Source: Pseudofabraea citricarpa (taxonomy: Eukaryota > Ascomycota > Leotiomycetes > Helotiales > Dermateaceae). Taken from it: a DNA stretch of 64,000 nt. The stretch lies in contig JAPWGK010000004.1 in assembly GCA_029641185.1 (NCBI GenBank), positions 124,001-188,000 of the forward strand. The letters run 5' to 3'. Below are positions 1-64,000 of this stretch, one piece after another (positions within the stretch are counted from its first letter, which is position 1; each line of letters opens with the position of its first letter). A model generated the notes under the pieces. It was not told the origin of the DNA, did not search any database, and worked only from the letters and a program-made list of their open reading frames with translations. Position numbers and translations under genes: made by a program.

Positions 1-3000
1 GAAAGAAGAGAGAATAGAGAAGGAGGAGGCATGTATAAAGAGCATAGATATTTGATTGACGTCTGGTATCTTTGTATATAAGTTAACCCTCTGAGTATAG
101 AAAGCCGATATGCCCCTCATATACAGATGGTCTCTATAGGAATATCTCATCCTGTCAACCTCACGTATTTAGAACTCGAATCATTCTCGAACCAAAATCC
201 AAAATCTAGAAAAACACTGCTTCCTTCTTTAGTAGTAACCGTTCCCGTTCACGTGTCCAGCACAGCACTCTCTTCCTAGCAGGTTGATGACATGAGATCT
301 CTGATTGCTAGCAATCTGCAGACTAGAATCGCTTAGCTAGCACCTGCTTCTCTCAAACCCCATTCCTTGCCATTGCCATTCTAGTATCCGTTTCTCTGTA
401 CACCTACACCCCAAAACCCAGCTGCTGCAGTAGCGGCCTGAGCAGAAGACGCTGAATTACCGCAGTGCTATTACTTAGCCCGCAAATACTTGGGCTCGAC
501 ATCTTTTAGAACCCAGAATCCAGAACCCAGAACCCGACCGAACAAGCCACGACTGGCAGTCTTTCCCTCATTTTTTCTTCCCCCTTTTTCTTTTCCTTTT
601 TTTGAAATCCACGAGATTGGTCCCGCTCGCCTCGCTATGCTTTACAGAAGCCGAGGCGGTGAGATTTATCCGCTATCGCTCGACCAGTTCTGATCCCCAA
701 GGCCTAAGGTCTACAAAGACGACGAGACCGGATATGTTTGCATCGTCAGGCAGTTTGTCGAGGCCGACCGTCTGTAGGATATCTGGGACAATGTTGATGC
801 ATCTCAGAGAAAGATATCACAGACCAGCTGCACGATCTTTTCTCCTAGCTGCGAAAAGTTAGAGCGTCCTTCGATGGCTGTATCGATAGGTCTGCATGCA
901 AAGACCAGCTGTTCAGCTGTTTAGTGATGAGTTGGTGGGTTGCGGACCATAGAGGATGAGACAGAGGTGGAATTCAGCGAGGGTATTATCAGATACCCTC
1001 GAACGCTCATAGCAGGGTCTATAGATTGACGTAGTCTGCGAGATGGTTTTGCGTTTGCTGAAGAACCACGAGATTGCCCTGTCTCAATCTTTGGTGATTT
1101 CAGCCCTGTAGTAAAAGTATCCTCGTGCAAGGTACGAAGGTTGTTGCGATCTTCGACTGCGAATTATCTGGCTATTTCCCCGAGTACTAGGAATCTGTCA
1201 AAGCTCTCTGGCGGCCATGATTATCCGATGGAATTAGCAGTTGCTTAGCATATGAGTGATATAAGTTATATAATTTGGTGAGGCGGCTAGATACAGATTC
1301 GGGATCTTTCATCATCGTCATGGCACGTGTATTCCACAACCTATCCCATACTCTCATTTTTCCTTCTTCTACTCGAAAACAATTCCAGCGTGTCATCAAT
1401 CTCATCCAGAATTCTTCATACCAATGACCAACCCAGCCCGGAGTAGTCTCTCCAGCTCATCTGCATGCCAATAGAAGAGAGCGTGTGAGGTAAGCGGTTT
1501 TCTATCCCAGCTCGCACTTGATCTTCTCGTCTTCTTCGCCATGGCAAACCAGAACCGGCGTTGCTAAGCACGTTTGCTTATTATTCGAAGCCAATAAACA
1601 CAGCGGATTGATTGCAAGTACATAGTTTGCACCCCTCGCGACATTGATCGCGATTGGAAACGGTCAAACGGATTGATGTCTCTACCCGCATCTGCATCTG
1701 AATCTTCAAACGAGAAGGTCTCATTAAGCGCCATCGTTGAATCCTGTTGAGAGGGGTCTGACAATATCATCGAGTGAGCTTATTGCGAAATATGAGTCAT
1801 TTACTCACGCCCGCGAATCCACCTAGCGGAAACTCTAGACATAATAGGGGGAAAGGATAGAAAAAAAGAAAAGAAAAAAGAGAGTTGTTGCACACCACTG
1901 GCTCGTACCTCCCACCGTAGATCGATCTTCTCGCGGAGTATCACTTCCAACTATCCCCCCAGAAGAGACGCCGTGTCGGATATACTACGAGTCTGCGACG
2001 ACTCAGCCAGATAGATCTTGAAAACTACACTTGTCGTCATTCAAGACAGGCCCGTCCAGGTCGTCAGGAGAAGCGATATCATACCACACCACTTAGTGGT
2101 TTGATATTGCTGCTCGACGAAAGCTGCTCGATCGGGAAGTTGGGAAGTAGGGAAGATGAATTTACCATACTCCGGTGAAGATATCCGACATTCGAGCCCA
2201 GGTAGGTAGGTAGGTAGGTAGGTAGATGATATACCAGACAGACTCGAGGAGCATACTCCCGATTCCCGAACTTCTCGCCATTGCTGGCAAGACTACGTAG
2301 TAAGATAAATGCATGTGTATGAGCGGATATAGCTTAGACAACCAACAGCTCCCGTGTAGGTAGGTAGCTGCACGAGAAGCCCCTTGCAATTTATCCACCG
2401 TGATATCGCGGGCACTATACCGCGTGGAGAAGCTCAAGTTAGTGAGGCTAAGGATAGGGAGGTTTCTCGCTAGGCCGTGTGTGGAGAATACGGATAGCTG
2501 TAGAGGGGAAATTTTGAAATGTGAACGAGATTAGCTTCTATGTATACCTATATCGGTACGTACCTAAACCTCTGTTGGCTACTCTAACCCACTCGGTACA
2601 GAATCATAATTATCAGACGACACATCAAATCCCGTGTTTGTTTGGAGGAGAGTGTCAGACTAGGCTTTCTCGCGCTAGTTTGGCTCAACAATGAATGAAA
2701 GACCAGCGGCTGGTCTTCCTGCGAGGTGCGAGCAAAGCAAGTCTCAAATGGGGTATATCAGTAAACTCGTCTGAATGTGGCATCCGAGAGTAGTATTCAA
2801 ACCTAGGTATGAAACTGAAGATCCACCTACAAATTTTACTACCGAGAAAAGCAAATCATAAATTGCCAAGTACTTGACACAAACTGCTTGTATCCATGCC
2901 CTTCATCCAAAATAACAGAACAGAAAACGAGTTTAGGAGTACTAGATGCTAAATGATAATCTAACATGCACGCATGACACGACACGACACGAAAGAGTCG

Positions 3001-3194
3001 CAACATAAGAGGTATCAATCCGTTCCATCCTTGAAGAAAACAATCGAACCGCCAAACCGCCAAACTGCCAAACTGCCAAACCACCACAATGCCTAACATC
3101 CATCCAGCCACCTACTCCTGCTAAAAATGAAATTCCCTCCCCAAAGAAGAGAAAAATAAAAAAAAAGTCCACCTTAATCATCCCCAAACCCTGC
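1..3194. other. No supportable gene; microsatellites
   Basis: I see no convincing gene here. Short open frames on the minus strand near 921..1130, 1187..1405 and 1564..1770 have protein-like composition (acidic and serine-rich stretches) but do not join through plausible splice sites and match no family I know. They could be remains of a gene or chance frames. A GGTA microsatellite lies at about 2201..2224, with a shorter GTAG run near 2356. An imperfect AACCGCCAAAC/AACTGCCAAAC array lies at about 3050..3090. The right end holds the 3' flank of the minus-strand regulator. Confidence 0.5.
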
Positions 3195-5612
3195 TCACCT
3201 ACCCGCATCAAACAAAATCTCAAACCCTGCCGGCTCCAACAACTCGCCAATCCCCATCATCGGCCTCCCCTGTAGCGGGAAGGGCCAGAAGAGAGGATTG
3301 TCATCCACCGATACAGGCCGTCCGATGCCCTTCATCATATCGTGCTGCAGCGTATTCGGACAGAACTGGTTGTTCGAGGTCGATAAAGACCGACACAGCT
3401 TCTTCATCTTCGCATCGTCCATGTCGCCGGCGGGTATGTTGATCTTCCAATGACGGATGAGAAATTTCAATATGTCGAGAGAGCGGCTCGCGAATCGGTG
3501 ACAGGATTTCATCTCTTCAAGATCTGCTATGGCTTGTTGAACTTTCTCGGAACTGCTGTGTTCGTTTCCGAGCGTCACGAGGTGCGTGATACTTGATGTC
3601 AGCACGAAATAAGGTACGAATGAAGGTGTGCGTCGAAGTGTGTATAATCTCGAGTATGAATTGACCAGCGTTGATATGGCATCAGCAGCTTGGTTGCAGA
3701 CCTCGCGTGGAGAAATTTCAGAATCTGTCATTTTCAGATTGATAAAAGGTCGGAAGAGTAGGAGGATAGCATAATGATAGTACATACTATACGCATCAGC
3801 ATCTGACACGTTCAATGCCCAGAAGACTTACTGCGCAAAAAGAACTGCCGGAGTAAAGTTTTGACCGAGTCGAAGAGCTGAAGGGATCCCTTCATACCAT
3901 CTTAGGTACTTTGTATATACACCCATGAGAATTTTACTTGTCAAGTTGTTCCCGGGGCTATAAAAGGCATATAATTGCTTATGAACAATCTCTGAAAGCT
4001 CACAGAATGTTTGGTACACGCTACGAACATTGGACGGCTGCGTACAGCTTCTTTCCAAGGGAATACCTGAGACACGTCATTCTCCATTCTCGAAATAGAC
4101 GTCCGTCAAACCTACCATCGTCTGTATACGGTATCCACGAAGACTTTTCGATGTGATCCACGATATCTGGTTTTTCGATGAAATTTATATCTTTTGAGAA
4201 ACAAGGTAATCGCCCAATGGAGAGAGACCAGGCTCTGGTGACAAGTTAGAAGATACAAAGGACTGAAACGATGCGACGTACTGATCGAGAGAGAAGGCCC
4301 CCCAAAAGGTTGCTGCGCGAACAAATCTATCCTCTACTGATGTTTTACCGTCGTTCCTAAATTGATCAAGATGTAAGCCCATCTCAATCGTTAGTCGGAT
4401 AGCTTGGCCCGAAAGATATACACTATGGCTCGACCTTCCACAACTTGCTTCTCGAATTGACATCAAACCCATGGCCTGAATTGTTGTCAAACGGTGGCGA
4501 TCCTCTTCTTTATCTAACAAGTACTTTGCCTCGGCAAAGAAGTGATCTCCAGCGGTATTAGGATCATCAGGAACTACACGAGCCCTCGCTTGCATCGAGA
4601 ACCGGCAACCAAGCGCAAGGATAGCATTCACGAGTAGAGAAGAGCAGTTGGTGTGTCTGCCCAACCTGAAATCTTCCAAGAAGTGCTCCTTGCTCAATGA
4701 AGCAAACGTTGGATATTCCCAGCAGAAGTACAAAGCCAACAGATGCTCCACAAATTCCGTATCCGACGTGATACTGGTCCAAGATGACATGTAATCGGGA
4801 TTGGTATACGTCTGGTTTTCCATCCCAAATTCAGACCCGAGAATAATATCTTGTCCTTGGCTCCGCGCGCTGAGTATCGCGTTACTGGACTCGCCTGTTC
4901 CTGCCGTCTGCTCGTGCGAGACCCCGATGATGGGCACGAGACTTTGCTTTGGAACGTTATCTGGAGACCAGTTCATCACGTCCCCTGGCTCGGTTATGGC
5001 TGCAAACGCTGCCGGCGACCCCTCACTTGATGGCCACGAGCTTGGGATGGGCGGGTTCGAGAAATTGGACGTTGGCATTTGTGCTCGCAAACCCATCTCG
5101 TATGCGTCGTTGAGCGTCATATCCGTCAGAGGTGCTCCCAGAATCTGGGCTGAATGCATGGCGCTCCTGATCGCATCTTGATCGCTGGCCCGCTCATATG
5201 ATGTGACATTAGATTCCGACGGAGATTTGCTCAGCCTTAGCTTCTCGACCGATTCTGATATGGCCTCTAAAGATTCTCCCTTCCTCAGCAGGTCCAGAAC
5301 CACATCTGCTTGTGGGATGCTGGATAAGGCCGCGAGCACACTATCGGACTGCTGTTGATGTTTCCGCAGCTGCTCGATCTCGGCACGCATGTTCTCTTTG
5401 GACTGTCGCACGGGAACTTCGTAGATGCAGTCGGCCGACTTCTGGGAGCGACACCTTGCGCAAGGTCTCTGCCCGTCGCATTTTGCTCTCTTCTTACGAC
5501 ACTCGGTGCATGCATTGGGCGTCACCAGGCCGAGGCCTCGACTGCGCTTCGAATTGCCGGCCGTGTCATCGCTTGCAGGTTTCTTGGGGCCGATGGGGTT
5601 GTTGCCGTCCAT
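3195..5612 (-). CDS. Zn2Cys6 transcription factor with fungal-specific (MHR) domain
   Basis: Predicted nuclear sequence-specific transcription factor. Exons 4282..5612, 4116..4234, 3832..4066 and 3195..3786 join to 758 residues. The binuclear zinc cluster has its six cysteines at residues 35, 38, 45, 51, 54 and 62 (C-x2-C-x6-C-x5-C-x2-C-x7-C), followed by a short basic linker and a leucine-bearing helix around residues 70-90. The middle homology region is recognisable in exons 1-3: a FWGAFSLDQ motif, then AWSLSIGRLP and WIPYTDDG, which appear only after the 47-nt and 49-nt introns are removed. I start at the methionine of MDGNN, because the frame upstream is low-complexity (CAG-like and histidine repeats) and likely 5' leader. 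The layout resembles NirA-like regulators, but target genes cannot be inferred. It has no adjacent biosynthetic partner. Confidence 0.9.
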
Positions 5613-8093
5613 GCTCGGCTTGTAAGGTGGAGTGGTGGTGGTGCGTGACTGGATGCCAATGAGAGTCGGTGGGAAAGGGATACATTGGAGCTGCTGAGGT
5701 GGCCGCGGGTGGTCTTGTAAAGAGCGATACAGGTGCAGTACGGCTCTGAGGTGGTGGTGGTGGTGGTGGTGGTGCTGTGGAAGGCGACGCAGGTCATAAA
5801 ATTCGAGTTCGGGCTGGCGTGTACGGTCTTGAGATCTGACCTTTAGGAGTGACGTCAATGTGCCCGTGCTGGAGCGACTTTTTTGCGACAAGCACCTTTG
5901 GCGACCCCTCGGACCCTGTAGAGCACCCTGCAACGCCTGTAATGCCTGTAATGCCTGTAATGCCTCCACTACCGTGGAGCAGCACCCTGTACGAGACCCT
6001 GAAAGCAACTGTCACCCTGCTGCAATGCCACCGGAGCCATGTTCCGGCTGAGGTGTCTAGGATCTGCGTCTGGGGATGGTGCTGATCTGGTCCCCGTTGA
6101 GCGTAGGGGAGGCCCGGGCTATCAGCTGTCATCTGTTTTTTGCTAATAAGGTGCCCGTCAGACGCCATGAGTTCTCGGCCCTTTAATCTGGGGAAAGGGG
6201 ATGGTGATACTGTAGTGCTGTAAGGAGGTGGCTATTGTAACTAACTGCAGCTCGTCCCTGGGTAACGGGGGCTAAATATTGACGCTGCAGATCTGGTGCC
6301 AAATCAGTGAGCGATGGTTATATTTTGATATAAGAGAAATATGCAGTTGACCGGATCCATTGGCAGTTACACAGCATAGGCCTGTCCTCAGTCCATTTCC
6401 TGATTCATGGCCAAGGTCTCGACATTTCTCCAACGTTCTGCTCCACTATTATATTGCTCCCATCTTCGATCCAATGCCTCCATCTACCTATCGTCTCTCC
6501 CCTTGACAACATCATGAGTCATGGTCGTGAAATGGCAGTCTTTCTTTTATCCAGATGTAACTTTGCCTGGGGGTCGACCATTGATATCTTCTCTAAATCT
6601 GATATCACCCCATCGATGATATGCTTCCGGTTCGGCATGCGCCGGTGGCACATCTTAAGACCGAGAGAAGCAAGCAATATCAAGCCCGAAACTCCAACCG
6701 TGGCGCACTTGAAGTCTACGAGCACCTCCAAAAACTCATGATACGGCCTTGGTTGATGGGAGCAGCTTTCACTTCCCCGAAGCCTTGCAGTGGGCCCAGA
6801 ACAGCCAGAAGATGCCGACTCTAGAGGCATGCAGGTTGGGGCAACGATTTCCCAAATTCATTGCATGGCCGTCAAATTCTCTAGACCTTCTATGTGCGTC
6901 ATGCTTGCAAGGATGCTGGGAAGGAAATGCTTTTTTAGTACAATATGTGGTCGGCAGTAACAGGACGTGCTTCGGAGTGAACCGTCTGCCACTAGACAAG
7001 GTAGCAAGTGCAGAACACGGAACTGTGAACCGTACCAATCTTGATTGCAGCGAGCTCCTTAGCTTAGTTATCAGGTCGTAGAAGAGACGACTATGTTTTT
7101 TTTCGCAATCCCATTTTCTATAATCTTTACGTGCTTTGTTATCATTTTTGCTAATTTTCTCCTGCAGTTAATACGTACGCTTTAGAGATAAAACTCGGTT
7201 GACTTTCTGTACAGACTAGAGAAGCTCTAAACCAGTCGATGTTTTCTTCCGCTACTTACCTACTTAGTTCATGCGGGTAGAAAAACCCATGTCTGGTTGC
7301 CTAGCATGTGCACTCGTTCCCTCTCAAACAAGTGGCAAAAGCACTCAAGAAAGTTGGAAAACTCACAGTTCTTCGAAAGCCCTCCAAAGTGAAATACTAA
7401 GATCCCTGAAGCTCATATGGTAAACTTTGAGCATGACTCCGGATGAGTCCTGAGATTCTCAGGATTAAGATAACCAGCTAATTCGCTACACTCCTCTATT
7501 TGTACCTTACAACCAGCAATGAAATGTTAATCCGCAAACTAGTACCCGACAACCCAGCCTTCTTTACTTGAATCTTGAGGTTTCATCTATACAAGCAAAA
7601 TGGCAGCATGTTGCAAAGAGGAAATATGGAGCTTCATGTGGATGGTAACGTCTTATGACAAAACTGCCCCGTGTGTTTTCGAAGTTTCCTCTTTGAAATT
7701 TTGCCGGTTTTATTATATTATGACGACAGCCATCCATATATCACGTCATGCCTTACCGCCCCACGGGCGGTAAAGGGCCACTGTTTAAGCAATGAAAGTT
7801 ATTTATGGTTTGTTGAGAAACCACGAAGTTAATATAGTTTATACATTGTACGTCTCCTCGATACTTGTTACAGTTATAAGACAATTGTAGAGAGCTCAGA
7901 AAATCCGATGAACAATTTCGATGCAAAGATTTCAAATGTATAGTATATCTACCTGATACACACCTTGCACTTGATTTCTTTTGTATGGGTGAGAGGAATC
8001 ATGGATATATAAAAGTAAGAGAGTTCCCGGCAGAATTGAGTAGTTTTAAGTCCCAGAGCCTGTCTCCAGAACGATTCCTAATCTACAACCTGT
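5613..8093. other. Intergenic; trinucleotide and 9-bp repeats; one doubtful ORF
   Basis: This is the upstream region of the regulator at 3.2-5.6 kb plus the 3' flank of the EF1A-like gene. It carries a GGT run at about 5749..5773 and four tandem copies of a 9-bp unit (TGTAATGCC) around 5938..5970. A minus-strand frame at 6519..6830 encodes 103 residues with one hydrophobic stretch (ATVGVSGLILLASLGL). It has no family match and no clear gene context, so I do not call it. The rest is AT-leaning and empty to my reading. Confidence 0.45.
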
Positions 8094-8870
8094 TTACTGC
8101 GCCTTGAAAGAACTAACGAGCGCTTTCAAAAGCGTTATACCATTATACCAAGTGCATTTGCCAGACGCTTCGACAATATTATCGCCGTGCAGTGCAGAGA
8201 CTGGGATGATAGGTATCCTATTAACGCGTTTTTCATTAATACATGCCTGTCATTATGACTCAGGTGGTATCAACATACCTGGCTGCATCGATGCCATTCT
8301 TCTCCGAAAGAGTGATCAACTGCTGAGCGGCTTTTTTGAATTCTTCTTCTGACCAATCAAACGCATCCCTACTATGTTAGCGGAGAGAACATCTTCAAGA
8401 AAGACGACACACATTTTGTTAAGCAAAACAATGACCTTTTTGGCGTGGCTCACCGCGTCAGCTAAGATCCGGTGCTTATCTGTTTGGATTAAATTATTCG
8501 GAGCTGTCACTAAGATAATACAATCTGCTTCGGCGCTATATCCGTCTGATTTGTCAGAATCCAAATCTTTCACAGGCGGTGTTCTCTCATACCGAGTATA
8601 GTAACATGGTTCCGCCCGGGAGTATAAAACTTTGGAGTGATATTCAACTCTTTCAGCCATTCCTTTGCCTGATCAAACCGGTACGGGCTTTCTTCCAATG
8701 CCTGCATCGTCATCATATCTATGCCCCCATACTAGATATTTATCAGCAGGCACTACTGTAGAGGGATGTATATTGGACCAGACTTTGAACAGCATGCTAC
8801 CTATGATGGCAGCTTTCCCCGCACCAGATTCTCCCAGGACCACAAGAGTCTTCTCATGCACGCTTTTCAT
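8094..8870 (-). CDS. Degenerate EF1A-like GTPase-domain protein, five exons
   Basis: Exons 8784..8870, 8593..8731, 8413..8545, 8279..8371 and 8094..8217 join to 191 residues that follow the first domain of translation elongation factor 1-alpha. The N-terminus has a P-loop-like GESGAGKA, where EF1A has GHVDSGKS. Next come LFKYGGID (EF1A has IYKCGGID), ADCIILVTA, NKIRD in place of NKMD, and a C-terminal HGDNIVEAS and WYNGITLL matching the end of the EF1A G domain. The Asp-x-x-Gly switch segment (DAPGHRDF) is missing, the P-loop lacks its Ser/Thr, and beta-barrel domains 2 and 3 are absent. GTP hydrolysis and a role in translation therefore look unlikely. Four introns of 41-61 nt restore one frame, which argues for an expressed gene; the first donor (GTCTGG) is weak. 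The alternative is a pseudogene. Confidence 0.7.
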
Positions 8871-9597
8871 AGGAGGAACAAGTCAGCGAACTATCCTCTG
8901 CTGCAACTAAGATTACATCACACTTCATGTTGAGTACTGCTTTGAATGTAATACTACAAAAATAGTTTTGTTTTATTCTCCTGTTTGGCGCTTTTGTTGC
9001 ACTTCTGCCCCGCCTTTTATGAGCCGAGTTGAGACGAGATTTTGTGGTTTGCAAAATCCTTTGGCTCCACGATTGATTTCTAAGTTGAAAAAAACGGAAC
9101 GGAACAACTAAAAACAGAATTCAGAGAGCAAAAGCTTACAGGTCTTTAGCGAAGCATCTAAGAATTTCAATGGACTATACATCCTAGAGATGTAAATATA
9201 ACACAGGCTTAAATCCGAGTAGAAACAATTAAATCCGCACTGCTTAATTCCGTTTTGTATGCTATAACTGTCTCCAGCTATCGACTATAAGAGCCCATTG
9301 ATGACCTTGGCTTGATGCAGAAATGATTTTAGGTTCGTTATCTTTGATTGACCAGGTCACTTATAGTAATAAATAATAAATCTGGACTTACTTTCAACTC
9401 GTCAAAACTCGGTATTTCGTTGCCATCTCCGAAACACCACTTGAGAAAACAAGGGTTAATGAGTCTGAATATATCTTCAAGATTTCCAGTCAGTAAAAGA
9501 CACTGTGTGTATTGTTGTTCATCTTCCTGTTTAAGTAAACAAATAATCCCCCCCGCTAACAACAGCTACAGACTCCCCAGCCCTACCTACCCACAGT
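8871..9597. other. Intergenic region between divergent genes
   Basis: About 730 bp separate the divergent starts of the EF1A-like gene (-) and the enoyl-reductase-like gene (+), so the stretch should hold both promoters. A CT-rich tract and a run of C lie just upstream of the plus-strand start (about 9547..9597). No other coding sequence is supportable. Confidence 0.5.
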
Positions 9598-10701
9598 ATG
9601 GCCACCCAGAACACCCAAGTCCTCGTCCAGAGAAAAGGATGCCCCCCAGTGACCACACACGTAGCAAAACCGACACTAACTGAGCCGAACGAGGTTATGA
9701 TCCGCCTCAAAGCCATAGCCATAAACCCGGCCGATTGCAAGATGATTGACCAGGGGCACAGAGTCACTTCATGGCCACTCGTACCAGGCCTGGACGGGGC
9801 CGGCATCGTCGAGGCGGTAGGAGAGAAAGTGAAGAATCTGGCGCCTGGGGATGAGGTATTAGCCATCTTCACGGCAGGCGATCGAGGGGCGTCGTATCAG
9901 AAGTTCGCCGTGGTGTCGGAGATGATGGTAACGGAGAAGCCGACGACATGGTCGTTTGAAGGAGCTGCGACTTTAGGGTATATGCTCTTTCGAGTCCTCA
10001 TCCTTTTAGTGAGCCGTTTGGATATATGAAGCTAATGTATTCTTGTCCCCAGAGTATGCTACCTCACGGCCGTAGCAGCGCTGGGAATCGGCTTGAAAGT
10101 CTCACTGCCATTCCTCCCGTGCGGACCAACGACTGAGTTCAAACCCACCTCCGTTTTGATCCTAGGTGGCAGCTCCGCACTAGGTGCCGCCACAATTCAA
10201 CTTCTTCGTCTCGCGGTCCCAGAGTGCACCATCTTAGCGACCAGCTCGCCAAAGAACCATGACCACCTCACCAATACTCTCGGTGCCGATGCGGCTTTTG
10301 ATCGAAACTCGGCCTCGTTGGTCATGGATATCAAGTCGGCAACCCCGGGATCTCGAGGCGTCGATGCAATTGTTGATGCTGTTGGTGCTGGTAGCACCGA
10401 AAGACATGTTTTTGAGGCGTTTGATAATGACGGACCTAAGAGGTATGCACAGGTATGGACCGGTGACGACGAGATTCGAGTTCCCAGCGGTGTGGAATCT
10501 ATCTTGTTTAGAGGTCGAGATCTATCACAGATGCAAGGCGGCAGGAACATAATGGTAGCATTGCAGACGTTGCTGGAGGAGGGTAAGTATAAGTTGCCTC
10601 TCCCAGTACATAAAGTGGGTGATGGGTTTGGGGCGTTAGAAAAGGGTCTAGAATTGATGCGTGAGGGTGTTAGTGGAGAGAAATTGGTGGTTACGATATA
10701 G
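9598..10701 (+). CDS. Zinc-free MDR oxidoreductase (enoyl reductase / quinone oxidoreductase-like)
   Basis: Exons 9598..9977 and 10053..10701 (75-nt intron) give 342 residues, the usual length for fungal trans-enoyl reductases and ToxD-like proteins of the medium-chain dehydrogenase/reductase superfamily. The N-terminal GroES-like part shows NPADCKMID and the PGLDGAGIVEAVG segment. The second exon carries the NADPH-binding Rossmann motif LILGGSSALGAATIQLL and a typical C-terminal EKGLELMREG helix. The cysteine and histidine ligands of zinc alcohol dehydrogenases are missing, so reduction of an activated C=C or quinone with NADPH is the likely chemistry. No polyketide synthase lies nearby, so it is probably a stand-alone cytosolic reductase. 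The substrate is unknown. Confidence 0.9.
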
Positions 10702-11043
10702 AATTGGCGAGCGGTAGCTACACAGGTGTATTTCATCGATATTCAAGAGATTTTGTAACAGCGTAGTGGAGTTTGCGGCAAAAGGCCAACCGTATAGTTT
10801 TCTCATACAGCTCTTTGCAACTCTGAAGAACCTGGAAAATCCAAGTGGTCGAGAAGGTCACAAGTACAATGGATCAGTGCCACAATCAAAAGAAAGCCGG
10901 CTGACGAAGATCATTGTTAATCTTGCTAGAAATCTACCCAGTGTCTATTCACAGAGAATATAATATTATGCATGAGCTTTGTAAACATTTGACGACAACT
11001 TATTAGCACAAGCATATCACCATAACTCAAGAACCAAATCTGC
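10702..11043. other. Convergent 3' intergenic region
   Basis: This 342-bp spacer separates the convergent ends of the reductase and the NLR gene. It should contain both transcription ends. No coding sequence is evident. Confidence 0.5.
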
Positions 11044-14000
11044 TCATCTACTTACGCCGAGTAATGCCTTGACGATTTCCGGGTACCTCGCTGCATAGGA
11101 TAGAGGAGTTCGTCCACTATTGTCTTCAGTGTCCGTCTCAATCCCTTCAACTTTCAGTAGCTGCTGGACAACAACATGATACCCGTAGCCTGAAGCGAAA
11201 GACAGAACAGTCCGTCCATTCGTATCTTTTTTATTGACATCCACAAGTCCAGAATCAAGCAAGACCTGCATGGTCTTGGGAGCTTCCTTGAATAGTGCCC
11301 AGGCTAGTGGCGTCCATTCATCCACGTCTATTCCGTCGACTCCTTCGCGGTCATGCTTAATCAGGTATTCAATTACCTTATCGTGGGCACCCGAACAAGC
11401 CCACGAGATGGCGTTGCGCCCGTCATTGTCCTTCCTGGATACATCGAACCGCTGGCTACGCCTCAGGTACATCGTCGTTTCTAGATGTCCATTTCCTGCA
11501 GCCCAAGACAATGCGGTACGGCCATTCATGTCTGGTTCATGAGCTTGGAGACCTTCAAGATCCATAAGACACTTCACAAGCTCAAGCGCGCCAGCGGAGG
11601 CAGCCCAAGAAAGAACGTTTCGACCGTACCTGTCTATGTGATTTACAGACACACGGTTGTCTGCAATGAGCATATGGAACACCTTCAAGGTCTTCGCATT
11701 GACAGACCAGAAGAGGGGTGTCCATGACTTAAAGTCTGGCGTATCTGGCTCGATTCGTTTGTGTTGTAGAAGCTGCTCGACCAATTCCACAAAGCCGTTG
11801 CCAGCAGCTATAGAAAGCGCACTTCGACCATCCGCCCTTGTACAGTTGACTCGATAGCCTTCCTCTTCCGAGAGAAGCCCATCACCCTCCAAGAGCAATT
11901 TGGCCACATCTAGTCGGTTGTTTTGGACGGCGGCAATGAAAGAACTCTGGTTATCGACAACCTTCGCATCCGGGTTAACATTCCCTTGCAGAAGAAGATT
12001 TACTGCCTCGCAGTGTCCCATTCGCGATGCCCAATAGATAGCACGCGATCCTATTTTTGATTCTAGGGGAAGACCCTTTAATAATAGAGTCTCTAACGAT
12101 GGGATGTGGCCAAAATAACTCGATGTAACTATCGCAACGAAATCTCGCGGACACACGCTCATTTCAGCATGATGCCAATAAAAGCGAAACCAATTCAGTC
12201 CCTGGATACTACTTGTATCTGATAAGAGAAGGGCATCCTGTCGCAGTTGAGGTGTACTTATAGACGAAGCCGATGAAAAGTGTCTGGCCCAATGCCTCGC
12301 AGAATACTCGTAAAACGGGTATCGGTTCTGAATAGATTCACAAGCTTCTGTCTCAAAAGCCGAGGGATCCTTGAAAATAATGTCGTCCCTAAGGTCGAAC
12401 ATGTCCAAGAGATGAAAAGAAGAATCCTCGTCCATAAACCTTGCTACGGGAGAGGTTGGCGAGTATTCGATATTAGCTTCAGCTTGCGAAAAGAGATCTA
12501 CTCTGAAATTATCAAGCAAAAGATAAGAAGCACAACCCTCAGCTAATAGTAAACTTGCTCTACAAGGATCAATACCGTACATGGGCGAGAGTGGATTGTC
12601 TGTTTGAGTCGAGAGAGCTTGAAGAAACTCTTTGAGTGACTGGTGGACTAGATAGATGCGAGAATTTCGGATTCTAATCAGTGGACCTAGAACACCCTCA
12701 ATGGTTTCCTGGATGTTTGGCTGTGCATCTTCCTCGATAGCGGCCAATGTGCGGTGATGATCTTGCATCGCAAGTAAGATTCGCATTTCGTCAAGAGTTA
12801 GCGGTCTCGAGCTACCGACAAGGAAATGTAGAAGCTTTGTGGCGAGATGTTGGTAATGTGGAGGAATACGATAGAGAAAACGTTCGTAGGTGGCTGTTAA
12901 ACTCATCGGCAACTCGTCGATGATGCGTTTGAAATCCTTTTGCGATGCTAGAAAACTCTTTTCTAACAGGTGAAGTACAAGAGTAACCCAAAGAAAGGTT
13001 CCATCTGCTCTTGAATTTAAAACACTTTCGAGGTATATCCTCACCTCGGGCTTACATCGAGTTCGCCTAGCGATGCTTTCGACTTTCGTCTGTATAACTA
13101 GTCTCAGGTCTTGTTCGAGATAATTCTGAGAAGAATCGATTTCAAGGAGGTTATTGGTGTAATGGCGTCCTATGAGAGGCCGGCTTGTTACAAGGAATTT
13201 GATGCAAGGAGTAGTTGAGTTAGGTGATTGGGAGTTACTGATGAATCTGATAACGTTTTGTAGAAGTCGATCTCGTGTTGATTCTTCACATTCATCAATT
13301 GCATCAATAATAACACTGACAGGACCGACTCGCTTGTCGCTAGCAATTGTTACGAATATTTTCCAGAGTTCGTCAAGATTGTGTTCAAACTGTGGTCCTT
13401 GGACATCGTACACAGCCTTCACATATTTTATTAGCAATCTGCGTCGAATGAGAAGCTGGTGAATAAGGCTTCTAAGAATAGCCATAGCATCCCTTTGTGT
13501 GTTAATCTTCTCGTCACAGAAAAAATAGCATTCCGTAGTACTTATGGCTGGAGATATTTCGCCTGCGCCGACATATTCCAAAATGTAGGCAGAAAGAATT
13601 GTTTTTCCACTTCCAGGGCAGCCACTTAGCCATAAGACGCAACTTTCGTTTTGCAAGCTCCATTGCCGGTACTGCGGGTCAGATAATATCCATCGACAAG
13701 TACCTTCCACGCGACTTGGAAGAGAAGATTTATACTCTGCTACATTCGAGGTGTTTTGAGTTAGAAGTATAATGCACTTCCGGTCGGTATCGTTCATGGC
13801 TTAGCATTTTTCAGCTATCTTTCACAATAACCAAGAGCTGGTTTTTACATACAATAGGTAGAAGAGGATGATACTGTTGCCTGACTCGGAGGCCTAGCAA
13901 TCAGATTGGCGAGCTCCTTGTCCTTCTCGAGTATAGCCTCGTCCCTATTCTTCTGCAATTTAGATACGAGAATCTGAATCTCGCTTAGAATCTGCTTGTA

Positions 14001-15196
14001 TCCTTCATCTTCTTTGTCTGTAAATCGGCACATGGACATGTGGTTCGCATTGATGGTTTGAATTGGCTCGGTAGTAGTGATCGAAGAAGAGAAAGGCTCC
14101 ACAACCTGTAGAGAAATATGAGTAAATGGTTAAGGAAGAGATTCTTGGGCTCTATTGTGAGAACTAACTCTCTCGTTTAGCTTTAAATAGCTGATTCCTA
14201 TCACTCCTTTGGCTTCTTGGAACGTCAAAGCCTTGAACAAACGATTCTTCTGTTCATAGAGTTTCATGAAACGCTCGTGGACAAGTTCAAACTCGGCGCC
14301 GTTGACCTGAAGTGCCCTTATGTTCTGATCTGATGTATCGAATCCCGAAACAGAAACAATTTTTCTAACAACCTCAGCAATCCCAGCCTTGCTGCTACCA
14401 CGATGCGGAGTTCCGAGAAAAATAATTGCCTCCGTTGACGTATATATTTCGAGAATGGCGGGGTCGAGATCTTCGGCAGCGCGGTTAAGGACCTGTAAAC
14501 GTATCAATAACGAATTTCACCTTCTGAAGTTACCCAAATAGTAGGCTGTATCCTTCTTCAGTGCACTCACTTCCTTCACGATAATTCCTTGGGATGGTGA
14601 GCTTGGATAATTACTTATAGAGCTGTGAATGAGCCTTACCACCAAGAGAATGTGCTATGAATATGAAGTTTCTTCCTGGCTGTTGAAGAGTTTAGTTCAG
14701 AGCTAAGCTGAGGCGGGGGAACTTACATGTTTTAACCTTCGAACCTTTAATGCGTGTAGGAGATTCCTAGCATGTGCAAATATATTGCTTTGGTTTGTTG
14801 GCCCTCCGAAAAAATGAGAGACTTTTGAATCATAGCCCCACGTTAAGATACCCGAGTTCACACAATCCTTTGGAAGTAGATCCTGTGGCCAAAAAACCTC
14901 ATCTGGTTCACGTAGATGCATATTCTTCGATACTTCTGATCGTTTTGGCGAGAACAGCTTCTTGAATCTTCGACTCGAGCTCCTCCTACCTGTTGCCTTC
15001 CCTTCGTGTTGTTCAGTCTCAGACTTCTTTTCGCATGCCCATGTTTTCCGGGGATGGCCTTGTAAACCATGGACAAAGACAATACTACAAATGTAATTAG
15101 AAGGCCGATAGAGTTAGATAGGAATTAAGCTTACTCTACAATTGCATCTTCACTATCATACAGAATAGAGAAACCTATCTCGTTGATTCCAGACAT
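11044..15196 (-). CDS. NLR-like protein: alpha/beta-hydrolase (SesB-type)-NACHT-ankyrin
   Basis: Seven exons (15135..15196, 14727..15084, 14640..14679, 14571..14587, 14169..14492, 13853..14105, 11044..13799) join to 1269 residues with the tripartite plan of fungal NLR receptors. The N-terminal part (about residues 20-270) is a lipase-like alpha/beta-hydrolase with FVHGLQGHPRKTW, the nucleophile elbow AHSLGG near residue 150 and FLGTPHRGS, as in SesB-type effector domains. The NACHT NTPase follows with Walker A GCPGSGKT (about 411-418) and Walker B VIIDAIDEC (about 514-522). The C-terminal third, from about residue 920, is ankyrin repeats (GRTALSWAAGNGH-like units). Such proteins act in non-self recognition and regulated cell death; the trigger here is unknown. 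All exon phases agree. The fourth exon is only 17 nt, and including it restores the family motif LGGIIVKE. Confidence 0.93.
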
Positions 15197-16213
15197 GGTC
15201 TTTGTTGGCTGGGTTTCCTGTTGGATGAATCCGTTAGCGCCGCATGGACGGGGTATGTTGTAAAAGTACAATATTCATTTCCCTTCATGCTTAATATGGG
15301 AGATCTGGACTCTGTTGAATTGTATTTGATAACGATTTGGTTCTTTATTGAAGTATAAATAGGGGGTATCAGCTTCTAGAGTGTGAAGTTGGAGAAGAAG
15401 CAGAATTGCGGCCACACAAATTGGACATACAAACGGCCCAAATGCACGGAGCGGCGAAAGGATAATCCTTTACTGCACTGTGCAGTATGACTAGATTTCA
15501 CCTTTTCCCGCCTATGCATAGCTCCAGATTATAGAAGTATTCATCCATTAGATACTATCCAGTCTATCCTTATCAAACTAAGTCTTTGTTGAATTATTGA
15601 GTTTTGGAAGAATTGAGCTGACTCAGCACGAGTAATGCTCACTAGACTCATACCACGGGATGGGCCGAAATCCTGCTAAGAAAGCCACCTTGGTAGTATA
15701 CCACGTCTATAATGAAATGGAAGGCGTGGTTCGTACGCAATTACCTTTTGAAAGGTATAACCAAGGTTTGATTTGGTGAAGTATGTAGTCACGTGTCTCA
15801 TTTATCAGGGTGGCGAAATTGGTACAAGCCAGAGAAAAGAGAGATACAGAATCTGGAAAGGGTAGCACAAATGCCCTGACCAGCCTGTGTATTTCTATCA
15901 CTTCATATACAAGCTGCAAATAACCTTGGATATATTCAAAAGTAAATTCGTCAAATCATCGAGAGTCTATCAAAATCCAATCCAATCAACCAAATCGCTG
16001 AATAGTTGATGCGAGACAAGAATCAAGAGTCAAGTAAATCGCTCTCCCATCCCACACCAAGAAAATTCCATCCATCCAGAAACCCCAACAAACAAAATAA
16101 CAAACACAAGGATATACGAGATGCAGGAGCGCTATGCAAGTCATAAATTACAGCCGTTCCGTCGTGCCGCTAGATGATTCATAACCAATTCATGACCCAT
16201 CGATATCGCTTTT
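15197..16213. other. Intergenic; NLR promoter side and 3' flank of DUF8035 gene
   Basis: About 1 kb with no supportable gene. The right part is presumably the 3' UTR of the DUF8035 gene and the left part the NLR promoter. A 70-residue minus-strand frame at 15707..15919 has no family signal. Confidence 0.45.
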
Positions 16214-18247
16214 TTATCTGTATCTTCGCCCTCCTCTACCATCGTAAATAATCTCGCGTTCAATAATGCGCTCGTCGTCATATTTGTCAAATCGTGTACT
16301 CCTCCATGCTTCTTCTCGCTCGCGCTCATATTCAAATCGTTCTCGTTCCCGTCTTTCCATTCTCTCACGCTCTCGAGCAATCTCGGCAATACGGTGCTGT
16401 CGTTCACGCCGAATACGCTCGGAAAGTTGAACAAGTTGAAGTACATCCTCCTGTCTCTTGTTAGCATATTGGATTATTAGGCAACCGGGAAACTTACGTA
16501 TCGGAGATATTGGATCACATAATAGAAATACTCGGTCTCCTCAAAATCATAGCCCATTTCTTCAATGGCCTCGCGCACAACAAGATCTTTTGTGATTTCC
16601 GTCCAGAGATCCCCGATTCTGTTTCTTGGGCCTCGGGGCAATCCAACACGTCGATCGTTGGTGGTTGTTTCTTCAATCCTTTCGTACTCTCTCTCATATA
16701 CACCACCACCTCCTGGGGCTCTTTGGTTGTCAGATGTGCGAATAGAGATATCCATGCCTGTTGTCTCCTTATCTCTTCCGGAGGAAGAGTCTCTATCCGA
16801 TATGCGTTCCCTTATTGGTTCCCGCTCTCGCTCAGGAATGAACTTGGAACGACGTACACCATTGTAGCGCTGCCAGGTTATTTCCTCGGAACCCCCACCA
16901 ACACCATCCATACGTACACGCTCGGTTCCCGGAGGAACGTCTACAATGGACCAGTCTTTGGTGGCACCATTGTAGGCTTCACCAATATATGCTCTTTCCT
17001 GGTTCTTACGAGCATAGTATGCCGCTTCGTCATCGTTGTCCCGGAGGTCAATCTTGACTCTTTCCCTCTCCCTTTCCCTGCCCCAATCAGGGCGGGCATC
17101 TATGCTCTTCCTCCTCGACAAGGTAACTTGCGTATCCCGTACTTTGAGCTTGTCCCTTTCTGACTCATAGATATCCTGTTCATCAAAGAAATCTGGTCTG
17201 TGTCGTCGGGGAGGCTCGGGAGTGAGAGCACGAGGGCGAGTGGTTTTAGTTATATCTACCTCGGTATTGCCGCGTGACGTATATATGTCTATCTCGGTTT
17301 CCTTGCTCCGGCCAACGGCAGAACGAGGAGGTGGGGGTGGAGAGGGAACCTTTGGTCGCTCAAAACCTATATTAATGTTAGACAAAAGCCGCTGCAGACC
17401 AAAAATCGGTGTTCATACCATGATCAATGTGACGATGATGAGTGATAATTTCCTGGTGGATCGGTGGAGCTCGAACAATCTGTGGCGGAGGAGAGGGTGA
17501 GGGTGAGAGAGATGGTAGGGAAGGCTGTATTTCTTCCCGCTCCACAATTCTTGTACGTACACGTTCCATGGGCGGAGGAGAAGGAGTTCGCGGTCTCTGT
17601 CGCTCAATAATCCGCTCCCGGATATGGACGGGTGGTGATGGGGATCGTTCCCGTCTGATCTCTCTCGTCTCAATTACTCGTCTGCTCAAGCGATCTGGTG
17701 GTGGTGAAGGTGGTTCCCGTTCAACGACACGAGTTCTGAATCTCTCCTCACGGAACTGGGGTGGGGAAGGCGATCTCTCGATAATCCTCTCGCGAACGAC
17801 ACTGCGTACTGGCGATGGTTCTCGTCTGGTGATCTCTCTGGTTTCCACCACTCTTCGTACCGGCGAAGGTGATCGTTCTCTCCTGAATACTTCTCTTGAC
17901 TCTGTGACTCTCCTGACCTGAGACGGTGTTCGATCCCTCCTGTAAACCTCCCTGGACTCGGCAACTCGTCTCACGGGCGACAGAGATCGTGGTCTTCGCT
18001 CCAACGGTCTGTTAAATGTCTCCGTCTCTCGTTCCCGCAGAACCATGGGTCCGCTTGGTTCGGGTCTGGTGAAGTCATCGTTCAGGAAGGCTGGCCGGTT
18101 GTCTCGCTCACGACGAACGTAGGTATCCTCTTCATACTCTCGTTCTCTTGTACGGACAGGAGCCCGTACAGGTGGAGCTTCCTCTCGATAATAGGTATCA
18201 CGCTCCTCATACTCGGCCACGCGACGGGGTCCTCCGCGGACAGACAT
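16214..18247 (-). CDS. DUF8035-type protein with long Arg/Ser/Pro/Glu repeats
   Basis: Exons 17419..18247, 16498..17366 and 16214..16450 join to 644 residues. The N-terminal half is a charged, SR-like region built from imperfect repeats of the type RR-V-x-ETRE-x-RRERSPSPVR, ending in a proline-rich stretch. The middle part carries DWSIVDVPPGTERVRMDG and EEITWQRYNGVRRSKF. The C-terminal part (LWTEITKDLVVREAIEE, YDFEETEYFYYVIQYL) is the conserved domain I associate with DUF8035 proteins of Pezizomycotina. It ends in a basic/acidic coiled-coil tail (ERIRRERQHRIAEIARERER). The last exon must be read in a frame without its own ATG; the ATG-led frame at 16141..16467 is a shadow. Function is unknown. 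The RS-like composition suggests RNA- or chromatin-associated work, which is inference only. Confidence 0.85.
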
Positions 18248-20894
18248 TCTCTCTCTCTCTCTCGAGCGGTGAGGTTCAAGGTCTAGCCTCTACTGCACTC
18301 TCTCTATGCAACAAGCGACGCAAAATCGAGGGATAGCGAGCGGGCGGCGAGAGCATAGGCATATATCAAGAAAGATCAACAAGGCCGCAAAACAAGTCGT
18401 GAAAGCAGTGAAGAGTGTTCGTCTGTTCGCATGTGGGATGACGATATGGAGGGGTTGGTATGTCGTTGGGTATCGTGTCGAGCGTCTGCTGCGGTGCGCT
18501 GTCACAGGCTCGAATCCCTGCGAGGCCCACAGTGAAACCGGCTGGACCAGACCCTGTCGTTGGCCCGCCTAAGCAGGATGTCGATGCCAACTTGGTCACA
18601 GCTGCGGTGTGATGGGCTTTTTATGGTTGCGGATGTCGCATTCTGATGTAATCGGACAGGAGAGCAGCGCTGAAAGTGGGAAATCTGGGACGGCAGTTAT
18701 AGCGCAGTGCCTATAACAGAACAAGAGATGGACGGAATGGGGGGAGCTTCTGGCAGTCGACCTTCCGTTTGACAGCGGCTGTTCCTGATCCCAAATGCAC
18801 TGGTTGTGGTTGTGTGGCCGCGACCGAGAACACCAAGACGGGCGGGAGGGGGAGGAAGAGGAAGAGGCGAGGAGGGGAAGCGATGCGATCTAGAGTTTCT
18901 TGGGCGACGACTGCTGATATCACGTGGCCAGCTGAGATGAGACATCAGATCGAGGTCACCGAGTACTGGTCGGGGCCCAACGATGAACCGAGCAGCGTTG
19001 TAGCTTTCTCACCGAGCATCCTGTTCCCAATTTCACAAGCCCAAACCAGTCACTTGCGTCGATGCAAGTCAGCACCAGATACACCGAGTGGTCCATCTGA
19101 TCCGGGTTATCACTGGTTCATGCACTGCCCTCTGGATCTCGAAACATATCTTTCTTGCTTTCCCCATATCTTTTTGATCCTTTTCAAAATCCCCCTTCTT
19201 CTGTCACGTTATCAGATAAGGCCAGATGACTTGATGTTCTATTGTTCAGCTGCATCTTGGGATCAAGTGGGAGATACAGGAGACTTCTTCTATGCCTCTT
19301 GAATTCTTTGCCATGTTATACAGATTTACTGATAGGAAACTCACACCCGAAATCTTCCTTTCGTTTGACGATACGTAGTACCCAGGTATCAATCATTGAA
19401 ACTAATATGATTGGCTCAGCTACTCAACTACGTAGTACTTCTGAGGAGATAACTCCACGTATGCAATCCACGTGACTATCGCGTCACCAAAAAACATGCA
19501 AAGTCGACTTGGTACCCCACAACCACAAACCATGGAGGAAATTAGACCAAAACGATTGCAGGGATGGTTTTGTGCCTGCAGCATATACCCACAAGTGCTC
19601 CGGGAACTGCATTTTGAAATATGGCGTCAGGTGATGAACGGTTCTGAGTGCCAAGCTTTCAAGTTGTTTTATAGAAGATGATTTGAGCATCCAGAGGTTG
19701 CTATTAGTACTTCCTCACAATTATATAGAGTTATATTATACGAGTCATTCAAGCATCTTAAAGCTATAAAGGGTGGGTTTTCACTTTCTAATAAACTTGA
19801 ACGTGTTCTTCGGTAAGAGACAATTACCAAAAAAAAAAGATCAAGAGAGAATGAAAAAGTATTTATCATTTTATATTTGTTATATGGCCAAGAGCAAGGA
19901 AGTTAGAACTCCGAGCTTTTATGTCTATAGTTATTAAGAAGCTTGCGATAACTTAAACATAATAGTATTTTGAAAGTGCATAGGTAGTTCATCTATGTCA
20001 AATATGATTTACCAAAAATACATAAGAATCAATGGACAATCAACCATTTGAAAGCAGTGAGTAACTAAAAGACAAGTACAAACTGAAGATAAACAATATC
20101 ATCAATGCAGATAATAACTAGGAAATTGTTTTTTTATTAGAATGTATATAAGAATAATTTCAAATGCTCTTATTCAAAGCGTGCTTAGATACTTTTATCT
20201 CAAGATCTACCCAAATACTCAATAGTAAGCCAGGCAGTTCTACATATATTGAATAACCATAAGCTTATAGTATATTTTAATACCTTATTAATTTACTAGA
20301 AATGTATAAGCAACCGTTGTTTATTATTGTATAGAAAGTCTTTTGTAATATAATTTGTAATACAACGTCATCCGTCAAATAAATGGGGCATCAAGTGGAT
20401 TGCTAGAATGGACTATCAGCAGGCAAGTATAACAATCAATAGAACAACTTATAATACCTAGGTTTATGTAGGTGCTCTAAATAATTAGCCGAAAAAAATT
20501 CGCCCTGTAAGCATTACAGATTTGGATACTCAAAAGGAAAGAGGCGGTTGGATAGCTTGAAACACTTGAAAGTTTAATATAGAAGAGGTTCTATAAAAGC
20601 AACACGATTTCACCTGGTTTGTCCCTATTCAAGCCAATGACGATCCCCAATCATGGATCACAGATCGTCTGTCAGCAAGCGATAGGCTTTGCTATCATTG
20701 GCTCTCCTTTTATACCCCTCCACCACTGTATGCGGCTGACGGGTCTTACCGTATACACAATAGCGAATTCTTAAAATAAACCTCTTCAGCTTTGTTCTGT
20801 AGAATAGGTCCCTGATGTCGCAATCGAAGTTCTCTCTGCGCTCTTATTACAGTGTCTTGTCTGCATGCTCTCATGTTAGGCAAACGAGTTGAAG
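18248..20894. other. Gene-free region, AT-rich in its right half
   Basis: The left part is the leader and promoter of the DUF8035 gene, with a CT run directly upstream of its start (about 18246..18262). From about 19,690 to 20,550 the DNA is strongly AT-rich with many short poly-A/T tracts, which may reflect old repeat-induced mutation or simply a spacer. Open frames at 18769..19302 (+) and 19472..19681 (+) have no domain signal, and I do not accept them. Confidence 0.45.
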
Positions 20895-22968
20895 ATGGAG
20901 TCGCGAAATTCGTTCAGTTCCTACCGGAGAGGATCTACCGATGCTGGGTTGAGAAGTAACTTCGAACCGAGTACATCGGTTGATTGCCTGGTTGAAAGTC
21001 CGAGGGTAAGTGTTTCCGTATCCTCTCGGTAGAGCTTGTCTGATTTGATTCTTGGTAGCATCAAGCACAAGCTGAGTCAGTACACACTGAATCCGCAACA
21101 GTATCATCACAGCACTATATGACTCCAAGAGACGATGAATCACAACAACCAATCAAAGATTCGTCTCCAGTATGGCTTCGAGCTCTTTCTACTTCCAAGT
21201 TCTTTGGGAATATCTTCAATAGAGGAGATGGACGCGAAAGTCAATTACCAGAAGACCTCTATGATCATATCGATCGACCACGACCGTTGAAGAAACCAGA
21301 TTACGACCCTTATCAACTGCACTTCCCACCCAAAATCTTCCCAGCCCCAAAGCAGTCTTGGTATAATATCCCCACCAAGGATGATGGTTCAAATTCTTGG
21401 CCGTTCTCAGAGATCTGGCCTGCAGAGTACTTTGTTGATATCCGAAAACACCTACCAGTTTTCGCGGTCATGTTTATCCTGACCGGGCTTCCTGTGTGTC
21501 TTGTGCAGCGTTATATGTATCCAAAAACGCAGCACGGAGGGAACAGGCCGTGGTACGACTGTATGTAAGTGAGATTCAAAACCTGGTCCTACAGACACCT
21601 CACTTATAGTCGATATAGGCACTCAGGAGACTTCAACTTACAAGGTAAAACGGCGAGAAGTCTTCCAACTGTTTCGCTTGACTAACTAGCACCAGGTATT
21701 GATGTAACTTTTGGCCGTATGACTTTTGCTGAAGCCAAAGCTATCGATGTGGCTTGGAATGCCCTTGTTGGTCGTGGTGTTCAGATCTTCTTGACAATGA
21801 TTAGTTGCAAGGTATTCTATGCGGCCTTGCTTTATGTCTGCGAACGCCATCCCATCACGTACGAACTTTACTCCGCTGTCTCACTTACACCTACGACATA
21901 TATTGGGCTACGGCCAATGCTGAAGTCCATCATCGTCAATAAAACCTTGAAGGTTCGGTTGATTATAGTATGGTTATTAATATCGACTATTTATCTCGCG
22001 ATCTTACCAATGCTTTTCGATGCAGTAAGTGGGTACAAAGCCACTCAGTTGACTATGGTAATTATTGTTAGTAACCGAACTGTATACGAGTACTGACATA
22101 GGTATCAGCTTCGTCTTGCAAACGGGACCCGTCTCGACGTTTCCGATAGCCTCACAACCAACGCATACCAACAAATTGAGCGTAACCAGCCACCACCTTA
22201 TCTCAACACCAACACCACCACAGATTACCGGCAGGAGTACGGTGCCGATTTCGCGCTCAAAATCAATTCGACCACAGTTTACTTCTGGGGCCAATATAGC
22301 ATAGATAATATCTCAACGGTATATAGTTCGTCCTGCATTAACTCGACCACATCCGCAGTTTTTCTGAGTGACGATCATTACACATATTTCACTCCAGCCT
22401 CCCTGACCACTTTCGAGGATCCCAGCTGTCAAAACTGGTATCCGTTGGCCCCAGTAATAGCTGCTGATGCCCATGCATTGTGGAATTCTACCTACTTGAA
22501 AGATCCAGTGAACTACGATTGTGTTTCGAAAGACATATATACCTGGGTATGTTACTCAATTCTCAACTCCCAACCCACAACTGATATTTGGCTGATAATT
22601 TTACACAGGGCTTCTCCTACGAGCTCTTCCTAATATACTCTTCTATCAGCGCTGTTTGGATCTTGTGCACTTGGATTTTATACGTCTATACTTCCGTGCA
22701 CAGCGAACTGTTGCAGAAAGGGAGGGGATTTGGGCCATGGAGAGCATTGCTTGATTTAAGCGAGGCTTTGAAAAGCCAAGTGGAAGACGCAAATACCTGT
22801 GCTTACTCAGAAATTGAACTGAGAGACAACGTTCGAGACCGTAATATGGTTACGTACACAACTTTAAATAAAAAGGGAGAAACTGCTGCTTTTGGGCTTA
22901 GAGAGATTTGTGACGGAGAATGTCACGCGAGGCGACTGAAGTTGGACTGGGATAGGGAGTACGGATAG
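20895..22968 (+). CDS. Multi-pass membrane protein of unknown function
   Basis: Exons 20895..21005, 21059..21564, 21619..21644, 21696..22032, 22102..22546 and 22609..22968 give 594 residues with consistent phases. The N-terminal 150 residues are polar and serine/proline-rich. Hydrophobic segments follow: HLPVFAVMFILTGLPVCLVQ, a stretch in exon 4 around GVQIFLTMISCKVFYAALLYV, then VRLIIVWLLISTIYLAILPM. A roughly 170-residue region rich in N-x-S/T sequons comes next and is presumably extracytoplasmic. A last segment (LFLIYSSISAVWILCTWILYVY) precedes a cytosolic tail. This looks like a plasma-membrane protein with a glycosylated loop, but I do not recognise the family. Exon 3 is only 26 nt. The gene ends 15 bp from the convergent neighbour's stop codon. 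The start is the first in-frame ATG and is less certain. Confidence 0.75.
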
Positions 22969-22983
22969 ATGAGATGAGACCTG

Positions 22984-24175
22984 TCAAAGATATGATACCC
23001 CACTAAACACGTCCCCAAAGCAAATTCTCGACTCCACAGGCGTGAATTCTGTGCGATGTGAAGGAGAAATAACAAGTTCTACGGGTCCACCTCGCCTCGG
23101 CCAATCGATAGCCCTCACCCACGTAAACGGAGAACCAAGATTTAAAACGCATCCAAGCCTTGCAGCTTCGACCGGTCCTTCGGAAACATATCCTAAGATT
23201 CGGTCCTGGGTTTCCAAAGGGAGGTTGTGAATAGGTGTGCGGGATTGAGGCCAAGTTAGCGAGAAGGCTTGAAGGAGGAGATTTATAGTCGAAGAGGCAG
23301 GTGGAGTAAGGCCATCCATAAGAATTGTTGGGACTGTGTATGAGAAATTTCCGTTGGAATCGAGGTGGCAGACCAACATATATCGTACCGACAAAAGTAA
23401 GTACGTACGCTGCTCGATGCCAGCACCCGAATTCATGACCTTGCTAGCCTCCTTTACCTCATCCTGCGCAATCTTTAGTGCAGTTTGAAGGTCTTGGTGT
23501 AGAATAACCGTGGTTCTTCCAATACTGAACAGGTGGTGTTCGTAGGGTTCCCAGGACGGTACATCGAGGACAGTGACGTAGGAACTTCTAAAGGAAATGT
23601 GCTGCCTAATGAAGACCTCCTCAACTCGAAAATCGCATGTTGCTATACTGACAATTGCCTTTGCGAGTCTCTTGAAGGTAGATTCTGCGTAAGTGGATCG
23701 GAGAATGTGGCGCCATTGATCTGCGAAGTCTGATAGAACACGTGCAGAAAAGGCAAGACGGCGTTCGGATACAGGAGTTGAAGCTTCCTGGTATGGCGGG
23801 GGAAAGCCAGTGAGGTCCAATTGGAGAGGGGACGCTATTTCAACAGTAGTAAATTCGGATCTCTGTAAAGGATCAGAACCGGGCTTCCGTAGTCGAGCCA
23901 AGGGAATTTTGATATGGCCGCTCTCGTCCGAATAGAAGAGAACGTCTTGGATGAGGTTGAATGTACAGACAAACGCCAGGTTCTGGCGTCTATCGCCGAA
24001 AGGTTTCACAACATCATCCCGTAAGAGCCATTTTTCAGCTAAACCTTTGTGAAGAGTATCAAAGGTTGCAGCTAAGAAGGCGGTGAGTTGGATGTAAATT
24101 GGTGCGTTCGAAAAGATGACGATTGTCAGACTCACGCTTGGATTTCCCTTGGAGAAGGTTATGGGCTTTCTCCAT
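22984..24175 (-). CDS. Conserved-looking protein of unknown function
   Basis: Exons 24136..24175 and 22984..24071 (64-nt intron) join in phase to 375 residues. I recognise no domain. The protein has mixed hydrophobic and charged composition, no signal peptide and no clear membrane segment once the intron is removed; the hydrophobic start of the unspliced frame is intron sequence. The start is uncertain. In the same frame the reading continues upstream with a protein-like stretch (LIRRVLPLPVPEELIWRVG), so the true N-terminus may lie further upstream, beyond another intron, near 24300. The stop lies 15 bp from the stop of the convergent membrane-protein gene, so the two 3' UTRs must overlap. 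Confidence 0.65.
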
Positions 24176-25215
24176 CGTGACGTCGAATTTTAACTCCCGT
24201 CTGCTGTATACGTAAACACATCCTACACGCCAAATGAGCTCCTCAGGAACAGGTAGTGGAAGAACGCGGCGGATGAGCTTGCCTACCCTCTTTGATGATT
24301 TGGAAGGTTATTGACATCGTGCTCAGATACCAGATCTTATGCTGCGAAAATTAGAATATCAGATGGAATGAACAGCATCACAAGGATTTTAAATTAAAGC
24401 TTAGATGATGTAGTCCCGTGCGGTGTTGTTGAAGAGGGTTGAAGTGAAAGGAATGTGGGGGAAGAAGGTTATTGCGGTTTAGGCGGTTAAGCGGGAACGG
24501 CAGAATTGTGCAAATAGGATAGGTTACCGTGTAATTAACCACTTATAATCTCTTCTAAAGCTCCACACCTTTCCTTACGCAAGCTTATAAAAGGTTAAGT
24601 TTATAATAATGATATCACTTTATAAGGTCATAGAAAGTATAACTTGATATAACCCTCTTTTCTAAAAGGGCTTCCTTCTTATTTTGCATAATATCTCTTC
24701 ATTCAAAATTTAATAATTAGCTACCTATAAGCAGGAGATAGATGAAGTATGAAAAAGGGGTTAAGTATTTCAAAATAATTTGAATGTTGAGATTCTTAAT
24801 TTTCTAGTATTAATACATGTAAAGATATACTATTCCAAAGAAAGAAGAAATATAAAAGAATTGAGAACTTATAAAAGTACCTTCTCACTTCAGTAAATTT
24901 AGAACGCTTTGATTATAAGAGTATTAGTACTTAATTAAGGGTATTACCCCGTATACCTTAACTCCCAGTAAATATTATCATTGCCTACTTACATACTTAT
25001 ATAATTAATCGGACATACACAAGCTGTGTACCTAGGTATCCTAGTTTAAGGAGATCATACAAACTATAACACCCAGATAACCCCATACAGATGGTATTCT
25101 AGTAAGTTCAAAGTGTTTGGGATAGGGTTTTAGATATTTTTATTATATAAATTTATATGTGTAGATTGTAGACTTTAATAGCTGATCGACATACTCTCGG
25201 ATATACGAATCAGAT
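24176..25215. other. AT-rich spacer, possible RIP-affected DNA
   Basis: Apart from the first 150 bases, which may belong to the 5' end of the gene on the left, this kilobase is strongly AT-rich with dense TA dinucleotides and no usable frames. It abuts a gene relic on its right. That association is what repeat-induced point mutation of old duplications would leave, but a dinucleotide count is needed to say so. Confidence 0.45.
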
Positions 25216-25651
25216 CGATGTCAATTTATATGGGTTAAGTACGCGGATCTCCAGTCGCAGTGGCAGGTCATTTGCTCGGTAGATATTGCAATCGACAAGG
25301 CGATGCTCGATGTTATGACGCACCGGTCGTTATGGGACCCGCCTGTGGAGATGATGAAGAACGTTGGAAAGTATGCTCACGAGGTTCGTTCCGCTTTTTC
25401 TCTTCTGCCCCTTTCCGCCGATGTCTTTATGTCTGTGCATGTTTACTGATCCATCTTGTGGGCTTTGCTACAAGGTTTCGAGAGCCCTCAAGCCTGGTGC
25501 TAAGTGGCTCTATATCACTTATCGCCAACCATATTTCATAAAAATCTTACTGGAGCGCAAGGAGTTGTGGGATCTTCAGGTCGAGGTCCTCACTGATCCG
25601 CTGGGAGGCGGCGGGTTTAATTATTTTGGGTTCGTTATGACGAAGCCTTAG
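25216..25651 (+). pseudogene. 5'-truncated relic of an EEF1A-lysine-methyltransferase-like gene
   Basis: Two pieces in phase (about 25216..25383 and 25475..25651) encode the C-terminal half of a class I SAM methyltransferase of the EEF1AKMT4/ECE2-N type. Readable motifs are DLQSQWQV, IDKAMLDVM (family: DKGTLDAM), RSLWDPP and VGKYAHEV. Exon 2 adds RALKPGAKWLYITYRQP, LWDLQVEVL and a final FGFVMTKP. The SAM-binding N-terminal half is missing. Roughly ten residues between WQV and IDK are also deleted compared with the family, and the upstream sequence turns AT-rich. The donor between the pieces is GTTCGT, which may be a decayed GTACGT. It is most likely a non-functional fragment. There is no ATG in frame at a sensible place. 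Confidence 0.65.
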
Positions 25652-26571
25652 GCTTTTATATAGATATTTATTTATAGACCTATGTATTGAATCAAAAGAT
25701 GACAAGCTGATATTGGCACAGTCTGAGATACTAAACATTTTAAGAGCAGATATTTTAAAGCGAGGTAAATTTTTGATATAAATCATTCACTAGGTCTACG
25801 ATCATTGGAGTTACAAGTTGCGGGGAAAGAGTAAAAACTTAAAGAATTTATTGTAGACTGAAGGTTGAATCTATTTATACTACAATTGCATAATAATTTT
25901 ATAGAGCTGAATACTATCGGTCGTTATGTATGTCACTATTATTTTTTAATGATTGACTAGAACTGAAACAAGGCTCTTGTAAAATACCAAGACATCACTT
26001 CAGTACTCGCTGTCGTTGTGAAGCTATCCCTCTTTCAACATCTCCGTCAATTCCCGTAGCTGGAATTATAACTTGGCCAAATCGCTTTCAGGCAGTGCAT
26101 AATTTACCCCCGGCGTCCTTACCGCTGGTACCAGTGGGAATGCACTGTTCCGAATGCTATTTGCTACAGTCCTAGAGATATGCCGCAGTCGCTCACAGCT
26201 ACAACCAATTACCTCCCTAAATTCATGTAGGGGACTTATCTAGTCCATGGAAACTTCGTACCTACGTCATTCTAACTGCTCATGTTGTGGAAGCAGCCGT
26301 TGCGGTCTTGGTAGTACCACGACGCCCAAAAACACCAACATGGTATGGAACGAAGATGATAGACAATGATTTCGATGACATAGTTATTTCGCATGAATTG
26401 AATTGGATCTTCTATGGGACAAAACAAAAGATACTAAGCTGGCCTTTCTCTTTTGTACAAAAATAGGGTATCAAGCGATGCTCGCTTATACCAACAAAAT
26501 GGCCCCAAGTCTTTCTGTGATAGATGTGAAATATAATCAGAGTACGCAATATTTGTGCCGTAAGCCAAAAT
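25652..26571. other. AT-rich intergenic region
   Basis: No gene seen. AT-rich from 25,650 to about 25,980, then closer to average. It flanks the methyltransferase relic and the 3' end of the Zn2Cys6 regulator. Confidence 0.45.
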
Positions 26572-28590
26572 CTAGGAGGATGAGTCTAAGATATCACAGA
26601 AAAGTTTCCCGGTTGCCCTATTCCTGCCATATATTACGGCTGGTAAGCGTGTAAAATCAGGCGGATTGGCTTGTATCCCTTCATCTGGCGAAAATCGAGG
26701 CATGATGTAGAACAGATCTTTACCTTGAGCCCTCTGGTCTTCAATCTCTTTAAATTCGTGATGGAAGTTGGATAAATTGACGTGTCCGTCATCTGGAATA
26801 CAATTTTCTGAACACACCATGGTAAGATAATCCGCAAGGCGACAAATGACTACATTATATCGTGGTAAGCGCAGGCGTAGCTGGCACATCCTGATAAGCT
26901 GGCAGAGTCCTACAGTGTAGCTACAATACTTGACACACGTGGGAATATCCAGACTGGCAACGACCTGGAAAAGCATTTGGAGCCAATGATCAGCTTTAGA
27001 ATCGACTTCCCCGGTTTTATTATCGGGATCTTCCATCGTCAAGTATTCATTCAGAATCTCGCTACACTGGACAATGCGTGCAACAATATAGTAAGCATAA
27101 GTTATCGCGGCTCTTTGACTGTGGAACTTAATACGAGGAGCGACGACGAGTGGTATATCGAGTTCAGGCAACTGATGAGGTTCGCTCTCAACATTGGCTA
27201 ACTGTATTGGGAGCTGCGAGAGCGGAAGGGCGGTATGCCATTGTTCTAGTTTTATTCGTTGCTGATTCAGTAGTTCACCATAATTCTCGTCTGTAATTGG
27301 GACTTTCGGCTGCCACATCTCTCCGGGTGTAATATTCTTGATGCGGTGGTAGACATCTCGAACGCATTTACTGCTTATGCTTTCCATATCTCCTCGGCCA
27401 GCATAATGCTCAAATTGTAACATCAGGCTCAAGTACCACGACTGAAGCATGATGACAGCGATTGCTTCATCACACGCTTTGCATGGGTCAAGCACTAAGT
27501 TGATGTCTACACCGAGCCTTCCAAGAGTCTTTTCGAACCCAAGTAGGGTATATGGAACGCGGTAGCTCCAATTATGTGATCGCGAAAAAACCCATGTAGC
27601 CACAAGAGCTCTCCCTACTGTGGTCTCGCAAATTGTGTCGTCTGAAGAAAGTAGATGCTCAATGCCATGATGATGGAATGCTGCCCCACGGAAGCTTCCA
27701 ATGCGGGTCTCGATCTGCGTAAAGAGCAATAGTGTTGCAAGGACGGCAATCTTGTCTTGTTTGTCGTACTCCATTCTTGCAAAATCATCTACTGCTTTAT
27801 TGTACCAAGTGTATGCATGGCTTTCGTGCTCTTTGTTCATGCCAAAGTCCCATTGGACCGAGTGACCTCGTGTATAGCACCGCACTTCAACATTCAGGCG
27901 AGCAATGTCGCAAGCTGCCAGTGCAACCATAGCTGGTTGTAGAGCCGGGCATCCGTTGATAATATTTCCAATGTACCGATAAGCGCCAGGTAGTACATCA
28001 ACAAGCTTCTGGTGCCAGTGAAGCATGTAAAGCTTTTCTTGAAGTTTGTAATATTCATCATCTCTCTCCTTTTCTATCCCATGCATCCATGTGTCTTTCA
28101 AAGAGCTGCTCTTTCTAGTCGACATAATGGGGCCATTTAAATCAACAAACGACGAGAACCATAATTCCACTGTGGAGGTTTCCTGATCTCCAAGCGATGG
28201 GATCGAGGCGGCATGGTTCTTTTGTGGTAAGAAGCTTTGAATCCCTGTAGAATAGGTAGCATTGACGCCACTGTGTACAGTAGTATTTGAGGAGTTGGCG
28301 TTTTTACTGTCGTCTACGTCAGAATCATCCAAAGGTAATCTCGGCTGAGAGGGCCGAGTGGTAGGACCTGGCGTAGTCTTCTTATTCAATTGTGATTCAT
28401 CCACGAATCTGAAAGTGGAATTATTGGGCTCGCAAGAAAGGCCCAACCGTAAGCATGCAGTGCATATCGGCTTCTTCTCGTCACACTGTGAGAAGTGTTA
28501 GCTCTTGAACCAGGTCTTCATGCAAATAGCTACCTTTTTCTTGCGCTGTCGGCACTGCCGGCAACCGGTGCGTGCACGTATGATAGGCAT
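26572..28590 (-). CDS. Zn2Cys6 transcription factor
   Basis: Exons 28534..28590 and 26572..28485 (48-nt intron) give 656 residues. The zinc cluster is split by the intron and complete only after splicing: cysteines at residues 10, 13, 20, 27, 30 and 37 in a GCRQCRQRKKKC...ICTACLRLGLSC context. A long region of acidic and Ser/Thr-rich linker follows, then the alpha-helical fungal regulator domain (for example ALVATWVFSRSHNWSYRVPY and ARLNVEVRCYTRGH) typical of Fungal_trans_2-type proteins. It is nuclear and probably binds CGG-type half sites. It is divergent from the kelch gene across a 360-bp intergenic region, so it may regulate that gene or itself; this is inference from position only. Confidence 0.9.
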
Positions 28591-28950
28591 TCCTTTTGGC
28601 AGAGACTATTTTTTCAGTAGCAAGAATCGCCGATTGTGATGAGATTTGCTGATGGAATGAAAAGTTGTGCATATGAATTCATCATCGGCTGCTAAGGAGC
28701 TGGGCGGCAAATTATCCATATTCGGCCAAAAGAGCGCGGCTCGCTAAGCTTAATAAAGTAACGCGTTGCGCTCTGGTGGCTCTCTGGCATTGAAACTTCC
28801 AAATGTGGTTCAAACTGTATCTTTGGAACTGAATTGTTACGCAGAAATAGTTGCTAAAATAATTGGTGGGCGGTGACAGCCCCTCAGTGGCCCCACGATG
28901 CATGTCTATATAACATACGCCTGAAATCCGCCATCTGACGAAAAACATAC
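28591..28950. promoter_or_regulatory. Bidirectional promoter region, Zn2Cys6 regulator / kelch gene
   Basis: These 360 bp separate the divergent starts of the regulator and the kelch protein. No coding sequence is seen. The geometry makes shared control plausible, but I could not identify a binding palindrome with confidence. Confidence 0.45.
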
Positions 28951-30044
28951 ATGTCATCTATAAATCAGCTTTCGAAAATGGCCTCATTATCTTGGACAAA
29001 GGTTATTCAATCAGCAAAACTGCAGAGATCATCGCACATCTTGTCGGTTTTGAATGATACCGCATTTGTGTATGGAGGAGAGTTGTTGCCTCGTCAGCCG
29101 CGTGACGGGAATGTGTATGCATTTGATTTAAAATCCCGTGGTCAGTTGAGTTATATAGGTGCCTACAGTTAATTGTGATAGTCAAGGCTGATGAATAGCG
29201 TATAGGAACCACGTCTCTTGACGAAATCAAAGGCAAATCTGTATCCCCATCCCCACGCGTCGGTACTGCATCTGTAGCCCTCGGCAACAACATTTACATA
29301 TTCTCAGGCCGTGGAGGAGAGGCTATGGCACCTATTGAAGAACATGGCGGAATATGGCAATTTGAATCCTCGACTCAAAGCTGGAAGCTCGTGGTACCTA
29401 TGGATCATGCCGCACCATATCCACAAGCTCGTAGTTACCATTGCTCTTCAAGTGATAACGAGGACAAAATCTTCGTTCATGCAGGATGTCCTGAGGCTGG
29501 TCGTCTTTCCGACCTCTGGTCATTCAGCCTATCAACCTGCACCTGGACACAACTCTCTGCTGCACCAGGGCCTGCTCGTGGTGGCACTTCGATGGCCTAT
29601 CATAATGGGTTGCTTTACCGGATGAACGGATTTGATGGCCAGACTGAACAAGGAGGAACTCTTGATATTTATGACATAACAAGCAATTCCTGGTCTACCA
29701 AGGTCTTCATTGCCGACGGTGTGTCTGGCCCTTCTCCTCGGAGTGTTAGTGCCCTTCTTGTGGTCACTATTGGTGAAAAATCTCACCTCGTGACGCTTTT
29801 CGGCGAACGTGATCCAAGTTTACTGGGCCACCAAGGTGCTGGCAAAATGCTTGGGGATATTTGGGCGTATGATATTGCTTCTAAAATTTGGACTGAAATT
29901 CATACTGCAAATGATGCAAAACATAAACCAGCTCCTCGGGGATGGTTTGATGCAGATGTCGTAAGGGAGTCGGCGATTCTTGTGATTGGGGGTCTTGGTG
30001 AGGAAAATGAGAGGTTTGATGATGCTTGGATTTTGCAATTGTAA
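28951..30044 (+). CDS. Kelch-repeat beta-propeller protein
   Basis: Exons 28951..29140 and 29206..30044 (65-nt intron) give 342 residues, or 333 if the second ATG at 28978 is used. The chain is kelch repeats throughout, with recurring units such as SPSPRVGTASVALGNNIYIF, PQARSYHC, GGTSMAYHNGLLYRMNGFDG and a final FDADVVRESAILVIGGLG-type strand, followed by DAWILQL. About six blades are expected. The length and layout match the nitrile-specifier/kelch proteins widespread in fungi, which act as scaffolds or, in plants, direct the outcome of glucosinolate breakdown. No enzyme residues can be assigned here. It is cytosolic by prediction, with no signal peptide. Confidence 0.88.
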
Positions 30045-30899
30045 CTAGACACACCGTAGAAGAAATTGTTGACCGCTTTAACAACTTTGGACCTTATAAT
30101 AAATACCTAGGTATTTACCTTGAAGTGGCTACTTATGTAGACTTAAATATCTGTGCGCTTTTAAGTGGTGTATAACGATTATTTGTTTTCTGGTGTTGTT
30201 GTTAGAACAATGAGGCCTGATTAATATGGCCAATTAGAATCGGCATTGAAAAATATCCGCTCGAGCCGTTGTAGAACCAACGCCATGTACTTAAGTTCAG
30301 AGCAAAGGCATTTAGCGGGTATTGCCTCACATGGTCCGTTCTTATGAATTTTGAGTGTCACGATTAGGGCTAGGCCAAATAATATGATAGTATAGCTTGT
30401 TATGCCTTCTGTCTAATCATAGCAGAATTTAAAACTCCAGGGAAAATGGATGGGCTATTACTAAAGGATTAATCTCGTTTAGGATGGAAATACAATTAAA
30501 AGTTGATCGCCCTCAAGAAAGTGGCTTGATTGATTAGACTGCCCTGGCGTTTAGAACCATACACGACTGGCGTTCATTTTAAGAGCTAAACCGGAATAGT
30601 AAGTCTATTAATCCAACGTTATCCACTCTTCAAAAAATTGTTCATCAGATGGTTAGTCTTGGCGCTTATTTCGAGTCCGGCTTAACTGTATAGTTCGGAG
30701 TATGGTAACCTAGTAGCATATTATAAAAGTTCTCTTCATGCCCCCCACTAAAAATAATCTCCAGATATGTTGGCGTCTCTACATCTCACAGTTAACAGGA
30801 GGTTACAGTCAACAAGTCACAATAATAATAGACGAGGATGGATTCTACCCCTCGTTGAATGAAACTGGAAAGTTTCTGCGCGCCCTCTCCTAGACGAGC
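30045..30899. other. Intergenic, AT-leaning
   Basis: No gene. A segment near 30690..30745 (GAGTATGGTA...TATTATAAAAGTTCT) recurs in diverged form at about 31411..31455, upstream of the second small membrane-protein copy. It belongs to that tandem duplication. Confidence 0.5.
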
Positions 30900-31211
30900 G
30901 TATTTTCTTTTGAAATTTTTTTGATCCTCGCACTCGTTGTCCTTTCACTGGGATATTTCTTTATGTACCTATATATTATGGACGGAGAGGAAGTCGAAAA
31001 TTGCCGGCCGAAGGAGGAAAAGGGTTTTTTGTTTCTTGACAAATCAGTCGATCACTATACTCGGAATGTAGAGGCACTCCAATATGTTGAGAGTATTATA
31101 AATGACTACGAGGAGTGGCCAGCTACAGAGATGAAGGAGACGATAGCTCTTATATTGATAACAAATAAAACTAAAATTAAGGTGAAGGTGAACAAGATGA
31201 GCATGAAGTAG
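30894..31211 (+). pseudogene. Decayed first copy of the tandem small membrane protein
   Basis: The open frame encodes a hydrophobic segment (ILALVVLSLGYFFMYLYIM), MDGEEVENCRP, a YTRNVEALQYVESIINDYEEW stretch and a lysine-rich tail. It parallels the gene at 31595..31954 (IGIAGLFFFAIFMLFIII, YGMDGPEDRRG, IEGIIRDYEE) in order and spacing. No ATG precedes the membrane segment in frame: the frame opens after a TAG at 30891, and the first ATG (30964) would remove most of the segment. Either the N-terminus has been lost or an upstream exon is unseen (an acceptor CTCCTAG ends at 30893). I favour a decayed duplicate. Confidence 0.45.
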
Positions 31212-31594
31212 CTTATTATCGTAATACCTGGGTAGTCAAAAATTGCTTTAACATATTATTATCACAGCTTTCTTTTCTTTTTCTTTTTCTTTTTAAAAAA
31301 AATAGCCAGCTTTAGTTTGTTATTTTAACGCGGAACTAAATTCAGAAACTTTCAATCGCTCGATTCTTTAATTTATTGATTATTAGGCTTAGTGCCTGAT
31401 CATGTAATCCAGAGTATGGTAGACTAGTACCAAATTATAAAGGTTCTTCTTTCACTGTTTAAATCGAACGCAATTCCCAAATAATCCCTCAATTTTATTC
31501 ACTCACCTGGTATTCGAATAACAAAGTAAGCAGATCCATAAATAGACTTATATCTTAATATTCTAAAGCTAATATAAGGTTATAGTCAAACAGC
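31212..31594. other. Spacer between tandem copies
   Basis: AT-rich 383-bp spacer containing poly-T/poly-A tracts (about 31270..31303) and the second copy of the duplicated upstream motif (about 31411..31455). No gene. Confidence 0.5.
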
Positions 31595-31954
31595 ATGGCA
31601 GATAATATTACCTTATTTCCCACTTGGTATGATATCGCAGATACTCTATACTTTACCGTCGCCATGGCGGTGAGAATCGGAATCGCGGGTCTCTTCTTCT
31701 TCGCTATTTTTATGTTGTTTATTATTATCCACATGGTCCGTTACGGCATGGACGGACCGGAAGATCGTCGGGGCAGGCAAGAACAGGCACGTTTGTTTGA
31801 TTCTGAATCTTCAAACCACCATGTTCAGAAGATGGCAGTATTGCGGGATATCGAGGGCATTATCCGGGATTATGAGGAGTATTATGGTACTGGGAGTCTG
31901 GCTAAACAGTGGCTCATGAGTCAGATTGAGAAGATACCTGTCAAGAAAAATTAA
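31595..31954 (+). CDS. Small single-pass membrane protein, tandem copy 2
   Basis: A single-exon frame of 119 residues starting MADNITLFPTWYDI. One strong hydrophobic segment lies at about residues 27-49 (VRIGIAGLFFFAIFMLFIIIHMV) and is followed by a basic/acidic tail with an IEGIIRDYEEYYGTGSL stretch. Family unknown. Support for a real gene comes from the preceding homologous copy at 30.9-31.2 kb, where the membrane segment, the MDG motif and the D-Y-E-E motif are kept although the DNA has diverged. No introns are needed. Role unknown. Confidence 0.55.
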   Translation: MADNITLFPTWYDIADTLYFTVAMAVRIGIAGLFFFAIFMLFIIIHMVRYGMDGPEDRRGRQEQARLFDSESSNHHVQKMAVLRDIEGIIRDYEEYYGTGSLAKQWLMSQIEKIPVKKN

Positions 31955-33554
31955 GTGGAGTGTCGAGACCTGGCAGGCTTATAAGATGGTCCAGCAAATT
32001 TGAAGAATGAGATGTTAAGGCGGACTTTTGGCATCCCTGCCACTGCTGAGAATGATAAATCATAAATGGGACTTCCTCTGAGTACCTACGACTTAGTCCT
32101 TTCTGCTTTTAATATTGAGCACATATTTCGATCCTGACTTACCGGTGCAACTTAGGAATTAATTGGCTTGTAAGGGCTGAATCCAGCCCTGACTCATTTA
32201 GTCAAGGGTCTATTGAGAGAACGTGGCTAAGATAGAAGGATGAAGTGATATGTTTGTTTCTACTGAAAAGGACTTCATCTTCTATAGGTGGGGTAGATGT
32301 TCCGCTCCATTGAGAAATGATAAACTTCAGCCCGTTTTTATCAAATTAAAAAGGGTTAATTTATTTGCGCTACCTGATCATTGGACCATAAATTCCGCAG
32401 ACAATAAGGGGGGTCATGATGTAGGACCTAAATACGAAAGTTTTAGGAATATAGTTGAAGAAGTACCTCTTAAGGATGAAGACATAATGCTATCACTTAT
32501 AACACCTATGCGCAGCAGTCTTACGCCTCCCTTCGCCATCATTTAGTGTATTGGTTTGATGCACCCATCTGCTAGCAGGGCATATTTCAGTACAAAACTG
32601 TTCATTTAGGTTGCTCGTAAATCCTATAAAGCTTTCCAGTGATTAATCCCATTAATCACATCTTACTCAAGAGAAACCAACCCTTAATTCTCATCATGGC
32701 TTCGGATCAAAATACGCGACAATCATCCACTGGAGTTGGGCAGCTTCCTACCAAGATATGTTTCCAAATTATCATTTTGCTCACCGGAGCTTCAATTAGC
32801 GTCAGAAAATGTTTGACATGATCCGCTTGCTATTCGAATATTCTAAGTACTGCTTTTTGCCGGTCACTCTCAGGTTTCCAATAGGGTGACTCATCTCTGG
32901 AGAAACCATTCTTTCGGATCATGTGTCGTTTCACGTGATTAATTATTGACGTTGTTGTAACACTTTTAAATATTTAAAAATAATATACTTTCATAAGAGA
33001 TATTCAATTATTCTTTGAGTTTATCCTGTTTGATTCATCTTTGTAGTTCTTGAGCTTTTTGTTTCGATGTATGAGAAATTTCTGTCGGAGTTTGAAGAAA
33101 GAAAGTTTTCGGTTGACTGTAATCAATAGGTCGACTGGCACCACATATTTACTTTTTGAATTGAAAGCTTTTGTCGAAGGTTATTGATTTGTCTGGGAAA
33201 GAAAGAGGATAACTACAAGAGGGAGTCCTTTATTGGCAGTAGCCGATCAGGTGCCCACGTAGCTACTCATCCAACACTGGGCCAACTTCAGAAAGCTGGA
33301 TTTTTGGACAAGCCAGCGCCAGGTAGCTCTGAATAGCTTCATTTTCCCGTCTCTCCTGTATATCCTGAGTCCTCCTCCCTTATCCCCCTCCTCCCTTGTT
33401 CCTTGTTCCTTGCCTTCCCTATTGCCACAGATTTAGAAGTAAAAGTCCAGCGTGTTATGGTCCTCAAGTACGATCCAAGCAGATAACACTTTAGCCTGCA
33501 GTGTGAAACCCCCCTCCCCCCACCAAAAAAAAGCTTCTGCGATGCGACTCGCGT
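31955..33554. other. Intergenic; short relic-like frames
   Basis: No solid gene. At 32697..32821 (+) a short frame begins MASDQNTRQ and continues LPTKICFQIIILLTG, which resembles the LPxEIxxxII start of fungal F-box or 2EXR proteins, but it stops after about 40 residues. It may be a relic. A 98-residue frame at 32250..32546 (+) has no recognisable signal. A poly-C/poly-A run is at about 33510..33531. Confidence 0.4.
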
Positions 33555-33960
33555 TCAACCCTTAGAATTTCGAGTAAATTCTACTAACCTCTTCCCCAAC
33601 TTCTTTACATCCTCGGCCTCAATGCTGTCGAGGCCCATCTTCTGGATAAGCTTGTCAAGCTCTGGCAATCCAGCCAGCTTCTTGCCTAGCTTTTCTGCAT
33701 CCTCAGGCTTGATTTAGTCTAGGCCTATCTTCTTAATAAGCGTGTCAAGCTCCGCTATTGCTGTTGCTAGAATTCGCAGCCCTACGGCGGCTAGCACGCA
33801 ACCAACAAGTATAAAAAGAAACTCAATTTAAGTTCGACGTCGGCTGTACCTAGTTATAGGTTAGTATATTCTTATATATAATTTAACAGCTATGATTTAG
33901 CAAACAAAAAGGGATTTTTGACTTACGAATCAAAAAACCCGGCAAATCCGGCCTCCAGCC
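33555..33960 (-). pseudogene. Decayed copy of the small transmembrane protein at 35.7-36.3 kb
   Basis: Two exon-like pieces (about 33927..33960 and 33555..33849) match the intact neighbour in order. The first holds a GFxGFFD motif before a GTAAGTC donor (intact gene: EGFFGP before GTGAGTC). After the acceptor comes an SRRRT-(stop)-IEFLFILVGCVLAAVGL segment (intact: NRVRTQLRFFLLLVVAIFGF), then two copies of a LDKLIQKMGLDSIEAEDVKKLGK-type repeat (intact: one such unit, ADKLLKKLKLGEM). The frame is broken by TAA codons at 33828..33830 and 33714..33716. The first stands where the intact gene has CAA, a C-to-T change. The second lies inside the first repeat. Confidence 0.65.
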
Positions 33961-33967
33961 CCCCCCC

Positions 33968-34318
33968 TCAAACAACCACCAAGGCACCTAAAGCAACATC
34001 CGAACAAATCCTGCCTTCATGAGTCAGACTGGATAAAACATCTATAGATAAAATTGAGTGGCTTACATCGATAAGGGCACCACCCCACAAGAATCTCATC
34101 TTCTTCTTGTCTTCTTCTTTTTCTTCAAGAAGACCAGCAGGTCTCTCTTGAGCTCTTTGAGAGCCGCGATTTCGGACATCGCACTCTGGCCATGGCTCAG
34201 GGAAGAAGCTGGAGATTGCTTCGGACAGCGTTATTTTGTGTAGATCATTGGGGATCTGCTGGATTCGTGGAATGGTTGTACGAAGTAGCGAAGAAAATGG
34301 CGCTAAATTAGCGTCCAC
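33968..34318 (-). other. Possible first exon associated with the decayed copy
   Basis: A minus-strand frame of 116 residues starts MDANLAPFSSLLR, contains an acidic/lysine-rich EEKEEDKKK stretch and ends near RFLWGGALID followed by a GTAAGC donor at about 34060. It lies just upstream of the decayed transmembrane-protein copy and could be its former 5' exon or an independent short gene. It does not resemble the N-terminus of the intact paralogue. No family recognised. Confidence 0.3.
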
Positions 34319-35673
34319 CAGGCCTAATAAGTAGAGGGCACTGGAGACGCAACCTTCTTACCTCTTCTCATACAACCCATCTCCTATTGAAAGTCAGCCG
34401 CATGGTAACCCACTGCTTTCACCACAAATACCTGTGATCTTATTGTCAGTACGTGTACGTATTCTGTTGTCAGCTATCCGTTGTTACGCTATTGACATTT
34501 CTCCCAGAGACTGACGATGCTCCTAAAGCCAATCCCAACCCAACCCAACCCAGCAGCTGGTCCGAGTAAGCGTATAACTTCCTCGAATATTTTCAAAAAC
34601 AACCTATCAGTTGAGATTGCGTTGCTGATTCGTGGTTTCTACATATAGTTACAAGGTGGCGAAAAGGAGGCAAGGCTGGCAGCTGCCAGAAAGACTAGCG
34701 TTGTGGAATGAGATTTCTCACTGCCCTCCTCTCTTTTCAAAAATTGAAGGCTACGTATAGATGACAACAAGAATGCTTCAAATAACGAGAAAGTTTCTCA
34801 CACTTGGAATCTTAGTCAAGGGAGCAGTCAAAGCATGAAGGCGCTAGAAGACTAAACTTCTCTGTCAAGAGAACTTGTGAGGCTCACAATCGGTTATGTA
34901 CATAGCTGAACTCGGCTAGGCAATTCGAACTACCAAAGCTCACCTCTGGTAGAACATCCAGGTATATGTACTCCTACGTTATAACCATATAACGTCGTTG
35001 AAGCCCATTACAGTAAAATAGCTATGATAACACGTATATCGCTTCGAGAAAGCAGCTCGTTTCAAGTACTAATGGCAATATTGTGCAACAATTCTCTTCA
35101 TTCCCACTCTCCGATCAAGAGTAACGTGAACATTAAGTTCCATTTAGACGAAGAAGAGATATTTTCTTTGATTACCGAGACTTGGTGAATATGCCCCAGA
35201 TTGCAGTGAGGTACTAGGGATTCTATCCTGTATCAGGCCTAAGAAATTTTGGAGCAGCAACTGCACAAAGGTCGAATTTTCTCTTCATGAAGACTATCAT
35301 CAAGTCTGTGGCTGAGACGAAGTCGACAATTGCTCAAAAGCGGGCACAAAAACGTAGAATAATCGAGAAAGGGTTAAATGTTAATGAGAAATGGTTAAGT
35401 GTTTAATTTCAGACGCAAAAGACTTCGGCTAAAAAGGTTTTGATGTTATCCATCACGGTACAGAGGACCTACTCTCGAATTCACTTAGCTGACTCGTGCG
35501 ATGGAAGGGGACGTATATGACAGAAAAGTAGATATTGTTGTTAGAGGGATTATTGTTGTCATCTTTACGTAAGTAGTTCTCAATTTCGGAAAAAAGGAGA
35601 GAGGGATATCAGAGTCTGACATAGAAATTCCATTTCATAATTCTACCAAAAAAAAGAAAAGAGAGATAAAAAT
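34319..35673. other. Intergenic region with duplicated segment
   Basis: No gene. Contains one copy of a diverged duplicated segment (34800..35060; partner at 40398..40690). A second short duplication (35115..35170; GTTCCATTTAGACGAAGAAG) has its partner at 36762..36812. Confidence 0.5.
34800..35060 (+). repeat. Diverged long direct repeat, copy A
   Basis: Aligns by eye with 40398..40690 in the same orientation. Shared blocks include GTCAAAGCATGAAGGCGCTAG (AAGCATAAAGGCGCTAG in copy B), then a TATAACGTCGTTGAAG-like block, and a final CGCTTCGAGAAAGCA block. Indels separate the blocks. No coding content is apparent in either copy. Confidence 0.65.
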
Positions 35674-36261
35674 CTAGTTGGTGCCGTTTAATACCAAAAA
35701 GATTAGGGCCTCGCCCAGTTTCTTTCCCGTCTCGTCACCCATCTCTCCCAACTTCAGCTTCTTGAGAAGCTTGTCCGCCTCACTGCCTCTTGGGGCCCAA
35801 AACAATGCCCAAAATCCAAAAATTGCTACTACGAGCAACAAAAAAAACCGCAATTGGGTTCGCACCCGATTGTGTCTATAACGCAAAAATATTAGCCTTG
35901 AGATTTCTTTCTGATGATTTTTTAACGAAAAGACGGAGTTTTGACGCAGTGACCGAGACGAAGAAGCAATCGAAAAGAAATTAAAAATGAAGGGAGAGAG
36001 AGGAAAGGGTGGAAAGAGAGAAAGACTCACGGTCCAAAAAAGCCTTCGGAGTAAGGCTTGGTGGCCGCGGCCAGCTTCCCCTCTTCTTCGTCGCCTTGTA
36101 CATCTATGTAGAAATCATGAATTAGCAATGAAATGACATTTGTTGCTAGCACCAACGGGTTGATTCAAATTTTTTAAGTTATGATTTGTTTTTGGAAGAT
36201 TTGGGGAAGATGTAAACTTACTCGAATCCTCCTGCTGTCTTCGGCGCAGACGGGACGGCAT
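35674..36261 (-). CDS. Small single-pass transmembrane protein
   Basis: Exons 36222..36261, 36031..36103 and 35674..35875 (introns 118 and 155 nt) give 104 residues in consistent phase. The N-terminus is basic (PSRLRRRQQED). A short acidic-to-alanine segment follows, ending SEGFFGP, then RVRTQLR and one hydrophobic helix (FFLLLVVAIFGFWALFWAP, about residues 49-67). The C-terminal tail has an ADKLLKKLKLGEMGDETGKKLGEAL amphipathic stretch. Function and family are unknown. The exon structure is supported by the decayed paralogue at 33.6-33.9 kb, which keeps the same intron position and motif order. Introns are longer than usual for this window, and a GAGA/GTGT microsatellite lies directly upstream of the start. 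Confidence 0.6.
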
Positions 36262-36829
36262 ATTTTTTCTCCTTTTTGGAGAGAGAGAGAGAGAGAGAGT
36301 GAGTGAGTGAGTGAGTGAATGTGTGTGTGTGTGTGTGATAGAGAGAGAGAGAGAGAGTTGTGGAATTTTGGTAATTCTCAGGCTCTTCAAATCTAGTTGA
36401 GGTTGTTGAGAAAGGTGCGGCTACTTTAGCGTACCTACCCATTACAATATTGTAGGTCTTAGGGAAAGAAGCAACCAAGCAGGCAGCAAAGCAATTCCAT
36501 GCGTCATTTTTGCTGGGAATTGCCTTCCCATTTTATGACCATCTCGCATTTCAAGAAAGCTAAGGGGGAAAACATGATTATTAATGCTCGAGGTCCTTAG
36601 AAGTTATAAATTATAACACCACTTAGTGAAATATCCCCTCTAACACTTCCGCCTATGATGCTTATCCGAAAGCTCAGATATATTATCACTACCTGATTAG
36701 CGTATAAACATTAAAGTGAGGTCTTTTTTTCTTCTTTACTCCCCCCCTTTACTCCCAATTAAGAGTGTGGTAAATATCAAGTTCCATTCAGAAGAAGAGG
36801 TATTTTCTTAATACTTATACTTATCCACC
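36262..36829. repeat. Intergenic with GA/GT microsatellite
   Basis: A composite microsatellite at about 36280..36360 (GA repeats, then GAGT units, then GT repeats, then GA repeats) lies immediately upstream of the small transmembrane-protein gene, in its presumed 5' leader. The segment 36762..36812 (AAGTTCCATTCAGAAGAAG) is a diverged copy of 35115..35170. No gene. Confidence 0.55.
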
Positions 36830-39512
36830 CTACAACGGGATCGGCCAATTATCCAAGACTTTCTGCAACTCTGCCTCCCCCTCTCTCATTACAAGCTGGT
36901 CTAGAAATTTGCCGGCTCTGTGTAGAGTCTTACTAAACCCCTTTTCTCCTCGGGGTATGAGATTAAGTTCCTCGGCAACTTTTGCACTCTCGGCAGAAAT
37001 TACGAACAGGTACGTGACCAACATCGGCAGCTCGAACTCGTCTACGAGGTAGTCCGCACCACAATACTTGACAAAGTCGTCATGGAAATCCGTTCGGAGT
37101 TCACGGAGAAATCGCCAGCATCGCCTATGCATGCTGAAGTAGTCGAAGTTGAGCGAAGGTGCTTCAGCGACCATGGCGTTCTCCAGAGCGAAGAGCGTGT
37201 CTTCCGGCGACATCTTCCCCGAGAAATGGATCTGCTCTTGGAGGGCAATCTTCTTCTTGATATCTGTGGGCTTCGAGTGCCGCTTTGGTTTCTCGTTCTC
37301 GAAGAGAAATTTCTCAATGTTGGCTATGGAGAGTTCTGGATGTTCCTGTGGCAGCACAATAAGCAGCCCATCATTTCACGGTCCCGATTTAGTTAACGTA
37401 CCAGTTCGGTTACAGGCTTTCTCTGACCATCATGCTCCCAGAGATAATGATCATCCAGACCACGACAGTACCTTTGATAAAAGACCTCGGCGAACGTGGA
37501 CAGCTCCATCATTTTGCGTGGCTTGCCCAATATGGTTTTGCTACCCTTCTGCTTGTTCGTTGCGAAATGGGATGCTGGTGTGCCTATTACAAGCAGCATA
37601 CGCTTCAAATAGTCTTGGGCATCTTGCGGTTTGCCCCCGACGAAGATCCGCTCGGCCGTGTGGCAGTCGATCAAGAACTCAGAATCGCCCCACTCCCTAC
37701 ATACCTCTTCCTGATGCACTGCATTGTAAAGATGAAGAAGGCTGGGCACAGAAGCCCACGAGTTGCCTAAGACGATGCCGTTGATATGCATCTGTAAATT
37801 GAAACGGAATAGCATTGTGCCACATAAGATTGGTTGGTTTTTAAGCAGGCAGTATGTTTCCAGCGAGCTTGCATCCAATCCCTGTCTGGTGTAGAGATTC
37901 TCTCTGACGGGCCCAAGGAAATCTTCTTGCACAAACGTTTTTATATCGTAGGCCATCTTGTACAGGAGATAATCGTTCTCTTTTGGCCAGGCGTCGTTGC
38001 GAATACCCTCGGAGGATTTGAAATGCCGCTCTAAAGTTAAGACAATCTTTTTGGTGGCCGTAGATAGATGAGCTTGGCCCCGGCTCATCTCCTTGAGGAG
38101 AACCTTGTGGATGTCCAGATACACTTGGAACGCAAGAACAAGCCAGATTGGAATGATCTTCGTTTTGACCATGTTTATTGCCCCCTTCGTGAGCTAGAAA
38201 AATCATCAGTAGGTTCGCAATCTGGAAGGACTCAATTCACCTCATCTTCACCAGGGATCTGAACACTAAAGCCTCTTTCCAGGATACAAAGCTCTGGGAG
38301 TATGTTTTTGAGCAAGATGGTAGCATTTTGAAACCACGTCTGTTGGATCGAAAGTGGGCGACCACTAAGATCAGGGCCCTTGTAGAACCCTTTCTTAGGA
38401 ACGGGCACTGTCGATGGATGTACTTGCCGCAGAAACCCCTGTAGTACCATGTTTGTTGTTGAGCCAATGAACTCTGAGATGTCGAATAACTCTACGCTCA
38501 TGAAATCGTCAAGTTGTGGGCCTTTAGGCAGTGTGATTTCGCGCAGTGAAGCAGCTGTGTTGATCACGAATCTACTGAGGCTGTTATAGTCGGAAATATT
38601 TGCCTTCTTTGGCAAGACAGAGAGAAATTCCGTTTCGGCGCTTTGGAACAGCTCGAATGCAGTGTTGGTGATGGTCGCAGCGGTTGCGAGATCTAACTCG
38701 CCTTCTTTGTACCTCGTCCAAGTATTTCTCAAGTGATGGCGCACAGCATTGAAATCGTTGAAAAAGCACCAAATAAGCCAGTGAACATCCTCGTCGTCAT
38801 CTTCTACCTCGTAAGGAGGGACGGCATTGGCAGCCTGCTCTTTCGTGGCTGACCCAGCAGGGGAGGAAGTTCCATGCTCGTCCAACTTAGCCGGGTCGTC
38901 AATCGTAAGAGCTTCAAATACGCTATGCAGCTGTCCACTGTCCGCTTCGTCACTGTTGGAATTGGTGCTGGTTTTGATATTTGGAGCTAGAATGTCAAGC
39001 ACATTCTCTAGTATTCCAATGAAATGTAGATGGCCATCATTTTTCTGTTTGGAGTTACTAGCAGAAATACTGCTTGCTTTCCTGTAGTAAAATCGAGCAG
39101 CTTTCTTCCTAAGAGCAATGACCTCTTGAGTTAACTTCACCAGCCAAGATGGAATGTCGGGTTTGGGTACGGCTGTGGCAATGAATTCGGCCATAAGTGG
39201 GATTTCCTTGAGTGGCACCTGAGATAATTATTAGCTTTAACATCACCTTTTCCTGGTTGATTTCCAAATCGACAAAAGCGCCCTCAAATATTCTTACTTT
39301 GCCATTGGCTGCGGTCTTAGATTTTGCCTTGCCTGGTTGATCTTTAACTTGAACCTTTTAGTTGATGAAGTATTACTCAGTGCCCGAGGTACTGTACCTT
39401 GAGCAGAGTCCTGACTCTTGTACCCACGGCTTATGGCGTTTTTGGAAAGCCATTCGAGTATTTTTGATGTTCCATCTTTATATCGCCGATAAGTGCCAAA
39501 GGACGTTTCCAT
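36830..39512 (-). CDS. DUF6604-domain protein
   Basis: Exons 39398..39512, 39298..39347, 38241..39218, 37402..38193 and 36830..37345 join to 816 residues, every junction in phase. The N-terminus (FGTYRRYKDGTSKILEWL) and the following AKSKTAANGK and PSWLVKLTQEVIALRKKA segments match the start of the DUF6604 proteins common in plant-associated and soil ascomycetes. The rest is helical with no catalytic motif I can see, and an acidic segment (about residues 150-190, YEVEDDDEDVHWL). No signal peptide. Function is unknown; in many fungi such genes occur in variable, expanded families. Here it lies within a patch of duplicated intergenic DNA, consistent with a dynamic accessory locus. Confidence 0.85.
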
Positions 39513-41205
39513 CGTAATAGTGCACTGCAGTCCCGGGCTTTTTGTGCTGAAAGAAAGCTGCAATGAATAATTTGGGATGATATGTGATCTTATCTGCCTA
39601 AGCATACACCGCCAGACGCACATTTAGGTTTCTGTCCCCTCCCCGTACTGTGGAAATGATATTTGCCGAGGGCTAACCGCTGCCTTTTAAAAAAAAATCT
39701 TTTCTTGCCTCACTCGAGATAGGATAGCTCATATGATTAATCACAGAATATCCCATTTTCTTAATTGTTACACCTAACCAGAGTCGGTTTAGAGAACTGA
39801 GGTTGGCTTTTCCAAAAGGCTGGCGCCTCCACGATTACCCAACCGATCCTCGACACAGAGTCAAATACCAGTGTGTTGAGTTTTTGTTTTCCTGCTTAAC
39901 ACCATGCTTGGTCAAGCACAAGTTCTCACAAATTTTAATTCAAGATTTTTGAACTCTGTGACTTCTCATGTGGCCTGATCATACAAACCACAAAAACAAA
40001 ATGAAAAAAACCTCGGTTGGCGTTTTAGGTATTATTCGCGTGTGGGTTTCTAACGGGGTTTCAGTTAAAAGTCTAAGTCACATGTGCGTTTTTGTGATCA
40101 ATACTCTCAAAAAACCATCTGCTTTAGACATTTGTTTCGTGTTTAGTTATTCTGGCTCTTGTGCTTGTTTGTCACTGTAAGCAATATATGTTTAGAGTTC
40201 TGATTTCCTTACTCCAAGCCATGCGATAACTACATGTCACATTTGGGCGCCTTGCTTTTTCCACTACAATGGTCGTGGACCTAGTGAGCTATAATAAATG
40301 CCCCCGTGGAAGTTGGATATCGAACATCGCAAAAGAGAAATTCCTAGCAAAGACACTGGTAGATACAACGAAACAATTGAACAGCAGAATAGAATCCACT
40401 TGGAGTTCAACATCGAAATCGAGTAAGGGAAAAGTCAAAGCATAAAGGCGCTAGAGGACTAGGCTTGACTATCAAGAGAAAGGTACGGTAAGAAAAACTA
40501 GTTTCATTCGTGAGTATAGAAAATCCAAGGCCCACACTAACATGTAGAAGGAGAACTATCAATGCCCTAGCATACTACTCTTGCCAGCACGTGCACTCTC
40601 ACGTGATATAGCATATGACGTAGTTGAAGGCCGTTGCAATAAAAGAGTCATGATCATACGCACACCGCTTCGAGAAAGCACCAGCTTGCTCCCGCTCCCT
40701 CATCTTTCACGATGAAAAGATAGTGCGTCAATGTCAAGCTAGGCCATCATGTCAAGTCCGGTGTCCAATTCTCAACGAAGCTATCCCCAAGCCTGCGGGC
40801 GCCTCCTAAATCATCCCAAGAATGCTTGACCCACTCTGCAATCACCCGCACCCAATGATCGTCGCCGATAAGAATCCAGGGTCTCACTAGCATGACATCA
40901 TCTCCAGGACTTATCCCTGATTTTTCCCATCATCAGGCTTTGGTTGGTCAAAGACCGGGTCAATGGTGGCTTTATGCAGTACCGATCGTCATAAAGAAGG
41001 TACAGACATGATGTTAGCGCCAAAGGAGATTCAGGTAGAGAAGCCTTTGTATGGAGGTACTTGACTTGTTATTCACAACCACGACCTCGACCACACAAAT
41101 ACCGCGCTCCTCGACAGTTGATCTCCAAACCAACTAACGCAACACCATCACAGCCACCATACAACAACAATAACAACATCATCAAAATTAACATCCACTG
41201 TCATC
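39513..41205. other. Intergenic; duplicated segment and promoter of MARVEL-type gene
   Basis: No gene. Holds copy B of the diverged direct repeat (40398..40690). The last 150 bases are CA-rich (CAACAACAATAACAACATC just before 41206) and look like the 5' leader of the gene that follows. Confidence 0.5.
40398..40690 (+). repeat. Diverged long direct repeat, copy B
   Basis: Partner of 34800..35060, same orientation, about 5.6 kb away. The two copies bracket the intact small transmembrane-protein gene and the DUF6604 gene, which suggests an old segmental duplication or two degraded copies of a mobile sequence. Confidence 0.65.
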
Positions 41206-41804
41206 ATGGGTCTCTTTAGTGGCATCGAATTGACGCTCGCGTACATCCTGCAGTCGGTCTTCCGATTCTTTCAGTTCGTCATGGCCCTCGTGGTCTGTGG
41301 TCTGTATGGGACGGATCTGAGCAAGGCCAACAAGCAGGGCAAGTACAGCGATGGGAAATGGGTATGTTCTTCCAGATGCGACGCGCAGAGAAGGACCAGT
41401 CATGCTAATCAGATGTGCGCATTCTAGGTCTACGCAGAAGTTGTCGGTGCATTGGCTGCCTTCACGGCCCTGCTCTACATGATCCCCTTCTTCATGCGCG
41501 TGCCCATGATCTTCGTGTGGGACACCGTCCTCTTTATCCTCTGGATCGCGCTGTTTGGCATCTTTGGCAACGTAAGATACCGCTCTCCCTTGATACGAGG
41601 CAAATCAAATACTGACATGTGCAACCACAGATGTACATCAAGGAAGACGCAGAAGGAAATGCAGGAATCACGCGGATGAAGAACGCCGTCTGGATCGACC
41701 TCGTCAATGCCCTCTTGTGGCTCATTTCCGCCGTGGGAATGACGATCCATTGGGTCAAGAACAGACACAACCGCAGCCGGTTCACTGGACGGGCGAGCGT
41801 CTAG
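41206..41804 (+). CDS. MARVEL-type four-helix membrane protein
   Basis: Exons 41206..41361, 41428..41571 and 41631..41804 give 157 residues, with both introns in phase 0. Four hydrophobic helices are visible: about residues 8-32 (LTLAYILQSVFRFFQFVMALVV), 53-75 (VYAEVVGALAAFTALLYMIPFF), 80-99 (FVWDTVLFILWIALFGIFG) and 121-142 (DLVNALLWLISAVGMTIHWV). The short loop after helix 1 contains GTDLSKANKQGKYSDGKW. This length, helix spacing and the C-terminal basic tail fit fungal MARVEL-domain proteins of the plasma membrane or secretory vesicles. The CA-rich leader fits a well-expressed gene. A specific role cannot be read from the sequence. Confidence 0.88.
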
Positions 41805-42907
41805 AGAGATGATCGATAATGCTTGCATGCGTGATTGGAAGATGGGAGATGACGAGACACGAGAAGAGATACCCTGAAGTTTTATCTTCGCTGCGTAGGA
41901 AGAGAGGTTTTTAATGAAGGAAACATGAGCGGATACCACTGCAGCGATGTTATTTTTGTTTACTTATTACTACACATATTTTTTTTTTTCTGCGGCATGC
42001 TTTGATTGGTAGAAGACAACACTTGTTGAACTACTACATGTTCTGTAGCATCACTTGAGAAATAGAAGATACCACTTGTTCCATACCCCCTCTTATCATT
42101 GCTGCTTGAAGACTTTTATACTTGATCCAGCCTTGCCGGCCAAGGTGATAATATGTGTGAGTGACCATAAACAGAAAGAACACGAGAGCAACTCATCCAG
42201 TCGCATGCACTCTGGCGTGTACTTCTGGTCGCCTCCCTTTATCTCTCTGCTCAGGTCTCTCCCGTCGTACCGACACCCAGTGGGAGGCGACGAGCTTAAT
42301 AACGACAAGAGAAAGTCAGTTTGTTCGACTCGAACATCTAGAACATGATCGAAATTCTATTCCTCATCTATTTGACTTTTGCGACGGCGACGGCGACCAG
42401 AAGACGCGTACATCGCATCTCGGTCCTGGTACGGTACAGTAAGTAGTGTACACCTTTTGCTTTCTCAGCCTCTCTTGTCTGTCTGGTGATGATTGCGTGA
42501 TTGTCACATGAGGGGGGAAGGGGGAAGGGGGGAAAGGGGTTCCTTTCCTCCGAGGTTGGGTTGGGTCGGCTTGCACAAAGGGAGGGTTTTTCATTGCAGG
42601 AAATAATACTGTATGTGATGCCAATACCGTGGATGCATTCCGATAAGCTCCCACCTACTTTTTGTACTACCTACTCACCACCCATCACCTACTCGGCAGA
42701 GTATAGCAAGTTACCGTACGGAAGTACGTGGATAAATTATACTGCAACTATCATTTCCCCGTACGGCATATTATATGAAGGAGGCAAATCTATGGAAGAG
42801 GGAAAGAGAGAGAAAAGAAAGAAAAAATCTTGCTTTTTATTTTTTACTTTGCAGGACCTGGACGGTGAGCATTTCCGGTATGGTATCGAAGCGGGCTAGC
42901 GATGATA

Positions 42908-42955
<48 letters not shown>

Positions 42956-44242
42956 GTGATTATCCTTTTGCGCAAGGCCCAAAAAGCAAGACTTGCCAGA
43001 CCGGGAAACAAAGTTTCGTCTAGGCTGCACGGCACTGAGAAGGGCCAAAGACAAAAAAAGGGTTTCACATGTCCAGTGTCAGGCCAGGGGACGCAAGGCT
43101 TAAGGTTACTTCCGACGACAGCACAACACAACACAGCGCAGCACAGCACAGCACAAGACCCAAACTGGCTCTACCCACATACTGTCCATCCAACTGCAAC
43201 ATCAACCCCATCCTTCCGGCTCTCTCTCTTGGACAACTCAAGATCGGCAAGGCTACTACGGCTCCGACTACGACTCTCGGACGCCAATGGAAAAGAGGGC
43301 GTTGCTACCCGACCGGATATCTTCTCCTTTCGCATGAGAGATGAAACGAAAGCACGGCGGGCAAGAGATCGACGGCAGATCTTGGAATGTTTCGTCAGCC
43401 CGAAGCTCTCCTTGCTGCTTGCTTGCTTGCTTTCGCTTGCTTATCAAAGAGGGAAGAGGGGTCCTTGACTCTCTCCCTTGACTCTGGCTCTTTTCTTCAT
43501 GCAGGCCTGATGATAAGATGCACGCCGGTTGATTTGGAGGACTGAACAGAGCCTTAGACGGGGCTTGACCCTTTGCAACTTTACCCAGGTTTCAAAGGGA
43601 GAAGATCTCTTGTCGCTCGCCCTCTGAGCCTTTCTTTGCGTGCAGCCTCCCGTACAGTAAGTGTACATACAGTAAGAATAGACGTGGAAGCTTGCCTGCT
43701 TGCCTGCTTGACTTTGGTTTTATTTTAGAATGCCTGCCTTGTCGCTCTCTCCCTTCCATTACAAATTCATTCTCTCTCAGCACCACCACCTTCACCACCA
43801 CCACCTTCACCACCACCTCCCCCAGACCCCGAGATGCTGAGGGAAGTGACCGTCTCCAGATACCAGCCTTAACCACGGAAGGACTCATCGTCCCAGCACT
43901 TTTCAGAGTGGGGAGAGAGAGAGCGAGAGAGCGCGAGAGAGTCACCCCATCCATCATCTCTTTGTTCGTTCTTTTCCGACTCCACGAGAGACAACCACTT
44001 CTACACCGACATATCTTTCTTTCCACAGACGCATCGTGGTTAACCGCCGAGAAGTCGTCTCCATTCTCCATTCTCCATTCTCCAACCCCTTCTCCACACA
44101 GCGAACCTAGTCGGCATCATCTCCGAATCGTGGGCCAGTCATACAGTAGCAGCAAGGTGCTGCGAGTACACCGGTACCAGTACCAGTCTCCTCCGCCTTC
44201 TCCATCACGACTCACGGCCCAGTAGCCCCTCGGCGCATCGCC
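41805..44242. other. Gene-free, low-complexity region with microsatellites
   Basis: I see no gene. The region is rich in simple sequence: a (GAT)n run at about 42900..42957, CACAA/CACAG repeats at about 43120..43157, GCTTGCTTG runs near 43417..43440, CACCACCTT units at about 43782..43818, and GA-rich tracts near 43911..43940. The right kilobase is probably the long pyrimidine-rich leader of the serine-rich protein gene. Long open frames over the repeats (for example 42902..43468) are composition artefacts. Confidence 0.5.
42900..42957 (+). repeat. (GAT)n microsatellite
   Basis: About 18 consecutive GAT/ATG triplets with a single interruption near each end. It reads as poly-Met, poly-Asp or poly-Ile depending on frame, so frames across it are not evidence of a gene. 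Confidence 0.9.
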
Positions 44243-45591
44243 ATGGAGAGTCGATCTTTCAGAGCGCCATCGTATCTCACGTCAACGAGCCGGCCACGAG
44301 CATCGTCAAGCTCGTCGACCAGCTCCGACGGCTCGTCTATCGCGCCTGCGGAGGGTGGCTTGGGGGCAGAAGCAAGTCGCATGTCTTCTCGAAAGCCCGG
44401 AACCGGTAGGAGATGCCCTGATTTCTTTTAGCTGGGTTACTCTGCAGTGTGCAGCACAGGGGCTGGTGTCGCTGGCTGGTGTCGCTGGCTGGGGAGGTGT
44501 AGGGGGCTTTACAGGGCTTCACGCTTGTACCCTTGGGCTGTGTGCCCGCTACCCCGCCGCCACACACGCCAACGTCATGGCCCGACGACCCTAAATCCCT
44601 ACACTTGCTTACCCTTACTTACCCTTACTTACCTTCCCTTACTGTACCCGGAATCTTTTAATTTGTTCCCACTTTCTTGGAGTCACGGTCACTAACTTCT
44701 GCATATCCCACTCATAGAGGAATCCCGTACTTCTACATCGCATCTTCCACATCTCGATCCCGTCTCCATCAATCGAAGTCGTCCCATTGCTATCGAGCTG
44801 CCGTCTTCTGCCATCGCTGCGCGGAAGAAGAGCCTACCCGTCTACACTCCCGACGAACCTCTGTCTGCAAGGGGAGATCTACCCGGGTGAGTGGTTTCCT
44901 GGTGACTAATGGGATGATGCCGAAATACTAACACGAGATGGGGGATTTTAGAGGTTATTTTCCGCTGCACGAGGATCCGTCCACACGATCCTACAAACCG
45001 CATCCTTTTCACCACTCGCCGTCGGAGACCATGCCGTCACCGTCGTCAATGTCCATGTCAGCCTCACGCCCGGAAGCAACTCCGCGAGGAGGCTTCCAAC
45101 CAGAAACCCTCTCGATCCCCATGGGAAAATACCACCCGTCAAACTACAAGATTACGCCCGTCAGCTCGCCGGGCCCGACGTCCAACCCACCAGCCAACCT
45201 CGCCATGCCAGCGTCGTCGAGCCGCAAGCAGTCGTCGTCGTCGTCAAACCACACCAAGCATCACCATAGGAAAGGAAGCGATGTCCGGCGCAAGATCCAG
45301 CAGTATCAGCGAGACATGATCGCCCAGGCCCGGCTCGCTTCCGCCTCGACTTCGGGTGCGGCCTCGCTCATGCCCAAACCCATCTCGCCGCGTCTCCTGC
45401 CGCTCGGCAGCCCGGACGAGCTGAGCGCCGCCATGACGCCGCTGGAGTTGGGCGATGCCAGTGCAGGCTACCTCGGAGCGAGGGCCCTGGCGGGCGAGTC
45501 GAGAGAGAGCGAGATGGTGGGCAAGATGATGCGCATGGAGGAGGAGAGGCGGCGGAGAGAGGGCCAGAGCTCCCCGGTTGCGAGGGTTTGA
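44243..45591 (+). CDS. Serine/proline-rich protein of unknown function
   Basis: Exons 44243..44405, 44718..44886 and 44952..45591 (introns 312 and 65 nt) give 323 residues in phase. The chain is low-complexity: a serine-rich start (RASSSSSTSSDGSS), a middle with short motifs (KSLPVYTPDEPLSARGDLPGG, FPLHEDPSTRSY), a Ser/His/Lys-rich stretch (SSRKQSSSSSNHTKHHHRKG) and a C-terminal part with more structure: DVRRKIQQYQRDMIAQARLA, then LLPLGSPDELSAAMTPLELG and a charged helix MVGKMMRMEEERRRREGQ. It is probably intrinsically disordered, cytosolic or nuclear. I do not recognise the family. GC content is higher than in neighbouring intergenic DNA, supporting a real gene. The first intron is unusually long. 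Confidence 0.7.
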
Positions 45592-48500
45592 GGATCTCGG
45601 GGTTTTTCTTTTTTTGTGGGAAGGAAAGAAAGAAAGGAGGAGAGAAAGAGGTGTCTAAATACCCCATACCCTCCACTACCTGGCGTTCAAACTGAGCTTA
45701 TTTTCGTTGGACATGCCCGATCGTTTTGATGGGCGGCGAGAAAATCGATGGGTTGGCTATTGCATGCATGCGAAAGGAGAGACGAAGAAGAGGAAAAAGC
45801 TGAAGAAGAGGAAGAGGAAGAAAAAGCTGTCGATATCGTTTTTTGCGGGAGGGTTTTCTTTTGTCTCGTCTTGTTCTTGTTCTTGTTCATACTTTTATCT
45901 TATACCCCGACTTTCGTTTTTCTTTTTCTTTTTTTCTTTGCGATTTTTTTAGCTAGGAGTGTGGGGGAATGAGAGGTAAAGAGGAAAAGAGTAGAGAGGT
46001 AGATGGCCTGGCCTTTTTTTTCTCTCGACGCACATAAGCTAGCTAGCTGGTAGCTATTGTTGGTTGTCGTTGAGGCTGAGGTTGAAAATTGCACTGCTTA
46101 GTTGGTTTGTCAGCTGATGTGCATGAATGGATGGCATCGTTTGCGTGGAATCGGGAACTCGGGAAATCGGGAATCGCGAATGGGAATTGGGAATTGGGAA
46201 TCGGGATAGACTTGATCGGTTTTTGTTTTCGTTTGCGGTTTCACCCTACCTATTCTAGATGAGATAGAATTGGGTGGATCGGATGAGAGGAAGAGGGAAA
46301 GAGATGAATTTGAATACCTGAAGAACTGAATCCCAAAAGACCACCTGGTTCATGCTCATGCTCATGCTCATGTTGATGTTGATGTTGAAAATATACTCAC
46401 TCGTCGGCTTGGTCGGTTTGCTTATCTTGGCCGTGTGCTTATGCTTGACTCTGAGATCTTGAGACTTTGGAGATTCGGATGGATGTCCAGGAAATTTTTC
46501 TTTTCTTTTTTTGTTTTTTTTTTTGGTGTGCTTGGGTATAAATATCCCCTCCCTTTTCTTTTTCCCATAGCCCTAACTATCCCAGGAAGACAAGACAGCG
46601 ATGAGATCCCAATTGGGCCAGCACCAAGCTTATCCTCCAGAGATAGCGACGCTGTGAGAAAGAAGGTCTGGTCTTGCGTCGTCCTTGATCCTTGGCGGCG
46701 TTCTATGCCCCTCTCTGTCTTTTGAGAGAGAGAGATAACAGGTTCTGTTGCTAGGTGGCTTTCTTGTCGTTAGATGGCTTGGATGGTGAGAGAGAGTGGA
46801 GAGATGAGAGGGGGAGGGGAGAGATGTGATTTGGGACAGGGGACAGAGAAGTTCTGATCTTCGTTTTGGTTAACGGATGGACCGACGACCGATGGGATGG
46901 GATGTGTACGAAGGGCGAAAAGATCTTGGCTGTCTCTCTGTATGTCTTGGTTGTTGGGGCATGTGTGGATAGATAGATGGGCGACGGGTGGGTGGGGTTG
47001 TTTTGTGTGTCTCGTGCGTATTTATACGTCTGGCGGCATTGGATTCTATGGTTTGTCCTTTTTCTTCTCTTCTTTTTCTTCTCCTTCTTTTTCTTCTTAT
47101 TCTTCTTCTTGATCTACTCACTGAGTTACCTACCTAGCTAATAAATAACCTAAGGATTTGAAGAACCAAGCTCTATAGCGAAATTTTTTTTTTTTTCTTC
47201 CTTTTTCACTCTTCTCGATTCTTGCAAGCGTGCTCTTCTTCTTCTTATCCTCTCAAAAAATATAAACCTACCTTTTTTTTTATCTCTCCCAGATACCCAC
47301 CCCCCTTTTCTTTTCTACATCTCTCGCTACGACCTCGCACGGGGGGGTGCGAGACCGTGGTTCGTATCCCTCGCTTGAGATTAATTTTCCTTTTCTTTTT
47401 CTTTTTTCCGTGGGGATCACGTGTCTTTCATTATATACCCATATATATATACCGTCTCCACCTCGTAAATGAACTTCTACCATCACAGGAAGACATGAAA
47501 GATGACGAAAGGCCGCTTTCTGGCGATGCATCGATATCATGTGCGTGTGTGCGTGTGTGTTTGTTTGTGTTTGACATACCCAGTCCTCGAGCTCCTCTTC
47601 CCTCTCAAAAACCCACTTCACAGGAAAATCGAACGCAAGATCCAAAGTTTCAAAACGGAAGACTAGGTTTGGTTGTCAGGGGTCTTCTCGCTGTCATCCT
47701 TCCCGGATTCGCGTGTGGGAAGTGAGAAATTGATAGGGAGAAGAGAGAGAGAGAGAGGGAATAAGCAATAGAAAGGAAGAGAAGCCGCATGCCAGATTTT
47801 GGGAAGCATGGCTCCGTCTTGATCGAATACTGCTGTCGTATGCTGGTGGAGTGCTCGGATCTCTTTTCGCGTCGTGTTCGGGCTTCTTGATTTTGACCTT
47901 GCGGGTTTTTTATAAAGACGCGCCGTTTCTCGCAAGAGGGAGAGAGAGTGAATGCGAGCAACGAGAGGGAGGTTCCCCCCTTCTCCTCTGGCTTTTTTCT
48001 TTCTTTCTTTCTTTTCTTCCTTCTTCTTTTCTAGGCTTACGTCCAAGATCTAAGCACTTGTGAAAATAATTCATGCTCTCATTTTCTGACATATGAAAAA
48101 AAGAAAAAAAAAAAAAAAACTTTGTCATCCCCTTCTCGCTCTTCTACTCTTCCTTGTCTCTTTTTCTTTTCTACCTCAACTGTCATCCTGTATCTTGGAC
48201 TCCTATACAAATAGAAGACGAAAAAATAGAAGATAAAAATAAAAATAAAAATAAATTACGGTACTCAGAAGGAAGGCTTTTTTTGCTTACCCCCCCCCCT
48301 TCCTCCCCCCTCAGATCTCAAGCCTATAAATCTCTTTTCTGCTACTGACTACTGACCCCGAGGAATCAGCAACTGTCATTCATCCTTGTATGCTATGCCG
48401 AAAAACTAGGACTACCTACCACCTACCTTGGAGACCTACGAGGAGCCGTGGCGGCTGAAATGAAGTGAAATGAATTGAGTTGACACTGCGCTGCGGCCCC

Positions 48501-49024
48501 TTATATGGACTCAAAAACAAAATCTGCGTGCTAGTATCGCATACTTAAGATAGGCGTACATGGGAATACTTTAAACATCAAAAGAAAAGCAAAAGCTTTG
48601 GCCAAGTTGATTAGGAACCTCCAAAAGCTAAACCCCGTCTGTAATATTAATACAAGATGCAAAAACACCAAGTTCTGCCATCTGAAAGTTCAACGAACAG
48701 CTTAATATTCTGCTAGCACTTGAGAGGGTCTGCTCGCTCTCGGTTTGTACTCCACAGCACGTCGTGCTTTCTAGAGATGTCATTAAATGTCCTATTGTTA
48801 ACTTATTATCAATCACGCTAGTATCTTCGATCGGCTGACTATAAGGAGCTTTCCTAATCTCGCTCTAATTATGAGGACGGCATCATAGGAGACCATGTTA
48901 CGAAACTTGATGGCCTGGCTAAAGTCGCACGGTTGCTATTATCGGAAGCTATCGTTTTCTTTATCAAGGGCTATAATGCTGGACTTCTTGTATTTCTTCG
49001 CACATCCTGATGTATCGCGTATAA

Positions 49025-49125
49025 AGTAGGCTTGTAGGCGTGAGCAACTGTAGTCGATGTTGTCAGTCAAGAAGTAGGCTGGTAGACGAGAGCAATGGTA
49101 GTTGATGTTATAAGAGTCAAGATCA
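49025..49125 (+). repeat. Two-copy tandem repeat, about 48-bp period
   Basis: An AGTAGGCTTGTAGGCGTGAG-type unit is followed 48 bp later by AGTAGGCTGGTAGACGAGAG. Both continue with a GCAA(C/T)GGTAGT(C/T)GATGTT-like block. The copies are diverged, so the duplication is not recent. Confidence 0.7.
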
Positions 49126-49982
49126 AATGCCGTTTGTTGAATGCTACACAGCTAGTGTTTTCAGAAAGGTGTACTAGTCCGAGTGCTTCCAGATTTCGTT
49201 TTTTCAGAGACGGACGTCGCTTAACTTTTCTCGTCCGACGCTCGATTTACGCGATGGATGAGAGGACAACGTGATGCCTTCAGAGAAACTCAAAATCAAA
49301 CACAATTACGCAGATGTTTCAAACCAGCAGCTTAGTTATAAGTTTATGCTAACAAGGTAAATATCCGATTGGATCGAGTGACAGTAGAAAAGGCGAAAAA
49401 GGAAAGAAAAGCAAAAACATACAACAGTGGGTATTCGCTGGTGGTCACCCACCCAACTACTAATCTACCGATCTGAGGCTTATGTATGGCAGAGCGGACG
49501 GGATGCCCAGTTCTCCTCAGTCTATGGTCGTATGTGGAAGCTTTCGTTGTATCTTTATTTATATTCAAGTGATTATAGATGCTAGGAAGATGATCCTGCA
49601 ACCTTTTTGTTTTTGCTTTGGAGAGTACACTGGTTTGGAGTTTAAGAATCGAGCCTTTTCGCTCAGCTTTTATCTCTGATTATCTCTGATTATCTCGGAA
49701 TCTAAGAGCGGAATATCCTAAGACTTTGTTAGAAAGTAGATGGATTGCTCTTATATCCCATGTGCCAGCTACACGCTAATATCTTTACAAATATCTATAA
49801 AACTGTTCCTAGTTATAGGATTATGCTTATATAATACGATCGTGTTTGCTAACACACCTAAGTCACTCCCCCTTTAGACTTTGACTTTCTGCTATGAAGA
49901 GTTTACCTTTTATTGCCAGATACTGTGGGGATTAGAAATTATCACTTGATCAATGCTAGTTAGTAGCCTTAGACATCAACAC

Positions 49983-50125
49983 CCTAAGGAGTCTATCACG
50001 GCGAAACCCACTTAGAGAATACAACTTGCCACCTTCAGATCGATTTAGCCCCCACTCCCTTAAGGAGTCGATCACGGCGAAACCCACTTAGAGAATACAA
50101 CTTGCCACCTCCAGACCAATTCTGC
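49983..50125 (+). repeat. Two-copy tandem repeat, 76-bp period, beside the ABC transporter stop
   Basis: The block AAGGAGTC(T/G)ATCACGGCGA starting at 49986 recurs at 50062 and continues in both copies through AACCCACTTAGAGAATACAA and CTTGCCACCT with only a few substitutions. It lies about 100 bp from the 3' end of the ABC transporter gene, probably within or near its 3' UTR. Confidence 0.85.
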
Positions 50126-50220
50126 TTCTTTCAATACCTAGGCAGATTCTTGTTGCCAGGTACTTTCATGTTGTCATTCAAATTCGAGTGTCTTTAATAA
50201 TCAACATCGCCAATCACCTA

Positions 50221-53200
50221 CTACTCTTCTCCATCATCTCCAACAACAGCACCAGTTTCTAATACCCTGTCAGGCTTCTCAAACATAGCTAGGCGTCCTC
50301 TCTCCAAAACGGCCAGTCTTTCACAGTGTGTTATAGTTCCAAGCCGATGTGCAATAGTGACAGTCGTATACCCATCAAATTCCTCTTGGATAATTCGCTG
50401 CATCAGGTTATCAGTCTCGTTGTCAACGTTGCTTGTTGCTTCGTCGAGAAACAAGATTTTCCCCGTCTCATCTTTTCTCACCATGGCGCCTGCCAAAGCC
50501 AATAATTGCTGTTCACCTTTCGATAGTGGCTGCGCGTTGAGGTCTGCATCTAAGCCCCCTCGATTTTGGATTGTCTCCCATAGGCAGACCTTTTTGAGTG
50601 CAGATATGATATCCGTGTCATTTACAGCGAGGTTGAGAGGATCAACGTTGAGTCTAACCGAGCCTGCTATGATGAGTGGATCTTGAGGAATGACGATGAA
50701 CCGGGATCGAAGTAAGTTTCGTGGAACAGTGCTAATATCGATGCCGTCGACGAATACTGAGCCCTCATTCATGTCTTGAAGGCGCAATAGCACGTATAAT
50801 AACGAACTTTTACCACTATGAAAAAGTTAGAGAATCGAAATTAAAGATCTAGCCCACCTGGTATTTTAAAACCCAAGGATCTAAAACTCAAAGCTTACCT
50901 TCCAGTACGCCCACAGATACCAACTTTTTCACCAGGGAGAATCGTCATGGAAATATTCTGCAAGGCATTGACGTCCCCACTATCAACAATCAGTACCTAG
51001 CATACGAATAAAAGGCTCAGAGAGCAGTGGCTACATACCCATAAGATGTTGTGAGGTCTCGAATTTCAATCAAGCCCTTATCTGGCCAGTTTGGAGGTGG
51101 TATCGAATCTTCTCCTGGTTTATCTTCTGGGGTGATGTCCTTTTCAAAAGTCTTGGTTCTTGCTATTGCACCCAACGAGGTTTCCAGAGACGTCCAACTA
51201 TTAATGAGATCCTGAAGACTCATGGTGAATGCCATAACACTTGTCAATGAAACACCAAGAGTGCCGGGACTGGTTGTACTGCGGAGTAGCATAGCAAGAG
51301 CCATGACGACGACTGCTATTGAAGCCGTCATAAAATCGAGCACGAGATTGAGCCACCTCTGAACGCAATAGAGAAGATAGTAGGGTTTTTGAGAATTGTC
51401 AAGATGATTCTCATTGATATCTCGGAAGTAGGATTGCCAACCGAATGCTCGGATAGTAGACAGCCCTTCCAAAGTCTCTACGAAGCTCGAGTATAAAGGA
51501 CTTTTGGCTTCTAAATCCAAGAACCTTAGCTGTCGTGATGTACGCAGATAAAACATCTGTATAAAGTATAGAACGATAACAGTTGGAATTATTACAATGG
51601 CGATATAGCTGGATCCAAGAGATATTAGTGCCAATTGGGCAAGGCATTGTATAGCAGCTACATAGACCTTTAGTCAGACCCTTGAGATCAAATATAGTTG
51701 ATAACTTACCTTTGAATGTTCCGAATGCCTCCGAGGGAAGAACGGCATCCACAAGTGTCATGTCCTGACTGAACCGATTAAGAGTGATTCCTGAATCGGT
51801 TTTTGCAAAGAAAGACATCGGAGCACGCATCACTGTTTGGAGTAGAATTTGATGTAGACGTGCCCCGGATTTTGGTACGATCTTAATCATGATTTGCCTA
51901 TTAGAATAGAATTAGTAGTGGCACGAACTTTATATATTCTCATGCTGAGAAGTCTTTTACCGTGATACATACCATATCATCATAGCCTGAGATACAGAGG
52001 CCGCTACCGCAAGCAAGACATAGACACCTATGAACCTCCCAGAGTTTCGACCCTGGTCATTGCTATACCACATGAGCCAGATCTCTAATTTCTGATTAGT
52101 ATCGAAATGAGCAACCTTCTCGATACTCCTGACTTACGAGGGAAGTTGACGGTGAATATATTAATCGAGATAATGGCTAAGGCTGCCATGCTATACCAGA
52201 ATCCAATCGATTTCAGATAGTACGAATAGACCGCGAAGTCACCCGCACGCCTTGTCAAGTCTGCAAACTGCTCCTCAGTTGGAGGTTTCACAAACTTGAT
52301 GGCAGCACGTGGTGTTTCTTCAGACGAAGTTCCACTTTCCTGGGCCTTGAAATTAGGTTGTGATAAGAGAGTATTGACGAATCCAGGGACTGTCTTTAAG
52401 ACATTGAATGGCCCTTCCTGGGCGGTATGACCTGAAGATAGGACGATGATGTGATCCGATATTGACAAGTGGCGAGCTTTTGTATTTCTATCAGCAGTGG
52501 TCCGAGATGGATATTGATTTCGTTTACCTGAGTGGGTGGCTATTATAATTGTAGGATTCCACCTACGAAGAAGCCCTTGCTTGCTAAACAACCTTGTAAC
52601 AAGAGTCTCTTCTGTTTGGATATCTAGAGCGCTCAATATGTCATCCAATAAAAGGATGTCACGTCTTGCATAGACGGCTCTAGCCAGGGCCTAATCCATT
52701 AACTCTGCATAACTATGATGAGTATTAAGTGATAAACTTACTATACGTTGTTTCTGTCCACCGCTCAATGTGAACCCTTGGCTTCCTACCACAGAGCTAT
52801 CGCCGTGAGGTAAATGCGCAATATCCTCCTCGAGAACACAACTGTAGATAACGCTTTGATACCAATTCATGTCAAATATAGACGCACCACAAACTGCATC
52901 ACGAATGCTGGTATTTGGTAACCATGAACTCTGACTGCAGTATGCCATGTGTGTAGAAGAAATCTGCATGGTGCCATTCTCACAAGGCAGTTCTCCTAAA
53001 ATTGCCTTAAGCAATGTCGACTTGCCGCAGCCAACCGAGCCAAGAACCATGGTCAGGGAGCCCTTGTGAGCATGCAGGTTGATATGGTGTAAGGTTATTT
53101 CTGATGTAGATGAAGCTCGAATGTCTACGTTCTCCATCAGTATGCATGTATCATTCGTTTTAGAATTCACAGCTTGTAGATCTTGAAGCTCAATGGCATC

Positions 53201-55300
53201 TCGTATAGCCTTGTCCGAATTTTTGTGGCTGAGTTTTCCACGTGGTATTTCACGGTCTATTTTGATGCGGTGATCTTCAAGTTGTGGAGAGTTGAGGAAT
53301 TTGGTAATTCTGTCAAAGCATCCAAAAGCCGATGCCACCACCGGGAGCGAAGAGAGCAGTGCCGTTGCTGGATTTGTAACAAGATATATAATAGAGAGTG
53401 ACGTGAACGCTTGGATAGTTGAAAGCGATTCGGACCCCCTCACTTCGGCTTGTATAGCAAAAGCAGCAAAGGTGATAAGAGGTGCTGATATTTGTGGCAG
53501 CGATGCTGAGAATGATTAGTTCATTGACGTTTTCTTTGACGAAAGCCAAGGATTGACTTACCGATTACGTTGAGCCATACAATCAGCCAGCGGAAACGCT
53601 TTCCTAATTGAAGTTCCCTGATCCTTTGACCCTGGAGTACTTCAGTCATTCGATCAACAAGGCCCATCAACTTTACGCTTCTCATTGATCTCAATGTTGT
53701 AGAAACCATCCCTATTCTACGCTGGATCGCCTGCACCCACTCCACTTGCGTTCCACCAATAAATGACGCAATCCAGAGCTCTATGGCAAAACAGACTAAA
53801 ACATAGTTAGTTAAGTGATAGAGGGTAATTGATAAATTTGGAGAAAGGAAAAGCAACTCATAAATATAAATCAAAGGGTTAGTTGAAGGGAACATACTAA
53901 GAACAATTATAATAGGTGCGACACAGACCCCACCAAGCTGTAGCTCAAGAAGCCAGATTCCAATGCCAATCTCAACAAGCCTGGCCCAAAGTTCATTGGC
54001 AAGTTCCAAACTACCTGCAATCCTATCTATGTCTGTGCTCATAAGAGTCACTGCAGCTGATTCATCATACTCGTCTGCGTACAACACAAGCGTCTTGCTG
54101 TAAATCATTTGAACGATCGATCCTCTGAACATGGTGATCATCCTAAACATTTGATGCTTGTAATGAACTGTAGATATCTAGGATACCAAATTAGCCCAAG
54201 TTCTATATTCTATGTTTGTGGCATATTAATTACCGCAATTCCAAGATATATGAGTCCTGTTGCTGCTATAAGGCCATATGCATAGTTCATTGTATCGATG
54301 TTGCTTGGTTGGCTAAGAAGCCTAAGAGCTCGGTTTATGAGAAATGGCTGAGCATAACTGAACCCAATAAGGCAGCATCTCGGGATGATAATTCTAAGCA
54401 AAGACCATCGTAAGCATATAATCGAAGCATATATGAGTCTATAGCGACTTTTTGTTTGGCCTAAAAGGTGTTAGTAATACATTTGAGTTTGAAGACGGGT
54501 TGTCATACACTTTTCCCAAGACGCGTGCATGCGCTCACCAAGCAACCTAGAGCTTAGGTCTTCGTCTAATGAAAACAGATCATCAAGTGCCAGGAGCTTC
54601 CAGAAACCTTTCATGAATAACGGGTCGAGCCACCAGAATGTTGTACGATTGAATATGCCGGCGGTTGATTCAGGAGAGGAGCCTTGATAAGCCAGTGTAA
54701 GGCACGAACGCTTATCTTTGGACTCAACAAGAAGAAGTAACACCTGGATTCCGATGCCAGTTGAGAGCACCGCGGCGATAGCAGGGTTTTCATGTCTAAT
54801 ATACAACGTACGCACTTGAGAAATACCGAACATAATCGATGAGAGTAGGTAAACGCTGAGCAGTGTTGAAGGTCGGAGGGATTTGCGATGCTCCATCCAT
54901 GAGAGTATCGCAACGCCCAAGGCGCCGATAAAGGATAGCACAGAACTTGGAATAGCGGTTCGGACACGTTTAAGGTCATCAGAAGACCACAAGATCAAAA
55001 TGCTCAATTGAAGAATGACAAAGAGAACTGTCAGCACCTGAGGAATGGTTAATTGGTAACTTGATCCCGCTGATGGCTGTGACATACGATTTTTGCTGTT
55101 CGAAATGCATTGGGTAGTGTCTTAATGTCGTATCTATATAATTTTGATATCCTGAAGGCAGAGAATATAAGCATCAAAGATGATGGCCCGATAGATAATA
55201 TGCTCTGCTCGAAAAGAAGCGTGAAGTCGAAGGGGTGCTGCCCACATTTGACAGCAGGCCCAAAGACGTTGTCAAAATCAATAGGACACTGGGCTGCCAT
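50221..55300 (-). CDS. ABCC (MRP-type) ABC transporter, full-length
   Basis: Thirteen exons: 55088..55300, 54509..55037, 54234..54460, 53898..54177, 53562..53795, 52742..53505, 52528..52690, 52138..52476, 51973..52084, 51710..51897, 51039..51657, 50899..50979, 50221..50815. All junctions are in phase, giving 1447 residues, the normal size for fungal multidrug-resistance-protein-type exporters. Order: N-terminal helical TMD0-like region, a linker with QGSSPESTAGIFNRTTFWWL, TMD1, NBD1 (Walker A GSVGCGKST, signature LSGGQKQRI, Walker B ILLLDDILSALD), TMD2 and NBD2 (Walker A GRTGSGKSS, Walker B ILFLDEATSNVD, H-loop IAHRLGTI). The NBD2 signature reads LSKGE instead of LSGGQ, and NBD1 has Asp after Walker B where Glu is catalytic; such asymmetry is common in ABCC proteins. 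It lies beside the RiPP precursor and is the likely exporter or self-protection pump. Confidence 0.93.
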
Positions 55301-56040
55301 AGCGAACCAAATGGATCATTCGAAAGGAATGAAGCAGCAAGTCACGAGAGATAGAAGGACTAAGCATGCAATTAAGGTTTTCAATGCGGCGGCGTGACAT
55401 GAAAGGAGGCTTTGATATTTTGATCTTGCGCTCGCCGACCGAGCGGGGAAGCACACTTATGGATGAAAGGTCACGTAGTATTAGCTTGCTCCTTACATTA
55501 CGACTCCAGCTTCTGCCTGGAAACAAGCGCTTTTTACAACGAATCAGAATTTGGGTTTTAATGTTGTGATACAACAATGCACAAACCATAATGTTGGATC
55601 TGGTAAAAGTAAAGTAAGTTCATATATTAAAGGTAATTGTGGCATGTATTAGCAACATGTTGATTTTTTTTACCGCTGCGGTGACTTCATTCGGCAAAAT
55701 TTAATCAAATAAGCTCCATGATTTACCTGAAATCTCCTTTCAGACCTTCGTCCCGACGTAGTGGTTGCGACTCCATATCACGTGGTCACATATCTTCAAG
55801 CAGATACCTTTGGAAGGTAAGACACAATTCATGACTCTATTGTTTCGGCCGTGAAAGAATGTCATAGAGTTCAGCTGTCTCGCATATAAGAATCCTCTTC
55901 CCTTATCCAAGTAAACAATAACCAGAAAGAAAAGAAAAGCAATATAGAAGGAAACAAAGTCATGTTCGCTCATCCTTCTCCAATCATCGCTTATCTTAGA
56001 AAGCTCGAAAAGCTCGAAAAGCTCCTGTCATCCACAAGCA
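55301..56040. other. Spacer between ABC transporter and RiPP precursor genes
   Basis: About 740 bp with no gene. It contains the transporter promoter and the precursor 3' flank; both genes are on the minus strand. A short AAAGCTCG direct repeat is at about 55999..56024. Confidence 0.5.
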
Positions 56041-56240
56041 TTACTTCTTCTCCTCCTCAATCTCGCTATCAGCTACAATGTAGCTATATAGGGCAGTGGA
56101 AGCTGAATCGCGCTTCTTTTGTTCCTCGACTTCGCTATCGGCAACAATGTAACTATACAGGGCGGTAGAAGCTTGCTCTCGCTTCTCTTCTACTTCGCTA
56201 TCAGCTACAATGTAGCTGTACAGGGCTGTGCTAGTTTGGT
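56041..56240 (-). repeat. Three in-frame core-peptide repeats
   Basis: Three direct DNA repeats of about 63-69 bp, each with a copy of the CTACATTGTAGCTGATAGCG-type block (forward strand CGCTATC(A/G)GC(T/A)ACAATGTA). The amino-acid block is fully conserved, while synonymous sites (for example GTA/GTT, GCT/GCC, TAC/TAT) and the linkers between the blocks differ. That indicates selection on the peptide core rather than a fresh duplication. Confidence 0.9.
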
Positions 56241-56395
56241 CGCGCGGTGAGAACTGTAAGGCTTGTCCACTGTTTTAGTAAACACGAAAATTTCCGACAA
56301 GAGGTCGCCTAAATACCTGGTACCGAGCTAATGGGTGCTGCCACAGCGAATGATGATGCAAGTGCCATAACTGTTGCTATCTTGCTAAGAATCAT
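56041..56395 (-). CDS. Dikaritin-type RiPP precursor: signal peptide plus three Kex2-separated core repeats
   Basis: Two exons encode a short secreted precursor. Exon 1 (56317..56395) gives a signal peptide (positively charged MILSK start, then a hydrophobic stretch ending SFAVAAP). Exon 2 (56041..56261) gives three near-identical repeats of 21-23 residues, for 99 residues in all. An alternative splice choice (56324..56395 with 56041..56253) gives 94. Every repeat contains the invariant block STALYSYIVADSE, then an acidic E(V/I)EE tail. Repeats 1/2 and 2/3 are joined by Lys-Arg dibasic sites. Repeat 1 is preceded by a single Arg, and repeat 3 ends in Lys-Lys at the stop. Signal peptide, Kex2-flanked repeats and a Tyr-containing core are the hallmarks of fungal UstA-like precursors (ustiloxin, phomopsin, asperipin, epichloecyclin types). 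Two UstYa proteins follow within 4 kb. The mature product is unknown. Confidence 0.85.
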
Positions 56396-57444
56396 CTTGA
56401 GATTTGTGAATTCTGTTGATAATAATTATCACATTCCCAAAAATGGCCTCAATATGAATGCTTACTGGCTTTGGAAATCTAGTTGACAGAGTCGTAGAGT
56501 ATCCTGGGGTGGTAAGCTAATAGAAGGTATTGAGTTTGAGTAAGGAAAAGGGGACTCTGAAATAATCAATGAGAAGTGCCCTTGAGTCTCCCTTCAAATT
56601 ATTGGATAAAAGGCTTGCTTTCCGCTTCCTTCGTCGATTTTTTCTTGGTCGAGAAAAAGCATACTCTGTATGTTTGTTGTGCCAGGTCCTTGCAGAATCC
56701 TCGCATGCATATGGTAGCTTGACACGACTCACCAGAAGGATAAATGTATTGTTGGATGAATGAAGCAGTAGTTTTCGATGATCCTCTTCCCGAGTTGAAT
56801 CAATCATACATAATCACAAAAGCACTCAGCATGAGATACGTAGAGATATACGTCAGGGTACAGGTGTAAGGAATCCTACCGTGACAATTCTTACTCAACT
56901 GCATAATCCAGGCCTCTTATCTTCGAGTAGCATGCACGTCTGTATAGCGGATGAAATAAACGACGGTTATTGATCTGTACTTGGTTCAATGGGGAGTTGT
57001 CGAGCTGCTGCTGCGGGGTCGACTCACGATGTGGCCCTCATTTTAAAACTTGCTTGACTGCAGATGCGAACAATTTAAATGCATGCAAGTGCAGCCAAAA
57101 TATATTTTCATGCATTGGAAAATGCTCGTGTGAATGATTTTGTGATGTTACCTGCATATAGACGTATCAAATCTCGGCTTCCTTATCTATCAGAATTCCA
57201 AGCGTTGGATCCAACAACGCAGAATCCAACAGCGTCGGAATACTACCATTTCTGTAAATGTATGCACCAACTCCACGAACACTATCGTATGAGGGGTAGT
57301 TTGGGTATCGAAATCTCAAGAATCGAGAGACTGAGAATTCGAGTGGTGCCAATGTCCACACGCTTTTATTTTCTACTTCTCTAGCACTCAATCCAGCTTC
57401 AAATTTTCGCAAATAATTTGCTGTCAAAATAATACAGAATTGAG
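56396..57444. promoter_or_regulatory. Divergent intergenic region, RiPP precursor / UstYa-like gene 1
   Basis: About 1.05 kb between the divergent starts of the precursor (-) and the first UstYa-like gene (+), and so probably the main control region of the cluster. The open frames inside (about 100 residues at 57079..57384) lack family signal. I found no clear repeated palindrome that I would call a regulator site. Confidence 0.45.
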
Positions 57445-58479
57445 ATGGGTCTCTTATCCTTCACTTTCAACTCATCCCGCTACAAAGATGCAAACGATCA
57501 GTTTGATGAAGCAGCTGAAAAATCGTTACGCACTTCAACGGACAACGAAGGCTACTATGACGAAGTTTCAGAAAACCAAGTCCAGAAAATCAAACATGGT
57601 CATCTAAAACTTTTAGTATGGCTAAACATTCTGGTATTTTGCCTACTTTCAGTCATGCTTGTGATTACGGGACATGTCTGGTTCAAACAGAAAAAGGTTG
57701 GGATAAACACTCTGGCGAGACAAGTCTCTGAGCATTGTATGAGCTTTCTAGAATTTTTGGTCTTTTATTCATTTTTTCAGTTCCTTGCTAATCTCCCAAA
57801 AGCACCAATATTCGATGATCTTGAGATCTCCTTATCATCTATGAAGATGAATGCCACATTACTCGAGTCCTACCCTCCATCAATCTACCGTCAGAAACCA
57901 AGTCATGAAGTTGATCTCGCATGGAAAAGACTGGCCAACATTCGACCTATCCCCCTGACGCGCGAAGATGTGATGAAGGTGGGCAAAGATCCAAAGCAGG
58001 CGGCCAAATGGCCCGAAAGCTTCGGATTTGGTCCCGACTCATACATCGGCCGAGTAGACGTGTTTCATCAGATTCATTGTCTCGATACTCTGAGAAGGGA
58101 GGCTAATTTTGACCATTACTATGGCAAGAAATGGCCACATGGCACTCCGACTTCAGAACTCCATCAAACACACGTCTCGCATTGCATCTATCTGCTTTTG
58201 CAAAATCTTATGTGCACTGCCAATGTCGATATCTATACTCACTTTTGGGCCGATGCGCAGTACAACGCTTTTCCAGATTTCAGTCTCAATCACAAATGTC
58301 GGGATTTTGAGGCTATCTTGAAGTGGCAAGAAGATAATTCTATCGACGTTAAGGACTTTGAGGTGATCAGACGTCCTGATGATTATCCTCCGCATGTTAT
58401 GACACATCATTTTAAGGAATTATTTGGCTGGTTCAATGATCATGAAGATGATGGCTCAGCAGGTGTTGAGATTGCGTAG
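57445..58479 (+). CDS. UstYa-like (DUF3328) oxidative cyclase 1
   Basis: I model exons 57445..57736 and 57803..58479 (322 residues). The 66-nt intron is in frame, so an unspliced 344-residue reading is also open, but removing it restores the family segment SEHSPIFDDLE. The plan is that of UstYa proteins: a cytosolic N-terminus, one membrane helix at about residues 54-76 (LLVWLNILVFCLLSVMLVITG), then a lumenal domain with both signature HxxHC motifs, HQIHC (about 186-190) and HVSHC (about 221-225), plus SIYRQKPSHEVDLAW. UstYa/UstYb proteins catalyse oxidative macrocyclisation of dikaritin precursors, probably through copper bound by these motifs. Its position next to the precursor supports action on that peptide. 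The C-terminal extension after the second motif is longer than in minimal family members. Confidence 0.9.
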   Translation: MGLLSFTFNSSRYKDANDQFDEAAEKSLRTSTDNEGYYDEVSENQVQKIKHGHLKLLVWLNILVFCLLSVMLVITGHVWFKQKKVGINTLARQVSEHCMSFLEFLVFYSFFQFLANLPKAPIFDDLEISLSSMKMNATLLESYPPSIYRQKPSHEVDLAWKRLANIRPIPLTREDVMKVGKDPKQAAKWPESFGFGPDSYIGRVDVFHQIHCLDTLRREANFDHYYGKKWPHGTPTSELHQTHVSHCIYLLLQNLMCTANVDIYTHFWADAQYNAFPDFSLNHKCRDFEAILKWQEDNSIDVKDFEVIRRPDDYPPHVMTHHFKELFGWFNDHEDDGSAGVEIA

Positions 58480-59150
58480 CAAGATGATTGTATGTAAGGT
58501 GATTGATTACTTGAGATTATCAGAATTATCAGAACGAGAATTGTCAGAACTAGAACACGGGAATTGAATCGAGAAACAATTCAATTGAATTCATTGTAGT
58601 CCATATCAAGTGTGACCCAACAATCGTGAGAGGTACATGTTGCCAATATTGAAACTCATTGTGCTTACTGCCTTGGACTTCTATTTCAGACTTGACTGGG
58701 GTAGCACCAAAAGTCCAACAACAATCCAAACTATGCACAAGTGAGGTCATTTTTCAGACAGAGATGCTACAGAAGTTCTCAGTCCCTTTTCAGTGCCTGT
58801 CATCACAAGTATGTTGTGGTCGGTTAAAATGTCGAATACCCTATCACATGAAAAGAATCGCCGATTCCCTTTTGCCACCAACAGTCATGTTTTGATTGAG
58901 TTGATATCTGTGTGTCCACATTATGCATGTAAATGCAAGCACATAAATATTCATGCGGAGGTCTCCCTATTTCGTTGCTCTTCGGTAAGGGAGTCAGATG
59001 GGGCTTGTCAGTGGTGATGCATGATAACATGGAGAAATGATGTGGGATCATATTCATCCAGCAAGTGCATACATACAGCTGCAACCATCTACATTTATTG
59101 GAACACCAAGCTGTTGCATTGCCTAATATCAACAATATGGCGCAATAGCT
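58480..59150. other. Spacer between the two UstYa-like genes
   Basis: About 670 bp, same-strand spacing between the UstYa-like genes. No gene is evident. It probably holds the promoter of the second. Confidence 0.5.
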
Positions 59151-60093
59151 ATGCTCTGGGGCAAAGAAAAGTCAGGTATCTCGATCATCCCCGAACATCC
59201 AGGTTTGAAAGCCTTCTTTCAATCGAAGAAGTCAATTCCTACCTTTACAGCACCTTGTAGCATGATGCCCTCTCGATTGAACTTTGTCATTCTTGCATCT
59301 TTATTCTCCATGATCTTCGTCGCCTCGTCCCTCTTGGTTCTTCTATACAGCAAGCAAAAACATCTCACTTCAGACGTGGCCAACGTTTTCCTACACCATA
59401 ATCAAGTTGTTTCTGTGTATCCATGGTCTCGTCCGGAATCCATCTTGCGAAAATTTCGTCCCATATCAGAACTAGAAGGTGTTCCAAGCTTGAACATGAA
59501 TACCAACTCCTCAGCCTCAGCGAATGATACATCAGTGGTTGATGACCATTGGGGCATGTTCTTACTTCCTCCAAACGGCGGATATATCACAGTAAAACAT
59601 GAAAATGGCGTACAGCAATACGGGGTCTCAATGTTTCATCAGTTACACTGCTTAATAATGCTTCAGAGGATGTTTTTCTCTGCCACATCGACATCATCCT
59701 CACAGGACCGGAATTTGCCACCAATGTCACATTATAACTCGGCCCCAGATGCAATGAAGCACCTTACTCACTGTTTTGATTATATTGCAGAGGTACGTGT
59801 GGTTTCTAGCTCAATTTCAATAGCTACACGATCAATTGACTGATTACAAGGCAATTATATGTGCGGCCGACGATACAATCGAGCCACCTCAAGTTATAAA
59901 AAGTAAGGGGAGTGAGGATAAGTTTGTAATAAACGGAATAGGGTCCTCGCACCACTGTCGAAATCCAGACCCGCTTTGGGAAGTTGTTGAGAAGTCGAAG
60001 AAGAATCCAGAACCCAAATGGAATTTCAAGGAAGGGGACACAGTCCACTCTGTATTTTCTCCTCGGCAGAGGAGAAACAATCAAAGACTGTGA
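59151..60093 (+). CDS. UstYa-like (DUF3328) oxidative cyclase 2
   Basis: Exons 59151..59792 and 59851..60093 (58-nt intron) give 294 residues. One membrane helix lies at about 44-67 (NFVILASLFSMIFVASSLLVLL), after an N-terminal cytosolic part that would be shortened to about 6 residues if the internal MMPSRLN start were used. The lumenal domain has HQLHC (163-167) and HLTHC (204-208). The segment after the intron (EAIICAADDTIEPP) is the typical continuation of the second motif (family: LLCAADTTLE). It is only distantly similar to the first UstYa-like protein, so the pair may carry out different cyclisation steps, as UstYa and UstYb do in the ustiloxin pathway. A GSSHHCRNPDPLWE segment near the C-terminus contains a further HHC. 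Confidence 0.88.
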
Positions 60094-60699
60094 TCTTCGA
60101 ATATTAGCTAGTTTCTGTATTGGCCGTGTGCCACAGAGAACGGTTGCGTGTATAGAGATAAATTCAGCCAACGGTCGAAAGTATGATAGTAAGGTTTCCG
60201 AGAAGAAATTGCGTCCACACACTACTACTGAATTATTTTTTATGGACAAGCATTCACGCATTTGAAATCTCAAATTGCCATGGTATCACCTCCCTGGGGG
60301 TTGACTAACTCTCCATGCCAGAATATGACCACATTAGCAGATAACCCAAAGGAACCTCGTCTATTGGAACGTGGTTCTGAATCCAATTGCAAATGGAAAA
60401 GCTGCAGTCTACAACTACTATTTGTGCAACATACAGAAAATTAGAGATATGTTTCCGATCTTGAAAATAACTTCCAGATTTCAGTGATAGTGGTACTCAG
60501 CCTGGGACCACTTTCGGACTCCATACGGTACATGAGTTTTCAAAGGAATGAATCTATTACCTCTAAATAGCTCTGAATATTTAACAAACGCCCTTCTTAT
60601 GATGTATACTGGGCAATATCTACATGCTTGGGTTTATCTGTGTACTGAATAAAAACGTAAAATGAGAAAACACGAGAGCAGTTTACGAAAGCCAGTCTC
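60094..60699. other. Convergent spacer
   Basis: About 600 bp between the convergent ends of UstYa-like gene 2 and the acyltransferase. No gene; a 60-residue frame at 60262..60444 has no support. Confidence 0.5.
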
Positions 60700-62133
60700 T
60701 TATCGTTTAGCCTGCCGATAAGTCCACTGTGCAAATCTAACGCTAGGTTCGTCAAATAACTTGGTAACAATTTCTGCCAGCCAAAGAGTAACCGGCAAAA
60801 GAATCAAATGTGGGACAAGAAAAGCAAATTCCAGCCCTAATGGACCCGCTTTCGATAGCGGATATATACCAGTCCAACCACTCAGCCCCGTGTTATTGAA
60901 ATCTCTCTGCCACCCAACAGCTGCATAAAGCCGATCACCAAGTATCCAGAGAACTGGTCCATGAATAAGGTATAGTCCAAATGATATGCGGCCAAGATAC
61001 TGATTGAAGCGGGTTTCGAAAAACCTTTTAAGCCAGTGTATGTGTTGTGTTGCCGCGACGAGGAAAGTTGAAGCCCAGAACAGATAGAACCATTTGCTGT
61101 CCTTGATAGCTAGAGGCTTAAAAAAAGACAAATAATGCCATCCAGGCGATGCTGCTAATGTTTCAACATCAGTTGTGCGGGACGGAACACCGCTAAGGTA
61201 GATGCTCGCTACAAAGAGCATATAAAAGAAAGGAGTCTTATACCGCTCAAGCTTAAAGCGCGAAAACACTTCAGGCAGATCGTTGTTCTGTGCAAGCAAA
61301 TCGAGTTCGCAAAGAAGCATGCCTGCAAGAAACATAGAACAAAACCAGCCATCTACCATGCATACAAAGTAGAGGATAAGTCCTACTTCAGCCCATAACC
61401 GAGCGTTTCGTGTAGATCTTGAAAATGCGAGGAGAGTTGTATAAACAGTGACAGAGCCTCTAAATTCGACGGGAATCGACCATAAGTGTACGTTATATTC
61501 AAGCCATGGTGGGTTGGTTGGCAGGGCTACTTTGAAGACGAAACTGAACCTCCAAAAATCTCGATACCAACTTGAAAGCTCTTCCAAATAGTTTGACTTA
61601 TGCTCTGGATACGAGGTCCAAATCCCGAAGAGATGCCATGAAGTCATGTACAGGAAAGTCGTGCCAATGATCGGGAGATGAAGTCGCAACCATCGCCTGA
61701 AAAGAGCCGAGGAGAGGTTATCTCCAAGCTTTGAAAATTCTCCGGCGTAAATCAAAGCCACAGGTTTAACCGAAAGCACATATCCGGAAAGAACAAAGAA
61801 GACCGTTACTGCAAAATGCCCGCCAGTAAAGAAAAGCCGTACGCCAGGTATGCACGCAAAGTAATATCGGTCTTGATACCCAAAAGCGTTTTCGAAGATA
61901 TCATTAGCTGGCCCTGATAGGCGTGCCCATCCTTGGTGATGTTGCCAGTATACGAGTAACGCTGCGAATCCTCTTAATCCATCAAGATATGCTGTCGGCG
62001 TGGCTTTCTTACTCGACCGCTGAGAGAAGAACGAAGGTTTCAGGAGATCTATGAACCATTTTGCTGCATGACTGGGCCTCCAAAGTTTTAATTCTGAGTC
62101 GGTCTTCAATAGACCTGTAACTGGGAGTGACAT
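60700..62133 (-). CDS. Acyltransferase-3 family membrane protein
   Basis: A single exon of 477 residues. The N-terminal TAYLDGLRGFAALLVYWQHH is the diagnostic start of the acyltransferase-3 (OafA/NodX-like) family, whose conserved histidine sits in the first helix. About ten hydrophobic helices follow, including FAVTVFFVLSGYVLSVKPV, HLWSIPVEFRGSV and a C-terminal YLGRISFGLYLIHGPVLW, all standard family signatures. These proteins move acyl groups across or within a membrane onto sugars, peptides or small molecules. Next to a RiPP cluster it could acylate the product, but the family is also common as a stand-alone gene in fungi, so cluster membership is inference. Intronless, unlike most neighbours. 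Confidence 0.88.
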   Translation of the reverse strand: MSLPVTGLLKTDSELKLWRPSHAAKWFIDLLKPSFFSQRSSKKATPTAYLDGLRGFAALLVYWQHHQGWARLSGPANDIFENAFGYQDRYYFACIPGVRLFFTGGHFAVTVFFVLSGYVLSVKPVALIYAGEFSKLGDNLSSALFRRWLRLHLPIIGTTFLYMTSWHLFGIWTSYPEHKSNYLEELSSWYRDFWRFSFVFKVALPTNPPWLEYNVHLWSIPVEFRGSVTVYTTLLAFSRSTRNARLWAEVGLILYFVCMVDGWFCSMFLAGMLLCELDLLAQNNDLPEVFSRFKLERYKTPFFYMLFVASIYLSGVPSRTTDVETLAASPGWHYLSFFKPLAIKDSKWFYLFWASTFLVAATQHIHWLKRFFETRFNQYLGRISFGLYLIHGPVLWILGDRLYAAVGWQRDFNNTGLSGWTGIYPLSKAGPLGLEFAFLVPHLILLPVTLWLAEIVTKLFDEPSVRFAQWTYRQAKR

Positions 62134-63495
62134 GAGTTATGCTCAATTGCAGTAGCTGATCTTGTTCATATGATGAAAACGTTTTGATGGGCGTTTGAAG
62201 CCGGCTGGTGGCCTTGAGCACTTCGCAAATTGTGTTTAGGAGTTCGTTAAAAGAATCTTCGAGATGAGATGTCAACGAGCTGTTCTTAAATCTTGTCACG
62301 TCGATGTGAAACTTGACAGCGCTTCGATGTTTCTCGCGTTTCACCACTGATGTTCGCTTGAGGATCAGACTCTCTCTCCTATGCGACTGGACGGGAGATA
62401 GGACCAGTAAGTAAGCGAGCAGGGCGAAGTCCATCAGGTAATAAGCACAGACCACTTCTTATCTATAAACTTTGGTAAAGCTCCCACAGTACCGAGGTGC
62501 AGGTGGCATGTACTACTCCCTGGTTGCCATGTCTGTGTTATAAAAGAGCATAAAACTACTGTGCTGATTCTGAAGCACGCATCTAAGAGAATGTAAGGAC
62601 TTTCCGACATAATTAATACACTTTTAGCATGAGGAATGATACCTACCACCTGTAATCCGCAGAAAGCTTTACGGGGTCTTAACATAAAGCTGAGGCATTT
62701 AATATTTCTATGCATAGAATATCCGTCAAGTATTTCAATTTCTTGAACTTAAACTTTAGAAACTACAGCGGATGGTAATATCGACGGGTAGCAAATTGAA
62801 AGTATACAGAACATATAAAATCTACTCGCTGAATAAAGCGACAGTTAGCATCTCTAACATTTTTTCCATGATTCTCAAAAATGCGCTAGTGATTAAGGGT
62901 ATCTCAACGAAGTGATAATACGTATTGCGCTCCGTTTCAAAGTAAGACTATTCTATTATATATGTGAATGACACCTTTAGTATAGCCTCAGATTTCAAAT
63001 TGAATCTATCCTAAGCCTCTTTAATTGCAAACTTAAAAGCCATGCATCCCGATGCTATGCCACAATAAATACAATAGCATGCTATTTTTTAATTGAGGTT
63101 GCGTCTAAAAAAAACTGTTTTGTTGGTTTTATTTTTTATTTTAGAAGTCCAGACTGAAGTAAAGTTTACTTGTTAGAGAGGACCAGAACACTTCAAGTAT
63201 AACAGTTGACGTATTTGGAGTTCCAAAGAATAATCACAATTTCCAGAATAAACAAACAGACGTCATACTGACCAAGTCCTCTGAACCGTGCCCTCGTATA
63301 TCAAGAACTATTAAAAATATCATGAAACTAGTACAAACAATAAGACCATGTGTAGACAAACAAACTCTTCTAATAAATTAGATCACTAATACGCCTTCAA
63401 TTTCAGAATCTAATAAAATCTCATTATAAGTACATATCCTTCCGGCCAGCGGTCGGTCGATCCAAAGGTAACTAAAATACCAAAAAAAGATTTCT
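62134..63495. other. AT-rich gene-free region
   Basis: No gene I can support. The 148-residue minus-strand frame at 62009..62455 overlaps the acyltransferase start in another frame and has no family signal. From about 62,750 to 63,480 the DNA is strongly AT-rich. Confidence 0.45.
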
Positions 63496-64000
63496 TCAAT
63501 CTTCACGCAAAGTAAACTCCACGCCACTAACCCACCAAGCAGCAGCATACAAGATTTTCTTTACAATCTTGAATTCTGCCTCGTTTCTAGGTGCATAGAT
63601 GAAGCAGAGGGTTTCTGGAACAGGGGGGCGATGCCCCTTGATGCTATGGTACCAGAACAACCAATACCAACTGCTCCGTGAGAGGGGATGTCTTTCGCCC
63701 CATCCAGCTTCGATAACGGTTCCGACATCCTCGGGATGCAGAATCATATGTAAGCTGCCATCCTTACGATGGGGGTGGCAGATCTCGAGGCCGAATTCGG
63801 CATTGGCCTTACTTTGAAGTGTGTTGTTGGATTCGTTCGCCCTGAGAGACTGGGTATGTTTAGCCCTGAGACACAGGGTGTGTTTATCGAGAAGCGATGT
63901 CTCAACCTGCAAATGGTTCGGATTTTTGGCTGCAAACTCATTCATCATTTGAATGAGCTCATCGAAGGATCTACCATGTGCTCTTTGATCAAGCTGTCGT
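63496..64000 (-). CDS. DUF5519 (luciferase-like) domain protein, 3' part, cut by window edge
   Basis: The frame is open to the right edge and encodes at least the last 168 residues. It reads upstream of the first internal ATG without a stop, through RSFDELIQMMNEFAAKN, so the true start lies beyond the window. Recognisable features are HPEDVGTVIEAGWGERHPLS, then WYHSIKGHRPPVPETLCFIY and a final KKILYAAAWWVSGVEF, the C-terminal pattern of fungal DUF5519 proteins (luciferase-like domain). Biochemical function is unknown. A small insert, a near-perfect duplication of a LRAKHTQSLRANESN-like unit, interrupts the region where the family is usually compact. Whether this gene belongs to the RiPP cluster is open. 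Confidence 0.75.
   Translation of the reverse strand, partial: RQLDQRAHGRSFDELIQMMNEFAAKNPNHLQVETSLLDKHTLCLRAKHTQSLRANESNNTLQSKANAEFGLEICHPHRKDGSLHMILHPEDVGTVIEAGWGERHPLSRSSWYWLFWYHSIKGHRPPVPETLCFIYAPRNEAEFKIVKKILYAAAWWVSGVEFTLRED

What the first reader, a model, noticed from the sequence alone, without database searches (positions are those of the whole stretch)
50221..62133. Apparently uncharacterised dikaritin-type RiPP gene cluster
Seen directly: a secreted precursor with three Kex2-spaced repeats, two DUF3328 proteins with membrane anchors and both HxxHC motifs, a full-length ABCC transporter and an acyltransferase-3 protein, all within 12 kb. Known: in ustiloxin, asperipin and phomopsin pathways UstYa/UstYb-type proteins oxidatively cyclise Kex2-released core peptides. 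Inference: this locus makes a cyclic peptide with a Tyr-Ser-Tyr-Ile-bearing core, a core I do not recognise from the characterised families. No tyrosinase, P450 or methyltransferase typical of ustiloxin/phomopsin clusters is visible, so the pathway may be simpler.
Basis: partly seen in the sequence, partly recalled or inferred. Interest (0 to 1): 0.96.

Follow-up and report, generated by a model that had tools for sequence, protein, structure and literature searches.

The report
Fungal repeat-peptide gene with crosslinking enzymes
A mould's DNA carries a small, apparently secreted protein that would be cut into three near-identical tyrosine-containing peptides, next to two genes for enzymes of the kind known to tie such peptides into rings, so it probably makes a not-yet-described member of a known class of fungal cyclic peptides.

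Summary
On the minus strand at 56395..56041 lies a two-exon gene for a 99-aa, apparently secreted precursor with three copies of TALYSYIVADSE between Kex2 sites. All 7 variable DNA columns of the three cores are silent third positions. Beside it are two UstYa-family (DUF3328) genes, each with a hydrophobic anchor and two HxxHC motifs, an ABC transporter and an acyltransferase-3 gene. The only precursor relative found among 5.8 billion proteins is PVAG01_11153 of Phlyctema vagabunda; the best UstYa1 match is PVAG01_11154, the next locus tag. UstYa1 and UstYa2 relatives appear to share contigs in three Aspergillus species. No tyrosinase or S41 peptidase match lies on this contig. Best reading: a UstYa-dependent dikaritin-type RiPP locus with a core I found in no paper; ether crosslinks at Tyr-Ser-Tyr-Ile-Val are inferred. 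It is a new member of a known kind: 8 of 23 other UstYa regions fetched from this genome hold different repeat precursors, one phomopsin-like. UstYa2 was not found in Phlyctema, and membership of transporter and acyltransferase is unproven.

The parts
56041..56395 (-). RiPP precursor gene, two exons (56395..56317, 56261..56041), 99 aa, probable signal peptide plus three Kex2-spaced repeats
   Evidence: homologue PVAG01_11153 fits the same splice
56194..56229 (-). core repeat 1, TALYSYIVADSE (residues 38-49), followed by VEEKR
56131..56166 (-). core repeat 2, TALYSYIVADSE (residues 59-70), followed by VEEQKKR
56062..56097 (-). core repeat 3, TALYSYIVADSE (residues 82-93), followed by IEEEKK and stop
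57445..58479 (+). UstYa1, UstYa/DUF3328 protein, 322 aa after leaving out intron 57737..57802; HQIHC and HVSHC
   Evidence: Pfam PF11807 189.9 bits; alignment; model
59151..60093 (+). UstYa2, divergent UstYa/DUF3328 protein, 294 aa, intron 59793..59850; HQLHC and HLTHC
   Evidence: Pfam PF11807 71.6 bits; alignment; models
50221..55085 (-). ABC transporter, probably ABCC type, 1443 aa, nine modelled introns; candidate exporter, membership inferred
60700..62133 (-). acyltransferase-3 family membrane protein, 477 aa; candidate tailoring enzyme or unrelated neighbour
   Evidence: PF01757 103.2 bits
56396..57444 (.). shared divergent upstream region of precursor and UstYa1; holds a short block (57079..57093) resembling one upstream of UstYa2 (58923..58937); weak

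Best explanation
This is a UstYa-dependent (dikaritin-type) ribosomal peptide locus. The 99-aa precursor enters the secretory pathway, Kex2 cuts after KR and KKR, and three peptides of about 19 to 20 residues are released, each with TALYSYIVADSE. UstYa1, with or without UstYa2, both membrane-anchored and probably binuclear copper enzymes, then oxidise the Tyr-Ser-Tyr-Ile-Val stretch. The likeliest bonds are ethers from a tyrosine oxygen to the beta-carbon two residues on (Tyr to Tyr, Tyr to Val), the i to i+2 spacing of Tyr-x-Ile in ustiloxin and phomopsin. Shown: the genes, motifs, splice sites, silent-only core variation, and neighbouring locus tags of the precursor and UstYa1 relatives in Phlyctema. 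Inferred: secretion, cleavage, copper use, crosslinking and its positions, export by the ABC transporter, any acylation.
For: Repeat precursor with dibasic spacing, found once in the window and 0 times in 40 shuffles. Core DNA varies at 7 columns, all silent; simulated chance of only silent changes 0.0001 to 0.003 per pair of repeats. TALYSYIV is kept in 5 of 5 repeats over both species while the whole proteins are 43% identical. Both UstYa proteins hold two HxxHC motifs, the binuclear copper site of CctR (PMC12435403, parts 1 and 2 of 3 read). In the UstYa1 lumenal model, mean pLDDT 71.4, each motif falls in a helix of its own; distances were not measured. The genome has a convertase P-domain match, as in Kex2. 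Published: 22% of repeat precursors have a DUF3328 gene nearby, and 65.6% of the repeats of that set contain Tyr against 38.2% of the rest (PMC7329392, passages).
Against: No expression or metabolite data. UstYa2 has no Phlyctema match among 13 hits, so it may be absent there or unannotated. The precursor search found no relative in the Aspergillus species that carry both UstYa relatives. UstYa-family proteins are also linked to hydroxylation, halogenation and isomerisation (PMC12435403), so ring closure is not certain. The core is not the Tyr-x-Ile-x of ustiloxin and phomopsin. The first repeat is preceded by a single Arg, not a dibasic site. The Phlyctema UstYa1 model is short (210 aa) and lacks the membrane helix as annotated.
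Confidence: 0.85

Rival explanations
1. The repeat protein yields linear, unmodified secreted signalling peptides (pheromone-like), and the UstYa genes beside it act on something else.
For: By the published count 22% of repeat precursors have a DUF3328 gene nearby, so most do not (PMC7329392, passages). No product is shown here.
Against: Precursor and UstYa1 relatives have neighbouring locus tags in Phlyctema. With three exceptions, precursors annotated as mating factors or pheromones have no DUF3328 neighbour (PMC7329392 abstract). Two tyrosines are conserved in 5 of 5 repeats.
Confidence: 0.09
2. A narrower version of the best reading: the pathway is only precursor plus UstYa1; UstYa2, the ABC transporter and the acyltransferase are neighbours of another function. 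(Not exclusive of the best explanation.)
For: Only precursor and UstYa1 relatives are seen together in Phlyctema. UstYa2 is divergent (71.6 bits). The published asperipin-2a cluster has one UstYa homologue (PMC6514808, passages).
Against: UstYa1 and UstYa2 relatives appear to share contigs in A. coremiiformis (tags 165360 and 165358), A. ibericus and A. sclerotioniger (equal longest-contig lengths). A short upstream block is shared by precursor/UstYa1 and UstYa2, though weakly (13 of 300 shuffles as high, six pairs tested).
Confidence: 0.3
3. A chemical variant of the best reading: the UstYa enzymes hydroxylate or desaturate the peptide instead of closing a ring. (Not exclusive of the RiPP reading.)
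For: CctR of the same family hydroxylates a cyclic peptide (PMC12435403).
Against: Family members beside tyrosine repeat precursors in the ustiloxin and asperipin pathways are needed for the cyclic products (PMC6514808, passages; PMC7329392, passages).
Confidence: 0.2

Closest known systems
Precursor and UstYa pair of Phlyctema vagabunda (PVAG01_11153, PVAG01_11154)
   Same: Core TALYSYIV, signal-like start plus repeats, UstYa1 93% identical over 61% of the query, next locus tag
   Different: Two repeats instead of three; UstYa2 not found; both named only hypothetical protein
Asperipin-2a (aprA, aprY, aprT, aprR)
   Same: Small cluster with repeat precursor, UstYa family enzyme and transporter, no tyrosinase listed; several tyrosines in the core (PMC6514808, passages)
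   Different: Core FYYTGY, one UstYa enzyme, an isoflavone reductase gene; here two UstYa genes and an acyltransferase
Ustiloxin B (UstA, UstYa, UstYb, UstQ)
   Same: Signal peptide, Kex2 repeats, two UstYa homologues (PMC6514808, passages)
   Different: Core YAIG between ED and KR, tyrosinase, methyltransferase, flavin enzymes and P450; no tyrosinase match on this contig
Phomopsins (PhomA and five DUF3328 genes)
   Same: Repeat precursor with DUF3328 genes (PMC7329392, passages)
   Different: Core YVIP and tyrosinase, S41 peptidases in its relatives; such a set lies elsewhere in this genome, on contig C42

Membership tests
Dikaritin / UstYa-dependent RiPP (broad sense) | precursor with N-terminal signal peptide | tested here: met
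   hydrophobic stretch from residue 9 followed by AAPIS; hydropathy only, no signal-peptide program
Dikaritin / UstYa-dependent RiPP (broad sense) | tandem core repeats separated by Kex2 sites | tested here: met
   three cores, KR and KKR between them
Dikaritin / UstYa-dependent RiPP (broad sense) | DUF3328 gene nearby with two HxxHC motifs | tested here: met
   two genes, both with both motifs
Dikaritin / UstYa-dependent RiPP (broad sense) | crosslinked cyclic product | not testable with these tools
   needs mass spectrometry or NMR
Ustiloxin/phomopsin subfamily | EDYxI core | tested here: not met
   core is TALYSYIVADSE; motif from PMC6339444 passages
Ustiloxin/phomopsin subfamily | tyrosinase in the cluster | tested here: not met
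   28 Tyrosinase matches in the genome, none on contig C34
Phomopsin-type dikaritin set | S41 peptidase in the cluster | tested here: not met
   4 matches in the genome, all weak (25.0 to 29.6 bits), none on C34; the asperipin cluster also lacks a peptidase gene (PMC12048977, passages)
Asperipin type | isoflavone-reductase-like gene and single UstYa | tested here: inconclusive
   two UstYa genes; no reductase among the ORFs that I scanned by Pfam, but not every ORF was scanned and the family was not searched for
Binuclear copper DUF3328 enzymes (CctR) | two HxxHC motifs, each in a helix, behind one membrane helix | tested here: met
   motifs and hydrophobic stretch in both proteins; helices 85-100 and 118-138 hold the motifs in the UstYa1 model, distances not measured; no model for UstYa2
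Binuclear copper DUF3328 enzymes (CctR) | copper binding and oxygen-dependent activity | not testable with these tools
   needs purified protein

The most novel reading that the evidence does not exclude
A tyrosinase-free dikaritin subclass in which two dedicated UstYa oxidases each close one ether ring on a shared Tyr-Ser-Tyr-Ile-Val core (Tyr to Tyr and Tyr to Val beta-carbons), giving a bicyclic peptide of unknown activity, with optional acylation by the neighbouring acyltransferase-3.
Probability: 0.25. Interest if true: 0.6.

Novelty: new member of a known kind. Interest (0 to 1): 0.42.

Why it matters
It gives a compact, testable system (one precursor, two UstYa enzymes, no tyrosinase match on the contig) in which the part that each DUF3328 enzyme plays in crosslinking could be separated, and a core that I matched to no described compound. 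The pairing is kept in Phlyctema vagabunda, a fungus of apple bull's eye rot (PMC12613959, search listing), so the product is worth looking for there. The genome as a whole holds at least nine UstYa-linked repeat precursors with different cores (and the window); the published mean is 5.25 repeat precursors per Ascomycota strain, and over all fungi 22% of them have a DUF3328 gene nearby (PMC7329392 abstract). The criteria differ, so that comparison is rough.

Tried and rejected
Intron alternatives of the precursor: six GT-AG choices keep the repeats; 56316..56262 was chosen because it keeps the hydrophobic start intact and matches the spacing of the Phlyctema protein. A 44-nt intron in UstYa1 was tried and breaks the frame; the 66-nt intron fits the ten aligned homologues that span it. 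Paralogues of the precursor in the genome: none above noise (best E 1.05 outside the locus). Two weak Pfam hits of the precursor (ABC_toxin_N, RE_endonuc, both below cut-off) were rejected as chance. No solved structure matches UstYa1 at E up to 0.1. Shared promoter motif: ATGCATGYAARTGCA occurs twice in 44 Mb, both here, but it was written from those two sites; with 3 mismatches the window count is that of chance (8 against 6.3), and an unbiased local alignment gives 13 of 300 shuffles as high with six pairs tested, so it is only a lead. A literature search by peptide words matched ordinary words such as catalyst and says nothing; one search listed papers without Phlyctema. Horizontal transfer from Aspergillus: UstYa1 and Phlyctema sit beside, not inside, the Eurotiales group (bootstrap not settled), so it is not claimed. 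P450 absence near the locus is not proven: 92 of 297 candidates were scored. Methyltransferase and reductase families were not searched for.
Full report
What is there. The window is a stretch of contig C34 of a 44-Mb, 43-contig genome. The organism was not identified; the nearest named relative of precursor and UstYa1 is Phlyctema vagabunda, Helotiales. On the minus strand at 56395..56041 a two-exon gene encodes 99 residues: a hydrophobic start, then three repeats with the core TALYSYIVADSE at residues 38, 59 and 82, with KR and KKR after the first and second, and KK at the end. Divergent from it are UstYa1 (57445..58479) and, beyond that, UstYa2 (59151..60093), Pfam UstYa at 189.9 and 71.6 bits. 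Around them are an ABC transporter (55085..50221) and an acyltransferase-3 gene (62133..60700). The transporter model has 1443 aa with a TMD0 domain, two nucleotide-binding stretches and one membrane domain over the Pfam cut-off; the first membrane domain was only a sub-threshold match, and the name ABCC is from its layout and recall. Beyond 64 kb, L013 holds a RING protein and a response regulator, and L014, by eye in the frames, a kinase and a glycine dehydrogenase. To the left lie kelch and DUF6604 genes; four other left ORFs and one further window ORF of the ten scanned gave no Pfam match.

Is it more than chance. A scan for repeats joined by dibasic sites finds the array once in the window and 0 times in 40 dinucleotide shuffles. 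A laxer scan finds one further window frame at 17989. Of the 36 core columns, 7 vary among the three repeats and all 7 are silent third positions; for each pair of repeats the simulated chance that as many random changes are all silent is 0.0006, 0.0028 and 0.0001. The three comparisons are not independent and gene conversion is not excluded, but the protein sequence of the core is what is being kept.

Gene models. The UstYa1 frame carries 22 residues that the ten aligned homologues spanning the site lack (the eleventh, P0002, starts after it); leaving out 57737..57802, a GT-AG intron with an internal CTAAT branch-like site, gives SEH-SPIFDD, close to them. UstYa2 needs intron 59793..59850, after which AIICAADDTIEPP matches most homologues. 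Both proteins have two HxxHC motifs and one strong hydrophobic stretch.

Relatives. The precursor search returned 1 protein at E up to 10 from 423 candidates: PVAG01_11153 of Phlyctema vagabunda, E 5.9e-13, with two repeats of nearly the same core. The UstYa1 search returned 113 proteins. The best is PVAG01_11154, 93% identical over 61% of the query; its longest contig has the precursor's contig length (1,408,082), so the two are taken as neighbours. The UstYa2 search returned 13: 11 from Aspergillus, 1 from Conoideocrella, 1 unnamed, none from Phlyctema. In three species the longest contig of the UstYa1 and UstYa2 relatives has the same length: A. coremiiformis (81,619; tags 165360 and 165358), A. 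ibericus (428,798) and A. sclerotioniger (1,103,785). That these are the same contigs is inferred from length and tags. In a tree of the window and 54 of the 113 hits, window and Phlyctema group at 100/99 and lie with two unnamed proteins beside a Eurotiales group, all within one set at 98/89; the bootstrap had not settled.

How it most likely works. Published: Kex2 releases repeats in the secretory path, and DUF3328 proteins are needed for ring closure in ustiloxin and asperipin (PMC6514808 passages; PMC7329392 passages). CctR shows binuclear copper at the double HxxHC motif (PMC12435403, parts 1 and 2 of 3 read). In the UstYa1 lumenal model (23 sequences, mean pLDDT 71.4, pTM 0.67) motif 1 lies in helix 85-100 and motif 2 in helix 118-138; this fits, but distances were not measured and no UstYa2 model could be run. 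In ustiloxin and phomopsin Tyr joins an Ile two residues on; here Tyr-Ser-Tyr and Tyr-Ile-Val give two such spacings in one core. That is inference. Final trimming proteases, export and acylation are inferred too. Other chemistry of the family (hydroxylation, halogenation, isomerisation) is not excluded.

Membership. The broad features of a UstYa-dependent RiPP are met; the product is not testable here. It is not of the ustiloxin/phomopsin subfamily: the EDYxI core is absent (motif from PMC6339444 passages), no Tyrosinase match lies on C34 among 28 in the genome and no S41 match among 4, all weak. The same genome does have that set on C42: a precursor stretch with 14 repeats of EDYVIPID or EDYVIPFD near 1,064,784, UstYa matches at 1,063,129, 1,072,684 and 1,076,831, tyrosinase at 1,074,557 and S41 peptidase at 1,060,570. 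This serves as an internal positive control for the absence at the window locus. P450 matches: none in the window, but 92 of 297 candidates were scored. Methyltransferases were not searched for.

Context and novelty. I fetched 23 ten-kilobase regions around UstYa matches other than the window's. Eight hold a clear repeat precursor (L017, L019, L022, L025, L028, L029, L032, L034), three a doubtful one (L015, L016, L035) and twelve none; clear and doubtful were judged by eye. So the finding is one of at least nine such loci in this genome, each with its own core. The paper searches that could bear on it listed nothing that I recognised as this core; (Helotiales, RiPP, precursor peptide) returned 0 papers, and one search lists a 2025 genome announcement for Phlyctema vagabunda (listing only, PMC12613959). 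Passages were also seen of PMC9632046 (nine dikaritin clusters in Venturia inaequalis) and PMC9233826. Genomes with about nine such loci are thus already on record. The supplementary tables of the two large surveys were not available, so the core may be listed there.

Verdict. It is a new member of a known kind; interest 0.42.

Noticed in passing
L022 (G000:C42:1058500-1068499), precursor near C42:1064784, minus strand: A repeat precursor stretch with 14 copies of EDYVIPID or EDYVIPFD, the YVIP core published for phomopsins, with UstYa, tyrosinase and S41 peptidase matches within about 12 kb. If the organism grows on food plants this deserves a look by mycotoxin specialists.
   Followed up: partly
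L017, L019, L025, L028, L029, L032, L034 (own genome, near UstYa matches): Seven further repeat precursors with different cores, among them AYQYTDTPF, GYDQRALYVDDDE, GIQGLHNYVTLKVKG, LGDYGTFY, EFPFPTYAGVE and DWIYPPPDRK.
   Followed up: partly
L015 (G000:C10:941000-950999), about position 3120, minus strand: A glycine/alanine-rich frame with two copies beginning HHKGAGGG beside a strong UstYa match; it recalls the di-histidine repeat precursors mentioned in PMC7329392. Doubtful.
   Followed up: no
57079..57115 and 58923..58955: A roughly 40-base block with ATGCATG and TTCATGC is similar upstream of precursor/UstYa1 and of UstYa2; weak statistics.
   Followed up: partly
window 49980..50120: A stretch of about 55 bases (aaggagtc...tacaacttgccacct) occurs twice in close succession just beyond the transporter's 3' end; seen by eye, not analysed.
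   Followed up: no
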